DNA of 47,047 nucleotides from Microcaldota archaeon (GTDB lineage Archaea > Micrarchaeota > Micrarchaeia > Anstonellales > Anstonellaceae). The notes below the pieces were generated by a model. That model worked only from the letters and a program-made list of their open reading frames with translations. It made no database searches and was not told the origin of the DNA. Each line of letters begins with the position of its first letter. The first letter of the stretch is position 1. Made by a program: the position numbers and the translations under genes. This document shows, piece after piece, positions 1 to 47,047 of this stretch. The stretch covers positions 1 through 47,047 of the forward strand of contig JAGVWK010000044.1 in assembly GCA_018304295.1 (NCBI GenBank), read 5' to 3'.

Positions 1-127
1 ATACAACAGGCTGCCGCACAGCAGCCTTAAATACAAAACGCCCCTAGAAGTATTCAGAGCCAAGCAAGCGGCTGGCGCTATATGTGGTGTCACTTAACAT
101 CAAGAATTAAAGGGCATGCTTCTTGCG

Positions 128-1684
128 CTATTTTCCCTTTGCCTCTTTTATCTCAAGTATCCTGTCCACGCGGAAAGTCCGCTCCTCCTCGCGCAAAAAA
201 CAATAGCCGCACACCGCAAGGTAGCGCTTTTCCGAATATTCCATCTCGCCCACTTCCCGCGGCAATATGTCGCGCACGCTCCTGCTCCCATCGGTTTTCA
301 GGTAGATTATTCTCACTTTTCTTTTTTCTTCCGCAGCCTTCCTCAAAAGCGCAATTTTATTTTCAAGTGGCATTTTCTCCTCCGATTTGCGGTAATGGCA
401 GCCGCTTATGAACTTTGCGGCGCGCCAGTCCGTGAAAATGTGCCGCTTCTCAACCTTTTTTTTCAGGTGCACCCCTTCAAGCGTGCGGCAGCGGCTCAAT
501 GCAACATATACCTGCCCCGGCGCAAAGGTCCCTGCACCCAAATCTATGAAAACCCTGTCAAAAGTTTTTCCTTGGCTTTTGTGTATAGTGACCGCCCACG
601 CGAGCTTGAGTGGATATTGGGTAAAGGAGCCGACAACCTTTGAATCCACGAAGCGGGTTTTTTCATTGAAGAAATAATTAAAGCAGTCCCATTTGTACGG
701 GATTACACGCTCCTTTTCCCCATTGTCTATTGCAACTTCAATCCCGCCGCTCCCATCGCAATGCCCTATGGTTCCCATCGTGCCATTTACCCATCGCAAG
801 TCCGCATCGTTGTTAAGAAGCATTACGCGAGCACCAACCTTGAGCCTGAGGTCAATTTCAGTTGGAAGGCCTGCGCGGTCAAAATTGCCTTTCACTGCGC
901 CCTTGTAGGAAAAGCACTTTCCGGGCAGTTGTTCCAATTGCATTGCATTTACTTCCTCGGCAGCCTTGTTCGTTGTTGTCAGGGTTACAAAACCCGAATC
1001 CGCAGCCGGCTGTGAAACAGCACTCACGCGGGTGTTAAGCAGCCGAAAGTCCGCATCATTTGTCCTATTGATGCGGATTGCATTAAGCAGCCCGATAAAC
1101 CTGTCGTCCTTTTGGCGGTATATTTTTTGCAGCTCCACAAATTCCGGATTTATTTTCCGAAAGCTTTTGGAATCAAAGAAATACGGGCTGTCATAGAGTT
1201 CCAGCGGGTTGCCTGCATCCCTGCCTGACACAACCGGCGCAAGCTGGTGCAAGTCCCCAATGAAAATCATCTGCACGCCCCCGAAGGGGGTGTTTTTCTT
1301 CCTTGCATTAAGGCGCAGGAACTTGTCCACGCAGTCCAAAAGGTCCGCGCGCACCATGGACGCCTCATCAATGAGAATGGCATCAATGCCACTGTAAAGC
1401 TCCGCATCCCATTTTGTTTTTTTCACTTTCCCAATGGTTATATCCGGCTTGAATTTGAAAAACGAGTGTATGGTCTGCCCGCCCACATTTACGGCTGCAA
1501 CGCCAGTTGGCGCAAGCACCGCAACCTGCTTTTTTGTCGTGTTGCGGAAATAATCAAGCAGCGTGGATTTTCCAGTGCCCGCCCTGCCTGTAATAAAAAC
1601 GTGGCAACCCGTACTTTCCATTATTTTGAGCGCTTGGGAGAACTCTTCGTTAAATTCTATTTTCGTGTTTGGCGGCTGCTGCAT
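128..1684 (-). CDS. PIF1-family helicase with C-terminal WYL-like domain
   Basis: Walker A GRAGTGKST, LAPTGVAAVNVGGQTIHSFF, IDEASM, IGDLHQLAPV, VTIHKSQGKTFDRV, YVALSRC. C-terminus GYCFLREEERTFRVDRILE is WYL-like. Start taken at MQQPPNTK; the ORF extends to 1756. Confidence 0.88.
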   Translation of the reverse strand: MQQPPNTKIEFNEEFSQALKIMESTGCHVFITGRAGTGKSTLLDYFRNTTKKQVAVLAPTGVAAVNVGGQTIHSFFKFKPDITIGKVKKTKWDAELYSGIDAILIDEASMVRADLLDCVDKFLRLNARKKNTPFGGVQMIFIGDLHQLAPVVSGRDAGNPLELYDSPYFFDSKSFRKINPEFVELQKIYRQKDDRFIGLLNAIRINRTNDADFRLLNTRVSAVSQPAADSGFVTLTTTNKAAEEVNAMQLEQLPGKCFSYKGAVKGNFDRAGLPTEIDLRLKVGARVMLLNNDADLRWVNGTMGTIGHCDGSGGIEVAIDNGEKERVIPYKWDCFNYFFNEKTRFVDSKVVGSFTQYPLKLAWAVTIHKSQGKTFDRVFIDLGAGTFAPGQVYVALSRCRTLEGVHLKKKVEKRHIFTDWRAAKFISGCHYRKSEEKMPLENKIALLRKAAEEKRKVRIIYLKTDGSRSVRDILPREVGEMEYSEKRYLAVCGYCFLREEERTFRVDRILEIKEAKGK

Positions 1685-1880
1685 GTTGGCACCAGATAAC
1701 AGTAAGTATCCCTTGTGCAGATTAGGTTTATTTGCTTTTGGAGGCTCAAAAAACAAAAAGCAAGGAAAAGCGCCGCGGGCTTTGCTTCAAGCGCAAGCAA
1801 AAATAAAAGAAAGGAAAAAATAAATAAAAAAATGGAAAAGAAGCTACCCGTATGCAGGCCCGCTGGCGCCCACTGTGGCA

Positions 1881-3380
1881 TCAACCGGGTACCCTCCCTG
1901 CCCCGTAATACACCGGCACATTGTAGTAGTTCGTAACAGTGTGAGTGTAGCTTACCTGCGCCTTACCTCCTGCGGGCACGTCCACTATCCACTGCAGCCT
2001 GTTTTCCCCAAGCCGTTGCGGCTCGCTGCTTGCTGATACGAATTCCACCATGTCCCCGTAGTTCATGGTGTCTATCGCCTTTATTTTCTCCGCATTGCCG
2101 CCAAAGTTTTCAAGCGTCATGTTCACCATGTACGTTGTTACGCGCGCATTGGAGCCTGCCATCTGAGTGCTTTCCTCAACGATTTTCTTTGCGCTCACAT
2201 CGGATACGTCCGCGTATGCGACTTCCACTTTCTTGCCTGCTGGAACGTATTGCACGCTTGCCTCGCCTGCAAACACGCCCTCCTCATACACCTTTACAAG
2301 CCCCGCAGCAATCGGCCTTTGCAGCGTGTTGTTGAACACAAGCACCCTTTGCGGATATTGCCCATACAGGCTGGCTTCCCACACGTTTTCCTTTGCGTAT
2401 TGCACGCTTCCGGAAGAGAGCTCATATTTTGCCCACTCGCCGCTTTTGAGGCTCACCGGCTGCGCAATCGTGTATACATAATACTGGCCGCTCTGGGAGA
2501 ATGCAGCCGCATTGCTGGTGTCAAGCGCATACGCGCCGCCTGCTTTTGTGCTTTCCACTGCGGGCATTGGCGCATAGCGCGGGTATGGCACATAGTATGA
2601 AATGTGCGGGTATCCCACCACCACTTTTGCCTGCACCCCTTCCCAGTCCTCCCCCGCATTGTTTTGCAGGGTCGCATAGAGCTTCAATTGGCCGCTTCCG
2701 CTTTGCGCGCTTCCCACCTGCGCATATGCAACAGGCTCCCAAGAAGCCCAGCTTGAGAGGTAGCTTATGCCAAGGGTTTTGCTGCCGCTTCCAATCCCAT
2801 AAAAGCTTGCCTCAACCCCGCTTTCCCTTTCCGTCTGGTTCCATGAATATTCCTTTACGTACTGCCTGCTGCCCGCGCTTATCTCCATTATGTCCTTAAG
2901 CTGCACTATACTGAGCTTTCCTGCCTGCTCAAGCCATACCGCCTGCTCATCCGCATGCACAAGTATGCCGCTTTTCATCCCATTGCTTGTGTTAAGTGAA
3001 ACATTCTCCTGCATGCTTTCATTCAAAAGCCCAAAGAGCGTGAGCGCCCTTTTTTCAGTTTTCGTAACGTTCACTTCCCTGTCAAAAAACATTTGCATAT
3101 ACGCATCAGTGCCGTCCGCATCCACCTGCATGCTGGAAAAGAGCGCCCCCTGCGCAAGCCCCAGCACCTTCACATATGCATCAGCGCCCGTGGACTCAAA
3201 AGTGCCCTCGCGCTGCACGTACGACATCCCATTGGAGTACAGCATCACTGTTTTTACCGGCGCATCCACTTCGCCAAAAGCGCCTGCGCTTTCCTGCGCA
3301 AAGCCGCTTTGCGCCAAAAATACTGCCATGACAGCAACAACTGCAAATATTGCAAGCAATTTTTTCATTCTCATCACCAC
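1881..3380 (-). CDS. Secreted protein with DUF4139-like domain
   Basis: N-terminal signal peptide (MKKLLAIFAVVAVMAVFLAQSGFAQ), then VKTVMLYSNGMSYVQREGTFE and a beta-rich body ending WIVDVPAGGKAQVSYTHTV. Start may be 3368. Confidence 0.6.
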   Translation of the reverse strand: MVMRMKKLLAIFAVVAVMAVFLAQSGFAQESAGAFGEVDAPVKTVMLYSNGMSYVQREGTFESTGADAYVKVLGLAQGALFSSMQVDADGTDAYMQMFFDREVNVTKTEKRALTLFGLLNESMQENVSLNTSNGMKSGILVHADEQAVWLEQAGKLSIVQLKDIMEISAGSRQYVKEYSWNQTERESGVEASFYGIGSGSKTLGISYLSSWASWEPVAYAQVGSAQSGSGQLKLYATLQNNAGEDWEGVQAKVVVGYPHISYYVPYPRYAPMPAVESTKAGGAYALDTSNAAAFSQSGQYYVYTIAQPVSLKSGEWAKYELSSGSVQYAKENVWEASLYGQYPQRVLVFNNTLQRPIAAGLVKVYEEGVFAGEASVQYVPAGKKVEVAYADVSDVSAKKIVEESTQMAGSNARVTTYMVNMTLENFGGNAEKIKAIDTMNYGDMVEFVSASSEPQRLGENRLQWIVDVPAGGKAQVSYTHTVTNYYNVPVYYGAGRVPG

Positions 3381-3479
3381 TAGTTTCTCCTTCCTCCGCT
3401 TTAAAAATGCCCCTTTTTTTGGAAGGCATTTTTTGTTCTCTTTGCAACCATTATAAATTCCAAGCGCGCACTTTATCCC

Positions 3480-4250
3480 ATGCCCTTCATTTTCTCAGAT
3501 TCGCACTGCCACCTTGATTGCATGGGCGAGTATCCCCCCTCTTCCCACCCTGATTTTTTGCACATTACGTGCGGCTATTCGCGCAAAAGCAACGCAAAAA
3601 ACTTTGAAATCGCAAAAAACAACCCGAACGTTTTTTGCTGCCTTGGCATAGCTCCACAGGAGGCAATGAAGTTTGAAAACGTGCAGGAGGAAATCGCGCA
3701 CGCAGAAAGCGAGATAATGGCATTCCATTCGCAGCTGCCGCAAAAGATTGTCGCAATAGGGGAGATAGGGCTTGATTTTCATTGGGCAAAAAACCCGCAC
3801 GAGCGCGAAAAGCAGGCGCAGTGCTTCCTTTCAATGCTTTCACTTGCAAAAAGGCTTTCCCTGCCGGTTGTGATACACTCGCGGGACTCAATGGACGAAG
3901 TGATAAGCGTGCTTGAGAGGGAACGCCCGCAAAAAATAATGATGCACTGCTATTCAGGAAGCGAGCAGCAGACAAAAAGGCTGCTTCCCCTTGGCGCGAC
4001 CCTCTCCATCCCGCCACTGCGCTCCAAGGAGAGAAAGAAAGCCATTAAATTAGCTGGCATGCACAATATGGTTGCAGAGACGGACGCGCCCTACATAGGC
4101 AAATTTCCTCAGGACGTGCAGGCAAGCATCCAGATGGTTGCGGATGCGCTTGGCATCCCGTTTGAAGAGGCGCAAAAGGCGGCAGTGCAGAACACAATGG
4201 GGTTCTTTGGAATAGGCGGACTTGGCATAAGCGGGTGGGAAAATGTTTGA
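3480..4250 (+). CDS. TatD-family metal-dependent hydrolase/DNase
   Basis: [44 protein letters not shown] motifs. Confidence 0.9.
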
Positions 4251-4719
4251 GCAGCTCAAAAACCTCAAGACGATTTTCAGGCAAAAGAAGGTGGAAGGCA
4301 AAAATATCGCCCTTCTTATAGACGGCCCAAACGTTATACGGCGCGAAATGAACCTTGATTTGCAAAAAGTGCGACATGAGGTTGAAAAGCACGGCACAAT
4401 AAAGGTGGGGCGCATTTTTCTTGACCAATACGCTTCCGACAAGCTCATAGAAGCAATGGTGAATCAGGGCTTTGAGCCTAAAATAACAACCGGCGATGTG
4501 GACGTTACAATGGCCGTTGAGGCAATGGAGCAGGTGTTCAACCCACACATACACGTGATAGCGCTCATGACGCGCGACATAGATTTTCGCCCGGTGCTTG
4601 TGAAGGCAAAGGAGCTGGGAAAAGAAACAATCGTGATAGGCGCGGAGCCGGGCTTTTCAGTTGCATTGCGCAACACCGCGGACATTGTGATACTCGCAGA
4701 GGCAAGCAAGAAGCCCTAA
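4243..4719 (+). CDS. NYN domain (LabA/DUF88-like) protein, putative RNase
   Basis: [53 protein letters not shown]. Overlaps the end of the TatD gene. Confidence 0.85.
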
Positions 4720-6851
4720 ATGCCGCCTTTTAGCACCTCTTTTGCAATTTTCCTTGCAGCCTCCTTGTCCAAATACCTGTTGTTATTTCCGCATTGGGAG
4801 GAGAATATGCACTTTGGGCACCCTTTTTCGCATGTGCATTTTTCCAGCCTGTCCGCAGACATTTGCATTACCCTCTCATATTTCTCAAATATCTGCGCGG
4901 TTGCCCCATTGCCAAACGCATTGCCCTCATAAACCGCCATTGCCCCGCTTGGGTATGAAATGCCCCCTATTTCCGCAGGGTCGCAGCCGCACACCGCAGG
5001 CATCATTGCAATGCTCACGTGCTCAAGGGCGTGCAGCCCCTCGGCAAAGTTTCCGATGTGCCCCTCCTCCTCAAAATCCAGCCATATCCCCAAGGTGTCA
5101 AACTCGTGCACAAGGGGCTCTTGCAGCTGGTGGCGCGCAAGAGTTTGCTGCGTATAAGAGTCCTTGAGCGCATACCCCTCCACAGTGTCCTTTATGTGCA
5201 TTTTCCCAAAATAAAGCGCGCGGCCAAAAACTTCCCTCTCCTTAAGCGTTTCCAGAGCCTCATATTCTTTCTGGTGCAGTGCGCTTGTGTAGTGCCCTTT
5301 TGCGGACGCATCCCGCGCAACCTTTGCGATTTTTCCCTTTGCATCAAATTCCGCGCACCTGTAGTGCACTCCGGCATGCAAATAAATCGCGCCGGGATGC
5401 AGCTCCTTTATTGCCATGTGCTCTTCGCGCTGCCCCATTTTCCTTCCAGTGTGCGCATCCACTATCTCAACCGGCTCCGCCTCGCTTCGTATGCCGCTTT
5501 CCTTTACAAAGCGCAGCGCATCCTTTGAGGGGATGAGGCGGCTTCCCCATCTGCGCAGCATTCCCTTTTGCAGCAAATCCGCTGCCAGCTGCCTTCTTTT
5601 TCCCTCAAGCTCAGCGTCCCCAAGGGGAAAGTCCCTGCTTGCGCATATTATGTGCGCCTGCGAAACAGCCTCGTTTGCGGCATTCACGTAGCACCTTTCG
5701 GTCTCTCCTTGCAAATACCTGCCTGCGCTTTCCGCAAAATACTGGTCAAGGGGGTTGTCGCGCGCAACATAAACCGCATAAGCCTTCTGCCCTTTTCTTC
5801 CCGCCCTTCCAACCCTTTGCCTAAAGCGCGTAATGGTGCCGGGAAAGCCCGCCAATACGACCGCATCCACGCTCCCAATGTCAATGCCAAGCTCAAGCGC
5901 GCTTGTTGTTGCAAGCGCGCGCAATGAGCCGCTGCGGAATTTATCCTCTATTTCCCTTCTCTCTCCCATAGAAAGCCCTGCGCGGTATGCAAGCATTGAA
6001 AACCCCATGTCAGACGCCATCACGCCCATTCTTTCCGCAACAGCGTGCGAATTGCAAAATACAAGGGTTTTTCTCCCAAGCTCTTTTGTGATTTTGAGCG
6101 CAGCCGTGGTGTAGCTTTCATCCTGCGGGTTCACTACATAGTGCTCAAGGGGCGGCTTTGGCGCCCCCCTCGCGCTTACCTCTTCAAACTCCTCCTCAAA
6201 AACAGCATTTGCAAATTCCCGCGCATTTGCAATTGTTGCGGAGCAGCATGCAAACTGGAGTTTTTTCACATTCTGGTGCATCTTGCACACCCTCTTTAGC
6301 CTCCATGCTATGTTTGACACGTGCGCCCCAAGCACGCCCGAATAGGTGTGCAGCTCATCCACAATAACCAATCTTAAATTCTTCCAAAAAGGAGCAAAAA
6401 TGCGGCTTTGCATAAGAAGGAAATGCAGCATGTCAAAGTTGGTGATGAGCACGTGCGGAGGGGACTGCCTTATCTTTTCCCTCCAGTAATCAGAAGTATC
6501 CCCGTCATACACTTCCGCTCGCACCCCAAGGAGCGAAAATTCCTTCCATCTTGCAAGCTGGTCGCGCGAAAGCGCCTTTGTTGGGTACACGACAAGCACA
6601 CTTTCCCCCCGCAATGCAGCCAATACCGCAGGAAGCATGTAGCTTTCCGTTTTTCCAGATGCGGTAGGGGCAACGATTACGATGTTCTTCCCCTCCCCGA
6701 TTTTCCCAATCGCCTCGCACTGGTGCGCGTACAGCCTCCTAATTCCCCGATTTGAAAGCACAAACGCAAGCTTCTCGTCTATTTCACACTCTCCAAAAGA
6801 CGCATCCGTTTCTTTCTCAAGGAAAACCTTTGGGGAAAATCCTTCCAGCAT
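4716..6851 (-). CDS. DEAD/DEAH-box helicase with DUF1998-type Cys cluster (MrfA/Hrq1-like)
   Basis: [53 protein letters not shown]-terminal [16 protein letters not shown]. Start taken at MLEGFSP; the ORF extends to 6884. Confidence 0.88.
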
Positions 6852-6898
6852 AAGGCATATTTTGCAAGAAGGGAATAAAAACAAGCATATTATTATAA

Positions 6899-6918
6899 AT
6901 AAGTTTAATCTTACTTAT
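6899..6918. promoter_or_regulatory. Inverted repeat ATAAGT-N8-ACTTAT between TATA-like element and TA-operon start
   Basis: ATAAGT 6899-6904 and ACTTAT 6913-6918 are exact reverse complements. They sit downstream of tattataaat (6891-6900) and upstream of the ATG at 6932. Confidence 0.5.
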
Positions 6919-6931
6919 CTTACGTGATAAT

Positions 6932-7204
6932 ATGGACATAGAACTGGTGAAAATATCCTCCCGCGGGCAGTTCGTCCTTCCTCTTTCCATGCGCAAGCGC
7001 TTGAAAATAAGCCAAGGCGAACGTTTCATGGTAGTGGAAGACATGGGTTCAATAGTGCTCAAGCCCCTAAAGAGCCTAAAGAACAGCATAGAGGAAGAAC
7101 TATACCTCATGGAAGAGGCGGCAAAAGGCTGGAAAGAAATCAAGAAGGGCAAGGTTACCAGCATGTCAAAGGAAAAGTTCCTCAAGGAGCTGTCCGAATG
7201 GTAA
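6932..7204 (+). CDS. AbrB/MazE-like antitoxin
   Basis: VKISSRGQFVLPLSMRKRLKISQGERFMVVEDMGSIVLKPL swapped-hairpin motif. Overlaps the downstream RelE ORF. Confidence 0.8.
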   Translation: MDIELVKISSRGQFVLPLSMRKRLKISQGERFMVVEDMGSIVLKPLKSLKNSIEEELYLMEEAAKGWKEIKKGKVTSMSKEKFLKELSEW

Positions 7205-7446
7205 GAGACGTTTCCTATACTGATTCTTTCAAGAGAACCGTTGGCAAGCTCAAGGATGCTGCATTGCAGGAACGGCTGAAGAAGCAAATAACCGAAATAA
7301 TAGAGCGGCTGGACATCGGTAAGCCGCTTGTTTTCCAGCGCAAAGGCGAACGAAGCGTCCGTGTCCCGCCTTTTCGCATAATTTACGCATGGAAAGACGA
7401 TAGCATATGCTTCCTTCGCTTTGGCAAGCGCGACAGCGTGTATTGA
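7198..7446 (+). CDS. RelE/ParE-superfamily toxin
   Basis: Small basic protein, DVSYTDSFKRTVGKLKDAALQERLKKQITEII...RVPPFRIIYAWKDDSICFLRFGKRDSVY, with RIIYA..FLRFGKRD typical of RelE. Confidence 0.8.
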   Translation: MVRDVSYTDSFKRTVGKLKDAALQERLKKQITEIIERLDIGKPLVFQRKGERSVRVPPFRIIYAWKDDSICFLRFGKRDSVY

Positions 7447-9150
7447 TTACCCGCTCACGAATACAAAAACAAGCTTCCCTTCCTCTTTCTTGTCAAGGCG
7501 CACAAACCCGTACCTTTCAAACTGCACGATGTCCCCGATTTCAAGTTGCGCGCATGCGCTTTCACACAGCCCGCTATCAACGCTTAAGCTCTTCTCATTG
7601 TATTTCTCACCAACAAACAGGTCCCCGGCAACAAGCACTTCGCATTTTATTGCGCTTTGCGCATCCACCCACTGCATTTTCTTCCCTACAATCATTTCCT
7701 CCCCTGCGTGCGCTCCAATTATCTCTTCCCCCACTTTTGCAACTTTCACATTGTACAAATCTTTCAGGCGGAAAGTTTCATCAGGCTGCAAGGTGGCCGC
7801 ATCCGCGCCTGCGATGTAAAAGTTCCCCTGCACCTGCACGACCCTTTCCCCCATGTCCTTTATGGGGTGGTTTTTTATGCGAGCCTCCTTGCGTATGCTT
7901 TCAATCGCCCCCATCACATTAAGCTTCACCGGGTTTTTCACAAAATACCTTCTCATGCTTTTTGGGTCTATTATCTTCTTGTTCTCATTGAGCAGCTTTT
8001 CCCAGCCCGGTTCAGATTCCACTTTTGAAAGCCCAAATGAGAGCACAAACTCCTGTATTGCCTGCGGCTGCATCCCCCTTCTTTTAAGCGCAACAAGCGT
8101 GGGCAGCCTTGGGTCATCATACCCGCTCACTTTTCCCTCCTGTATGAGCGGCGTAATAAGCCTTTTTGAAACAGGCGCGCCCTTTATTGCAAGGCGCGAA
8201 AAGCCCACCAATCTGGGCGCGCGCAGCTCCAGCTTTTTTAGGATTAAAAAGTAAAGCTCATCCCTTAGCTCATATTCCTTTGAGCGCATCGCATGCGTTA
8301 CTCCCTCAAGCGAATCCATTATGGGCGCAGCAAAATCATAGGAGGGCCATACCCTGTATTTCTCCCCCTGCCTATAGTGAGCGCCCTCAATTATGCGAAA
8401 AAGCGTTGGGTCGCGCAGCACGGTGTTTTGCGCGTGCATGTCGCCCCTAAAGCGCACTATTGCCCCGCCTGCAGCAACGTTGCCCCCCATCATTTTTTTC
8501 CACAGGAGCAAATTTTCCTGCCCATCGCGCACGCGGCAGTCGCACTCATGCATTCCCATGCGGTTTTTCTTTATCTCTTGCGCGTCGCACGTGCACACGT
8601 ATGCGCAGTTTTTCACCATGAGCTCTTGCGCATATGCATAGAACTCCTCCATCCTGTCAGAAGTGTAAGTTTCCTCCTGCCAGCTTATCCCAAGCCACAA
8701 GAGCCCGTCTTTTATTGCCTGCACAAACTCCACTTTCTCTTTTTCCGGGTTTGTGTCATCAAAGCGCAGCAGCATCTTCCCGCCGTATTTTTGCACCGGC
8801 ACATACTCAAGGAACGCAGCCTTTGCATGCCCTATGTGCGGGTATCCCGAAGGCTCAGGCGCAAACCTTGTAACAACTTTCCCCGCCAGCGCCCCCTCAA
8901 GCCCAATTTCCCGCTTTTCCTCCTTTTTCTCCTCAAAAGAATAAGCCCCAAGCTCCCCCTCCACCTGCTCAATTGGAAGCGCATTCACCCTTTTTGCCTC
9001 CTCATTTATTTTCGCCATGGTGCCTTTCATGTCCTCTTTTGCAGATGGCACCTCGCCTATCACTTTCCCTATTATTTTTGCGGGTATTGCAAGCTTGTAA
9101 TCCGCAGCGTTCTTGAGCGTCCATTTGCGTATCGCATCGGAGAGTTCCAT
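7447..9150 (-). CDS. gltX: Glutamyl-tRNA synthetase, archaeal type
   Basis: RFAPEPSGYPHIGHAKAAFLEY HIGH motif, DDTNPEKE, VWPSYDFAAPIMDSLEGVTHAMRSKEY, GAPVSKR. Confidence 0.93.
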   Translation of the reverse strand: MELSDAIRKWTLKNAADYKLAIPAKIIGKVIGEVPSAKEDMKGTMAKINEEAKRVNALPIEQVEGELGAYSFEEKKEEKREIGLEGALAGKVVTRFAPEPSGYPHIGHAKAAFLEYVPVQKYGGKMLLRFDDTNPEKEKVEFVQAIKDGLLWLGISWQEETYTSDRMEEFYAYAQELMVKNCAYVCTCDAQEIKKNRMGMHECDCRVRDGQENLLLWKKMMGGNVAAGGAIVRFRGDMHAQNTVLRDPTLFRIIEGAHYRQGEKYRVWPSYDFAAPIMDSLEGVTHAMRSKEYELRDELYFLILKKLELRAPRLVGFSRLAIKGAPVSKRLITPLIQEGKVSGYDDPRLPTLVALKRRGMQPQAIQEFVLSFGLSKVESEPGWEKLLNENKKIIDPKSMRRYFVKNPVKLNVMGAIESIRKEARIKNHPIKDMGERVVQVQGNFYIAGADAATLQPDETFRLKDLYNVKVAKVGEEIIGAHAGEEMIVGKKMQWVDAQSAIKCEVLVAGDLFVGEKYNEKSLSVDSGLCESACAQLEIGDIVQFERYGFVRLDKKEEGKLVFVFVSG

Positions 9151-9182
9151 AATACCGCACCTATTTCACACGCTCAATTTAT

Positions 9183-9614
9183 CTATTTTAGCAGGTTTTC
9201 ATCAAAGCCTGCAATTTTCAGCAAGTCCAGCGTGGAATAAATTTTTACAAAGTTCTGCTGCTTGAGCTTCTTGTCATTTGACCAAAGCGCAGCATCCTCG
9301 CCCAAATACATTGCAAGCGCCAAATATTCCGCGTCTTTTTTATCCGGGCTTGCTTGCCTCGCATATTTGCGGAATATTGCAAACATTTCAGGCTTTACAA
9401 ATTTTATCCTTGATTTGAAAACCCCGAGCACTTTTTCAAAATCTTCCTTTTCCGGCTTTGCCTTGGAGATTATCTCCTGCCAGTGCTCTTCCAATTCGGC
9501 AAGCATATACTCCGGTGAAAAGAGCTCAAGCCCCTCATCCATCAAAAGCAGGCGGGTAGCACTCTGCCTGATGAGCGCAGCTATGATTATGTTTGCATCC
9601 ACTACGAGCTTCAT
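9183..9614 (-). CDS. PIN-domain protein (VapC-like)
   Basis: MKLVVDANIIIAAL, DKKDAEYLALAMYLGEDAALWSNDKKL. Overlaps an upstream small ORF. Confidence 0.82.
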   Translation of the reverse strand: MKLVVDANIIIAALIRQSATRLLLMDEGLELFSPEYMLAELEEHWQEIISKAKPEKEDFEKVLGVFKSRIKFVKPEMFAIFRKYARQASPDKKDAEYLALAMYLGEDAALWSNDKKLKQQNFVKIYSTLDLLKIAGFDENLLK

Positions 9615-9865
9615 TGCATCGCCTGCTTCTTTTTCTTTGCAAGCTCGGCTTCAACCCTTCTTGCAATTCCTGCGTTTATTTTTGCTCCTATTTCCAGCGC
9701 ATCCTTCTCCGTAAGCTTGCTATTGGATGCAAAGGCTTCCAGAATTTCAAGCTCACTTACACGGCGTTCAAATGCGGCAGTTGCAACTTGCGACCAATTC
9801 ACAAATTTAATCTTTTTCATTTTCTCCCGCAACTCAGTTGGCACGGACACTGAAACTATTTCCAT
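9611..9865 (-). CDS. VapB-like antitoxin partner of the PIN protein
   Basis: MEIVSVSVPTELREKMKKIKFVNWSQVATAAFERRVSELE, RHH-like. Start refined from the 107-aa ORF. 4-nt overlap with the PIN ORF. Confidence 0.65.
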   Translation of the reverse strand: MEIVSVSVPTELREKMKKIKFVNWSQVATAAFERRVSELEILEAFASNSKLTEKDALEIGAKINAGIARRVEAELAKKKKQAMQ

Positions 9866-9874
9866 CAAACCACC

Positions 9875-9892
9875 CTTAATAATCTTAATAAT
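9875..9892. repeat. Tandem 9-bp repeat CTTAATAAT x2 upstream of VapB-like gene
   Basis: CTTAATAAT at 9875-9883 and 9884-9892. Confidence 0.6.
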
Positions 9893-9941
9893 AATATTTA
9901 TAATAATTGCCGCTGCTAGGCAGAAAAATCCCAAAAAGCGG

Positions 9942-10139
9942 CTATTTTCTCCTTGCTATCGGAGCCCTTCGTATCTCAATCTTGCCGCCTTCCTTGTCTT
10001 CTGAAGAAGTGATAATTATGTAATCCTTGTTGTTCCAGCCCAGCGCTTTTGCCTCCTTTGTAATGAAAATTGCGTATCCTGTTGCCCATGGCACGATTTT
10101 CTTGACGTTTACGGTAAGGTTTTCGCCTTTTTCTGCCAT
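9942..10139 (-). CDS. Small AbrB-like protein
   Basis: 65 aa: NLTVNVKKIVPWATGYAIFITKEAKALGWNNKDYIIITSS resembles a swapped-hairpin AbrB fold. Confidence 0.45.
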   Translation of the reverse strand: MAEKGENLTVNVKKIVPWATGYAIFITKEAKALGWNNKDYIIITSSEDKEGGKIEIRRAPIARRK

Positions 10140-10216
10140 AACAGGAATAATTATAAACTTGATATTAATAGTAAATACTTAGAATACTTAGGAAAACAAG
10201 TAAACTGGGTGGGAGC

Positions 10217-11230
10217 TTGGAAGGTACAAACGCTATTTTTGCAATATTAATGGTGGCGGGCATTCTTTTGCTTGCGGGTTGCACTTCGACCCAAGCGGAC
10301 AATAACCAGCAGGCAGTGCAGCAACAATCAGCAGTGCAGCCGCAAGCCCCAAACTCTAACAATATGCAGCAACCACCTGCCCAAATGCAAACAAGCCCGC
10401 CATTGCCAGAGGAACCAACTGCGCCAGAAATAACCGTGGGCGCACCAGATACGGTATCCAAATTCACATCGGCATCGGAAGGCGAAGTTACCCGCTTCTA
10501 TTTCATGCTCCAGGACTCCGATGGGCGCAATACAGTGTCAGATGGCAGGGCAGCACTGCGAATATACGATGACACAAATGAAACGCTTTATTATAAGGAA
10601 GTTGAAGTGAAATCATCGGATTTTGTGCCATATAAATTCCCGCTTACCGGGCAAAAAATGGGCGACGCTTACGAATGGAGGATAAAGGACTCAGACATAA
10701 AAAAAGGCATTGCCACTTACTGGGGCTCGGCAGAACTTACTTTCACGACTCCAAGTGGGAACCGCATGATTGCAGAATCAACAACGGTTTCAATACCAAC
10801 TTATACTGATGAGGAACTTGAGCAAAAATCAGAACAAGACTACCAAGTGCGCGCATTCCAGCTTAACCAAAAAATGCAGAAAGGCAGTTTTGAAGTTACC
10901 GTAATAAAATACGGCTTTTTCAACGCTACCAGCTTTGGCAAAATTGCCCAATACTTGCGCGTGGACATAAGCACAGTGAATACTGGCTCCGAAACAGAGT
11001 ATTTCTCCCCAAACAGCATGTCCTTGCTGGGCCCAAACGGGCAGCAATATGACACAGCCTATATAGGCACACTTGATACCTACAAATCACTCTATCCAGG
11101 GAGCTATGCGCAGGGATATGTGCTATTTGAAGAAGTGCCAACAGACGCAATTGGGCTCAAATTGGTATTTGAGCTGGGGTATGATGCAGATTATGACAAG
11201 TACGTCTTTGAATACCCGCTGGGTGGCTAA
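10217..11230 (+). CDS. Putative lipoprotein with C-terminal DUF4352-like domain
   Basis: TTG start, hydrophobic N-terminus with lipobox LLAGC, Q/P-rich linker. C-terminal KGSFEVTVIKYGFF...YLRVDISTVNTGSE...YPGSYAQGYVLFEEVP. Confidence 0.65.
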   Translation: MEGTNAIFAILMVAGILLLAGCTSTQADNNQQAVQQQSAVQPQAPNSNNMQQPPAQMQTSPPLPEEPTAPEITVGAPDTVSKFTSASEGEVTRFYFMLQDSDGRNTVSDGRAALRIYDDTNETLYYKEVEVKSSDFVPYKFPLTGQKMGDAYEWRIKDSDIKKGIATYWGSAELTFTTPSGNRMIAESTTVSIPTYTDEELEQKSEQDYQVRAFQLNQKMQKGSFEVTVIKYGFFNATSFGKIAQYLRVDISTVNTGSETEYFSPNSMSLLGPNGQQYDTAYIGTLDTYKSLYPGSYAQGYVLFEEVPTDAIGLKLVFELGYDADYDKYVFEYPLGG

Positions 11231-11584
11231 ATGGAAACAAACGGGACAAACCCAAAGCGCCTTGTTGCAAATTTCTTCTTTTTGGTTGCAGCAGTCTTGC
11301 TGCTGTACATTTTGGTATCTGCATTCTCGGGCCTGGGCAGTTCAGTATGCACTTCGGAGGAGATTGCACGCGGCTTAAGCAAATGCAATAACTCCGTTTC
11401 CCCTCTCGCAGGCTTTCTCGCGGGCGGCATAATGGGCGGGCTTTGCTGTTTTCCGCCAGCAATAGTGTTCTTCATACTGGGCGCATTTTTCTGGAGCGGC
11501 GCAAAGAAAGACGATTTGCGCGATTTGGAAATACGCGCATACCACAAAGGAGAGAAAGTGGGCAAAAAAACAGAAGCGATTTAG
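11231..11584 (+). CDS. Small membrane protein, two predicted TM helices
   Basis: VANFFFLVAAVLLLYILVSAF and AGFLAGGIMGGLCCFPPAIVFFILGAFFWSGA. Directly follows the lipoprotein gene. Confidence 0.6.
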   Translation: METNGTNPKRLVANFFFLVAAVLLLYILVSAFSGLGSSVCTSEEIARGLSKCNNSVSPLAGFLAGGIMGGLCCFPPAIVFFILGAFFWSGAKKDDLRDLEIRAYHKGEKVGKKTEAI

Positions 11585-11614
11585 CGCATGGCATATTCGC
11601 CAACATCCACGCGC
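11581..11614. repeat. Left copy of 34-bp direct repeat (idi 3'-end remnant)
   Basis: ttagcgcatggcAtattcgccaacatccacgcgc. Matches 12925-12958 at 33/34 positions. Confidence 0.9.
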
Positions 11615-11633
11615 GCCAACGCACATATTTACC

Positions 11634-12836
11634 CTACAGATCAGTCGCCAAGAGCACGCCTTTTTGCGCCGAATATGATTTGGAAACCACATAACTTTCT
11701 TTTAGCCCGATTTCCTTTGAAACGCGTGCCGTGCGCTCAACGTCTCTTTCGGTCGCAGTCTCCTTAACTTCAAGCGCCGCTGCTTCCTTTGGAAGCACAA
11801 AATCTATTTCAAGCCCGCTTCTCCTCTGGTAATATTTCACCTCGCTGCGGCGTGCCAATGCAAGAAAAACAGCGTTCTCAAATACCGCCCCTGAAGATAC
11901 CTGCGCAAAGCGGTTGAGGATGCCGCTGTCGCATGCATATACTTTTTTTGCCCCCGAAACTTCCCTATCCGGGCTTTTGCTGAATGGCGGCACAAGGTGC
12001 ACGAAATAAGTCGCCTCAAGGAAGGCAAGATACGCATACAGGCTTTCCCTGCTTATCCCTGTTTCAGATGAAATTTTGCTTATGTCAAGTTTTGAGCCGC
12101 ACCTGCGCAAAAGCAGCATTATGAAGTCCTGCAACTTCCTGATGTCCCGAAAATCCGCAAGCGTTTTCACGTCTTTTTCAAAATAGGATCTGAATATGTC
12201 TTCAAGCGCAGCCTCCTTGTCAGGAATGCTTTGCGCCAGCGCCACTTTTGGAAAGCCGCCATATTTGAGGTATTCTTCGTACAGCCGTATTTCACGCGCA
12301 TATGCGACTTCATTTTTTCCCTCCATCTTGCTCGCAAAGCCTGCTGCAAACTCTTTTTTCCTGTTGCAAAACCAAAGAAATTCCTCAAAGTCAAGTGGAT
12401 AAAGTTCATATAATATTTTTCTTCCCGCTAGGCTTTCTGGGAAAAGGCCTTTCAAATAAAACGAGGCGGAACCTGTAACAAAAAATTGCACGTCATAATG
12501 GTCAAATAGGTATTTTACCGCCTTTATGCATTCAGGCGCGGTTTGTATCTCATCAAGGAATAGGTATGCTTTTTCTGTCTTGGTTATCCCATACACCTTT
12601 AGGTTTTCCCAAATGCTATCATAATCTTTCTCTCCAAAAGCCTTCCTTACAATGGGGTTTTCCATGTCCAAAAAAGCCTTGTTTTTACTCTCCATTTCCC
12701 CGTAAAGCATGCGCATGAGCGTGGTTTTTCCCACTTGGCGCATCCCAGTGAGCACCACTATTGTCTTTTTGCCTATTTGCGCCCGCAGCGCAGGCAAAAG
12801 TTTTCTTGCGAATGCCATTTTATCCACTATATCCAT
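11634..12836 (-). CDS. AAA_14/DUF4143-type ATPase
   Basis: VVLTGMRQVGKTTLMRML Walker A, AYLFLDEIQTAPE Walker B, FFVTGSASFYLKGLFPESLAGRKILYELYPLDFEEFL, C-terminal RRSGLEIDFVLPKEAAALEVKET. Confidence 0.88.
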   Translation of the reverse strand: MDIVDKMAFARKLLPALRAQIGKKTIVVLTGMRQVGKTTLMRMLYGEMESKNKAFLDMENPIVRKAFGEKDYDSIWENLKVYGITKTEKAYLFLDEIQTAPECIKAVKYLFDHYDVQFFVTGSASFYLKGLFPESLAGRKILYELYPLDFEEFLWFCNRKKEFAAGFASKMEGKNEVAYAREIRLYEEYLKYGGFPKVALAQSIPDKEAALEDIFRSYFEKDVKTLADFRDIRKLQDFIMLLLRRCGSKLDISKISSETGISRESLYAYLAFLEATYFVHLVPPFSKSPDREVSGAKKVYACDSGILNRFAQVSSGAVFENAVFLALARRSEVKYYQRRSGLEIDFVLPKEAAALEVKETATERDVERTARVSKEIGLKESYVVSKSYSAQKGVLLATDL

Positions 12837-12877
12837 TATCCACCAAAAAGCTTATATACAAAGCAGTCAATTTTGAA

Positions 12878-12910
12878 CCAATTTTGTCGGTTACCGCCCT
12901 ACAAAATTGG
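12878..12910. promoter_or_regulatory. Perfect 10-bp inverted repeat (hairpin or operator) between idi and the AAA_14 gene
   Basis: CCAATTTTGT (12878-12887), 13-nt loop, ACAAAATTGG (12901-12910). Confidence 0.6.
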
Positions 12911-12924
12911 ATGCATTCTGCCTG

Positions 12925-12958
12925 TTAGCGCATGGCGTATTCGCCAACATCCACGCGC
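12925..12958. repeat. Right copy of 34-bp direct repeat (true 3' end of idi)
   Basis: ttagcgcatggcGtattcgccaacatccacgcgc, encoding VDVGEYAMR-stop on the minus strand. Confidence 0.9.
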
Positions 12959-13959
12959 AGGCATTGAAGAAGCTGTGCAGTCCTGCCTGTAACAAATACC
13001 CTTGCTTTTGCAAGCTTCTCAAGGTTCGCGCTTCCTGTTAGGAACATCGCAGTCCTCAACTGCATTTTCCAGTTTTTTATTTCAAGGGATGCGTCTTTTG
13101 CAGCTAGGAACGGGTGCGCCCCAGCAGCCATTTTTGCCCCAAGCGCAATGCTTTTGGCAGCGTCAAGGCCGCTTCTTACCCCTCCAGAAGCAATTAGCGG
13201 CAAATGGTACGCGCATGAAACAATGCTCACAACAGTGGGAATTCCCCATTCCCTAAAGCCCTCAACTGGCTTCCCGCGCAAATACTCAACTTTGCTCCAT
13301 GAGGTGCCACCCGCCCCAGATACATTGAGCATCTGCACGCCTGCATTTTTCAGCCGAACTGCAGCATCAGCGGAAATGCCAGCACCTGTCTCTTTTGCAA
13401 TAATTGGAATCCTGAGCGCATCCGACAACTTTGAAATTGCGGAAAGCACCCCTTCAAAATTCCTGTCCCCCTCAGGCTGCACGGCCTCCTGTAGCGCATT
13501 AAGGTGCACAGCAAGCGCGTTTGCATCAATTGCCTCAAGCGCGCTTTTTATTTTCGCAACCGGATAATGCGCAATTTGCGCAGCCCCTATGTTCCCTATT
13601 ATGAATACGTCCGGCGCAACGTCGCGCACCCTGTAGGTCTGCGTTAAAATGGGGTTTTCCACCATTGCGCGCTGGGACCCGAGCCCAAAAGGCACGTTGT
13701 GCTCCGCAGCAACAGCCGCAAGCTTCCTGTTTATCTCTTTTGCCTTTGGGTACCCGCCCGTCATTCCGTCTATTATGAGCGGCGCGTCCATCCTGCGCCC
13801 AAAAAAGCTCGTGCTTATGTCTATTTTCCCCATGTCAATTTCAGGCAGGGAGTTGTGCAAAAATTCAATGTCCGAAAAACCCGCGCCGCGCGCATACTGG
13901 ACATCCTCCTCAAGGCATATCCTCACGTGCTGCTCCTTTCTTGACTGTATTCTCGCCAT
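12925..13959 (-). CDS. fni: Isopentenyl-diphosphate delta-isomerase, type 2 (FMN-dependent)
   Basis: MARIQSRKEQHVRICLEEDVQ, LIIDGMTGGYPKAKEINRKLAAVAAEHNVPFGLGSQRAMVE, VSGAGGTSWSKVE, IASGGVRSGLDAAKSIALGA. Confidence 0.92.
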   Translation of the reverse strand: MARIQSRKEQHVRICLEEDVQYARGAGFSDIEFLHNSLPEIDMGKIDISTSFFGRRMDAPLIIDGMTGGYPKAKEINRKLAAVAAEHNVPFGLGSQRAMVENPILTQTYRVRDVAPDVFIIGNIGAAQIAHYPVAKIKSALEAIDANALAVHLNALQEAVQPEGDRNFEGVLSAISKLSDALRIPIIAKETGAGISADAAVRLKNAGVQMLNVSGAGGTSWSKVEYLRGKPVEGFREWGIPTVVSIVSCAYHLPLIASGGVRSGLDAAKSIALGAKMAAGAHPFLAAKDASLEIKNWKMQLRTAMFLTGSANLEKLAKARVFVTGRTAQLLQCLRVDVGEYAMR

Positions 13960-14008
13960 AACTATGTTTTCCGCAACCTATTTTAAATATCTACTGAAAA
14001 CCTAACCC

Positions 14009-14647
14009 ATGGCAGCATTTTTGCATCCAGCGCGCGCAAAATCACAACTTGTGTTTGTGGCAATCGCGGTGCTGCTTGCACTTCTGCTTCTCGTGCTTTT
14101 CAATTTCGCCTCCTCGGGCATCTCGTATGAGCAGGCGCGCGTTTTCATAGAGGCGATAAGCATAGTGGCAACGCTCTCCCTGCTTTATTTTGCCTACATA
14201 AGCGTGCTTTCTTCGCACGCAAAGGACATTGCTGCAGCAGAGCTTGCGGTGCGCCCCGTATTTATCTGGAAAATAAGCTCTGCCGGCCGCCAGATGCTGC
14301 ATTATCGGACAATAAAGCACCCAATATACGACCTTGAAATCTCGCTTGAAATGCACGGCAAAAAGCTCGGGCTTTTTGAGCGCCACCTTGACGTGAGCGG
14401 CACAAACGGGCAGGAGCCAGAATACGAAAAAAGCAGGGACATGACCTCATTTGTGAAGGCAGCGCTTGCAGAAAGAAAGCAGGGCAAAATATTCATCATG
14501 CTTTCCTACCACTCCGAAGTGGGCGGCAGGTACGAGGCATATTTCTCAAAGGAAATAAGAGCCGGGCAAAAAGGCATGCAGCTGCTTGACCGCAAGATAC
14601 TGTGGGCAAAATACCCCTGGCGCGAGGAAAAAGTCTATTTTGACTAG
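14009..14647 (+). CDS. Membrane protein of unknown function
   Basis: Two predicted TM helices (LVFVAIAVLLALLLLVLFNF; AISIVATLSLLYFAYISVLS), then a soluble domain. Confidence 0.6.
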   Translation: MAAFLHPARAKSQLVFVAIAVLLALLLLVLFNFASSGISYEQARVFIEAISIVATLSLLYFAYISVLSSHAKDIAAAELAVRPVFIWKISSAGRQMLHYRTIKHPIYDLEISLEMHGKKLGLFERHLDVSGTNGQEPEYEKSRDMTSFVKAALAERKQGKIFIMLSYHSEVGGRYEAYFSKEIRAGQKGMQLLDRKILWAKYPWREEKVYFD

Positions 14648-14655
14648 CTGGTTTT

Positions 14656-15264
14656 ATGTCCTCGCACAACGCACGCCACCTCCAAGACGCGATTTTAGGC
14701 GGGCAGGACGGGCTTGTGAACGTTCTTGGGCTTTCTCTTGGGGTGGTAGGTGCGACCGCAGACCCTTCCCTTGTAGTAGTTTCGGGCATGGCGGCAATGT
14801 TCGCAGAAAGCATCTCAATGGGCGCGGTCGCATACACCTCCGCAAACGCCGCAATCGCGTGCGAGAAAAAACGGGCGCTTGAGGCTGAGTTTGAAAAAAA
14901 AGACATTGATAAAATACTCACAATGCTTTCGCACCTGCCCGCAAAAAAATTCGCGCTTGTGCGCTCAAAGCTGCTTTCGCACGAAGAGGGGACATCCGCG
15001 CCGGTCTCCACGGCAATAAAGGTGTGGCTTTCCACAATGTGCGGCTCTTTCATCCCGCTTTTCCCTTATTTCCTCCTTCCGGTATGGGATGCTGCGCTCG
15101 CATCCATCCTCCTCTCCGGCTTTGTGCTCTTCTTTACCGGCGCACTAAAGGCAAAATGGACAATAGGGGACTGGAAGGAAAGCGGCTTTGAGATGCTCGC
15201 AGTAGGGACGCTTGCAGCAATCGCGGGCTACATAATAGGCGTTCTTCTTAGGGCGCCGGTTTAG
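14656..15264 (+). CDS. VIT1/CCC1-family (iron/manganese) transporter
   Basis: DAILGGQDGLVNVLGLSLGVVGATADPSLVVVSGMAAMFAESISMGAVAYTSANA, VIT-family signature. Confidence 0.85.
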   Translation: MSSHNARHLQDAILGGQDGLVNVLGLSLGVVGATADPSLVVVSGMAAMFAESISMGAVAYTSANAAIACEKKRALEAEFEKKDIDKILTMLSHLPAKKFALVRSKLLSHEEGTSAPVSTAIKVWLSTMCGSFIPLFPYFLLPVWDAALASILLSGFVLFFTGALKAKWTIGDWKESGFEMLAVGTLAAIAGYIIGVLLRAPV

Positions 15265-15328
15265 CATTGTGCGAATTCCGATGCCCTGCCCATACTACTT
15301 ATATATACTTTTCTTCAGTTAGCTTCAC

Positions 15329-18028
15329 ATGCCCGCAGTTGCGATAAAGCCCATGGACAAGATGCGCCTGCGCGCCCTTATGGCGTCCGCGCAAAAGGAT
15401 TCGCAGCTTTGGGGCAGCGTGCTTGTATTTTTTGGCGCCCTTTTCCTCCTGCTTGCATTCCCTTTTTACCCAATATACATAGTGCCCCTCATCGCACTTG
15501 CAGCCGGCATTATTTCCTACAAAATAAGCTACATAGGGCTTCTTTTTTCCATGGTGATAACGCTCCCGGCAGTCGCATACCAGTCCCCGCACCTTGCATG
15601 GCTTTACCTTTTCCCAATCGCAGTAACGCTTTTTGAGATGTACGAAAACTGGCACATAATAGCGTTCCTCCAAGTTGTAATTTTCATGCCGTTTGCCCCC
15701 TTCCCTTTCTCGCTTCTCTCAGGCTTTATTTTCCTTGTTCTCGCATTGGGCGCGCTCATAGAGGGCTCAAAAAAATCAATCGCTCTTGCGCTTCCGGCAG
15801 TGCTTGTAATACTGCTCCTCTCCACGCTGTGGCTTGCGGAGAACGGCTCTTTCATGCCCCTCTCCCAAATCTCCCAGAATTACGGGCCTGCGCTTGCGGA
15901 ACTTTCGCACAACGCAAGGGAGGCAGCGCCCCTGCCCGACCTGCTCATGGCAACAGGCGGCTCGCTTGTCTCCATGCTTGACATGGGCATAATAAACGAT
16001 TTTGGCAGCCGAATACTCCCAAAGGTGCAGCAAAACCTCTTTACGCTTTTTGTGAGCGACAGCGCGGTTTTGCAGCTGGTTTCTTGGGGAGTTGCGCTTT
16101 TCCTCATTGGCTACCTGCCTGCGCGCTTTGAAAGCAAGCACAAGCAGGCAATCTCAAGCGCGGCACTTGTGCTCATACCGCTTGCAAACGTGCTCATAAG
16201 CTTCGCATACCCTGCAACCCCGTTTGATTTTTTTGTTTTCCTTTATCTTGCGCTTTCCCTTGGAATAATATATTTCATGGAAACAAACCACCTAAGCTTC
16301 AGCCGCGAGCGCTCCATAATGCGCGACCAAAAGTCAAAAGAGATGGGCTTGTCGGACCTCTCTTCCTCCGAAGGCGCGGAGTCCATGTCCGAAATAGGCG
16401 GCTACGAAGACGTAAAGAACGAGCTTTCCGAGTCCATAGTTTCTCCGCTTAAGCAGAAGGAAATCGCATACGCATACGGGATAAAGCCCCCAAACGGGAT
16501 ACTGCTTTTCGGGCCCCCCGGCACGGGAAAAACGCTCCTGATGCGCGCACTCTCAAAGGAGCTTAAAATCCCCTTCTACTACGTAAAAGGCTCAAACCTG
16601 CTTTCCGAGTGGTACGGGCAGTCCGAGCGCAATGTGTCCGACATTTTCAAAAAGGCGCGCAAGCAGGCGCCCTGCGTCCTTTTCTTTGACGAGATAGATT
16701 CCATAGGCAAGAAGCGCGACTCCTACAGCAACGACGACGTCGCACCGCGCATCCTGTCCGTGTTCCTTGAGGAGCTTGACGGCTTTAAGTCCCAGAACAA
16801 GGTAATCGTGATAGGCGCCACAAACGCACCGCAGCAGCTTGACCCGGCGCTCACCCGCCCGGGGCGCTTTGACAAGATAATCTACATGCACCTTCCTGAT
16901 GCGCCTGCGCGCGCGGAAATATTCAAGGTGCACATTTCAGGAGTGCCCCACGAGGCGGAGATTGATTTTGGCAAGCTTGGGCGCATCACGGAGCGCTACT
17001 CCGGCGCTGATATAAAGAACATTTGCACGGAGGCGACAAGGATGGCTGCGCGCGAGGCAATGGCGCAAAAAATGGTGGTGCCTTTGCGAACAGAGCACCT
17101 GCTTGCGGCGCTCAAGGCAATACGCCCCTCAACAACAATAGATTCCCTTGAGGAATACGAGAAATTCCGCCTTGACTTTGAAAGGCGCAGCGGAAAGGTT
17201 GAGCAAAAGCCCGAAGAAAGCGCACAAGCCGTGCGCTGGGAGGACGTTGCGGGGCTGGAAAAGGTAAAGCAATCCCTGCTTGAGGCAATAGAGATACCGC
17301 TCACCCAAAAAGGCGAGGCGCTGATGAAAAAATTCCGCATAAAGCCCTCAAAAGGATTGCTTCTTTTTGGTCCTCCGGGGTGCGGCAAAACAATGATAGT
17401 AAAGGCCGCCGCAAACGAGCTTAAATCCACTTTCCTTTCCATTTCAGGAGCAGAGCTTATGAAAAAGGGATATGGGAATTCCACCTCCATCCTCAAGGAA
17501 ACATTTAACCGCGCGCGCGAGCAGGCTCCGGCACTCATTTTCATAGACGAGATAGAAGCCCTTGCCCCAAGCCGCGACTATTCCTCATCCGCAGTGCTCA
17601 CGCAGCTGCTGCAGGAGCTTGACGGGGTAAAAGAGCTAAAGAATGTGATGCTTGTGGGCGCAACAAACAAGCCCTCCATGCTGGACTCCGCGCTCTTGCG
17701 CCCCGGAAGGTTTGACAAGATAATGTACATACCCTCTCCAGACATGCCCGCCCGCGAGCAAATCTTTGAGCAGAACCTCGGGCAGGAGGGCAAAGTTGTG
17801 GACATTGAAAAGCTTGCAACCGAAACAGAAGGCTATTCCGGCGCAGACATCGCCTCAATATGCCAAGAGGCAAAAATGGCGCTTGTGCGCGCGGAAATGG
17901 GGGGAAAGGAGGCGAGGCTCACGACCCAGTACGTTTTTTCCCTCATAAGCGCGCGCCGGCCTTCAATCACGAGGAAGGATTTGGCGGAATATGCGGCTTT
18001 CCTTGAGGAATACGGAGAAAGGAAATAG
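15329..18028 (+). CDS. Polytopic membrane protein fused to tandem AAA+ (CDC48-like) ATPase
   Basis: About 320 aa of hydrophobic helices at the N-terminus. D1: GPPGTGKT, LFFDEIDSIG, TRPGRFDK. D2: GPPGCGKT, IFIDEIEALAPS, LRPGRFDK. Confidence 0.92.
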   Translation: MPAVAIKPMDKMRLRALMASAQKDSQLWGSVLVFFGALFLLLAFPFYPIYIVPLIALAAGIISYKISYIGLLFSMVITLPAVAYQSPHLAWLYLFPIAVTLFEMYENWHIIAFLQVVIFMPFAPFPFSLLSGFIFLVLALGALIEGSKKSIALALPAVLVILLLSTLWLAENGSFMPLSQISQNYGPALAELSHNAREAAPLPDLLMATGGSLVSMLDMGIINDFGSRILPKVQQNLFTLFVSDSAVLQLVSWGVALFLIGYLPARFESKHKQAISSAALVLIPLANVLISFAYPATPFDFFVFLYLALSLGIIYFMETNHLSFSRERSIMRDQKSKEMGLSDLSSSEGAESMSEIGGYEDVKNELSESIVSPLKQKEIAYAYGIKPPNGILLFGPPGTGKTLLMRALSKELKIPFYYVKGSNLLSEWYGQSERNVSDIFKKARKQAPCVLFFDEIDSIGKKRDSYSNDDVAPRILSVFLEELDGFKSQNKVIVIGATNAPQQLDPALTRPGRFDKIIYMHLPDAPARAEIFKVHISGVPHEAEIDFGKLGRITERYSGADIKNICTEATRMAAREAMAQKMVVPLRTEHLLAALKAIRPSTTIDSLEEYEKFRLDFERRSGKVEQKPEESAQAVRWEDVAGLEKVKQSLLEAIEIPLTQKGEALMKKFRIKPSKGLLLFGPPGCGKTMIVKAAANELKSTFLSISGAELMKKGYGNSTSILKETFNRAREQAPALIFIDEIEALAPSRDYSSSAVLTQLLQELDGVKELKNVMLVGATNKPSMLDSALLRPGRFDKIMYIPSPDMPAREQIFEQNLGQEGKVVDIEKLATETEGYSGADIASICQEAKMALVRAEMGGKEARLTTQYVFSLISARRPSITRKDLAEYAAFLEEYGERK

Positions 18029-18055
18029 GCGCTGCATGCGCAAGAGGCGACACAC

Positions 18056-18370
18056 ATGAAAGATAAAACCCCCAAAAGCAACAAGCCAATAATATCCGCG
18101 CTTCTAAGCGCTTTCTGGCCCGGTGTCGGGCAGATATACAACGGCCAGCTGAAAAAAGGCCTTCTCTTTTTTATCGGGCAGGGAATAATCGCCGCAATAG
18201 CGTATGCGGTTTATTTTGCAAGCGGCATTGCCTCAAGCGGCGTGTGCTGCCTGCTTGGCATCCCGCTTCTCTTTACCCCGCTGCTTGTGTGGGCATACGG
18301 GATATTTGACGCGTACAAAACTGCAAAGCGCCAAGTTGGCGGCAAAAAAACAAAAGACATTTTTGAGTAG
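18056..18370 (+). CDS. Small TM2-like membrane protein
   Basis: KPIISALLSAFWPGVGQIYNGQLKKGLLFFIGQGIIAAIAYAVYF and a second hydrophobic region. Confidence 0.6.
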   Translation: MKDKTPKSNKPIISALLSAFWPGVGQIYNGQLKKGLLFFIGQGIIAAIAYAVYFASGIASSGVCCLLGIPLLFTPLLVWAYGIFDAYKTAKRQVGGKKTKDIFE

Positions 18371-18402
18371 CTTCCGCTGGCCGCATCCGCGCCTGCGCGC
18401 AC

Positions 18403-18789
18403 TCAAAAAACTATTGTTTTCACGGTCGTAAGCAGCCTGTTTTTCCGAAGCAGCGTGTCAAGCTCCGCAATCCTTTTTGCATCGTCGTGCAAAAGCCACA
18501 TCTCAATGCACTGATTGTGTATCACGTTGTGCATGCTTGTCATTATGCTGCTCTCAAACTGGTGCTTGAGGTCGTGCAGCCTCGGGTCTGTTGCATGGCG
18601 GTTTCCGACAACAAGTATCATTGCGTGCGTGTCTCCCTTTGCATCGGCGAGGCTTTTCTTCTCCACGCGCAAATTCGCAAGCGCTGCGCGCACCACCTCG
18701 GAACGGCTGCCCATTTTCATTGCAGCCCCAAGCTCCCCAAGTTCCGCAGCCTCCTCATCCGTAAGAGAAAAGCTCAATATCCTTGTCAT
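18403..18789 (-). CDS. nikR: NikR-like nickel-responsive regulator (RHH plus C-terminal Ni domain)
   Basis: N-terminal ILSFSLTDEEAAELGELGAAMKMGSRSEVVRAAL (RHH). C-terminal VVGNRHATDPRLHDLKHQFESSIMTSMHNVIHNQCIEMWLLHDDA matches the NikR His/Cys pattern. Confidence 0.85.
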   Translation of the reverse strand: MTRILSFSLTDEEAAELGELGAAMKMGSRSEVVRAALANLRVEKKSLADAKGDTHAMILVVGNRHATDPRLHDLKHQFESSIMTSMHNVIHNQCIEMWLLHDDAKRIAELDTLLRKNRLLTTVKTIVF

Positions 18790-18801
18790 TTTATCCCTCC
18801 G

Positions 18802-18877
18802 TTAATAATCTTTTTTGCCCCCCTTCCCCGTCGCGCCCATTTTTCTTATTATTAACTTGTTGCGAAAATATTAATAA
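18802..18877. promoter_or_regulatory. Three TTAWTAA sites in the nikR/cbtB divergent promoter region
   Basis: TTAATAA 18802-18808, TTATTAA 18849-18855, TTAATAA 18871-18877 (start offsets 47 and 22 bp). Confidence 0.55.
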
Positions 18878-18929
18878 ACAGTTCAGTTAGAAAAAGCCTT
18901 CCGGCATCATTGCCCAAGGAGGAATCGGA

Positions 18930-19118
18930 ATGAAACTTGCACACCATGAAATGAACCTGTTCGGGCACAAGCTTGAGTTTTCAGCCTCAATGCAGTTCGC
19001 AGCCCTCTCGGCATTGCTTTTCATTGCAATATACGCCGTCCTTTTCACGGCATTTCCCTCATTGCATGACGGCTTCCACGAGTTCCGCCATTCCTTTGGC
19101 ATAATCCCATGCCACTAA
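18930..19118 (+). CDS. CbtB-like small membrane protein (putative Co/Ni transport subunit)
   Basis: 62 aa, one TM helix, C-terminal LHDGFHEFRHSFGIIPCH resembling the His-rich tail of CbtB. aggagg just upstream. Confidence 0.7.
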   Translation: MKLAHHEMNLFGHKLEFSASMQFAALSALLFIAIYAVLFTAFPSLHDGFHEFRHSFGIIPCH

Positions 19119-19162
19119 ACGCAAAAGATGGCGCTTAAGTGGCTTATCAACAGGTAGATAAC

Positions 19163-19687
19163 ATGAAACAATTTGCACTGCTATCTTTTTTGCTGCTTGC
19201 CAGCCAGATGCTTGCCAGCCAGCTCTTTGCAGCCTCCTCCCTCGTGATAAGCGTGGAGCAAAAAGGCGAGCTTGTTGCTCACGAGGGGCATTTTGACGCA
19301 ACAATATACGCGCTTTCCCCTTCGGGCGCTCCAATAAAAAACGCGACTATCCGCGCGAGGCTGTGGCACTCTGACAAATACGGGCTTTTCACCTCCGACA
19401 TCCCATACGTTGACGGCATTATGGTGTTTGACATTGAAACGGCTGCCCCGGACGGCTCGCTGCACGTGGACGCAATGCTTCCGGTGCCGGGCACGTACGT
19501 GCTTGAGGCAGAAGGCTTTGACCCAAGCGGGCAATACGACCATGCGCCCTTTATGCAGGAATACGAAGTGGGGCAGCTGCCGCATAAGGAGCTTAACGGG
19601 GCAGTGCTGCTATGGTTCCTTTTCATGACAGGCTTTGCAGGCGGCTATTTCCTTCTTTCCAAGAAAGGTGAATCCCATGTCCAGTAA
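19163..19687 (+). CDS. Secreted, C-terminally membrane-anchored protein of the Ni locus
   Basis: Signal peptide MKQFALLSFLLLASQMLASQLFA, beta-rich domain, C-terminal TM GAVLLWFLFMTGFAGGYFLL. Start refined from the 19139 ORF. Confidence 0.65.
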   Translation: MKQFALLSFLLLASQMLASQLFAASSLVISVEQKGELVAHEGHFDATIYALSPSGAPIKNATIRARLWHSDKYGLFTSDIPYVDGIMVFDIETAAPDGSLHVDAMLPVPGTYVLEAEGFDPSGQYDHAPFMQEYEVGQLPHKELNGAVLLWFLFMTGFAGGYFLLSKKGESHVQ

Positions 19688-20264
19688 AAAAATATCCATC
19701 CGGTTTGCGCTGGTGGCATTTGCGCTGCTCTTCTCCCAGCTTGCATCTGCGCATCTTTCAGCAGAGGGCGCCCCAGCCGTCCAAGAAGGCGCACCAATGC
19801 ATTCTCTGCAAGGCGGCGTCGGGCAGGGCAGCGCTGAGATTTTCAGAATATACGCTTTTCCGGTGGCTGCGGCTGTTTCGCGCTCAAGCGAGTTCACGGT
19901 AAAATCCGCATCGGAGAATTTTTCCACGCTTTCTGCGCGCTTTGAAATAAGGATTGTGCAAACAGAGGACGAGCACGAGGTATTTTCCACAAGCATATAC
20001 GGGGAAAATCCGTCTTTCACCTATGCGTTCAATGACGGGTCCGAACACCGCATGGAAGCCACCATGGTTCCCCTTGACGCCAGCGCCCCAGCAACTTACA
20101 AATACCTGCTGGACGTGCAGCCCCAGCAGCCCACGCCAGAACTTCAGGCACGCGTGCTGCTTGCCCTTGCATGGGTATTTTTCACCGGCGCACTTATGGG
20201 CGTTTGGGCTGGCAATGCGCGCAAAAAGGCGCGCAAGCAAAGTGGTGCCAATGTACCAAATTGA
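19677..20264 (+). CDS. Secreted, C-terminally anchored protein with predicted mature N-terminal His
   Basis: Signal peptide MSSKKISIRFALVAFALLFSQLASA|HLSAEG, C-terminal TM VLLALAWVFFTGALMGVWA. Start refined from the 19635 ORF. Confidence 0.65.
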   Translation: MSSKKISIRFALVAFALLFSQLASAHLSAEGAPAVQEGAPMHSLQGGVGQGSAEIFRIYAFPVAAAVSRSSEFTVKSASENFSTLSARFEIRIVQTEDEHEVFSTSIYGENPSFTYAFNDGSEHRMEATMVPLDASAPATYKYLLDVQPQQPTPELQARVLLALAWVFFTGALMGVWAGNARKKARKQSGANVPN

Positions 20265-20796
20265 CACTCCATTTGCAGTGCGCTCAATAGAAAGCTCAAG
20301 CATTGCGCTTCGTGCAGCGTATTTTTGCGCATCCGCAAAAAAGCGCGAGTGGGCGCGCAAAAAGCTCATTGATGCAACTCTCGCGCACAGGGAAACCCTT
20401 GGCAGGCTGCTGCTTGTTGAGCCGCTTTTCATGCCATTGCAAATCGCCGGCATGGGCTTTGCGGTTGGGAATTGCACGCAGGCTGCAAAGGAGCGCCTCT
20501 CCCGAAATTCCACCCGGTGGAAATCCCTTGCGCGCACGTGGCTTGCGCTTCAAAAAACCTGCGCGCGCTTTGCAGCGCAAAGCGTGCATTCAAGCCCAAT
20601 GCGGCTTAGGAAGGCGTTTGCCCTTTTCCTCCTGTGCTCCTCATTTGCGCTTTTTTTCAGCACGCGCGCCTTGCGCCCTTCGCATTTCCTTGCAAAAAAT
20701 CCCCCACTGTGGGAAGGAAAAGCAAGCCCGCTGCATTTTGATTCGCTAAAATCCGTGCTGGGCGCAAAAGGCACTGGCGGAGGCGCTGCCATATGA
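20251..20796 (+). CDS. Hypothetical protein with one TM helix
   Basis: MYQIDTPFAVRSIESSSIALRAAYFC...MRLRKAFALFLLCSSFALFFS. Overlaps both neighbours (14 nt upstream, 4 nt downstream). Confidence 0.6.
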   Translation: MYQIDTPFAVRSIESSSIALRAAYFCASAKKREWARKKLIDATLAHRETLGRLLLVEPLFMPLQIAGMGFAVGNCTQAAKERLSRNSTRWKSLARTWLALQKTCARFAAQSVHSSPMRLRKAFALFLLCSSFALFFSTRALRPSHFLAKNPPLWEGKASPLHFDSLKSVLGAKGTGGGAAI

Positions 20797-22016
20797 GCAA
20801 AGAATTCCCATACAAAACAACGCAGGATGTGCCTGCCCCAAAAGAGCTCATTTCGCAGGTAATAGGGCAGCAAGAGGCAGTGTCCCTTGTGAGGCAGGCA
20901 GCCCTAAACCGCCGCCACCTTCTTCTTGTGGGCGAGCCGGGCACGGGAAAGTCCCTTTTGGGCAAGGCGCTTTCGCAGCTTCTTAAAAGCGGGGAGCTTT
21001 TTGACGTTGTGGCATATCCCAACGGCACAGAGCCCACAAAGCCGATAATAAGGCTGCTTCCTGCGGGCACTGCGCAGGAAACAGCAGCAGCCGGCTCTTC
21101 ATCCATTTCCCATTTGTTGCTTCTATTTGCCGCATTGCTGGCTGGCGCGGGCTTTCTGTGGTGGCTTAACAGCCACTACAGGGTAACCTCGGGGGAGCTT
21201 GTTGCCGCTATTTATACAAGCGCAGCAGCCGCAATGCTTTTTGCAGCGCTTCTTTTCGCATCATTTAAGCTAAAGCCTTCCGCTGGCGCAAAACCCGCGA
21301 TTTTGCTCTCCCATAAACGCGCAGCAGCCCCGTTTGTGGACGCAACGGGAGCAGCCGCAACCTCCCTGCTTGGGGACGTGCAGCACGACCCGTACCAGAC
21401 AGGCGGGCTAGGAACGCCCGCGCACGAGCGCATACAGCTTGGCCTCATGCACCGCGCACACGGTGGCGTGCTTTTCATAGACGAAATAGGCTCGCTGCCC
21501 GCCGGGGTGCAGCAGGAGCTTCTCACCGCATTGCAGGAGGGCAAATTCCCAATATGCGGGCGCAATCAGACAAGCGCGGGCGCAGGGATACGCACCGAGC
21601 CTGTCCCGTGCAATTTCGTCCTTGTTGCGGCAGGCAACATGGACGGCATGAAAGGCATGCACCCGGCGCTGCGCGACAGGATACGCGGCAACGGGTATGA
21701 AATACTCATGAAAACCCAAATGCCGGATACTGGGGAAAACCGCCTCCTGCTTTGGCAGTTTGTTGCGCAGGAGGTTCGCAACGACGGCAAAATACCCAAC
21801 TTTGACGCATCCGCAATGGGCGCATTTATTTCCTGCGCAAAAAAGCTTTCAAAAAAGAAAGGGATGCTCTCATTGCGGCTTAGGAACCTTGGCGGGCTGG
21901 TGCGCATAGCAGGGGATGCTGCCATTGCGGATTCCTCTCAATTCACAAGCGCAAGGCACGTATATTCCGCCTTTTCCCATTCGCGCTCCATAGAAGAGCA
22001 AAAACAGGGCGGTTAA
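20793..22016 (+). CDS. Membrane AAA+ ATPase of archaeal LonB type lacking the S16 peptidase domain
   Basis: LISQVIGQQEAVSLVRQAALNRRHLLLVGEPGTGKS, two-helix TM insert, APFVDATGAAATSLLGDVQHDPYQTGGLGTPAHERIQLGLMHRAHGGVLFIDEIGSL, LVAAGNMDGMKGMHPALRDRIRGNGYE. ORF stops after the ATPase lid. Confidence 0.9.
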   Translation: MSKEFPYKTTQDVPAPKELISQVIGQQEAVSLVRQAALNRRHLLLVGEPGTGKSLLGKALSQLLKSGELFDVVAYPNGTEPTKPIIRLLPAGTAQETAAAGSSSISHLLLLFAALLAGAGFLWWLNSHYRVTSGELVAAIYTSAAAAMLFAALLFASFKLKPSAGAKPAILLSHKRAAAPFVDATGAAATSLLGDVQHDPYQTGGLGTPAHERIQLGLMHRAHGGVLFIDEIGSLPAGVQQELLTALQEGKFPICGRNQTSAGAGIRTEPVPCNFVLVAAGNMDGMKGMHPALRDRIRGNGYEILMKTQMPDTGENRLLLWQFVAQEVRNDGKIPNFDASAMGAFISCAKKLSKKKGMLSLRLRNLGGLVRIAGDAAIADSSQFTSARHVYSAFSHSRSIEEQKQGG

Positions 22017-22024
22017 GAAGGCGG

Positions 22025-22099
22025 TTAATAACGATTTTTGCGCACTTTCCCCGAAGGCAACATCCGAGTGTTATTAACTTTGCCTAAAACTCTTATTAA
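22025..22099. promoter_or_regulatory. Three TTAWTAA sites upstream of cbiM
   Basis: TTAATAA 22025-22031, TTATTAA 22071-22077, TTATTAA 22093-22099 (start offsets 46 and 22 bp). Confidence 0.55.
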
Positions 22100-22121
22100 G
22101 CATATTTGTTATAACCGCTTC

Positions 22122-22784
22122 ATGCATATAATGGAAGGATTTTTGCCCCTTGAATGGTGCATTTTCTGGTATTTGCTTTCAGCGCCCTTTGTGCTGTGGG
22201 GCATAATGCAAACAGGGAAACTTTTTGCGCTCAAGCCGCAGCAAAAGATACTATTGGCAGTGAGCGGCGCATTCATTTTCGTGCTCTCCTCCCTTAAGCT
22301 GCCCTCCATAACCGGCTCTTCCTCCCATCCAACGGGCACGGGGCTTGCATCAATACTATACGGCCCTGGCATAAGCGCCTTCCTTGCAGCAATAGTGCTT
22401 GTTTTTCAGGCATTGCTTCTTGCGCACGGGGGCATCACCACATTGGGCGCAGACATATTCTCAATGGGCATAATGGGCCCCCTTGTTGCGTGGCTTGTTT
22501 TCAAGGGAAGCGCAAAACTTAATATTGGCTGGAAAGTGCGCATTTTCGCGGCAGCGCTGCTTTCGGACTGGATTACCTATCTCGTAACCTCCCTACAACT
22601 TGCGCTTGCATACCCCGGAGCAAGCCTTGTGCAGTCCTACATGACGTTTGCATCAGTATTCGCGCTCACACAAATACCCCTTGCAATAGCAGAAGGGATA
22701 CTCTTCCTTGTGTTCTTTGACTTTTTGCGCCGCGCAAAGCCCAAAATGCTCGCAGAGCTTTGCGGCGAGGAATTTGCGAAGTGA
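22122..22784 (+). CDS. cbiM: CbiM/NikM substrate-capture component of Ni/Co ECF transporter
   Basis: MHIMEGFLPLEWCIFWYLLSAPFVLWG, SGAFIFVLSSLKLPSITGSSSHPTGTGLASILYGP. Start refined to MHIMEG. Confidence 0.95.
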   Translation: MHIMEGFLPLEWCIFWYLLSAPFVLWGIMQTGKLFALKPQQKILLAVSGAFIFVLSSLKLPSITGSSSHPTGTGLASILYGPGISAFLAAIVLVFQALLLAHGGITTLGADIFSMGIMGPLVAWLVFKGSAKLNIGWKVRIFAAALLSDWITYLVTSLQLALAYPGASLVQSYMTFASVFALTQIPLAIAEGILFLVFFDFLRRAKPKMLAELCGEEFAK

Positions 22785-22788
22785 TAAT

Positions 22789-23094
22789 ATGGAACAACAA
22801 AAACAACAGCCACTCCCAATCCACCTTTACCTGCTCGCGCTGCTTGCAATCGTGGCGCTTTTTGCGCTTCCCTTTCTGCTCAACCCAGATGCGCAATTTG
22901 GCGGAGCTGACAATGCAGGCAGGGATTTGATTGCGCAGCAGGACCCCAATTACACGCCTTGGTATTCCTCTTGGTGGCAGCCCCCGCCCGAAACAGAATC
23001 CATGCTTTTTGCGCTCCAAGCCGCAATAGGCGCAATAATAATAGGCTACTTCATAGGGTATGAGCGCGGCAAAGCCGCAGGGGCGGCGAACTAG
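22789..23094 (+). CDS. cbiN: CbiN
   Basis: PDAQFGGADNAGRDLIAQQDPNYTPWYSSWWQPPPETESMLFALQAAIGAIIIGYFIGY. Confidence 0.92.
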   Translation: MEQQKQQPLPIHLYLLALLAIVALFALPFLLNPDAQFGGADNAGRDLIAQQDPNYTPWYSSWWQPPPETESMLFALQAAIGAIIIGYFIGYERGKAAGAAN

Positions 23095-23158
23095 CGGGCT
23101 TTTGCATGGATGCGCACATTAGCAGCAAAACAGCGGCGCTTTCAACTGCGGTGCTTTC

Positions 23159-23926
23159 ATGAAAGGAAGCGGCCTTGACTATTTTGCGCAAAAAAGCAGG
23201 GCGCGGGACTGGCCCCCTCTTGGAAAGCTCCTGCTTTGCGCCTGCCTTCTTGTGGGCTCGCTTCTTTCCTCAAATTTGCTCGCACCCGCAGCAGTTCTCA
23301 TAATCGGCATCTCCCTTCTGCTCTACTCCACAGGGGGGAAAATGCCCCGCGCCCTTCTTCTTGTGGAGGCAAACGCGATAGTATTGATAGCAATAGGGGT
23401 GCTTGTGATAACGCTGCTGCAGCCGGGCGAGCCTGCCTTCGCATACTCCTTATTTGGGATTTCAATTTCCCCAAGCGTGCAAGGGGTGCAAAACGCTTCA
23501 ATGGTGCTTATGCGCTCATTGGCAGGTTTTTTTGTGCTTATCTTTTTTGCCTCCTCAACCCCCATCTCCCACTTTGGCAAGTCCCTTTTGCAAATAGGGC
23601 TTCCAACGCACGCAGTTGAGCTCATAGTGCTTGTATATCGCTACTCTTTCATGGTAGTGGAGCTTGCGGCAGGAATGGCAACCGCAGCAGAATGCAGGCT
23701 GGGCTTTGCAGGGCTGCGCCGCACGCTCTCAACAACCGGGCTTCTCTCAGGCGGGCTTTTTTTGCGCTGCCTTGACTTTGCGGACAGGGCGCAAATAGCG
23801 CTTGAAAGCCGCTGCTTTAAGGGCTCTTTTCCAATATACCGCCTTCCGGCAAAACTTGACGCAAAATGGGTCGCCCTGTGCATTCTCATGCTCATTTGCC
23901 TTTATGCAATAGGAAAAATGCAATAG
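23159..23926 (+). CDS. cbiQ: CbiQ-type transmembrane component
   Basis: Polytopic. LIVLVYRYSFMVVELAAGMATAAECRLGF...FLRCLDFADRAQIALESRCFKG, ECF-T motifs. Confidence 0.9.
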   Translation: MKGSGLDYFAQKSRARDWPPLGKLLLCACLLVGSLLSSNLLAPAAVLIIGISLLLYSTGGKMPRALLLVEANAIVLIAIGVLVITLLQPGEPAFAYSLFGISISPSVQGVQNASMVLMRSLAGFFVLIFFASSTPISHFGKSLLQIGLPTHAVELIVLVYRYSFMVVELAAGMATAAECRLGFAGLRRTLSTTGLLSGGLFLRCLDFADRAQIALESRCFKGSFPIYRLPAKLDAKWVALCILMLICLYAIGKMQ

Positions 23927-23941
23927 GAAAAATATGAAAAT

Positions 23942-25321
23942 ATGGCAAAGAAAAAAGGTGTAAAAATGAACGCGCTTGAAACAAAAAACCTAAATTTCTC
24001 GTACGAGAGCGGCCAGGCCGCGCTCTTTAGCCTGTCCCTATGCATACAAAAAGGCAAAAAAACAGTCGTGCTTGGTCCCAACGGCGCAGGCAAAAGCACG
24101 CTCTTTTTGCATTTGAACGGAGTGCACCGCGTGCAAAGCGGGGAAGTCCTTTTTGAAGGCAAAAAAATTACATACGATTCCAAATCCCTTGCGCAGCTTA
24201 GAAGCAAGGTTTCCCTAGTGTTCCAAAACCCTGACGACCAGATTTTTGCTCCCACTGTGGAGGAGGATGTTGCATTCGGCCCTCTTAATTTGGGCTTGGC
24301 GCATGAAGAGGTGCAAAAGCGCGTGGAGGAATCCCTTGCGGCAGTCGGACTTGAGGAAATGAGGCAGCGCCTTACAAGCGCTCTCTCCTTTGGGCAGAAA
24401 AAGCGCGTTGCGCTTGCAGGCGCGCTTGCAATGGAACCACAAGTGCTCATAATGGACGAGCCAACGGCAGGGCTGGATTCGCAGATGGTGCACGAGCTCC
24501 TTGAGCTGTCCGAAGAGCTAAACCACGAGGGAAAAACAATAGTTATTTCCACGCACGACGTGGAAACAGCGTACGAATGGGCGGACGAAGTGATAGTGCT
24601 CAACAAGGGAAAGCTTGTTTTCAGCGGCACGCCTGACGGGCTTTTCTCACAGGCAGAGCTGCTTCACCCAATAGGGCTCACCCCTCCGCTTCTTTTTCAG
24701 CTAAACCATCAGAGGCATTTAAGGACAGGCGAGCCCGAGGCTCCCCGCCCGCATACCATTGCGGAGGCAGCCTCGCGCTTTTTCCAAATAAAAAGCTGGC
24801 AGCAGCCCAAACGCTCTTTGGAAGCCGCGTCCCGCCACACTTCCAGCGCCGCAGCGGAAGCCGCGTTTCGCCCAACTTCCAGCGCCGCAGCGCAGGATGC
24901 GCGGGGTGAAAAGGCAACGGACTCCGCCAATCCGCAGGGGGAAAGTGCAGCTCCGATCACCCATCCTACCGCAGGCGCATTGCATGCCGGAACACTTCAC
25001 ATAGTATGCGTGGATAAAATGGCTCCCATAGAGCCGCTTTCGCTTAAAATCCCGCACGAAAACTCCGGCATATACGGAATGGCAGCGCAGGAGCTTGCAA
25101 GCCGCTCCAAGATGCACTTCCACCACCGCTTCCACGCCCTTGAGCACGCGCTCCTTAAAACAAGCATGGGAGAGGATTTCGTTCTCTACTCGGATACCGC
25201 GCTCTGCTCCCTTGTGGAAAAAAAGGCAAGGCAATTCTCAAAGGCAAGCGGGCTTTCAATACCAATAGTGCATTTGCATTCGCAGCAAAAGGGCGGCAAA
25301 TGGGGAGGCAGCAACCTATAA
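23942..25321 (+). CDS. cbiO: CbiO-type ATPase with long linker and extra C-terminal domain
   Basis: LGPNGAGKSTLFLHLNGVHRVQSG, VFQNPDDQIFAPTVEEDVAFGPLNLGL, LSFGQKKRVALAGALAMEPQVLIMDEPTAGLD. About 180 aa beyond the ABC domain. Confidence 0.93.
   Translation: MAKKKGVKMNALETKNLNFSYESGQAALFSLSLCIQKGKKTVVLGPNGAGKSTLFLHLNGVHRVQSGEVLFEGKKITYDSKSLAQLRSKVSLVFQNPDDQIFAPTVEEDVAFGPLNLGLAHEEVQKRVEESLAAVGLEEMRQRLTSALSFGQKKRVALAGALAMEPQVLIMDEPTAGLDSQMVHELLELSEELNHEGKTIVISTHDVETAYEWADEVIVLNKGKLVFSGTPDGLFSQAELLHPIGLTPPLLFQLNHQRHLRTGEPEAPRPHTIAEAASRFFQIKSWQQPKRSLEAASRHTSSAAAEAAFRPTSSAAAQDARGEKATDSANPQGESAAPITHPTAGALHAGTLHIVCVDKMAPIEPLSLKIPHENSGIYGMAAQELASRSKMHFHHRFHALEHALLKTSMGEDFVLYSDTALCSLVEKKARQFSKASGLSIPIVHLHSQQKGGKWGGSNL
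24820..24891 (+). repeat. 36-bp tandem duplication (x2) in the cbiO linker
   Basis: Units 24820-24855 and 24856-24891, 32/36 identical, encoding EAASRHTSSAAA / EAAFRPTSSAAA. Confidence 0.85.
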
Positions 25322-25346
25322 AAACATCTCACGGGATAAGCACCCC

Positions 25347-26363
25347 ATGGGGCAATGGCGAGCCGCTTCAAGGAATGCAGCTACTGCACACGCTACTGCG
25401 CAAGCCACTGCAAATACCACTGCAAAAGCTGCTGCAAAAAACGCTGCAAAAAATTCCCTCCCGCAGTCCACGCTTGCGGCCGAAGAGGAGGAAGAGGATT
25501 TTGACGCCCCCCAAGAGCAGCCGCGCCCAAGCGCCTCTTTTGAAAATGACGCGCGCGACATGAACATAGAGAAAATGATTCTTGTCCCCACATGGAAGGA
25601 AATGCTTTACGAGATGGTGCACTCGCAAAAGATTGACCCGTGGAACATTGACATTTCAAAGCTCACTTCCGGCTACATAGGGAAAATACAAAAACTCAAG
25701 CTTGAGGATTTGCGCATACCCGCAAACATAATACTCGCAGCATCAATACTGCTGCGCTTCAAGTCCGATTCTTTTTCAGTTGCCGAGGAAAGCCCGCAGG
25801 CAACCCTTGATGAGTACATGGAGGAATCGCAAGAGGGTTTGCCCCTCACAATAGAATCCCTTGAGCTGAAAAGCCGCATCCCCCCGCGCCGCCGGGTTAC
25901 CTTGGAGGAGCTTGTGGGCGCGATGGAGGAGGCAATGCAGGCTGAAAAGAAAAGGGAAACAAAGGCATCCGAAATAAAAGTGCCGCAAATAATGAACATA
26001 GAGCTGCCGGGCTTTGACATAGAGGAAAAAATGGCAGAAGTTTACGAAAGCGTGCGCGCGGGTTCAAAGTCCGATGCGGAAGGATTTGTGCTTTTCTCAA
26101 GCCTAGTTGCAGGCAAAAGCTCCGAGCAGGTGATATATACCTTCCTCCCGCTTTTGCACCTTGTGCAGGATGAGCGCATCAGCATGCATCAGGAGGATTT
26201 TTTCAAGGAGATTTTCATAAGCTTAAAAGATGCAAACGGGAAAGCACTGGAAGGCAATGCAAATGCGCGCAGCCCAAAGGAAAAGCCCAACGGCAAAGGC
26301 GCGCATGCGCAAAGGAAAACCGGCATGGAAACCGAAGGCGCAATAGCAGTTGAAGGCTCATAG
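25347..26363 (+). CDS. scpA: ScpA-like kleisin
   Basis: WKEMLYEMVHSQKIDPWNIDISKLTSGYIGKIQKLKLEDLRIPANIILAASILLRFKS. C-terminal winged-helix-like region. Start ambiguous (25347 or about 25560). Confidence 0.88.
   Translation: MGQWRAASRNAATAHATAQATANTTAKAAAKNAAKNSLPQSTLAAEEEEEDFDAPQEQPRPSASFENDARDMNIEKMILVPTWKEMLYEMVHSQKIDPWNIDISKLTSGYIGKIQKLKLEDLRIPANIILAASILLRFKSDSFSVAEESPQATLDEYMEESQEGLPLTIESLELKSRIPPRRRVTLEELVGAMEEAMQAEKKRETKASEIKVPQIMNIELPGFDIEEKMAEVYESVRAGSKSDAEGFVLFSSLVAGKSSEQVIYTFLPLLHLVQDERISMHQEDFFKEIFISLKDANGKALEGNANARSPKEKPNGKGAHAQRKTGMETEGAIAVEGS
25374..25457 (+). repeat. Seven degenerate 12-bp units in the scpA 5' region
   Basis: Encodes NAAT-AHAT-AQAT-ANTT-AKAA-AKNA-AKNS. Confidence 0.75.
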
Positions 26364-26379
26364 TTTTCAAGGGATTTTC

Positions 26380-26844
26380 ATGGACGAGCAACTAAAAACA
26401 ATTGAGGCGGCGCTTTTCATGAGCAGCCGCCCACTTACCGCTTTGGATCTTGGAAAGCTCATCGGGGTAGCAGCGCCCGGCTTTGTGGATGCAAAGGCAA
26501 AGGAGCTTATGGCAGAATACGAGAAGCTGGGCAGCTCCATAAAGGTCGCATGCGAAGGCGGGAAATACTACATGACTCTGCGAAGCGAATACGCAAAAGT
26601 TGCGCGGGATTTTGCAAAGGAGGCTGAGATAAGCAAGCACGCGCTCAAGACCCTTGCATACATAAACAAGTTCAACGGCATCACAAAGCGCGAGCTTTTC
26701 AGGAAACTTGGCAGCTCCATATATAACGACGTCGCAGAGCTTGCAGAAAAGGGCTTTGTGGAGCAAAAGCGCTTAGGTCGCTCAAAGTCCCTGCACACGA
26801 CGCAGAAGTTCAGGGAGTATTTCCAAGGCGACCAACAACTCTAA
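26380..26844 (+). CDS. scpB: ScpB-like condensin accessory protein
   Basis: DEQLKTIEAALFMSSRPLTALDLGKLIG...HALKTLAYINKFNGITKRELFRKLGSSIYNDVAELAEKGFVEQKRLGRSKSLHTTQKFREYF. Start refined to MDEQ. Confidence 0.88.
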   Translation: MDEQLKTIEAALFMSSRPLTALDLGKLIGVAAPGFVDAKAKELMAEYEKLGSSIKVACEGGKYYMTLRSEYAKVARDFAKEAEISKHALKTLAYINKFNGITKRELFRKLGSSIYNDVAELAEKGFVEQKRLGRSKSLHTTQKFREYFQGDQQL

Positions 26845-27089
26845 TTGGAATATGCTTCTTTTCTTTTCCTCACCCTGTAAAGTATCACGTCGTTTCCTCT
26901 CACTTCAAACACAATGCGGTAGCCAACCACTCTCTCACTGTAGCAGTTTGCCTCATGCTCAAGCGGCTTGGAAAGGCGGGGATTTTCTTTGAGCCTCTCA
27001 AGCTTTTTCTCAACAAGAAGCTTTACTGATTTGTCAAGCACCCGCAACTCTGCAAGGAACTTTGAAGTCGGGCAAAGCGCATATGCCAT
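26841..27089 (-). CDS. RelE-superfamily toxin
   Basis: AELRVLDKSVKLLVEKKLERLKENPRLSKPLEHEANCYSERVVGYRIVFEVRGNDVILYRVRKRKEAY. Confidence 0.82.
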   Translation of the reverse strand: MAYALCPTSKFLAELRVLDKSVKLLVEKKLERLKENPRLSKPLEHEANCYSERVVGYRIVFEVRGNDVILYRVRKRKEAYSN

Positions 27090-27347
27090 TTATTCGCCCC
27101 ACAGCGCCTTTTTTAGCTGTGCTTCAGTATGAAGTTTAAGCTTACCGGAAGCAATTTGCGCCCGTGCCTTGCGTATATATTCCAAATCTTCCTCATCTTC
27201 CCTGCGGTTTTGCATGAGCTCGTATTTATTGTTGAGTTCCACAACTCCAAGGCGTATTGCTTCTGCCTTTGTTTTTGCCAGTCCCTGTCTAACTGCTTCG
27301 GCTAATATGCGGTCTATCAGCCCTTCGAATTTCATCGTGGAATACAT
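27090..27347 (-). CDS. Antitoxin partner of RelE-like toxin
   Basis: MKFEGLIDRILAEAVRQGLAKTKAEAIRLGVVELNNKYEL, RHH-like. Immediately precedes the toxin. Confidence 0.65.
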   Translation of the reverse strand: MYSTMKFEGLIDRILAEAVRQGLAKTKAEAIRLGVVELNNKYELMQNRREDEEDLEYIRKARAQIASGKLKLHTEAQLKKALWGE

Positions 27348-27471
27348 TATTTCACCAAATTATTTTTTATATAATCAAATATATAATCATTTTGGTTGAA
27401 CTTGCACCTTTTTTGCAAACAAAACACCTGCTTTTTAATTTCTTGTGGGACAAAGGTGGGTTGGTGGTAAT

Positions 27472-27783
27472 ATGGAAGAGCTTTCAAAAGACACGTTTTC
27501 AAAGGCAACCTCAAATGGCGTTGTTCTGGTGGATTTCTGGGCCCCATGGTGCGGCCCGTGCAAGATGCTCATGCCCACAATGGAAGCCCTCTCAACCGAA
27601 ATGGCAGGCAAGCTTGAAATAAAAAAGGTGAACGTGGACGAGCAGCAGGAGCTTGCCTCACAATTTGGCATCTCAAGCATCCCAACTCTCATGCTTTTCA
27701 AGGACGGCAAGCCCATCACAACGCGCGTTGGGGGCTCAAGCAAGGACGCGCTTAAAAAATGGCTTGAGCCATTCGTGCAATAG
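27472..27783 (+). CDS. trxA: Thioredoxin
   Basis: VLVDFWAPWCGPCKML active site; SSIPTLMLFKDGK cis-Pro region. Confidence 0.95.
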   Translation: MEELSKDTFSKATSNGVVLVDFWAPWCGPCKMLMPTMEALSTEMAGKLEIKKVNVDEQQELASQFGISSIPTLMLFKDGKPITTRVGGSSKDALKKWLEPFVQ

Positions 27784-27791
27784 GTGTGCTA

Positions 27792-29072
27792 ATGGATTAT
27801 ACTGTCCCAAAAGGCATGCGCGATTTCCTTCCCGCGCAGATGCACACGCGCCTTGAAGTGATGCGCAAAATAGAGGATGTTTTCCGCACATTTGGCTACC
27901 TTCCCCTTTCAACTCCCGCAATAGAGAAGCTTGAGGTTCTCCAAAAAAAAGGCGGGGAGGAAATAGAGGGCCAGATATTCCAAATAGGTGGAGGGATGGG
28001 GCAGGGCGGGATGGGGCTGCGCTTTGACCTCACAGTCCCACTTTGCCGCGTGGTTGCCTCCAACTCCTTTCCCCTTCCCTTTAAGCGCTATTGCATAGCT
28101 CCCGTATGGAGAAGGGAGGAACCACAAAAAGGGCGCTTTAGGGAGTTCTATCAGGCAGACGTTGATATAGTGGGCTCACCCTCCCCGCGCTGCGAGGCCG
28201 AGCTTCTTGCATGCGCAAAATACGCGCTTTACCAGCTTGGCTTTAAAGCCCCAAAAATAATGCTCAACAACCGCCACGTGCTAAACGCGCTTGCGCAAAA
28301 GTTGCAAATACCCCAAGACAAGCACAATGCGATGTTCCGCACGCTTGACAAGATAGGAAAGCAGCCCATTGAAAAAATAAAAGAGGAAATGGTGCAAAAG
28401 GGCATTTCCCAGAAGGCTGCAGGCGGGCTTGAACAATTCATCTCCTTTAGCGGCACAAACGAAAAAACAATCTCATTTGTAAGGGAAACCCTAGGTGATG
28501 TTGCAAGCGAGGGCGCAGGCGAGCTTGAAGCGGTTGTTGCGGAATGCAAAAATTACGGCTTTGAGCCGCAAATATCCCTGTCCCTTGTCCGCGGCCTTGA
28601 TTACTATACTGGAAGCGTGTTTGAAATTTCCGCATCCGACGAAATAGGCTCTGTTTCAGGAGGGGGAAGGTACGACCAAATGATAGGCACTTACGGCGCA
28701 CCCTTGCCCGCAGTCGGAATCTCCCTTGGGATAGAGCGCCTCATAACGCTGCTTGAGGGGAAAAAAACCAGCCAAAAAAGCGCGGTTGCGCGGCTTTTTA
28801 TTGCAAACGCAAAGCCCGAAGTTTTCCCCTACGCAATAGAAATCGCATGGGCGCTTCGCCAAAAAGGCATAAACTGCGAGGTTGATTTGCTTTCGCGCAA
28901 TTTGCGCAAGCAGTTTGACTATGCAAACTCAAGCGGCGTTTGCTTCATTGCAATAGTCGGGGAAAAGGAAAGGGCAGCCAAAAAGCTCACGCTGCGCGAC
29001 CTGCAAAGCGGGCAAGAGGAGCTTTGCACAGTTGATGAGGCAGCGGACAAAATACGCAATGATGCAAAATAA
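27792..29072 (+). CDS. hisS: Histidyl-tRNA synthetase
   Basis: VPKGMRDFLP, FDLTVPLCRVVA, REFYQADVDIVG, LVRGLDYYTGSVFE, GGGRYD, GISLGIERL. Confidence 0.95.
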   Translation: MDYTVPKGMRDFLPAQMHTRLEVMRKIEDVFRTFGYLPLSTPAIEKLEVLQKKGGEEIEGQIFQIGGGMGQGGMGLRFDLTVPLCRVVASNSFPLPFKRYCIAPVWRREEPQKGRFREFYQADVDIVGSPSPRCEAELLACAKYALYQLGFKAPKIMLNNRHVLNALAQKLQIPQDKHNAMFRTLDKIGKQPIEKIKEEMVQKGISQKAAGGLEQFISFSGTNEKTISFVRETLGDVASEGAGELEAVVAECKNYGFEPQISLSLVRGLDYYTGSVFEISASDEIGSVSGGGRYDQMIGTYGAPLPAVGISLGIERLITLLEGKKTSQKSAVARLFIANAKPEVFPYAIEIAWALRQKGINCEVDLLSRNLRKQFDYANSSGVCFIAIVGEKERAAKKLTLRDLQSGQEELCTVDEAADKIRNDAK

Positions 29073-29189
29073 GCAAGAATGCAAAACAAGCAGGCGCGAT
29101 AACTCAAGGCGCACGGGGTTGCATACGTGGCAAAGAACCCTTTTTGCGCTTTCAGGCCGGCACGGTGCAATGCGCGTAAAGTGAAACAC

Positions 29190-29594
29190 ATGGCAAAGAA
29201 CTCAATTGGCAGGATAGACGAGCGCGGAAGGCTGATAGTGCCAGCCTCTTTTCGCGAAATGCTTAACCTTAAGCCCAACTCAAACGTTCTCCTTCTCCTT
29301 GATGACGAGAACAAGACAGTCTCAATAGTGCCCTTTGCCGCAATGGGCGAGGAACTGCACCATTTGCGCCTTGAAATGGCGGACGCGCCGGGAACCCTCT
29401 CAAAAATACTCCTTCTTCTTGCAAAAGAGGGCGCGGATCTGATATGGAGCGAATCCGCAAGCAGAATGCGCGGTCAATCCGCAACCTACGAGGCGCTCCT
29501 TGATTTCACTTGCTGCAAAAAAAAGCCCGCAATGCTTGAAAAGCTCCTTCTCTCGCAAAAGCTGGCAAAAAGCGTGCAGATAAAAAAACTGTAA
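29190..29594 (+). CDS. AbrB-ACT fusion regulator
   Basis: MAKNSIGRIDERGRLIVPASFREMLNLKPNSNVLLLLDD (AbrB), then LRLEMADAPGTLSKILLLLAKEGADLIWS (ACT-like). Start refined from the 29127 ORF. Confidence 0.75.
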   Translation: MAKNSIGRIDERGRLIVPASFREMLNLKPNSNVLLLLDDENKTVSIVPFAAMGEELHHLRLEMADAPGTLSKILLLLAKEGADLIWSESASRMRGQSATYEALLDFTCCKKKPAMLEKLLLSQKLAKSVQIKKL

Positions 29595-29636
29595 TTTCCG
29601 TTTTCAAATCAAAATAGCGAAAGCCTTAAATACCTG

Positions 29637-29664
29637 TTTCCCCATAAAATGGGTATATGGGAAA
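29637..29664. promoter_or_regulatory. Imperfect inverted repeat downstream of a TATA-like element, upstream of hisD
   Basis: TTTCCCCATA (29637-29646) and TATGGGAAA (29656-29664), one bulged C. TTAAATA-like box just upstream. Confidence 0.5.
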
Positions 29665-29741
29665 AAAGTGGGATACAGAAGAAAAGCTTTCTCCTCATCA
29701 GTAGGGCACCCCACGCCCTTTCCGTGCAGAGCGTGTTGTTT

Positions 29742-31001
29742 ATGGCATTAGAATACAAACTATCGGATTGCGACCCGTCCTCCCTGCGCAAAAGCGCGCG
29801 CATAGGGGGGATTGCAGATAGCGTGCGGGAGATACTTTCAAATGTGAAAAGCAACGGCGACGAGGGAGTGCTCCTTTACGAGCGCAAGTTCGGCGGGATA
29901 CAAACGCAGGCGCAAATGCGCATCCCAAAAAGGAAATTGGAAGAGGCAAAGGAATGCATCCCAAAAAAACTGCTTGCCGCCCTTGGGTTTGCAGCCAAAA
30001 ACATACGGGAAGCCGCCCTTGCATCACTTCCGCAAGAAAAAACAATTGAAAACCAATATGCAAAAATAACACAAAAGCCCGTCCCAATAAAAAGCGCAGG
30101 AATCTACGCGCCCGGAGGAAAGGCAGCATACCCTTCCACCGTCCTTATGTGTGCAATCCCTGCAAAAGTTGCAGGCGTGGAAAAAACAATCTTGTGCTCC
30201 CCTTCCCCAACAAACGCAGTGCTTGCAGCATGCGCAATCGCAGGCATAAGGGAGGTTTATGCAATAGGGGGCGCACAGGCAATAGCTGCAATGGCGTATG
30301 GGACAAAAACAGTCCCCAAGGTGCAGAAAATAGCTGGCCCTGGGAACGCGTACGTTACAGAGGCAAAGCGCCAAGTGCGAAGCGAAAGCTGCGACATAGA
30401 CATGCTCGCAGGCCCAACCGAAGTGCTCATAATAGCAGATGAAAGCGCAAACGCGCGCATAATCGCAGCAGACTGCCTTGCGCAGCTTGAGCACGGCGAA
30501 GATTCCATTGCAGTCGTGGTGTGCAAAAAGCAAATGGCAGCCGCAATAAAAAAGGAGGCTTTTTTGCAGGCAAAAACACTTCCCAGAAGCGCAATCCTTG
30601 AAAAATCACTGCAAAATCTTTTCCTGCTCACAACGGATTTTGAAAATTTGCGCCAGATTGCAAATTTTTCCAACGAGTTCGCCCCGGAGCACCTTGAGCT
30701 TCAAATGGAAAACCCTGCAACACTGCTGCCGCTGCTGCGCTACGCAGGCGCGATTTTCGCAGGCGTTAATTCCTGCGAGGCATTCGGGGACTACTGCGTT
30801 GGCTCAAACCACGTGCTGCCGACAGGGGGGAGCGCAAAATTCGCATGCGGGCTGTCCGTTTCCTCCTTCATGAAAACAATGGAAATAATAGAAGTGAAAA
30901 AGAGCGCCCTTGCGCAGCTTGCGCAAAACTCGGCGGAAATTGCAAATGCGGAAGGCCTGCAGGCGCACGCAAAAAGCGCGCTTGCAAGGGTGGAAAAATG
31001 A
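29742..31001 (+). CDS. hisD: Histidinol dehydrogenase
   Basis: AGIYAPGGKAAYPSTVLMCAIPAKVAGV, AGPGNAYVTEAKRQV, DMLAGPTEVLIIAD, NEFAPEHLEL, GDYCVGSNHVLPTGG. Start refined to MALEYK. Confidence 0.95.
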   Translation: MALEYKLSDCDPSSLRKSARIGGIADSVREILSNVKSNGDEGVLLYERKFGGIQTQAQMRIPKRKLEEAKECIPKKLLAALGFAAKNIREAALASLPQEKTIENQYAKITQKPVPIKSAGIYAPGGKAAYPSTVLMCAIPAKVAGVEKTILCSPSPTNAVLAACAIAGIREVYAIGGAQAIAAMAYGTKTVPKVQKIAGPGNAYVTEAKRQVRSESCDIDMLAGPTEVLIIADESANARIIAADCLAQLEHGEDSIAVVVCKKQMAAAIKKEAFLQAKTLPRSAILEKSLQNLFLLTTDFENLRQIANFSNEFAPEHLELQMENPATLLPLLRYAGAIFAGVNSCEAFGDYCVGSNHVLPTGGSAKFACGLSVSSFMKTMEIIEVKKSALAQLAQNSAEIANAEGLQAHAKSALARVEK

Positions 31002-32755
31002 ACCTGGCAGAAAAGCTTGCACGCAAAGAGGTTGCCCGGCTTAGCCCCTATGTGTGCGCACGCGATTTGTACAAAAATGGCAAAATAATGCTTGATGCGA
31101 ACGAGAATTTGTTTGGCCCAAGCGTAGCGAAAGCGCCCTTTGGCATAGCGCTTAACCGCTACCCGGACTCAAGCCAAGGCGCGCTGCGCAAAGCGATTGC
31201 AAAATATGCAAAAGTGGAAGCTGAAAACATACTGGTTGGAAACGGTTCAGATGAGATAATAGACCTTGCAATGCGCACGTTTGTTTCCTCAGGGGAGAAC
31301 ATAATAAGCGTGGAGCCCGGCTACTCAATGTACGAAGTGTGCGCAAAGGCGCAGGGTGCAAATGTAAAACGCGTGCTTCTGGGCAAGGATTTCCGGCTTG
31401 ATTCCAATGCGGTCTTGCAGGCCGTTGATGAAAAAACAAAAATTATTTTCATAGTTTCCCCAAACAGCCCGGTTGGCTGCGAAATGGAACTGGAGGCAAT
31501 CCTCAAGCTTGTGCGCTCTGCACGCGCACTCGTATTTGTGGACGAGGCCTACATAGAGTTTGGCGGCATTTCGCTTGCGCAGGAAGTGCGAAAATACCCG
31601 AACCTGATAGTTTCGCGCACACTCTCAAAGGCATGGGGCTTGGCAGGCATACGCGTCGGATATGCCATTGCCTCAAAACAAGCCATATCCCTCATGCGCC
31701 GCATCAAGCCCCCATACAACGTGAATTCTCTCTCCGCTGCAATCGCGCTTGAAGCGGTTGCAAAAAATTCCGCAAGAATGCGCAAAAACGCTGAAAGAAT
31801 ACGCGGCGAGAGGGAAAAACTTGCAAAAAAACTCGCTGCGCTCGGGTTTTTTGTTTTCCCTTCGGTATGCAACTTCCTTCTTGTGCGCCCGCCCCAAACT
31901 TCCATTTCCGCAGGCAGGATGCAAAAGGCGCTTGCGCAAAAAGGCATAATAGTGCGCGACCGCTCAAACATGCCGCTTTTGCAAAACACATTCAGGATAA
32001 CAATCGGCACCCAGGAACAGAATGCGCAGCTCGTGTCTGGGATAAAAAAGCTCATGGGCGCAAACTTTGACGCAGTGCTTTTTGACATGGACGGCGTGCT
32101 TGTGGACGTAAGTGCCTCTTATCGCGTTGCAATAGAAAAAGCCGCGAACAAGTATTTCCAAAAAACAGGCATGGACTGCAAAATTTTGCAAGCGGACGTT
32201 TCAAAAATAAAATCAATAAGCGGCTTCAACAACGACTGGGATGCAACCTATGCTCTTGTGAATGCGCAAAAGAGCTGCACAAGGGCGGAGGATGCGAAAC
32301 CTCTAACTGAAAAGGAAAAGAAAAGCCCCCTCTACGCAGAACTCAGGGAATTTTTCCAAAACTTCTATCTGGGCGGCCTTATGCAAAAAGAAAAGCCGCT
32401 CATAAGCACCCGCACCTTAAACGCGCTGTGCGCCGCCGGCTTGCAAATGTGCCTAGTGACAGGCAGGCCGCGCAAAGAGGCGCAGTTCGCAATAGAAAAT
32501 AACAAGTGGGAAAAATATTTCCCCAAAGGCAGCATTGTTGCCCTTGAAGACTGCGAATATGAAAAGCCAAACCCGGCCCCGCTTCTTCTTGCAATGAAAA
32601 AGCTGCGCGCAAAAAACCCGATTTACGTCGGGGACAGCATTTCGGACGTTGCAGCATGCAAAAGCGCAAGCTTGCGCTGCATAAGCGTGCGCAATGAAAT
32701 AAAAGCGGATTTCAATGTGCCCGCCACTGATGATATCTTGGAGGTCCTTCTATGA
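30998..32755 (+). CDS. hisC: Histidinol-phosphate aminotransferase fused to HAD-family phosphatase
   Basis: HisC: LDANENLFGPS, NRYPDSSQGALRKAIAKY, VGNGSDEIIDL, FVDEAYIEF, SRTLSKAWGLAGIRVGYA. HAD: FDAVLFDMDGVLVD, LVTGRPRKEAQ, YVGDSISDV. One uninterrupted ORF. Confidence 0.92.
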   Translation: MNLAEKLARKEVARLSPYVCARDLYKNGKIMLDANENLFGPSVAKAPFGIALNRYPDSSQGALRKAIAKYAKVEAENILVGNGSDEIIDLAMRTFVSSGENIISVEPGYSMYEVCAKAQGANVKRVLLGKDFRLDSNAVLQAVDEKTKIIFIVSPNSPVGCEMELEAILKLVRSARALVFVDEAYIEFGGISLAQEVRKYPNLIVSRTLSKAWGLAGIRVGYAIASKQAISLMRRIKPPYNVNSLSAAIALEAVAKNSARMRKNAERIRGEREKLAKKLAALGFFVFPSVCNFLLVRPPQTSISAGRMQKALAQKGIIVRDRSNMPLLQNTFRITIGTQEQNAQLVSGIKKLMGANFDAVLFDMDGVLVDVSASYRVAIEKAANKYFQKTGMDCKILQADVSKIKSISGFNNDWDATYALVNAQKSCTRAEDAKPLTEKEKKSPLYAELREFFQNFYLGGLMQKEKPLISTRTLNALCAAGLQMCLVTGRPRKEAQFAIENNKWEKYFPKGSIVALEDCEYEKPNPAPLLLAMKKLRAKNPIYVGDSISDVAACKSASLRCISVRNEIKADFNVPATDDILEVLL

Positions 32756-33345
32756 GAAGCGCAAAAATACAAAGAAGCACAAAGGAAACGCAAATCTCCC
32801 TTGAGCTTAACCTTGATGGAAGCGGCGAAGCCTCAGTGCAAACCGGAATAGGTTTCCTTGACCACATGCTCATCTCCTTTGCAAGGCACGGCCTCTTTGA
32901 CCTCACGCTCAGTGCAAAGGGCGACTTGGAAGTGGACCAGCACCACCTAGTGGAGGACGCTGGCATTTGCTTAGGCGAAGCCTTTTCGCAGGCGCTAGGG
33001 GACAAGAGGGGAATTTCACGCGCAGGCTCTTTCGTGTTCGCCTACCCGATGGACGAGACGCTCTCATGCGTTGCGCTTGATTTTGGCGGGCGCGCATTGC
33101 TGAACTTTGACGCTTGCTTTAAGCGTGAGTTTATCGGCGAGCTCCAATCCGACCTTGTAAGGGAGTTTTTCGCAGGCTTTGTGCAGGGGGCAAAGTGCAA
33201 CCTTCACATACGCAATCTCTACGACGGGAACGACCACCACAAGTGCGAAGGGATTTTCAAGGGCTTTGCAAAAGCCCTTTCCCAAGCGGTTAGCGTGAGC
33301 AAGAACTCAGAAGGGAAAATTCCAAGCACAAAAGGGGTAATCTGA
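32752..33345 (+). CDS. hisB: Imidazoleglycerol-phosphate dehydratase
   Basis: TGIGFLDHMLISFARHGLFDL, VDQHHLVEDAGICLGEAF, GNDHHKCEGIFKGFAKAL. Confidence 0.95.
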   Translation: MRSAKIQRSTKETQISLELNLDGSGEASVQTGIGFLDHMLISFARHGLFDLTLSAKGDLEVDQHHLVEDAGICLGEAFSQALGDKRGISRAGSFVFAYPMDETLSCVALDFGGRALLNFDACFKREFIGELQSDLVREFFAGFVQGAKCNLHIRNLYDGNDHHKCEGIFKGFAKALSQAVSVSKNSEGKIPSTKGVI

Positions 33346-34181
33346 TGGACACTTTGAAAATAGCAATACCGAACAAGGGAAGGTTGCGCGAGCCTTCGCT
33401 TGCGCTTCTTCGCGCCTCCGGGATAGAAATAGAGGAGCCCAACGGCTCGCTATTTGCAAAAAGCCCGGATGGGAGCGCAACAATACTCTTTGCGCGCGCA
33501 GACGACGTCCCAAAGTACGTAGAGAGCGGCGCTGCGGACTGCGGCATAACCGGCACGGACATGATAGAAGAGGCGGGCGCAAAAGTGCAGCAGCTCTGCT
33601 CCCTTGGCTTTGGCAAATGCAGGATTTCACTTGCTGCAAAAAAAGGCGCAACCCTGCGCTCCCTTGAGGGCAAGACAATCGCAACCCGCCTGCCAAATAC
33701 CGCCTCCTCATTTTTTGCCTCAAAAGGCATGAAAATGAAAATCCTCAAGGTCGCAGGTGCAACAGAGCTCACCCCATACCTTGGGGTTGCGGACGCGATA
33801 GTTGACCAAGTGAGCACAGGCGCAACCCTTGCACTTCACGGCCTTTGCGAGCTTGAAAAAATAATGGATTCGCAGGCAGTGCTGATATGCTCCAAATCCT
33901 CAATGCAAAAGGCGGAGGAGCTTGCGCTCTCAATAAAGGGAGTGCTGCTTGCCGAAGAGAAAGCATATCTAATGCTCAACGTGGATGAGAAAAGCCTTGA
34001 GGCGGTTGCAAATTTGCTTGGCGGGATGAAATCCCCGACAATGATGCCATTGGCAGCAAAAGGAATGTATGCATTGCACTCTGTTGTTTTGCGCAGGGGC
34101 GTAAATTCGCTCATCTACAAGCTAAAAAAAGCAGGGGCAAGCGACATTCTGCTCCTCAACATTGAGCGTATAGTGAAGTGA
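33345..34181 (+). CDS. hisG: ATP phosphoribosyltransferase
   Basis: KIAIPNKGRLREPSLALL, DCGITGTDMIEEAG, ATRLPNTASSFF, VADAIVDQVSTGATL, plus a C-terminal regulatory-type region. Confidence 0.93.
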   Translation: MDTLKIAIPNKGRLREPSLALLRASGIEIEEPNGSLFAKSPDGSATILFARADDVPKYVESGAADCGITGTDMIEEAGAKVQQLCSLGFGKCRISLAAKKGATLRSLEGKTIATRLPNTASSFFASKGMKMKILKVAGATELTPYLGVADAIVDQVSTGATLALHGLCELEKIMDSQAVLICSKSSMQKAEELALSIKGVLLAEEKAYLMLNVDEKSLEAVANLLGGMKSPTMMPLAAKGMYALHSVVLRRGVNSLIYKLKKAGASDILLLNIERIVK

Positions 34182-34185
34182 GCGC

Positions 34186-34998
34186 ATGGGAACAAACGCA
34201 CCAACACAAGCCCGCAAGCGCGCAAAGCCCCAACGCGCAGGGCAAATGCTCAAGCGCGCTTTCATGCGCGCACAACGCATGCGCACAAAGCCAAAAATCG
34301 CAATAATTGACTATGGCGCAGGCAACATTGCAAGCGTGGCAAACGCGCTGGAAAAATGCGGCGCAAAAACAATTATCGCAAAAACGCCCGCAGCAATGGA
34401 AACCAGCGGTATTCAGACGCGAAAAGCAGCAACGCAAAACAGCGATGTGCAGGCGCAAAAGGGCGCAAAAACCTCTTCGGCTGCAAAGTTTGCCGCCTGC
34501 CTTCAAAAAGCGGACGCAATCGTGCTTCCGGGCGTGGGCTCCTTTTCATGCGCAAAAAACATTTCAAAAATACGCGCACCGCTTCTTGCCGCCATGGAAA
34601 AAAAGCCCTTTTTTGGCATTTGCCTTGGAATGCAGCTTCTCTTTTCCAATAGCGAGGAGGCAAAAGGAAGCGGGCTCGGAATTTTTGAAGGAAAAGTGCG
34701 CAGGCTAAAATGCAAAAAGCTTCCAAACGTGGGCTGGAGAAGCATAAGCATCAAGGGCAAAAGCCTCCTTTTTGCAGGCATAAAAAAACCGGTTTTTTAT
34801 TTCTGCCACTCCTACGCAATAAGGGGGAGCAAACGCACAAGCGCGCTTTCATGCGCAGGCAGCGACAAGTTTGTTTGCGCGCTTGAAAAGGGAAACACTT
34901 TCGCAGTGCAGTTCCACCCTGAGAAAAGCGGCCCAAACGGGCTTAAGCTTTTGAGCAATTTCGTAAAGATAGTTCAAGGTGCGTCCAAATGCAGATAA
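34186..34998 (+). CDS. hisH: Imidazole glycerol phosphate synthase glutaminase subunit
   Basis: IAIIDYGAGNIASVANAL, IVLPGVGSF, FFGICLGMQLLF, NVGWRSI, FCHSYAI, AVQFHPEKSG. Start may be 34279. Confidence 0.92.
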   Translation: MGTNAPTQARKRAKPQRAGQMLKRAFMRAQRMRTKPKIAIIDYGAGNIASVANALEKCGAKTIIAKTPAAMETSGIQTRKAATQNSDVQAQKGAKTSSAAKFAACLQKADAIVLPGVGSFSCAKNISKIRAPLLAAMEKKPFFGICLGMQLLFSNSEEAKGSGLGIFEGKVRRLKCKKLPNVGWRSISIKGKSLLFAGIKKPVFYFCHSYAIRGSKRTSALSCAGSDKFVCALEKGNTFAVQFHPEKSGPNGLKLLSNFVKIVQGASKCR

Positions 34999-35684
34999 TA
35001 CCGGCAATTGACATATTGGGGAAAAAATGCGTGCGCCTCACGCAAGGGGATTTCTCCCGCCCTAGGCAGTTTTCCGCCTCCCCAGCGGAAGTTGCGCGCA
35101 CCTTTGTTTCCCAAGGCGCAGCCCTTGTGCACGTTGTTGATTTGGACGGGGCAAAAATGGGCAAACTGGCAAACTTTGACATCCTTGACCAGCTCAGCTA
35201 CATCTGTCGCATGCAAATAGGCGGCGGGATACGCGACATGCAAGGCGTGAACAAGATACTCTCATTGGCGGCAACACCCATACTCTCAACCGCAGCACTT
35301 AACGAAAAATTCCTCCTTTCCCTTGCACCCATAAAAAGCAAAATCGCAATCGCAATAGACGCGCGCGAAGGAAAAGTCGCAACAGAGGGCTGGCTGAAAA
35401 ACACGCAAATAGACGCACTTGAGTTTGCAAAAACCGCATCAAAATGCGCAGGCCGCATAATATTCACCCAAATCTCCCGCGACGGCACGCTGGAGGGGCC
35501 AGACATTGACGCGCTAAAGAAAATGAGGCAGGCTGTGAAAATAAAGCTCATTGCCTCAGGCGGCATTTCCTCTCTGGAGGATGTTCTGGAAGTGAAAAAA
35601 GCAGGCGCTGACGGCTGCATAATAGGAAAGGCGCTCTACATTGGCAAAATTGATTTGAAAGAGGCAATAAAAGCCGCAAAATAG
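34989..35684 (+). CDS. hisA: HisA isomerase
   Basis: IIPAIDILGKKCVRLTQGDFS, LVHVVDLDGAK, GGGIRD, ISRDGTLEGPDI, ASGGISSLEDV. Confidence 0.93.
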   Translation: MQIIPAIDILGKKCVRLTQGDFSRPRQFSASPAEVARTFVSQGAALVHVVDLDGAKMGKLANFDILDQLSYICRMQIGGGIRDMQGVNKILSLAATPILSTAALNEKFLLSLAPIKSKIAIAIDAREGKVATEGWLKNTQIDALEFAKTASKCAGRIIFTQISRDGTLEGPDIDALKKMRQAVKIKLIASGGISSLEDVLEVKKAGADGCIIGKALYIGKIDLKEAIKAAK

Positions 35685-35727
35685 TGCGGCACGTGCGCAG
35701 CAGGCAAGCTGCAAAAAAGGTTTTCAC

Positions 35728-36480
35728 ATGCAATACAAGAGAATAATCCCGTGCCTTGACGTGAAATGCGGCCAAGTAGTAAAAGGAAAGTCCTTCAGGC
35801 GCTTAGCGTATGCAGGGGATGCGCTCTCTTTGGCAAAAAAATACTGCGAGCAGGGAGCCGACGAGCTTGTTTTCCTTGACATCGCAGCGTCCGCGCAGGG
35901 GCGAAGCACATATTCGCGCCTCACGCGCAAAGTTGCGCAGGAAATTTTCATCCCTTTCACTGTGGGGGGCGGGATACGCACTCTTGAAGATGCCGCGCAA
36001 ATCCTCCAAAACGGCGCTGACAAGATTTCCATCAACACTGCGGCAGTTGAAAACCCACTGCTCATCCCCCAGATAGCGGAAAAATTCGGCTCGCAGGCGG
36101 TTGTAGTTGCGATTGACGCAAAAAGAAATGCCAAGGGATGGTCTGTTTTCACGTACGGAGGAAGAAAAGATACTGGCATTGATGCAGTAAAATGGGCAAA
36201 AAAAGCAGCCTCCCTTGGGGCAGGCGAAATACTGCTCACCAGCATGGACCAAGACGGCACAAATTCAGGATACGACATTGCATTGAGTTCTGCGGTTTGC
36301 GCGGCGGCAAATATCCCGCTAATAGCTTCGGGGGGCGCGGGCAGCGCAAAAGACATTTGCTCAGTTTTCAAAGCCGGTGCGGATGCCGCACTCCTTGCAG
36401 GCATATTGCACAGGAACGAAACAACAATCCCGAGGCTGAAAAAACAAGTCGCAAGCGCGGGCATTCCCATGCGCACATGA
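35728..36480 (+). CDS. hisF: HisF cyclase subunit
   Basis: RIIPCLDVKCGQVVKGKSF, ELVFLDIAAS, FTVGGGIRTLED, ILLTSMDQDGTNSGYD, ASGGAGSAKDI. Confidence 0.95.
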   Translation: MQYKRIIPCLDVKCGQVVKGKSFRRLAYAGDALSLAKKYCEQGADELVFLDIAASAQGRSTYSRLTRKVAQEIFIPFTVGGGIRTLEDAAQILQNGADKISINTAAVENPLLIPQIAEKFGSQAVVVAIDAKRNAKGWSVFTYGGRKDTGIDAVKWAKKAASLGAGEILLTSMDQDGTNSGYDIALSSAVCAAANIPLIASGGAGSAKDICSVFKAGADAALLAGILHRNETTIPRLKKQVASAGIPMRT

Positions 36481-36489
36481 GGCGAATTT

Positions 36490-37122
36490 ATGAAATTTTC
36501 AAAGAAAAAAGCAAACGCATTTTCAAATTCCGTTGATTTTTCCAAGTGCAACGGGCTGGCGTGCGCAGTTGCGCAAAGCGCTTCAAAGGACGTTCTTATG
36601 GTTGCCTTTATGGACAAAAAGGCGCTTCTGCTCACGCTCACGACCGGCTTTATGCACTATTTTAGCAGAAGCAGAAAGCGCATTTGGAGAAAGGGCGAAG
36701 AAAGCGGCAACGTGCAGCAAGTGCTTGGCGTGAAAAAGGACTGCGACTCTGATGCGCTCCTCTTTACTGTACTGCAAAAAGGCCCAGCATGCCACACAGG
36801 GGAAAAAACCTGCTTTGGGAAGCCGCAATTTGATTTGCTCTCCCTGATGCAGCTAATAGAAGAAAGGAAAAAGAGCGCTCCAATGGGCTCTTACACAAAA
36901 AAGCTCCTGTGCAGCAAAAAGCTTGCAATCGCAAAGGTGCGCGAGGAGGCGGCAGAGCTAATAGAGGCAGCCCAAAAGAAAGGCAAAAAAGACATTGCAT
37001 GGGAGGCATGCGATTTGCTCTTTCACGCCCTTGCGCTGGCAGGCGCGTGCGGCGTGCCATCTGCGCGCATAAACAGGGAGCTTGCAAGAAGGAACAATCC
37101 CAAAAAGGAAACAAATGCTTAA
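36490..37122 (+). CDS. hisI: HisI-HisE bifunctional phosphoribosyl-AMP cyclohydrolase / phosphoribosyl-ATP pyrophosphohydrolase
   Basis: [68 protein letters not shown], then [13 protein letters not shown]...[14 protein letters not shown]. Confidence 0.93.
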
Positions 37123-37158
37123 AAACCTCCAATCCCATCTACTAACGGAGTGCTTTTT

Positions 37159-37668
37159 ATGGCAAAATCAGTTGACGAGATTACAAGCGATGCAATAGAA
37201 GATGGCGGTTATTTGTGCCTTTTATACTTTGACATGCACGCCTCCTCAGAGGAGCAGGTAAAGAACATAATGGTGGGCTTTATTGCAAAGCTCACAAAGG
37301 AGCCCGGCGTAATATACGCACTTGGGGAAATAGACAAGCCCATTGTGCACGACAATTTATTCTCCTCATCCGCAGAGGTAAAGCTGCTTGCGCATGATTT
37401 TGTAACCCTTACGCGCATATGCAGCTCTTACGCGCCCATCGGAATAGAAATACTGCGCCCGCACGAGCCAAAGCTCACCCTTGGGGACGTGCAGGAAGCG
37501 CTTCTCTCAATTTCCCAGTATTCGCAGAATTTCACAACCCACATCCTTGAAAAGGTGCTCTCCCCTGCAGAAAAGGCGGAGTATGCAAAGAAAATGCAGC
37601 AGCGAAGCGCAATAGGAAAGAGCCTTCTTGAGCGCAAGCATGAGCAGGGAAAAACAGTTCAAAAATAG
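37159..37668 (+). CDS. Protein of unknown function
   Basis: MAKSVDEITSDAIEDGGYLCLLYFDMHASSEEQVKNIMVGFIAKLTKEPGVIYALGEIDKP. Precedes a KaiC-like gene. Confidence 0.55.
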   Translation: MAKSVDEITSDAIEDGGYLCLLYFDMHASSEEQVKNIMVGFIAKLTKEPGVIYALGEIDKPIVHDNLFSSSAEVKLLAHDFVTLTRICSSYAPIGIEILRPHEPKLTLGDVQEALLSISQYSQNFTTHILEKVLSPAEKAEYAKKMQQRSAIGKSLLERKHEQGKTVQK

Positions 37669-37675
37669 TGGAAAA

Positions 37676-38557
37676 ATGGCAAAAATGCTCTCTTCAAAAG
37701 TGAAAACAGGGATACCCGGATTGGACGAGCTTGCAGGCGGGGGCTTTAACAGGGGCAGCATATGCGCGGTAATAGGCCCAACCGGCTCAGGCAGGACAAC
37801 CTTTGCGCTCCAATTCCTAGTAAAGGGGACAGAGGAAGGGGAGAACGGGCTTCTCATTTCCTTTGACCAGCAAAAGGGTAATTTCTTTGCAAACGCGCTC
37901 CCTTTTGGGTGGGATTTGCCGCAGCTTGAGCAGCAAAAGAAGTTCATTTTCATAGAATACCCCCAAAACGAGCTTGAGCACTTTGTTGAGCAGGAGGGTG
38001 CAATAAGGGATTTGATAGATTCCCTTGGGATACAGCGCGTTGCAATAGATTCCATCACTCCCTTTGCAGTGCTTTTCCCAGAAGCCGACGAGCGCATGCG
38101 CAACCTCATGAAGCTTGTGCAGGCGCTGCGCAAATGGAACGTTACGCTCCTTGTGAGCGCAGAGGACATTTCAACCATGCAGAGCATGCCGCGCTCCTCT
38201 TCAGGGATAGAGTCCTTTTCGGACGGCCTTATACATCTTACTTTTGAGCGCACCCAAGACGGCAGGCGCGTGCGCGCAATTGAAATAGTGAAGCTTCGCG
38301 GCTGCGCGCACCAGCACGGGGCTTTTGAGGCAAAGCTGGACTCAAGGGGCTTTTCCCTTGCAGGCTTTGAAACCCAAATGCAGGAGGCGGAAAAAGAGCG
38401 GCCCCTGCAAAATGAACAGCAGGATTCGCAGCCGCGCGCGCAAAAAAGGCGCAAAATACAATCGCAAAACGGGCTTGGGCAGCAAGAAGCGCAGCAGGAA
38501 AATGAGCAGCCCACCCAACCTCAGCCCAAAAAACTAAAAAAGGAAGATGGTTTCTGA
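37676..38557 (+). CDS. KaiC/RecA-superfamily ATPase-like protein with altered Walker A
   Basis: VKTGIPGLDELAGGGFNRGSICAVIGPTGSGRTTFALQFL, LLISFDQQ, IQRVAIDSITPF. Gln-rich, charged C-terminus. Confidence 0.82.
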   Translation: MAKMLSSKVKTGIPGLDELAGGGFNRGSICAVIGPTGSGRTTFALQFLVKGTEEGENGLLISFDQQKGNFFANALPFGWDLPQLEQQKKFIFIEYPQNELEHFVEQEGAIRDLIDSLGIQRVAIDSITPFAVLFPEADERMRNLMKLVQALRKWNVTLLVSAEDISTMQSMPRSSSGIESFSDGLIHLTFERTQDGRRVRAIEIVKLRGCAHQHGAFEAKLDSRGFSLAGFETQMQEAEKERPLQNEQQDSQPRAQKRRKIQSQNGLGQQEAQQENEQPTQPQPKKLKKEDGF

Positions 38558-39693
38558 TGGCGGATTTTAGCGTAACCCCATGGGAGGCAAGCGGCGTAAT
38601 AGACTATGACAAGCTCATTGCGCAGTTTGGCACAAAAAAAATAAGCCCTCTCCTTAAGGAGCGCATCTCAAGGGCAGCAGGGGAGCTGCACCCGATGCTT
38701 GCGCGGGACTATTTCTTTTCGCATCGCGACATGGACCTCATAGTGGATTCCCACGAAAAAAAGGAGGGCTTTTTCCTTTACACCGGCAGGGGCCCAAGCG
38801 GGCAGATGCACATCGGCCACCTCGTGCCTTTGGCATTCACAAAGTGGCTGCAGGACAAATTCAAATGCAACCTTTACATACAAATAACTGATGACGAGAA
38901 GTTCCTTGTGAAGCAGGGCATGCAATGGGAGGATACGCAAAAATATTCGCACGAGAACATCCTTGACATCATTGCAGTGGGCTTTGACCCCAAGCGAACT
39001 TTCATTTTCAAGGACTCCGAATATGTGCGCAACATTTACCCACTTATGCTTGCAATTGCAAAAAAAACAACCCTCAGCACTGCAAAAGCGGTTTTCGGCT
39101 TTACGGATTCCACCAACATAGGGCTGTCTTTTTACCCCTCCTACCAGATAGTGCCCACCTTTTTTGAAAAAAAGCGCTGCCTCATACCCTCCGCAATAGA
39201 CCAGGACCCTTACTGGAGAATACAGCGCGACATTGCGCAAAGCCTTGGATATTTCAAAACAGCCGCAATGCACAGCAAGTTCCTCCCTCCCTTAAGCGGC
39301 ATGGAGGGCAAAATGAGCTCAAGCGTTGCGCAAGGCGCAATATGGCTTACGGACGATGCAAAGGAAGTGAAAAGCAAGATAAACAAATACGCCTTCTCAG
39401 GGGGAAAAAGCAGCATTGAGGAGCACCGTAAGCTGGGTGGCAACCCCGAAATAGATGTCTCCTACCAATGGATGAAAATATTCTTTGAGCCTGACAATAA
39501 AAAACTGCAGGCATTGCATGACGAATACAAGAGCGGAAAACTCCTTAGCGGCGAAATGAAGGCCGCTCTCACAGAGAGGATAAACTCGTTTTTGCAGGCG
39601 CACAGGGAAAAAAGGGAAGAAGCGCGCGAAACAATAAAGGAATTCACGCACGAGGGCGCGCTTGCAACGCAGATGTGGGAGAAGCATTTTTAG
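38557..39693 (+). CDS. trpS: Tryptophanyl-tRNA synthetase, archaeal type
   Basis: GRGPSGQMHIGHLVPLAFTKWLQDKF, IPSAIDQDPYWRIQRDIA, GMEGKMSSSV. Confidence 0.94.
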   Translation: MADFSVTPWEASGVIDYDKLIAQFGTKKISPLLKERISRAAGELHPMLARDYFFSHRDMDLIVDSHEKKEGFFLYTGRGPSGQMHIGHLVPLAFTKWLQDKFKCNLYIQITDDEKFLVKQGMQWEDTQKYSHENILDIIAVGFDPKRTFIFKDSEYVRNIYPLMLAIAKKTTLSTAKAVFGFTDSTNIGLSFYPSYQIVPTFFEKKRCLIPSAIDQDPYWRIQRDIAQSLGYFKTAAMHSKFLPPLSGMEGKMSSSVAQGAIWLTDDAKEVKSKINKYAFSGGKSSIEEHRKLGGNPEIDVSYQWMKIFFEPDNKKLQALHDEYKSGKLLSGEMKAALTERINSFLQAHREKREEARETIKEFTHEGALATQMWEKHF

Positions 39694-39749
39694 GCGTTTT
39701 TCCCGATAGTTTTATAACCCTTGCAAAAGCAGCATCAACGGGTGCTCAC

Positions 39750-40874
39750 ATGGACGTTGTTGAAGGGTTGAAATACGCATTTGCCTCTTTCAGGGAGAAA
39801 AAACTTTATCCTTATTATTTTGCGCTGGCTGCAATCGCTTTGATGTTCCAACTCACCGCGCCGCTTGCAGGGCTGCTGCTCATAGTCCCCTATATGCTGG
39901 TGATTTTCTACATAAACGGAAAACTCACGCACTTTAAGCTCGTGCAGGAAAAGCTTGCCAGCGCACCCTATACCCTTGACCTCTTCATGCACTACACGCT
40001 CACCAACATAGTGCAGATGCTGCACGTCCTTTTCTTCTGGAGGGACAAGAAATGGCTGCTCATATACGCGCTCCCATTGGCGGGCTTTGCATACCTCCTT
40101 AGCACAATAGGGACAATAATGGCATCCGTATCAGGCACAACCGGCGCTGCCATGCGCGAAACTCTTGCAGCAACCCTTGCCACCAACATTTCCATGCTTG
40201 TGCCTCCGCTGGCGCTTCTGGCAATAGGCGCGGTGGCAACCATGATCGCATGGATATACCACCTTTATCGTATTGCTTTTATTGGACCAATAAAGCTGTG
40301 CGACCCGTCCCTTGATGCAGGGCTTTGCTCTCAGCGTTCATGGGAAATGACGCACAAAAAAGTGCTCAAGATTTTTCTCTACAACCTTGTGTTTGGAACA
40401 TGCATCGTGGTCCTTATCGTGGCAATCAGCATTATCAGCGCCATCAGTGCCATTATTTTTGCGGGCTCATTCCAATTTGTGCAAAGCGCCTTAGCTACCC
40501 TTACCTATGGCCCAAGCGCATTTTTCCTTGTGTACCTTTACAAAGGGATAAAGGATGAGCCCGAGCCGCCCTTCAAAGGCGCACAACCCTCAAAAGCGCA
40601 GAGCCCGGGCTTTCCAATCTACGCTATCCCGTTTTTTGCCGCAATCCTCGGTATGAAGGCGCACATTAGCGCCTGCCAGTTCATCTCATTGCGGTGCAAG
40701 AGCCCGCCGGAAAAGAAATGTATCGCTCCTTTTTTGCGTCCGATGCCGGATATCCCAGAAAGCCTTTCCACCACGCGCCCCATGCTCTTTTTCCCGCCCA
40801 CCAATTCCTTTCCTATTGAATGCGGAAGCGCAAAGCCCATGCTGTTGCCAAGCGTATATTCCTCCCCGTCGTAA
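39750..40874 (+). CDS. Polytopic membrane protein of unknown function
   Basis: Multiple predicted TM helices from MDVVEGLKYAFASFREKKLYPYYFALAAIALMF. The C-terminal tail runs antisense into the CoaD-YjjX ORF. Confidence 0.6.
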   Translation: MDVVEGLKYAFASFREKKLYPYYFALAAIALMFQLTAPLAGLLLIVPYMLVIFYINGKLTHFKLVQEKLASAPYTLDLFMHYTLTNIVQMLHVLFFWRDKKWLLIYALPLAGFAYLLSTIGTIMASVSGTTGAAMRETLAATLATNISMLVPPLALLAIGAVATMIAWIYHLYRIAFIGPIKLCDPSLDAGLCSQRSWEMTHKKVLKIFLYNLVFGTCIVVLIVAISIISAISAIIFAGSFQFVQSALATLTYGPSAFFLVYLYKGIKDEPEPPFKGAQPSKAQSPGFPIYAIPFFAAILGMKAHISACQFISLRCKSPPEKKCIAPFLRPMPDIPESLSTTRPMLFFPPTNSFPIECGSAKPMLLPSVYSSPS

Positions 40875-41599
40875 AGCGCGCAAAACGCAATGTCAAAAAG
40901 TTTCCCTTCAAACCTGAAAAGCCCGCTTTCAATCCCTATCCCATAATCAGCCCCGCTTGTTTTCGCATATGCCTCTTTTGCGCGGTTTATCGCGCCTTTT
41001 ATCGTCTGGCTGCCAAAGGGCTGCGCAGGCACCTTTGAGTCCGCCCCAACAGCAACAATCCTGATTTTTATTTTCGGGAAGACCCTCTTTAGCGCGCGGC
41101 GCGCACCCTCTATTTTTGTCCTGTTTTTTGACCCGATGCCAAGCACAAGGGGCGCAAGCCTTTTCCCGCGCGCATCAATTTTCCCTGCAGCTATGAGGCT
41201 GCTTGAAACCTTTTTGAAGTCCTCTCCGCAAAAATGCCCCACTTGCGCAAGTTCCAGTGCCGCAAGCCCGTTCTTTCGCCTCATGCTGTTTATGCGCAGC
41301 GCAGCAGCAAGCTTTTCACGCCCAAATGCAATGCGTTCAATGGACGCGTCCGTTGCAGCAGGACCTGCAAATTCCTCCAGCTTTACTATCTCAAACTTTC
41401 CTTTTGCGCATTTTTGCAAATATTCGCGCAGCGCGCGCTCCCTTTCCCGATATGGCGCAATGCCTTTTTTCCCCATGCGGGCTGCAAACGCATCGCTTGA
41501 AACCCCCACCACAAGCGAGCCGTTTTTAAGCGCTTCCAAAAGAAGCCTTTTGTGCCCCAAGTGCAAGCATGCAAACGTGCCTCCAACCGCGCATTTCAT
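40619..41599 (-). CDS. Phosphopantetheine adenylyltransferase fused to YjjX-like inosine/xanthosine triphosphatase
   Basis: N-terminal AVGGTFACLHLGHKRLLLEAL (T/HxGH). C-terminal VLGIGSKNRTKIEGARRALKRVFP...VPAQPFGSQTIKGAINRAKEAY...YGIGIESGLF. Confidence 0.88.
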   Translation of the reverse strand: MKCAVGGTFACLHLGHKRLLLEALKNGSLVVGVSSDAFAARMGKKGIAPYRERERALREYLQKCAKGKFEIVKLEEFAGPAATDASIERIAFGREKLAAALRINSMRRKNGLAALELAQVGHFCGEDFKKVSSSLIAAGKIDARGKRLAPLVLGIGSKNRTKIEGARRALKRVFPKIKIRIVAVGADSKVPAQPFGSQTIKGAINRAKEAYAKTSGADYGIGIESGLFRFEGKLFDIAFCALYDGEEYTLGNSMGFALPHSIGKELVGGKKSMGRVVERLSGISGIGRKKGAIHFFSGGLLHRNEMNWQALMCAFIPRIAAKNGIA

Positions 41600-41658
41600 G
41601 AAGGGCTTTGGGACATTCGCATTTTAAACATTCCTGCGCATTTTATGCCGGTGCGCGC

Positions 41659-42678
41659 ATGGTTTCCATATTCCTTCTCTTCTGGGGCAACATCCTTGTC
41701 CTTCTTGCAATTTCGCTTGCGGCAGGATGGGTCCTTGGAAAGCTGCTGCTTCGCATCGCGTCCTTTTTCGTGCGCAAAACAAGCACCACCCTTGACGACC
41801 GCATTTTTGAGGCAATAAAAACCCCTGTGGAATCCTTTCTTTTCCTTGCAATTTTCTACTTTTTCGTCCTTGAGCTTCCAAAATACGTGCAGGAGATAAC
41901 CGACCTGTCAGCAGCAGCCGTGTTCCTTGAGCGCTACACGCTCGCGTTCCTCATCGTGATAATAACATACACCACAAGCAAGGTGGCAGGCGCGCTGCTG
42001 CGCTGGTATTACGAGGAAGGGAGCAAAAGCTCGCGCGTGAAGCTGGACGTTACCCTGATACCCTTCCTGCGCAAATTCTCGGAGCTTGCAATATATTTTG
42101 TGGGGCTTACCGCGGCTGTCGGGGCTGCCGGATTTGACGTAACCGGCCTTATAGCGCTCAGCAGCATTGTGGGGATTGTGATAGGCTTTGCATCGCAGGA
42201 AACCCTTGCAAATATTTTCGCAGGAATGGCGCTGCAGCTTGACCGCCCATACCACTATGGGGACTACGTGCGCTTTTCATTCGGAGGGGAAACCGCAAAA
42301 GTGAAAAAGATAGGCTTGTGCTCCACAATGCTTGAGGACTCAAACGGCGCGGCAATAATAATATCCAACTCGGAGCTTGCAAAACAGAGGCTTGTGAATT
42401 TTTCCTACCCAAGCAGCACTTTTGGCGCAAGCTTCCCTGCCGACGTGCCCCTTTCAACAGACTTGAAAAAGCTCCACGCGCATTTGCAGCAGGCGCTTGC
42501 GCAGGCAAACCCTACCGGCTATGAGCCTTCCTCCCTTAAGCTAAATGCAGGCCGCATAAAAGAGGCTTCCCTTGAGCTTTCAGTTTCCTACAGGGTGGCA
42601 TGGTTCCCAAACTCCGCCCCAATACAGTTTTTGCTCAATGAAAAAATGCTTGAGTTTTTGAAAAAGGGCAGGAAATAA
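41659..42678 (+). CDS. MscS-family mechanosensitive channel
   Basis: TM helices, then LIALSSIVGIVIGFASQETLANIFAGMALQLDRPYHYGDYVRF, LEDSNGAAIIISNSELAKQRLVNFS. Start refined from 41608. Confidence 0.9.
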   Translation: MVSIFLLFWGNILVLLAISLAAGWVLGKLLLRIASFFVRKTSTTLDDRIFEAIKTPVESFLFLAIFYFFVLELPKYVQEITDLSAAAVFLERYTLAFLIVIITYTTSKVAGALLRWYYEEGSKSSRVKLDVTLIPFLRKFSELAIYFVGLTAAVGAAGFDVTGLIALSSIVGIVIGFASQETLANIFAGMALQLDRPYHYGDYVRFSFGGETAKVKKIGLCSTMLEDSNGAAIIISNSELAKQRLVNFSYPSSTFGASFPADVPLSTDLKKLHAHLQQALAQANPTGYEPSSLKLNAGRIKEASLELSVSYRVAWFPNSAPIQFLLNEKMLEFLKKGRK

Positions 42679-42715
42679 AGTGCGGCAGGAAATAAAGTGC
42701 AATCCACACTGGTGC

Positions 42716-43981
42716 CTAATCTGAAATCCTAAGCGCAGCCTTTTGCGCCTCTTCAACTATTTTTTCCTCATCAATTGTTAGCATTTTTCCTTCCTGCATT
42801 ATTATTTGCCCGCCTATAATAACATCCATGACGTTCCCATCCATTGCCCCATACACGATTGCAGGGGCAATGCTGCGCAAGGGCGCAAGGGCAGCTGCCT
42901 TTTTATTTACAAGTATAAGGTCCGCAAGCTTCCCATCTTTCATTTCCCCCGCATCAACCCCAAGCGCAGCAGCGCCGTTTTTCGTTGCAAAAGAAAGCGC
43001 CTGCGCGGCGCTTATGACCGCAGCGTCCCACCTTGAGTGTTTTTGCAAAAGGGCCGCAAATTTCATGCTCTCAAGCATTGAAAGGGAATTGTTGCTTGCA
43101 GCCCCGTCCGTCCCGATGCACACGTTCGCGCCTTCGTGCATTAGCTCAGGCAGCGGGCACGTCCCACCTGATGCAAGCTTCATGTTGGATACCGGGCAGT
43201 GCGCAACCGAGGCTTTGCATTTTCCCAAAAGCGCAGCCTCCTGCCTTGTAATCCAGACGCAGTGCGCCGCAATTGTTTTTTCGCCCAAAATGCCAAGCGA
43301 GTGCGCGTATTCAATCGGCCTTTTCTTTTCCTGCTGCAAAATCCCAAACACCTCTTTTCTTGTCTCGGAAAGATGGATGTGGATGTGCGCATTGTATTTT
43401 TTTGCAAGCGACACGGATTGCACCAGCAGCTCCTTTGAGCACGTATAAGGCGCATGCGGGGCAAAGGAGCACCTCACCCTCCCGTTTGCCTTCCCGTCCC
43501 ATTCCCTGAAAAACTTTTCCGCAATCCCAAGCTCGCTTTTCCTTTTCTTTTCATCCCCCAAATCTATCATCCCGTATCCCAAAAGAGCCCGCATGCCGCT
43601 TTTTGCGCACGCGCGCGCAACCGCATTCATGTGGAAATACATGTCATTGAAGCATGTGGTGCCCCCGCGCAGCATCTGCGCAATTGAGAGCATCGTGCCG
43701 GCATAAACCTCCGCCTCCCCCATTCTTTTTTCAGCAGGCCACACTCTTTCCTGTAGCCACTGCTGCAGCTGCATGTCATCCCCAATGCACCTAAGCAGCG
43801 ATGTGCCGCTATGCGCATGCGCATTCACAAAGCCCGCAAGCAGCATTTTCCCCTTTGCATCAATTTTTTCGTGTCCAGCAGCGCTTATGCTGGGCGCAAT
43901 TTTTGCTATCCTTTCCCCATCCACGAGGATGTCCGCAATTTTGCCGCTTTGCAAAGTCGCGCCCTTTATCACAATTCCCAT
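42716..43981 (-). CDS. MtaD-like amidohydrolase (SAH/MTA/5'-deoxyadenosine deaminase type)
   Basis: LLAGFVNAHAHSGTSLLRC, GGTTCFNDMYFH, HIHIHLSETRKE, AHCVWITRQE, VAHCPVSNMKLASG, IGTDGAASNNSLSMLE. Confidence 0.9.
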   Translation of the reverse strand: MGIVIKGATLQSGKIADILVDGERIAKIAPSISAAGHEKIDAKGKMLLAGFVNAHAHSGTSLLRCIGDDMQLQQWLQERVWPAEKRMGEAEVYAGTMLSIAQMLRGGTTCFNDMYFHMNAVARACAKSGMRALLGYGMIDLGDEKKRKSELGIAEKFFREWDGKANGRVRCSFAPHAPYTCSKELLVQSVSLAKKYNAHIHIHLSETRKEVFGILQQEKKRPIEYAHSLGILGEKTIAAHCVWITRQEAALLGKCKASVAHCPVSNMKLASGGTCPLPELMHEGANVCIGTDGAASNNSLSMLESMKFAALLQKHSRWDAAVISAAQALSFATKNGAAALGVDAGEMKDGKLADLILVNKKAAALAPLRSIAPAIVYGAMDGNVMDVIIGGQIIMQEGKMLTIDEEKIVEEAQKAALRISD

Positions 43982-44017
43982 GCTAAGAAATTAAAACCCC
44001 GCATTATTTAACTTATC

Positions 44018-44374
44018 GTGAAACTGGACGCGAATGCCGTAAGCGCCGGCTGCATTGCCCTTTGCATTGCAGGGCTGCTTCTGCTTTATTTTTTCAGCGA
44101 AACAACTTCCCGCACAACTCCGCTGGGCGCGAAGTTTTCCTCCCCGGGCGCAAGCGTGCAGTTTGAGGGCGCAATAGAAAAAATAACCCCAAAGCAAAGC
44201 GGCTGCACGATTTCCGTGTGCGGCTTTTCAGGCTGCATAGGCGTTTTTGCGGAGGAAACAACGGTGGATTGCAACATTCTGCATGTCGGGCAGGAACTTG
44301 CAATAGAGGGGCGGGTAAGGCAGGTGCAGGCAGGCTCAAAATTCGTGCAGGCTGAAAAGATAACGCTTGGCTAA
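44018..44374 (+). CDS. Membrane-anchored small OB-fold-like protein
   Basis: N-terminal TM GCIALCIAGLLLLYFF, then VQFEGAIEKITPKQSGCTISVCGFSGCIGVFAEE...GQELAIEGRVRQVQAGSKFVQAEKI. Confidence 0.5.
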   Translation: MKLDANAVSAGCIALCIAGLLLLYFFSETTSRTTPLGAKFSSPGASVQFEGAIEKITPKQSGCTISVCGFSGCIGVFAEETTVDCNILHVGQELAIEGRVRQVQAGSKFVQAEKITLG

Positions 44375-45554
44375 AGGGGGTTTTTGGCTGGTTGAAATAT
44401 TGGCGGTTTTTTCAGGCTTTCTTATAGGCGCACTCTCAGGGCTTCTTCCGGGCCTGCACTCCAACACAATCGCTTCCCTTGCAGCCGCAGGCTCGCCGGA
44501 TGCAAGCTTCCTTTCATTCTTCATAATGGCGGTTTTTGCCTCGCACATCGCATTCTCGTTTTTCCCTGCAATTTTCATAGGCGCTCCAGATGAAAATACC
44601 GTGCAGTCCGTGCTTCCGGGGCACCGGCTCATGCGCGAGGGAAAAGGGCTTGTGGCTCTTTTGCACGTGTGCGCATGTCTTTGCATTGCGGCAATGCTTT
44701 CCCTTCTCCTTTTCCCCCTTGCCCTGCAGCTTATGCCCTTAATTTACTCCGCAATATCCCCGCACATGCTGCTCTTTCTTTTGGCCGCAAGCGCATTCCT
44801 TCTCATAAGCGAACGCAGCATTGGAAAAATCGCAAAGGCTTCCCTTGTGTTTCTCCTGTGCGGCTTTCTTGGAAGCCTCACGATGCAAACAGGGATGCGC
44901 GAGCCTCTCTTTTGCGTTTTCAGCGGCTTGTTTGCGGTCTCAGGGCTTATTTCAAGCCAAGGCTCCAGTGAAAAAATCCCTACCCAGCAGCCGCCCGCCC
45001 TTTCCTTTTCAAGCTGGAAATACGTCTTGGTTGGAATTGCGCTTGGCATGCTTTCCGACCTTTTCCCCGGAATTGCGGCTCCCGCGCAAATAGCGGTTTT
45101 TGCGTCCTTTTTCATCAAAATAGAAGACGCAATGCACTATCTGGCGCTTGTTTCCTCAATAGCAGCCTCGCACGCGGTATTTGCGCTCTCAGCCGCAATA
45201 GGATTTGGAAAGGCGCGCGAAGGCTCGCTTGCAATCGTGCAGCAAACCGCAGGAATAAGCATGCAGAACGCAGGCGCGCTTCTTGGAACATTTGCGCTGT
45301 GCCTTGGGCTAAGCGCGCTTCTCATCGTCCTGCTGCTGCGCTTTGCGCACAAAATAGACTTCAACATATTTTCGCGGCTGCGCATCCCGATAGTAATGTA
45401 TCTTTTCGCAGTCTCTTTCATACTTGACGGGGCGCTTGGGGTATTTGTGCTTGCCCTCTCTTCCCTTCTTGGCACCCTGCCGCTTCTTCTTGGGGTAAGA
45501 AGGACGCACGTGATGGGCTGCATTATAGTGCCCTCAATGCTGCTGCTTGCCTAA
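44367..45554 (+). CDS. TctA-like/COG1784-type polytopic membrane protein
   Basis: FSGFLIGALSGLLPGLHSNTIASLAAAGSP, FFPAIFIGAPDENTVQSVLPGHRLMREGKG. Many TM helices. Start codon uncertain. Confidence 0.65.
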   Translation: MAKGGFWLVEILAVFSGFLIGALSGLLPGLHSNTIASLAAAGSPDASFLSFFIMAVFASHIAFSFFPAIFIGAPDENTVQSVLPGHRLMREGKGLVALLHVCACLCIAAMLSLLLFPLALQLMPLIYSAISPHMLLFLLAASAFLLISERSIGKIAKASLVFLLCGFLGSLTMQTGMREPLFCVFSGLFAVSGLISSQGSSEKIPTQQPPALSFSSWKYVLVGIALGMLSDLFPGIAAPAQIAVFASFFIKIEDAMHYLALVSSIAASHAVFALSAAIGFGKAREGSLAIVQQTAGISMQNAGALLGTFALCLGLSALLIVLLLRFAHKIDFNIFSRLRIPIVMYLFAVSFILDGALGVFVLALSSLLGTLPLLLGVRRTHVMGCIIVPSMLLLA

Positions 45555-45860
45555 ACAGTTACAAAATGCGAAAAATAACCAGTAATAATTCAATTAGGAT
45601 AAATTAGTTGGTTCGGTATGGCAAAGGTACGATAAACATCACTCATTCCGCCTTCAAGGATGTGCGTTCTGAAAACAATTCTCCACTTATATAACAGAAC
45701 GACTGCGGCGGCTTGAAATTCGGCACTTTTGAATATGGGTCAAGCGGCTTAAGGAAATTCTGGATGCTCTGAATTTTGATTGCAAAAGCCTTTTTGCAGT
45801 CTTCATAATACCTGAAGAAAACCACCGGCAACCCGCTGGCGCAATCTTTATATTGTTTAG

Positions 45861-45878
45861 TGTGTCAGATTTGACACA
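45861..45878. promoter_or_regulatory. Perfect palindrome TGTGTCA-GATT-TGACACA ending on the first base of the methyltransferase start codon
   Basis: TGTGTCA 45861-45867 and TGACACA 45872-45878. TATA-like tttatattg just upstream (about 45847-45855). Confidence 0.75.
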
Positions 45879-47047
45879 TGGCTAAGAAGATTCAGCTTGT
45901 TATCACGGATGATCAGTGGCGTCTGATAGAATCACTGCGTGGAAAAATGGGTGAGAGTGACGCGGATCTAATCAGGAACATTATGATATCCTGGTTATCT
46001 GAAAAATCATTTATAACTCTGCCTAGGGGCGACGATGGAAAGTTTTATTTTGTGGATTTATTCTGCGGTGCAGGCGGATTATCCAAAGGGTTGGAAATGG
46101 CAGGAATGACCTGCACTCTTGGGGTGGATTTTGACAAGCCAGCGACTCGCACATTTAAGTCGAATCATCCAAATTCCGCCATCTTCGATGACGATATAAC
46201 CAAGCTCACGGATTCCAAATTGAAGGAACTCGTTGGAAACAAGAAAATACGTCTTGTCTGCGGCGGCCCGCCATGTCAAGGCATGTCTACTGTGGGAAAG
46301 GGAGACCCCAAGGATCCAAGGAACTTCCTGTTCAAGGAATTTGTGCGGATTGTTGGCATACTCAAGCCTGATTATGTACTTCTTGAGAACGTCACGGGCA
46401 TGGTTGGGAGAAAGAATCAGAGCATAGTGGATGGGATAACCAGGGAATTTAAAAGCCTCGGCTATGGTCTGGCGGCCAGGGTGCTAACCGCCAGCCATTA
46501 TGGAGTGCCGGAGCGAAGAAGAAGAACAGTATTCATGGGAAACAGGCTGGGCTATGCTACAAAATGGCCGGTTCAGACGCACGACGGAGTTCAGCCTGTA
46601 AAAACGGTCGGGGATGCCATCGGAAATCTTGCATCAGACGATGGCGAAATTTTCAATCATGATGTGGAATCTGCAAGGATTATGGATGAAACAGACTTGG
46701 CGAGGATCAAACATATTCCTGAAGGATGCGGAATAAGGTACGAAGAAGACGAAGAGGCATATCTCCCCAAGGCACTAAAAATGGGTGTTGATTGGAAAAA
46801 GATGGACGAGGGAAGGTTCAGACAAACAAAATACCAAAGGCTTGACAGAAAGGCGGCTTCGCCAACAATAATGACGGGCAGATATTCTTATTATCATCCT
46901 GTCGAACCGAGATTCATAACGGTCAGGGAAGCCGCGGCTGTTCAGAGCTTTCCAAATGACTTTGTGTTTGAAGGCACTATTTCGCAACAGTGGCGTCAGG
47001 TAGGCAACGCCGTGCCGCCACTCATGGCAAAAGCACTGGGCGAGGCT
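45878..47047 (+). CDS. DNA (cytosine-5) methyltransferase with N-terminal RHH-like extension; truncated by window edge
   Basis: Open frame from ATG 45878 to the window end, absent from the ORF track because no stop is reached. DLFCGAGGLSKGLEMAG, VCGGPPCQGMSTVG, LLENVTGM, YGVPERRRRTVFMG, QVGNAVPPLMAKALGE. N-terminus MAKKIQLVITDDQWRLIESLRGKMGESDADLIRNIMISWL. Confidence 0.95.
   Translation, partial: MAKKIQLVITDDQWRLIESLRGKMGESDADLIRNIMISWLSEKSFITLPRGDDGKFYFVDLFCGAGGLSKGLEMAGMTCTLGVDFDKPATRTFKSNHPNSAIFDDDITKLTDSKLKELVGNKKIRLVCGGPPCQGMSTVGKGDPKDPRNFLFKEFVRIVGILKPDYVLLENVTGMVGRKNQSIVDGITREFKSLGYGLAARVLTASHYGVPERRRRTVFMGNRLGYATKWPVQTHDGVQPVKTVGDAIGNLASDDGEIFNHDVESARIMDETDLARIKHIPEGCGIRYEEDEEAYLPKALKMGVDWKKMDEGRFRQTKYQRLDRKAASPTIMTGRYSYYHPVEPRFITVREAAAVQSFPNDFVFEGTISQQWRQVGNAVPPLMAKALGEA

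Follow-up and report, generated by a model that had tools for sequence, protein, structure and literature searches.

A probable mobile one-gene cassette encoding an AAA_14-DUF4143 ATPase at the duplicated 3' end of idi in a micrarchaeal genome

How did a single ATPase gene come to lie between two copies of the end of another gene, and how did that gene stay intact? This question is raised by the window, that is, the whole 47,047-nt stretch of DNA that was analysed, in which the end of idi, the gene for type 2 isopentenyl-diphosphate delta-isomerase, is present twice. The window comes from a metagenome bin that is split into 49 contigs and is 84% complete. A repeat search delimited the duplication as a direct repeat of 34 nt, 33 of them identical, at 11581-11614 and 12925-12958, in the same orientation and with a spacing of 1344. 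Read on the minus strand, both copies encode RVDVGEYAMR-stop, and the lone difference between them, TAC/TAT, is synonymous. No third copy of the 34-bp repeat was found in the 1.05-Mb genome when up to 3 mismatches were allowed. The features of the locus are listed here; the congener is the sole other species of the genus available for comparison.

10217..11230, plus strand: gene for a 337-aa DUF4352 protein, missing at the corresponding place in the congener
11231..11584, plus strand: 117-aa gene, without family match, missing from the congener, convergent with idi before the insertion
11581..11614, minus strand: left copy of the repeat, a non-functional remnant of the idi 3' end (RVDVGEYAMR-stop), parted from idi by the cassette
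11615..12924, minus strand: cassette between the copies, consisting of a promoter region, one ORF and 19 bp past its stop
11634..12836, minus strand: AAA_14-DUF4143 gene, 400 aa, AAA+ ATPase and predicted PD-(D/E)XK-type domain
12878..12910, no strand: 13-bp inverted repeat (12/13), CCAATTTTGTCGG...CCTACAAAATTGG, upstream of the ATPase promoter
12925..12958, minus strand: right copy of the repeat, functional, the true 3' end of idi
12925..13959, minus strand: idi, type 2 isopentenyl-diphosphate delta-isomerase, the target gene (TIGR02151, E=4e-114)

Only one gene, on the minus strand at 11634-12836, lies between the copies. The cassette has a GC content of 45.1%, compared to 50.6% for the window. 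On direct reading, a TATA-like box, TATATAAG, was seen about 25 nt upstream of the ATG of the ATPase gene, and the inverted repeat at 12878..12910 is a possible operator of this gene. The 117-aa gene takes its TAG stop from the left copy, and deletion of 1344 bp makes the convergent stops of this gene and of idi overlap in TTAG. Thus, the two stops would have overlapped before the insertion. A sequence-only reading of this DNA had already described the 33/34 match, with the right copy as the real end of idi and the left copy as its synonymous counterpart, as well as the stop of the 117-aa gene within the left copy, the TTAG overlap after removal of 1,344 bp and the lack of an integrase. We reproduced its coordinates and its reading of the copies, direct inspection showed the same stop and overlap, and the single ORF between the repeats has no recombinase domain.

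The same reading predicted an empty site in relatives, in which the stop of the 117-aa gene would directly overlap idi. Such a site was not found, as the sole congener, which is collinear with the window over 2-22 kb, lacks the whole 10.2-12.9 kb block (10209-12924), including the 337-aa and 117-aa genes, and its idi is followed by 246 unrelated bp. Since these two genes are missing along with the cassette, the congener does not represent a clean pre-insertion allele. The region around the idi end is variable, and the variation extends beyond the cassette. A scan of genome contigs with idi as the query found no match outside the congener (record LFW-35) and distant archaea, and no relatives of the 117-aa and 337-aa proteins were present among the related-archaea loci then collected. 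At the one codon that differs between the copies, the idi end of the congener carries TAT, as the left copy does, too slight a likeness to show which copy is the native one. The window ATPase had no match in the congener and about ten matches in the window genome, seven of them via the DUF4143 profile. Two toxin-antitoxin pairs of the window, at 6932-7446 (ParE-type) and 9183-9934 (PIN_2-type), are missing at the collinear place in the congener.

The idi repeat greatly exceeds what chance would produce. A scan for remnants of gene ends, unbiased and covering 1050 genes in 1.1 Mb, returned 21 hits and no control hit; the controls gave 0 at a score of at least 19, and the idi repeat scores 31. 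After paralogues and repeats, short-spaced tandem copies and weak hits had been discounted, idi was the only gene of the scan with a remnant of at least 30 bp and gene-sized cargo.

DUF4143 genes from related archaeal genomes were surveyed together with their flanks, of which as much as 600 bp from each side was aligned locally. Direct repeats with a score of at least 16 were present on both sides of 39 of the 118 DUF4143 genes, compared to 1 of 465 mismatched flanks. When an ungapped score of at least 18 was used, repeats were observed at 31 of 117 DUF4143 loci and at 2 of about 200 other ORFs of the same loci; both of these control ORFs adjoin a DUF4143 locus, and a third match was the window gene itself. 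A second set, mostly of genomes outside the first, gave 7 of 31 DUF4143 genes and 0 of 186 mismatched flanks at a score of at least 20, the null being less clean at a score of 16 (6/186). The DUF234 ATPases, a sister family of the same general design, showed repeats in 6 of 27 cases at a score of at least 20, and PIN toxin genes of the same genomes in 0 of 25 (1/25 at 18). Repeat length ranged from about 18 to more than 200 bp across loci. Overall, about one in four to one in three of the sampled DUF4143 genes in related archaea bear the signature on their flanks, and the 39 positive genes include further DUF4143 ATPases bounded by duplicated 3' ends of their neighbours, for which the sequence-only reading had advised a search.

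Judged from flanking sequences, the DUF4143 family is highly mobile between loci: pairs from different genomes with 65-81% identity mostly have unrelated flanks, among them the pair formed by copy L079 of the window genome and a copy in genome G010 (80% identity). The segment at idi is probably a mobile one-gene cassette (PADLOC PDC-S01 type) that entered by recombination restoring the idi end with a donor end.

Which sites do such repeats duplicate? At about 14 loci of the DUF4143 and DUF234 families, one repeat copy falls within the end region of a neighbouring gene. According to Pfam, these targets encode a phosphoglucosamine mutase-type protein (GlmM; L117), an NFACT protein (L125), an arginase family protein (L137), endonuclease III (L140), an AAA_14 protein (L118), glycosyltransferases (L046, at the 5' end, and L198), triosephosphate isomerase (TIM; L201), metallo-beta-lactamase RNase J-like proteins (L204 and L097) and a DUF7343 protein (L187); the targets at L061, L190 and L049 have no family match. 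At an added locus, L374, the repeat is the 3' half of tRNA-Cys. The 3'-end repeats finish at a distance of about 0-22 nt to the stop. Of the 39 DUF4143 repeats, about two thirds are intergenic, and some of these may be part of the element, as L054 and L091 have theirs in common. Inspection of 16 junction sets by eye revealed no motif common to the cassette borders.

In three pairs of DUF4143 loci from different genomes (L054/L091, L045/L051 and L040/L085), similar AT-rich, partly palindromic direct repeats were observed near either end of the ATPase gene, and they are possibly sites carried by the element, not target duplications. As for orientation, the ATPase gene is convergent with its target in all five DUF234 cases (L204, L187, L201, L198 and L190), and the DUF4143 gene-end cases (L034, L117, L125, L137 and L140) are mostly co-directional with theirs.

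The end of the RNase J-like gene is a hotspot with several remnants in a row. In genome G025 (L260), the gene end is followed by a DUF234 insert and by three remnants of this same end, interspersed with other genes. G056 (L274) has four remnants, and the genes found between them are those for an ankyrin protein and HAD proteins and a DUF4143 gene; one remnant in G071 lies beyond non-ATPase cargo. Repeated insertion at the intact end, with the older ends pushed outward, explains these serial remnants. They begin 21 to 48 codons before the gene end, a variation to which erosion may contribute and which argues against a single fixed recombination site. Some of the inserts at this hotspot are free of ATPase genes and carry HAD, ankyrin or acylphosphatase genes. 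This mixed cargo indicates that the passenger may be a gene other than the ATPase, which is not always needed.

A domain search of the window protein returned AAA_14 and DUF4143 domains and nothing else. The protein has a Walker A motif (GMRQVGKTT), DE at 95-96, and the residues E320, D345 and E356-V-K358. In its predicted structure (mean pLDDT 89.5), an AAA+ domain is followed at the C-terminus by an alpha/beta domain, in which D345, E356 and K358 sit on core strands 343-348 and 353-358. The model thus places a catalytic D and an ExK on core strands, as in PD-(D/E)XK nucleases, and we regard the protein as a predicted nuclease. The complete D-E-K motif is kept in only 55 of 119 DUF4143 relatives, and we observed no correlation across the family between an intact nuclease motif and flanking repeats (p=0.33). 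Foldseek matched the window protein to Orc1/Cdc6, RuvB and STAND/NLR ATPases, and none of the PHROG and NCBIfam families matched the ATPase-nuclease. Its best PADLOC match was PDC-S01 (E=3e-67), and the DUF234 protein matched PDC-S27. In a 2026 survey (PMC12988326), PDC-S01 and PDC-S27 are unvalidated defence candidates with ATPase and PD-(D/E)XK domains. Both classes are described there as abundant in archaea, with 9986 PDC-S01 and 3503 PDC-S27 (together about 13,500), and PDC-S01 is ranked as the fourth commonest prokaryotic defence system although it is unvalidated.

Does the ATPase-nuclease bring about its own insertion? It may provoke insertion by cleaving the target in the manner of a homing endonuclease; we put this forward tentatively, as a real possibility but the least certain step of our account. 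The enrichment of repeats around the family, the single-gene content and the nuclease fold favour the nuclease as the maker of the break; the fact that roughly half of the family has lost part of the motif argues against it, as do the inserts free of ATPase genes. Alternatively, the segment might be passive cargo, namely a defence gene (PDC-S01) kept by selection and moved at homologous gene ends through the ordinary recombination of the host or by a trans-acting integrase. The profile matches to PDC-S01 and PDC-S27, which PMC12988326 treats as unvalidated defence candidates, are consistent with this notion, as are the Foldseek matches to STAND/NLR immune ATPases and the non-ATPase cargo at the RNase J hotspot. 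Moreover, the variable starts of the remnants in that hotspot are better explained by homologous recombination than by cutting at one fixed site. However, PIN toxin genes, which are mobile and plentiful too, lack the signature at a score of at least 20, and unrelated genes carrying it were rare in the unbiased scan. We consider passive transport unlikely, if still worth serious attention.

The differences between the two copies bear on another explanation, target-site duplication, in which a staggered break would have been filled in and two identical 34-bp copies would later have drifted. This would suit idi, where one base only differs. Other loci speak against it. At L061, the copies are identical at 129 of 150 positions and run into SPRMNE-stop in one case and QPRVNE-stop in the other. 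The tails are HSKFSKK-stop and HHLNAIKKK-stop at L137, and AGAFHP-stop and AGAF-stop at L201, where TTT in one copy corresponds to TTC in the other. Both copies at L204 end in LEL-stop, written with CTA in one and with TTG in the other, and the stops at L187 are TAA and TGA. At L125, the coding likeness extends upstream of the repeat with synonymous changes, and the same peptide is present in relatives. Homology at L061, L201, L204 and L125 runs beyond the high-identity part, with synonymous differences. Among the changed codons of the coding cases, not counting L125, whose ungapped comparison crosses an indel, 23 were synonymous and 14 were not.

The copies thus often differ like orthologues, each with its own stop, which indicates that one of them was imported from another lineage and disfavours a simple target-site duplication. 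Since the repeats also vary in length and end at stop codons, we consider such a duplication improbable. It is very improbable that the pattern reflects an assembly artefact, for which the fragmented bin might speak, or a chance duplication near an unrelated gene, since it recurs with different sequences in many genomes, long contigs included, and is lacking in the controls. Still less credible is a left copy conserved as a regulatory element unrelated to insertion, since its sequence is the coding end of idi, the ends of other genes and not this motif are duplicated elsewhere, and no conservation of the left copy without the cassette was seen.

The proposal of the sequence-only reading, insertion of the ATPase gene and restoration of idi by an incoming, divergent end, gains strong support from this comparison with many DUF4143 and DUF234 loci. 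The direction of import at idi does not, as the copies there differ by one synonymous base; import at idi rests on analogy with the other loci.

For a mobile cassette, we propose the following course of events. The cassette would have entered the idi 3' end carrying a donor copy of this end, so that, by analogy, the right copy would have arrived together with it. Recombination in the shared coding sequence, presumably homologous, would have joined the donor end to the resident idi, which would be why idi stays intact, and the last 34 bp of the resident gene would have stayed on the far side as the remnant. This might have happened by a single crossover of a circle bearing one gene end. It might also have happened by break repair copied from a donor in which the cassette stood between two gene ends, in which case the remnant would be the second homology arm.

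The closest known design is that of the mobile endonuclease ORFs (mORFs) of fungal mitochondria, described for Glomus atp6, atp9, cox2 and nad3 and for Allomyces atp6 (PMC3630166). There, too, one ORF stands at the 3' end of a gene, the donor C-terminus becomes part of a hybrid gene, its native counterpart is pushed downstream, and the copies differ mostly by synonymous changes. In our material, the architecture of idi fits an in-frame donor C-terminus with a displaced native one, and divergent copies are seen at other loci. In contrast to the LAGLIDADG or GIY-YIG endonucleases encoded by mORFs in mitochondria, the genes described here encode an AAA+ ATPase with a predicted PD-(D/E)XK domain on archaeal chromosomes, and the window protein has AAA_14 and DUF4143 domains only. 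Homing endonuclease genes (intronless homing) are similar in being single nuclease genes that use conserved target genes and spread by recombination; they differ from the present case, in which no interrupted recognition site is shown, the target end is duplicated and the protein family is another one. That the DUF4143/DUF234 ATPase-nucleases (PDC-S01 and PDC-S27) form a new class of homing-type selfish genes is a further step, which seems rather doubtful to us. Each nuclease would then cut the 3' end of a conserved gene and spread by break repair that replaces this end with the donor version, and the old end would remain as a remnant and as the homology arm for the next transfer.

Prophages and islands integrate via tyrosine recombinases at the 3' ends of tRNA or protein genes, for example e14 and phage 21 in icd. 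The likeness to att duplication that the sequence-only reading pointed out is fair: both borders carry direct repeats of a 3' end, that of a gene or, in at least one locus, that of a tRNA, and the incoming copy restores the gene. Unlike such islands, the unit studied here measures 1.3 kb and has no tyrosine or serine recombinase, its repeats vary in length and start, with no fixed core site within one target in the RNase J-like remnants, and its close relatives use many target genes. A DNA transposon was rejected, given that the borders have no matching inverted repeat, that repeat length is variable and that there is no transposase. The PDC-S01 and PDC-S27 classes share the single gene with ATPase and PD-(D/E)XK domains; they differ in being defined by predicted defence, and gene-end repeats or single-gene mobility are not mentioned in the available passages of PMC12988326.

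Mobile single genes that restore the end of their target are a known kind, which is now seen in a family so far listed as candidate defence. As the signature is shared across the family, genes that are very common and count as "candidate antiviral defence" take on the look of a mobile single-gene cassette. Few archaeal genes of unknown function are as common as those for DUF4143 and DUF234 ATPases. The signature gives them a mobile life style, and whether they are defence genes, selfish elements or both becomes testable. It further illustrates how short cassettes that encode no integrase can be passed from one archaeon to another with the target gene left unbroken. DUF4143 is named in a single paper of the literature searched, which was mostly without subscription journals, and an earlier description is possible.

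Two further observations were made during the surveys. At L112, a gene at 3548-4402 that begins MILMDKDNSLIVFQDKAIRRVWHQNQ (Bro-N-like by eye) and adjoins a DUF4143 gene is itself flanked by a diverged 31-bp direct repeat. Moreover, perfect duplications of gene 3' ends, of 29, 68 and 36 bp, were found at G034:C11 66001-67356, G034:C11 223269-225776 and G000:C34 31380-31976, respectively. In all three, the duplicate is just 60-160 bp or so downstream and no gene intervenes; they are possibly scars of lost cassettes.

Follow-up and report, generated by a model that had tools for sequence, protein, structure and literature searches.

Genetic organization of the lonB-S locus

The window analysed here, a stretch of 47,047 nucleotides, is one entire contig from the assembly of a micrarchaeon, which comprises 49 contigs totalling 1.05 Mb and is 84% complete. 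It carries a tight operon, cbtB-orfA-orfB-orfC-lonB-S, which is divergent from a nikR gene and adjoins cbiMNQO. The genes are assigned to one operon because orfA overlaps orfB, orfB overlaps orfC, and the stop codon of orfC overlaps the start of lonB-S (ATGA). The last gene, lonB-S (20793..22016, plus strand), begins with ATG, terminates with TAA and encodes a 407-amino acid LonB-type AAA+ ATPase that lacks the S16 peptidase domain; its boundaries agree with those of a first-pass annotation of this DNA.

The divergent nikR gene (18403..18789, minus strand) encodes a ribbon-helix-helix regulator of the NikR type (PF08753, 32 bits; PF01402, 22.5 bits; NCBIfam). The operon opens with cbtB (18930..19118, plus strand), which encodes a small cobalt/nickel transporter subunit (PF09489, 30.7 bits against a cut-off of 27), and continues on the same strand with orfA (19139..19687) and orfB (19677..20264), the products of which each possess a signal-peptide-like N-terminus and a C-terminal transmembrane segment. 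The next gene, orfC (20251..20796, plus strand), is a probable 181-amino acid open frame with a codon score of 0.344 for which no homologue was detected, and it is less certain than the other operon genes. Beyond lonB-S lie, all on the plus strand, cbiM (22122..22784; PF01891), encoding the S component of a Ni/Co ECF transporter, cbiN (22708..23094; PF02553), given here as the listed open frame although the true start is probably near 22783, cbiQ (23159..23926; PF02361) and cbiO (23942..25321; PF00005), which encodes an ABC ATPase with a C-terminal extension. Further along the window (26841-27347), two small adjacent minus-strand frames of 82 and 85 amino acids resemble a RelE-type toxin-antitoxin pair.

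In a genome of the same genus (G002), the order is hisS-trx-scpB-scpA-cbiO-cbiQ-cbiN-cbiM, then a divergent nikR, a gene for an 899-amino acid AAA protein and VIT1, and all of these genes are in the same order as in the window with 57-90% identity. The spacing between cbiM and nikR is ∼110 bp in G002 vs 3.3 kb in the window, where the interval holds cbtB, orfA, orfB, orfC and lonB-S. The simplest reading is that the block from cbtB to lonB-S represents an insertion in this lineage, loss elsewhere being the alternative. Six other genomes of the family possess cbiMNQO and none has a LonB gene beside it, so that a conserved pairing of LonB with cbiM can be rejected. The 899-amino acid protein, encoded at 15329-18028 of the window, is a membrane Cdc48-like ATPase that is hydrophobic near its N-terminus and carries two AAA domains, and its counterpart occupies the same place in the same-genus genome with 81% identity.

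Apart from the window's own, no CbtB was detected among 295 genomes of the class, and no convincing match to orfA was found in the same set. The product of orfA does match proteins encoded on cyanobacterial plasmids (E 1e-10). At four such loci (L121-L124) the match is a 390-amino acid, two-domain exported protein encoded directly after a small CbtB-like protein; heavy-metal or cation-transport genes lie beside three of the four, and RppA/RppB is found next to one, the Anabaena copy. The first half of the 390-amino acid protein is matched by orfA and the second, weakly, by orfB, and the two products joined match most of it (blastp E 8e-20 in a small set). In addition, the CbtB of the window ends in a His-rich stretch and CH, as do the cyanobacterial CbtB proteins. 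Judged by these similarities, cbtB-orfA-orfB resembles a bacterial (cyanobacterial plasmid) metal module in which the second gene appears to have been split, and the 390-amino acid protein possibly represents an undescribed family of CbtB partners.

Putative NikR operators

Upstream of cbtB is a NikR-like palindrome, TTATTAAC-N14-TTAATAA (18849..18877, no mismatches), and a second copy with one mismatch precedes cbiM (22071..22099), such that a putative palindromic operator of the NikR type is present ahead of both transcription units; only 0.05 matches are expected in the window by chance. The second copy lies within the ∼100 bp in front of cbiM that the first-pass annotation had characterized as promoter-like. 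When two mismatches are allowed, the palindrome occurs at four places in the genome, namely before cbtB and cbiM, at position 9914 of contig C10 and once on contig C11. The C10 site is located at the start of a gene for a ZIP-family metal transporter (named by eye from the sequence) and closely resembles the cbiM box along the spacer as well, beyond the palindrome arms. As a control, the pattern read backwards gave three matches in the genome, and hits with two mismatches are therefore weak on their own. One perfect copy lies between nikR and cbiM in G002. These elements, recognized by their pattern, are most readily read as operators that the regulator, a divergent NikR, would bind. The ZIP-like gene (L108:9900-10714, on C10) directly follows a gene for a BtuF-like binding protein, both named by eye.

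The locus has the transporter, regulator and putative palindromic operator of a CbiMNQO system under NikR control. Such systems are not known to include a LonB-type ATPase, and the cbiMNQO genes in the six family genomes differ from the lonB-S locus in having no adjoining LonB.

Structure of LonB-S

The membrane-bound ATP-dependent protease of archaea is LonB (TIGR00764; PDB 3k1j, 4zpx), which, like LonB-S, comprises an AAA+ module with a pair of transmembrane helices separating the Walker A and Walker B motifs, followed by the sensors and lid. The TIGR00764 model matches LonB-S with 429 bits (3.2e-128) over model positions 4-397 of 608, and residues 6-393 align with the solved Thermococcus LonB 4zpx (E 6.8e-109), with a core identity of 56%; the relationship to LonB therefore extends over nearly the full length of the protein. 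Identity to the LonB of its own genome is only about half. The ATPase motifs are intact, including Walker A (GEPGTGKS), Walker B (VLFIDE), sensor 1 (AAGN), the Arg-finger region (HPALRDRIRG) and sensor 2 (LRLRNLGG). Two transmembrane helices of a LonB-type membrane insert are predicted from hydropathy and the alignment with LonB (21099..21272, plus strand): the hydrophobic segments span residues ∼103-127 and ∼135-160, with hydropathy peaking at residues 104 and 136, and coincide in position with the membrane helices of LonB, including those of 4zpx. The earlier description of a protein that follows LonB from Walker A through the membrane insert to the lid is thus borne out. An AlphaFold model built from a six-sequence alignment was too poor (pLDDT 41.5) and was left unused.

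In contrast to archaeal LonB, LonB-S has no S16 Ser-Lys peptidase domain, scores below the TIGR00764 cut-off (429 vs 516.6 bits) and has GRNQ in place of GQSE in one conserved loop. The latter is among 13 altered positions of the 98 that are invariant over 42 full-length LonBs, the other 85 being retained.

The ATPase domain is also weakly similar to Mg-chelatase (Pfam 3.2e-12), which, taken with the metal-handling operon, raises the question of whether LonB-S acts like the MoxR/chelatase-type ATPases (NorQ, CbbQ, cobaltochelatase) and inserts nickel or cobalt into a target. Such a role is very unlikely, given that the match to LonB is far above any to a chelatase, that a vWA partner is absent among the neighbouring genes examined, and that a search of the genome found no nickel hydrogenase that might serve as the target. 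For the same reason, a nickel hydrogenase can be set aside as the use to which the metal is put.

Absence of the peptidase domain

All LonB proteases have been described as an ATPase and a protease domain joined in one protein (PMC4864567). LonB-S terminates four residues after SIEEQ, the end of the lid, at the point where the S16 half would begin and, correspondingly, where the TIGR00764 match stops. A six-frame search of the whole genome detected no Lon_C (S16) sequence on the lonB-S contig; both the position of the C-terminus and the lack of a downstream peptidase domain were proposed in the first-pass annotation and are upheld. Lon_C was found in only two places, a separate full-length lonB on contig C41 (a 742-amino acid open frame) and a gene on contig C42 (L061:8074-9828) for a signal-peptide S16 protein without an ATPase domain.

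A frameshift or assembly error concealing the peptidase domain, and a recent truncation in a genome with no other lonB, were the alternatives that the annotation had named. The first is rejected on codon statistics that are gene-like in the frame of lonB-S only and by the lack of Lon_C on the contig. As to the second, the genome does possess a lonB, on C41, and a recent origin of LonB-S from the LonB of its own genus is rejected by the AU test (p 0.006). That LonB-S is known from a single example could suggest a truncated relic or an artefact, but the open frame is intact and keeps every motif, it ends exactly at a domain boundary, and the gene sits mid-contig between flanks that are syntenic with the same-genus genome, making this explanation highly improbable.

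The presence of a full-length LonB bears on a further possibility, which we regard as the main rival to the interpretation favoured below, namely that LonB-S is a regulatory subunit which tunes or redirects proteolysis when nickel or cobalt is scarce, either by forming mixed hexamers with LonB or by delivering proteins of the metal system to it. Retention of the membrane insert and of 85 of the 98 invariant positions would permit a compatible ring; against this, the two proteins share only about half of their residues and the 13 changed positions include the GQSE to GRNQ replacement. On balance, this partnership is rather unlikely.

Relationship to a zinc-ribbon paralog

Nearly every genome of the family encodes, in addition to full-length LonB, a LonB-like protein of 468-534 amino acids that has no S16 domain (for example, L049:145-1563, L043:9307-10725 and L034:5896-7419). 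Alignments show that in this paralog the place of the transmembrane helices is taken by a zinc ribbon, the four cysteines of which are invariant, and that a conserved C-terminal tail (YGSxxKAxxxD...) follows the lid. With a profile on which members score at least 448 bits and LonBs ∼350 or less, it was detected in 118 of the 295 class genomes, one partial match at 340 bits being ambiguous, and in none from two large families (f13 and f17). In several relatives the genes beside it include DUF2070 and NMD3, and some genomes have a gene for a HerA-type ATPase there. An S16-less LonB as such is therefore not unique to LonB-S; the zinc-ribbon paralog is ancient and widespread in Micrarchaeota, where the uncoupling of LonB pulling from cutting is accordingly old and common.

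LonB-S shares with this paralog a LonB-type ATPase without S16 as well as GRN and other residues, and trees place the two together, with the long-branch reservation given below. It differs in having transmembrane helices rather than the four-cysteine ribbon, in lacking the conserved C-terminal tail and in lying beside cbiM rather than the DUF2070, NMD3 or HerA-type genes. On the zinc-ribbon profile it scores 285 bits, the same as full-length LonBs, and both anatomy and score reject its classification as an ordinary zinc-ribbon paralog.

In ATPase-core trees LonB-S is placed with the S16-less clade (98/98), also when Thermococcus and Natrinema are added (99/95), on a long branch of 1.5-1.6 changes per site. 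GRN and L305 are common to LonB-S and this clade, where LonBs have GQS and Y305. Long-branch attraction may account for the grouping, as may convergence once the peptidase was lost. A long branch along which the motifs have been kept argues for long selection for the ATPase function of LonB-S.

These results, and the apparent absence of the zinc-ribbon paralog from the host genome as assembled, set against its presence in 18 of 19 relatives in the family, would be consistent with LonB-S being a transmembrane-bearing survivor of an ancient S16-less lineage that performs the same general job as the zinc-ribbon paralog, its place in the operon being secondary. We consider this unlikely: long branches tend to meet, the AU test does not firmly reject an origin within the micrarchaeal LonBs (p 0.059), an assembly that is only 84% complete may just lack the paralog, and lonB-S lies in an operon setting particular to metal uptake.

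No second LonB-S and no second such operon was detected in ∼300 micrarchaeal genomes (class and phylum sets). Exact-peptide searches of 85,462 species genomes revealed no protein of this type outside Micrarchaeota. Two apparent additional candidates (G287:C13 and G079:C79) are ordinary LonBs that run off the ends of their contigs. An origin as a mobile element or phage gene was rejected, as there was no match in phages or viral contigs; LonB matches on plasmids were to full-length haloarchaeal LonB only. We found no description of an S16-less LonB in the literature.

Possible role of LonB-S

LonB-S is a membrane-anchored LonB-type motor without a peptidase domain and with complete ATPase motifs, and it may act as an unfoldase or assembly factor. 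The explanation we favour, tentatively, is that it is the motor of a nickel/cobalt operon controlled through NikR boxes, made when nickel or cobalt is limiting, and that it remodels an uptake subunit without cutting it. Transcription of lonB-S would be under the control of NikR and raised at nickel or cobalt limitation, the protein would assemble as a ring at the membrane, and by ATP-driven pulling it would act on a membrane or exported uptake subunit, remodelling, assembling or extracting it while leaving it undegraded. Candidate clients are CbtB and the products of orfA and orfB, or CbiMNQO; the former could equally be the client, as lonB-S follows cbtB and two genes with export signals.

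Counting for this explanation are the palindromes before cbtB, cbiM and the ZIP gene, the tightness of the operon and the CbtB-linked relatives in cyanobacteria. Counting against it are the occurrence of LonB-S in one genome only, the six family genomes that have cbiMNQO and no lonB-S, and the fact that neither a nickel hydrogenase in the genome nor a homologue of orfC was found. The earlier proposal of a LonB repurposed for the nickel transporter consequently holds in part: a non-proteolytic LonB with intact ATPase motifs is linked to nickel and cobalt by its operon and the NikR-like operators, whereas the specific linkage to cbiM is not conserved in the six family genomes. A composite scheme, in which LonB gave rise to a nickel-regulated membrane remodelling motor for CbtB/CbiMNQO that is at the same time a transmembrane-bearing remnant of the ancient S16-less branch, seems doubtful.

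If correct, the favoured explanation would mean that a protease-less LonB maintained by selection and tied to metal uptake separates the pulling activity of LonB from cutting, and the co-operonic genes together with CbiMNQO would provide a small, defined set of possible clients for studying how archaea remodel membrane proteins. A non-proteolytic role is described for BrxL of BREX, a Lon-related AAA+ protein (PMC10164562). BrxL is a DNA-binding phage-restriction factor and, unlike LonB-S, is not a membrane-anchored LonB.
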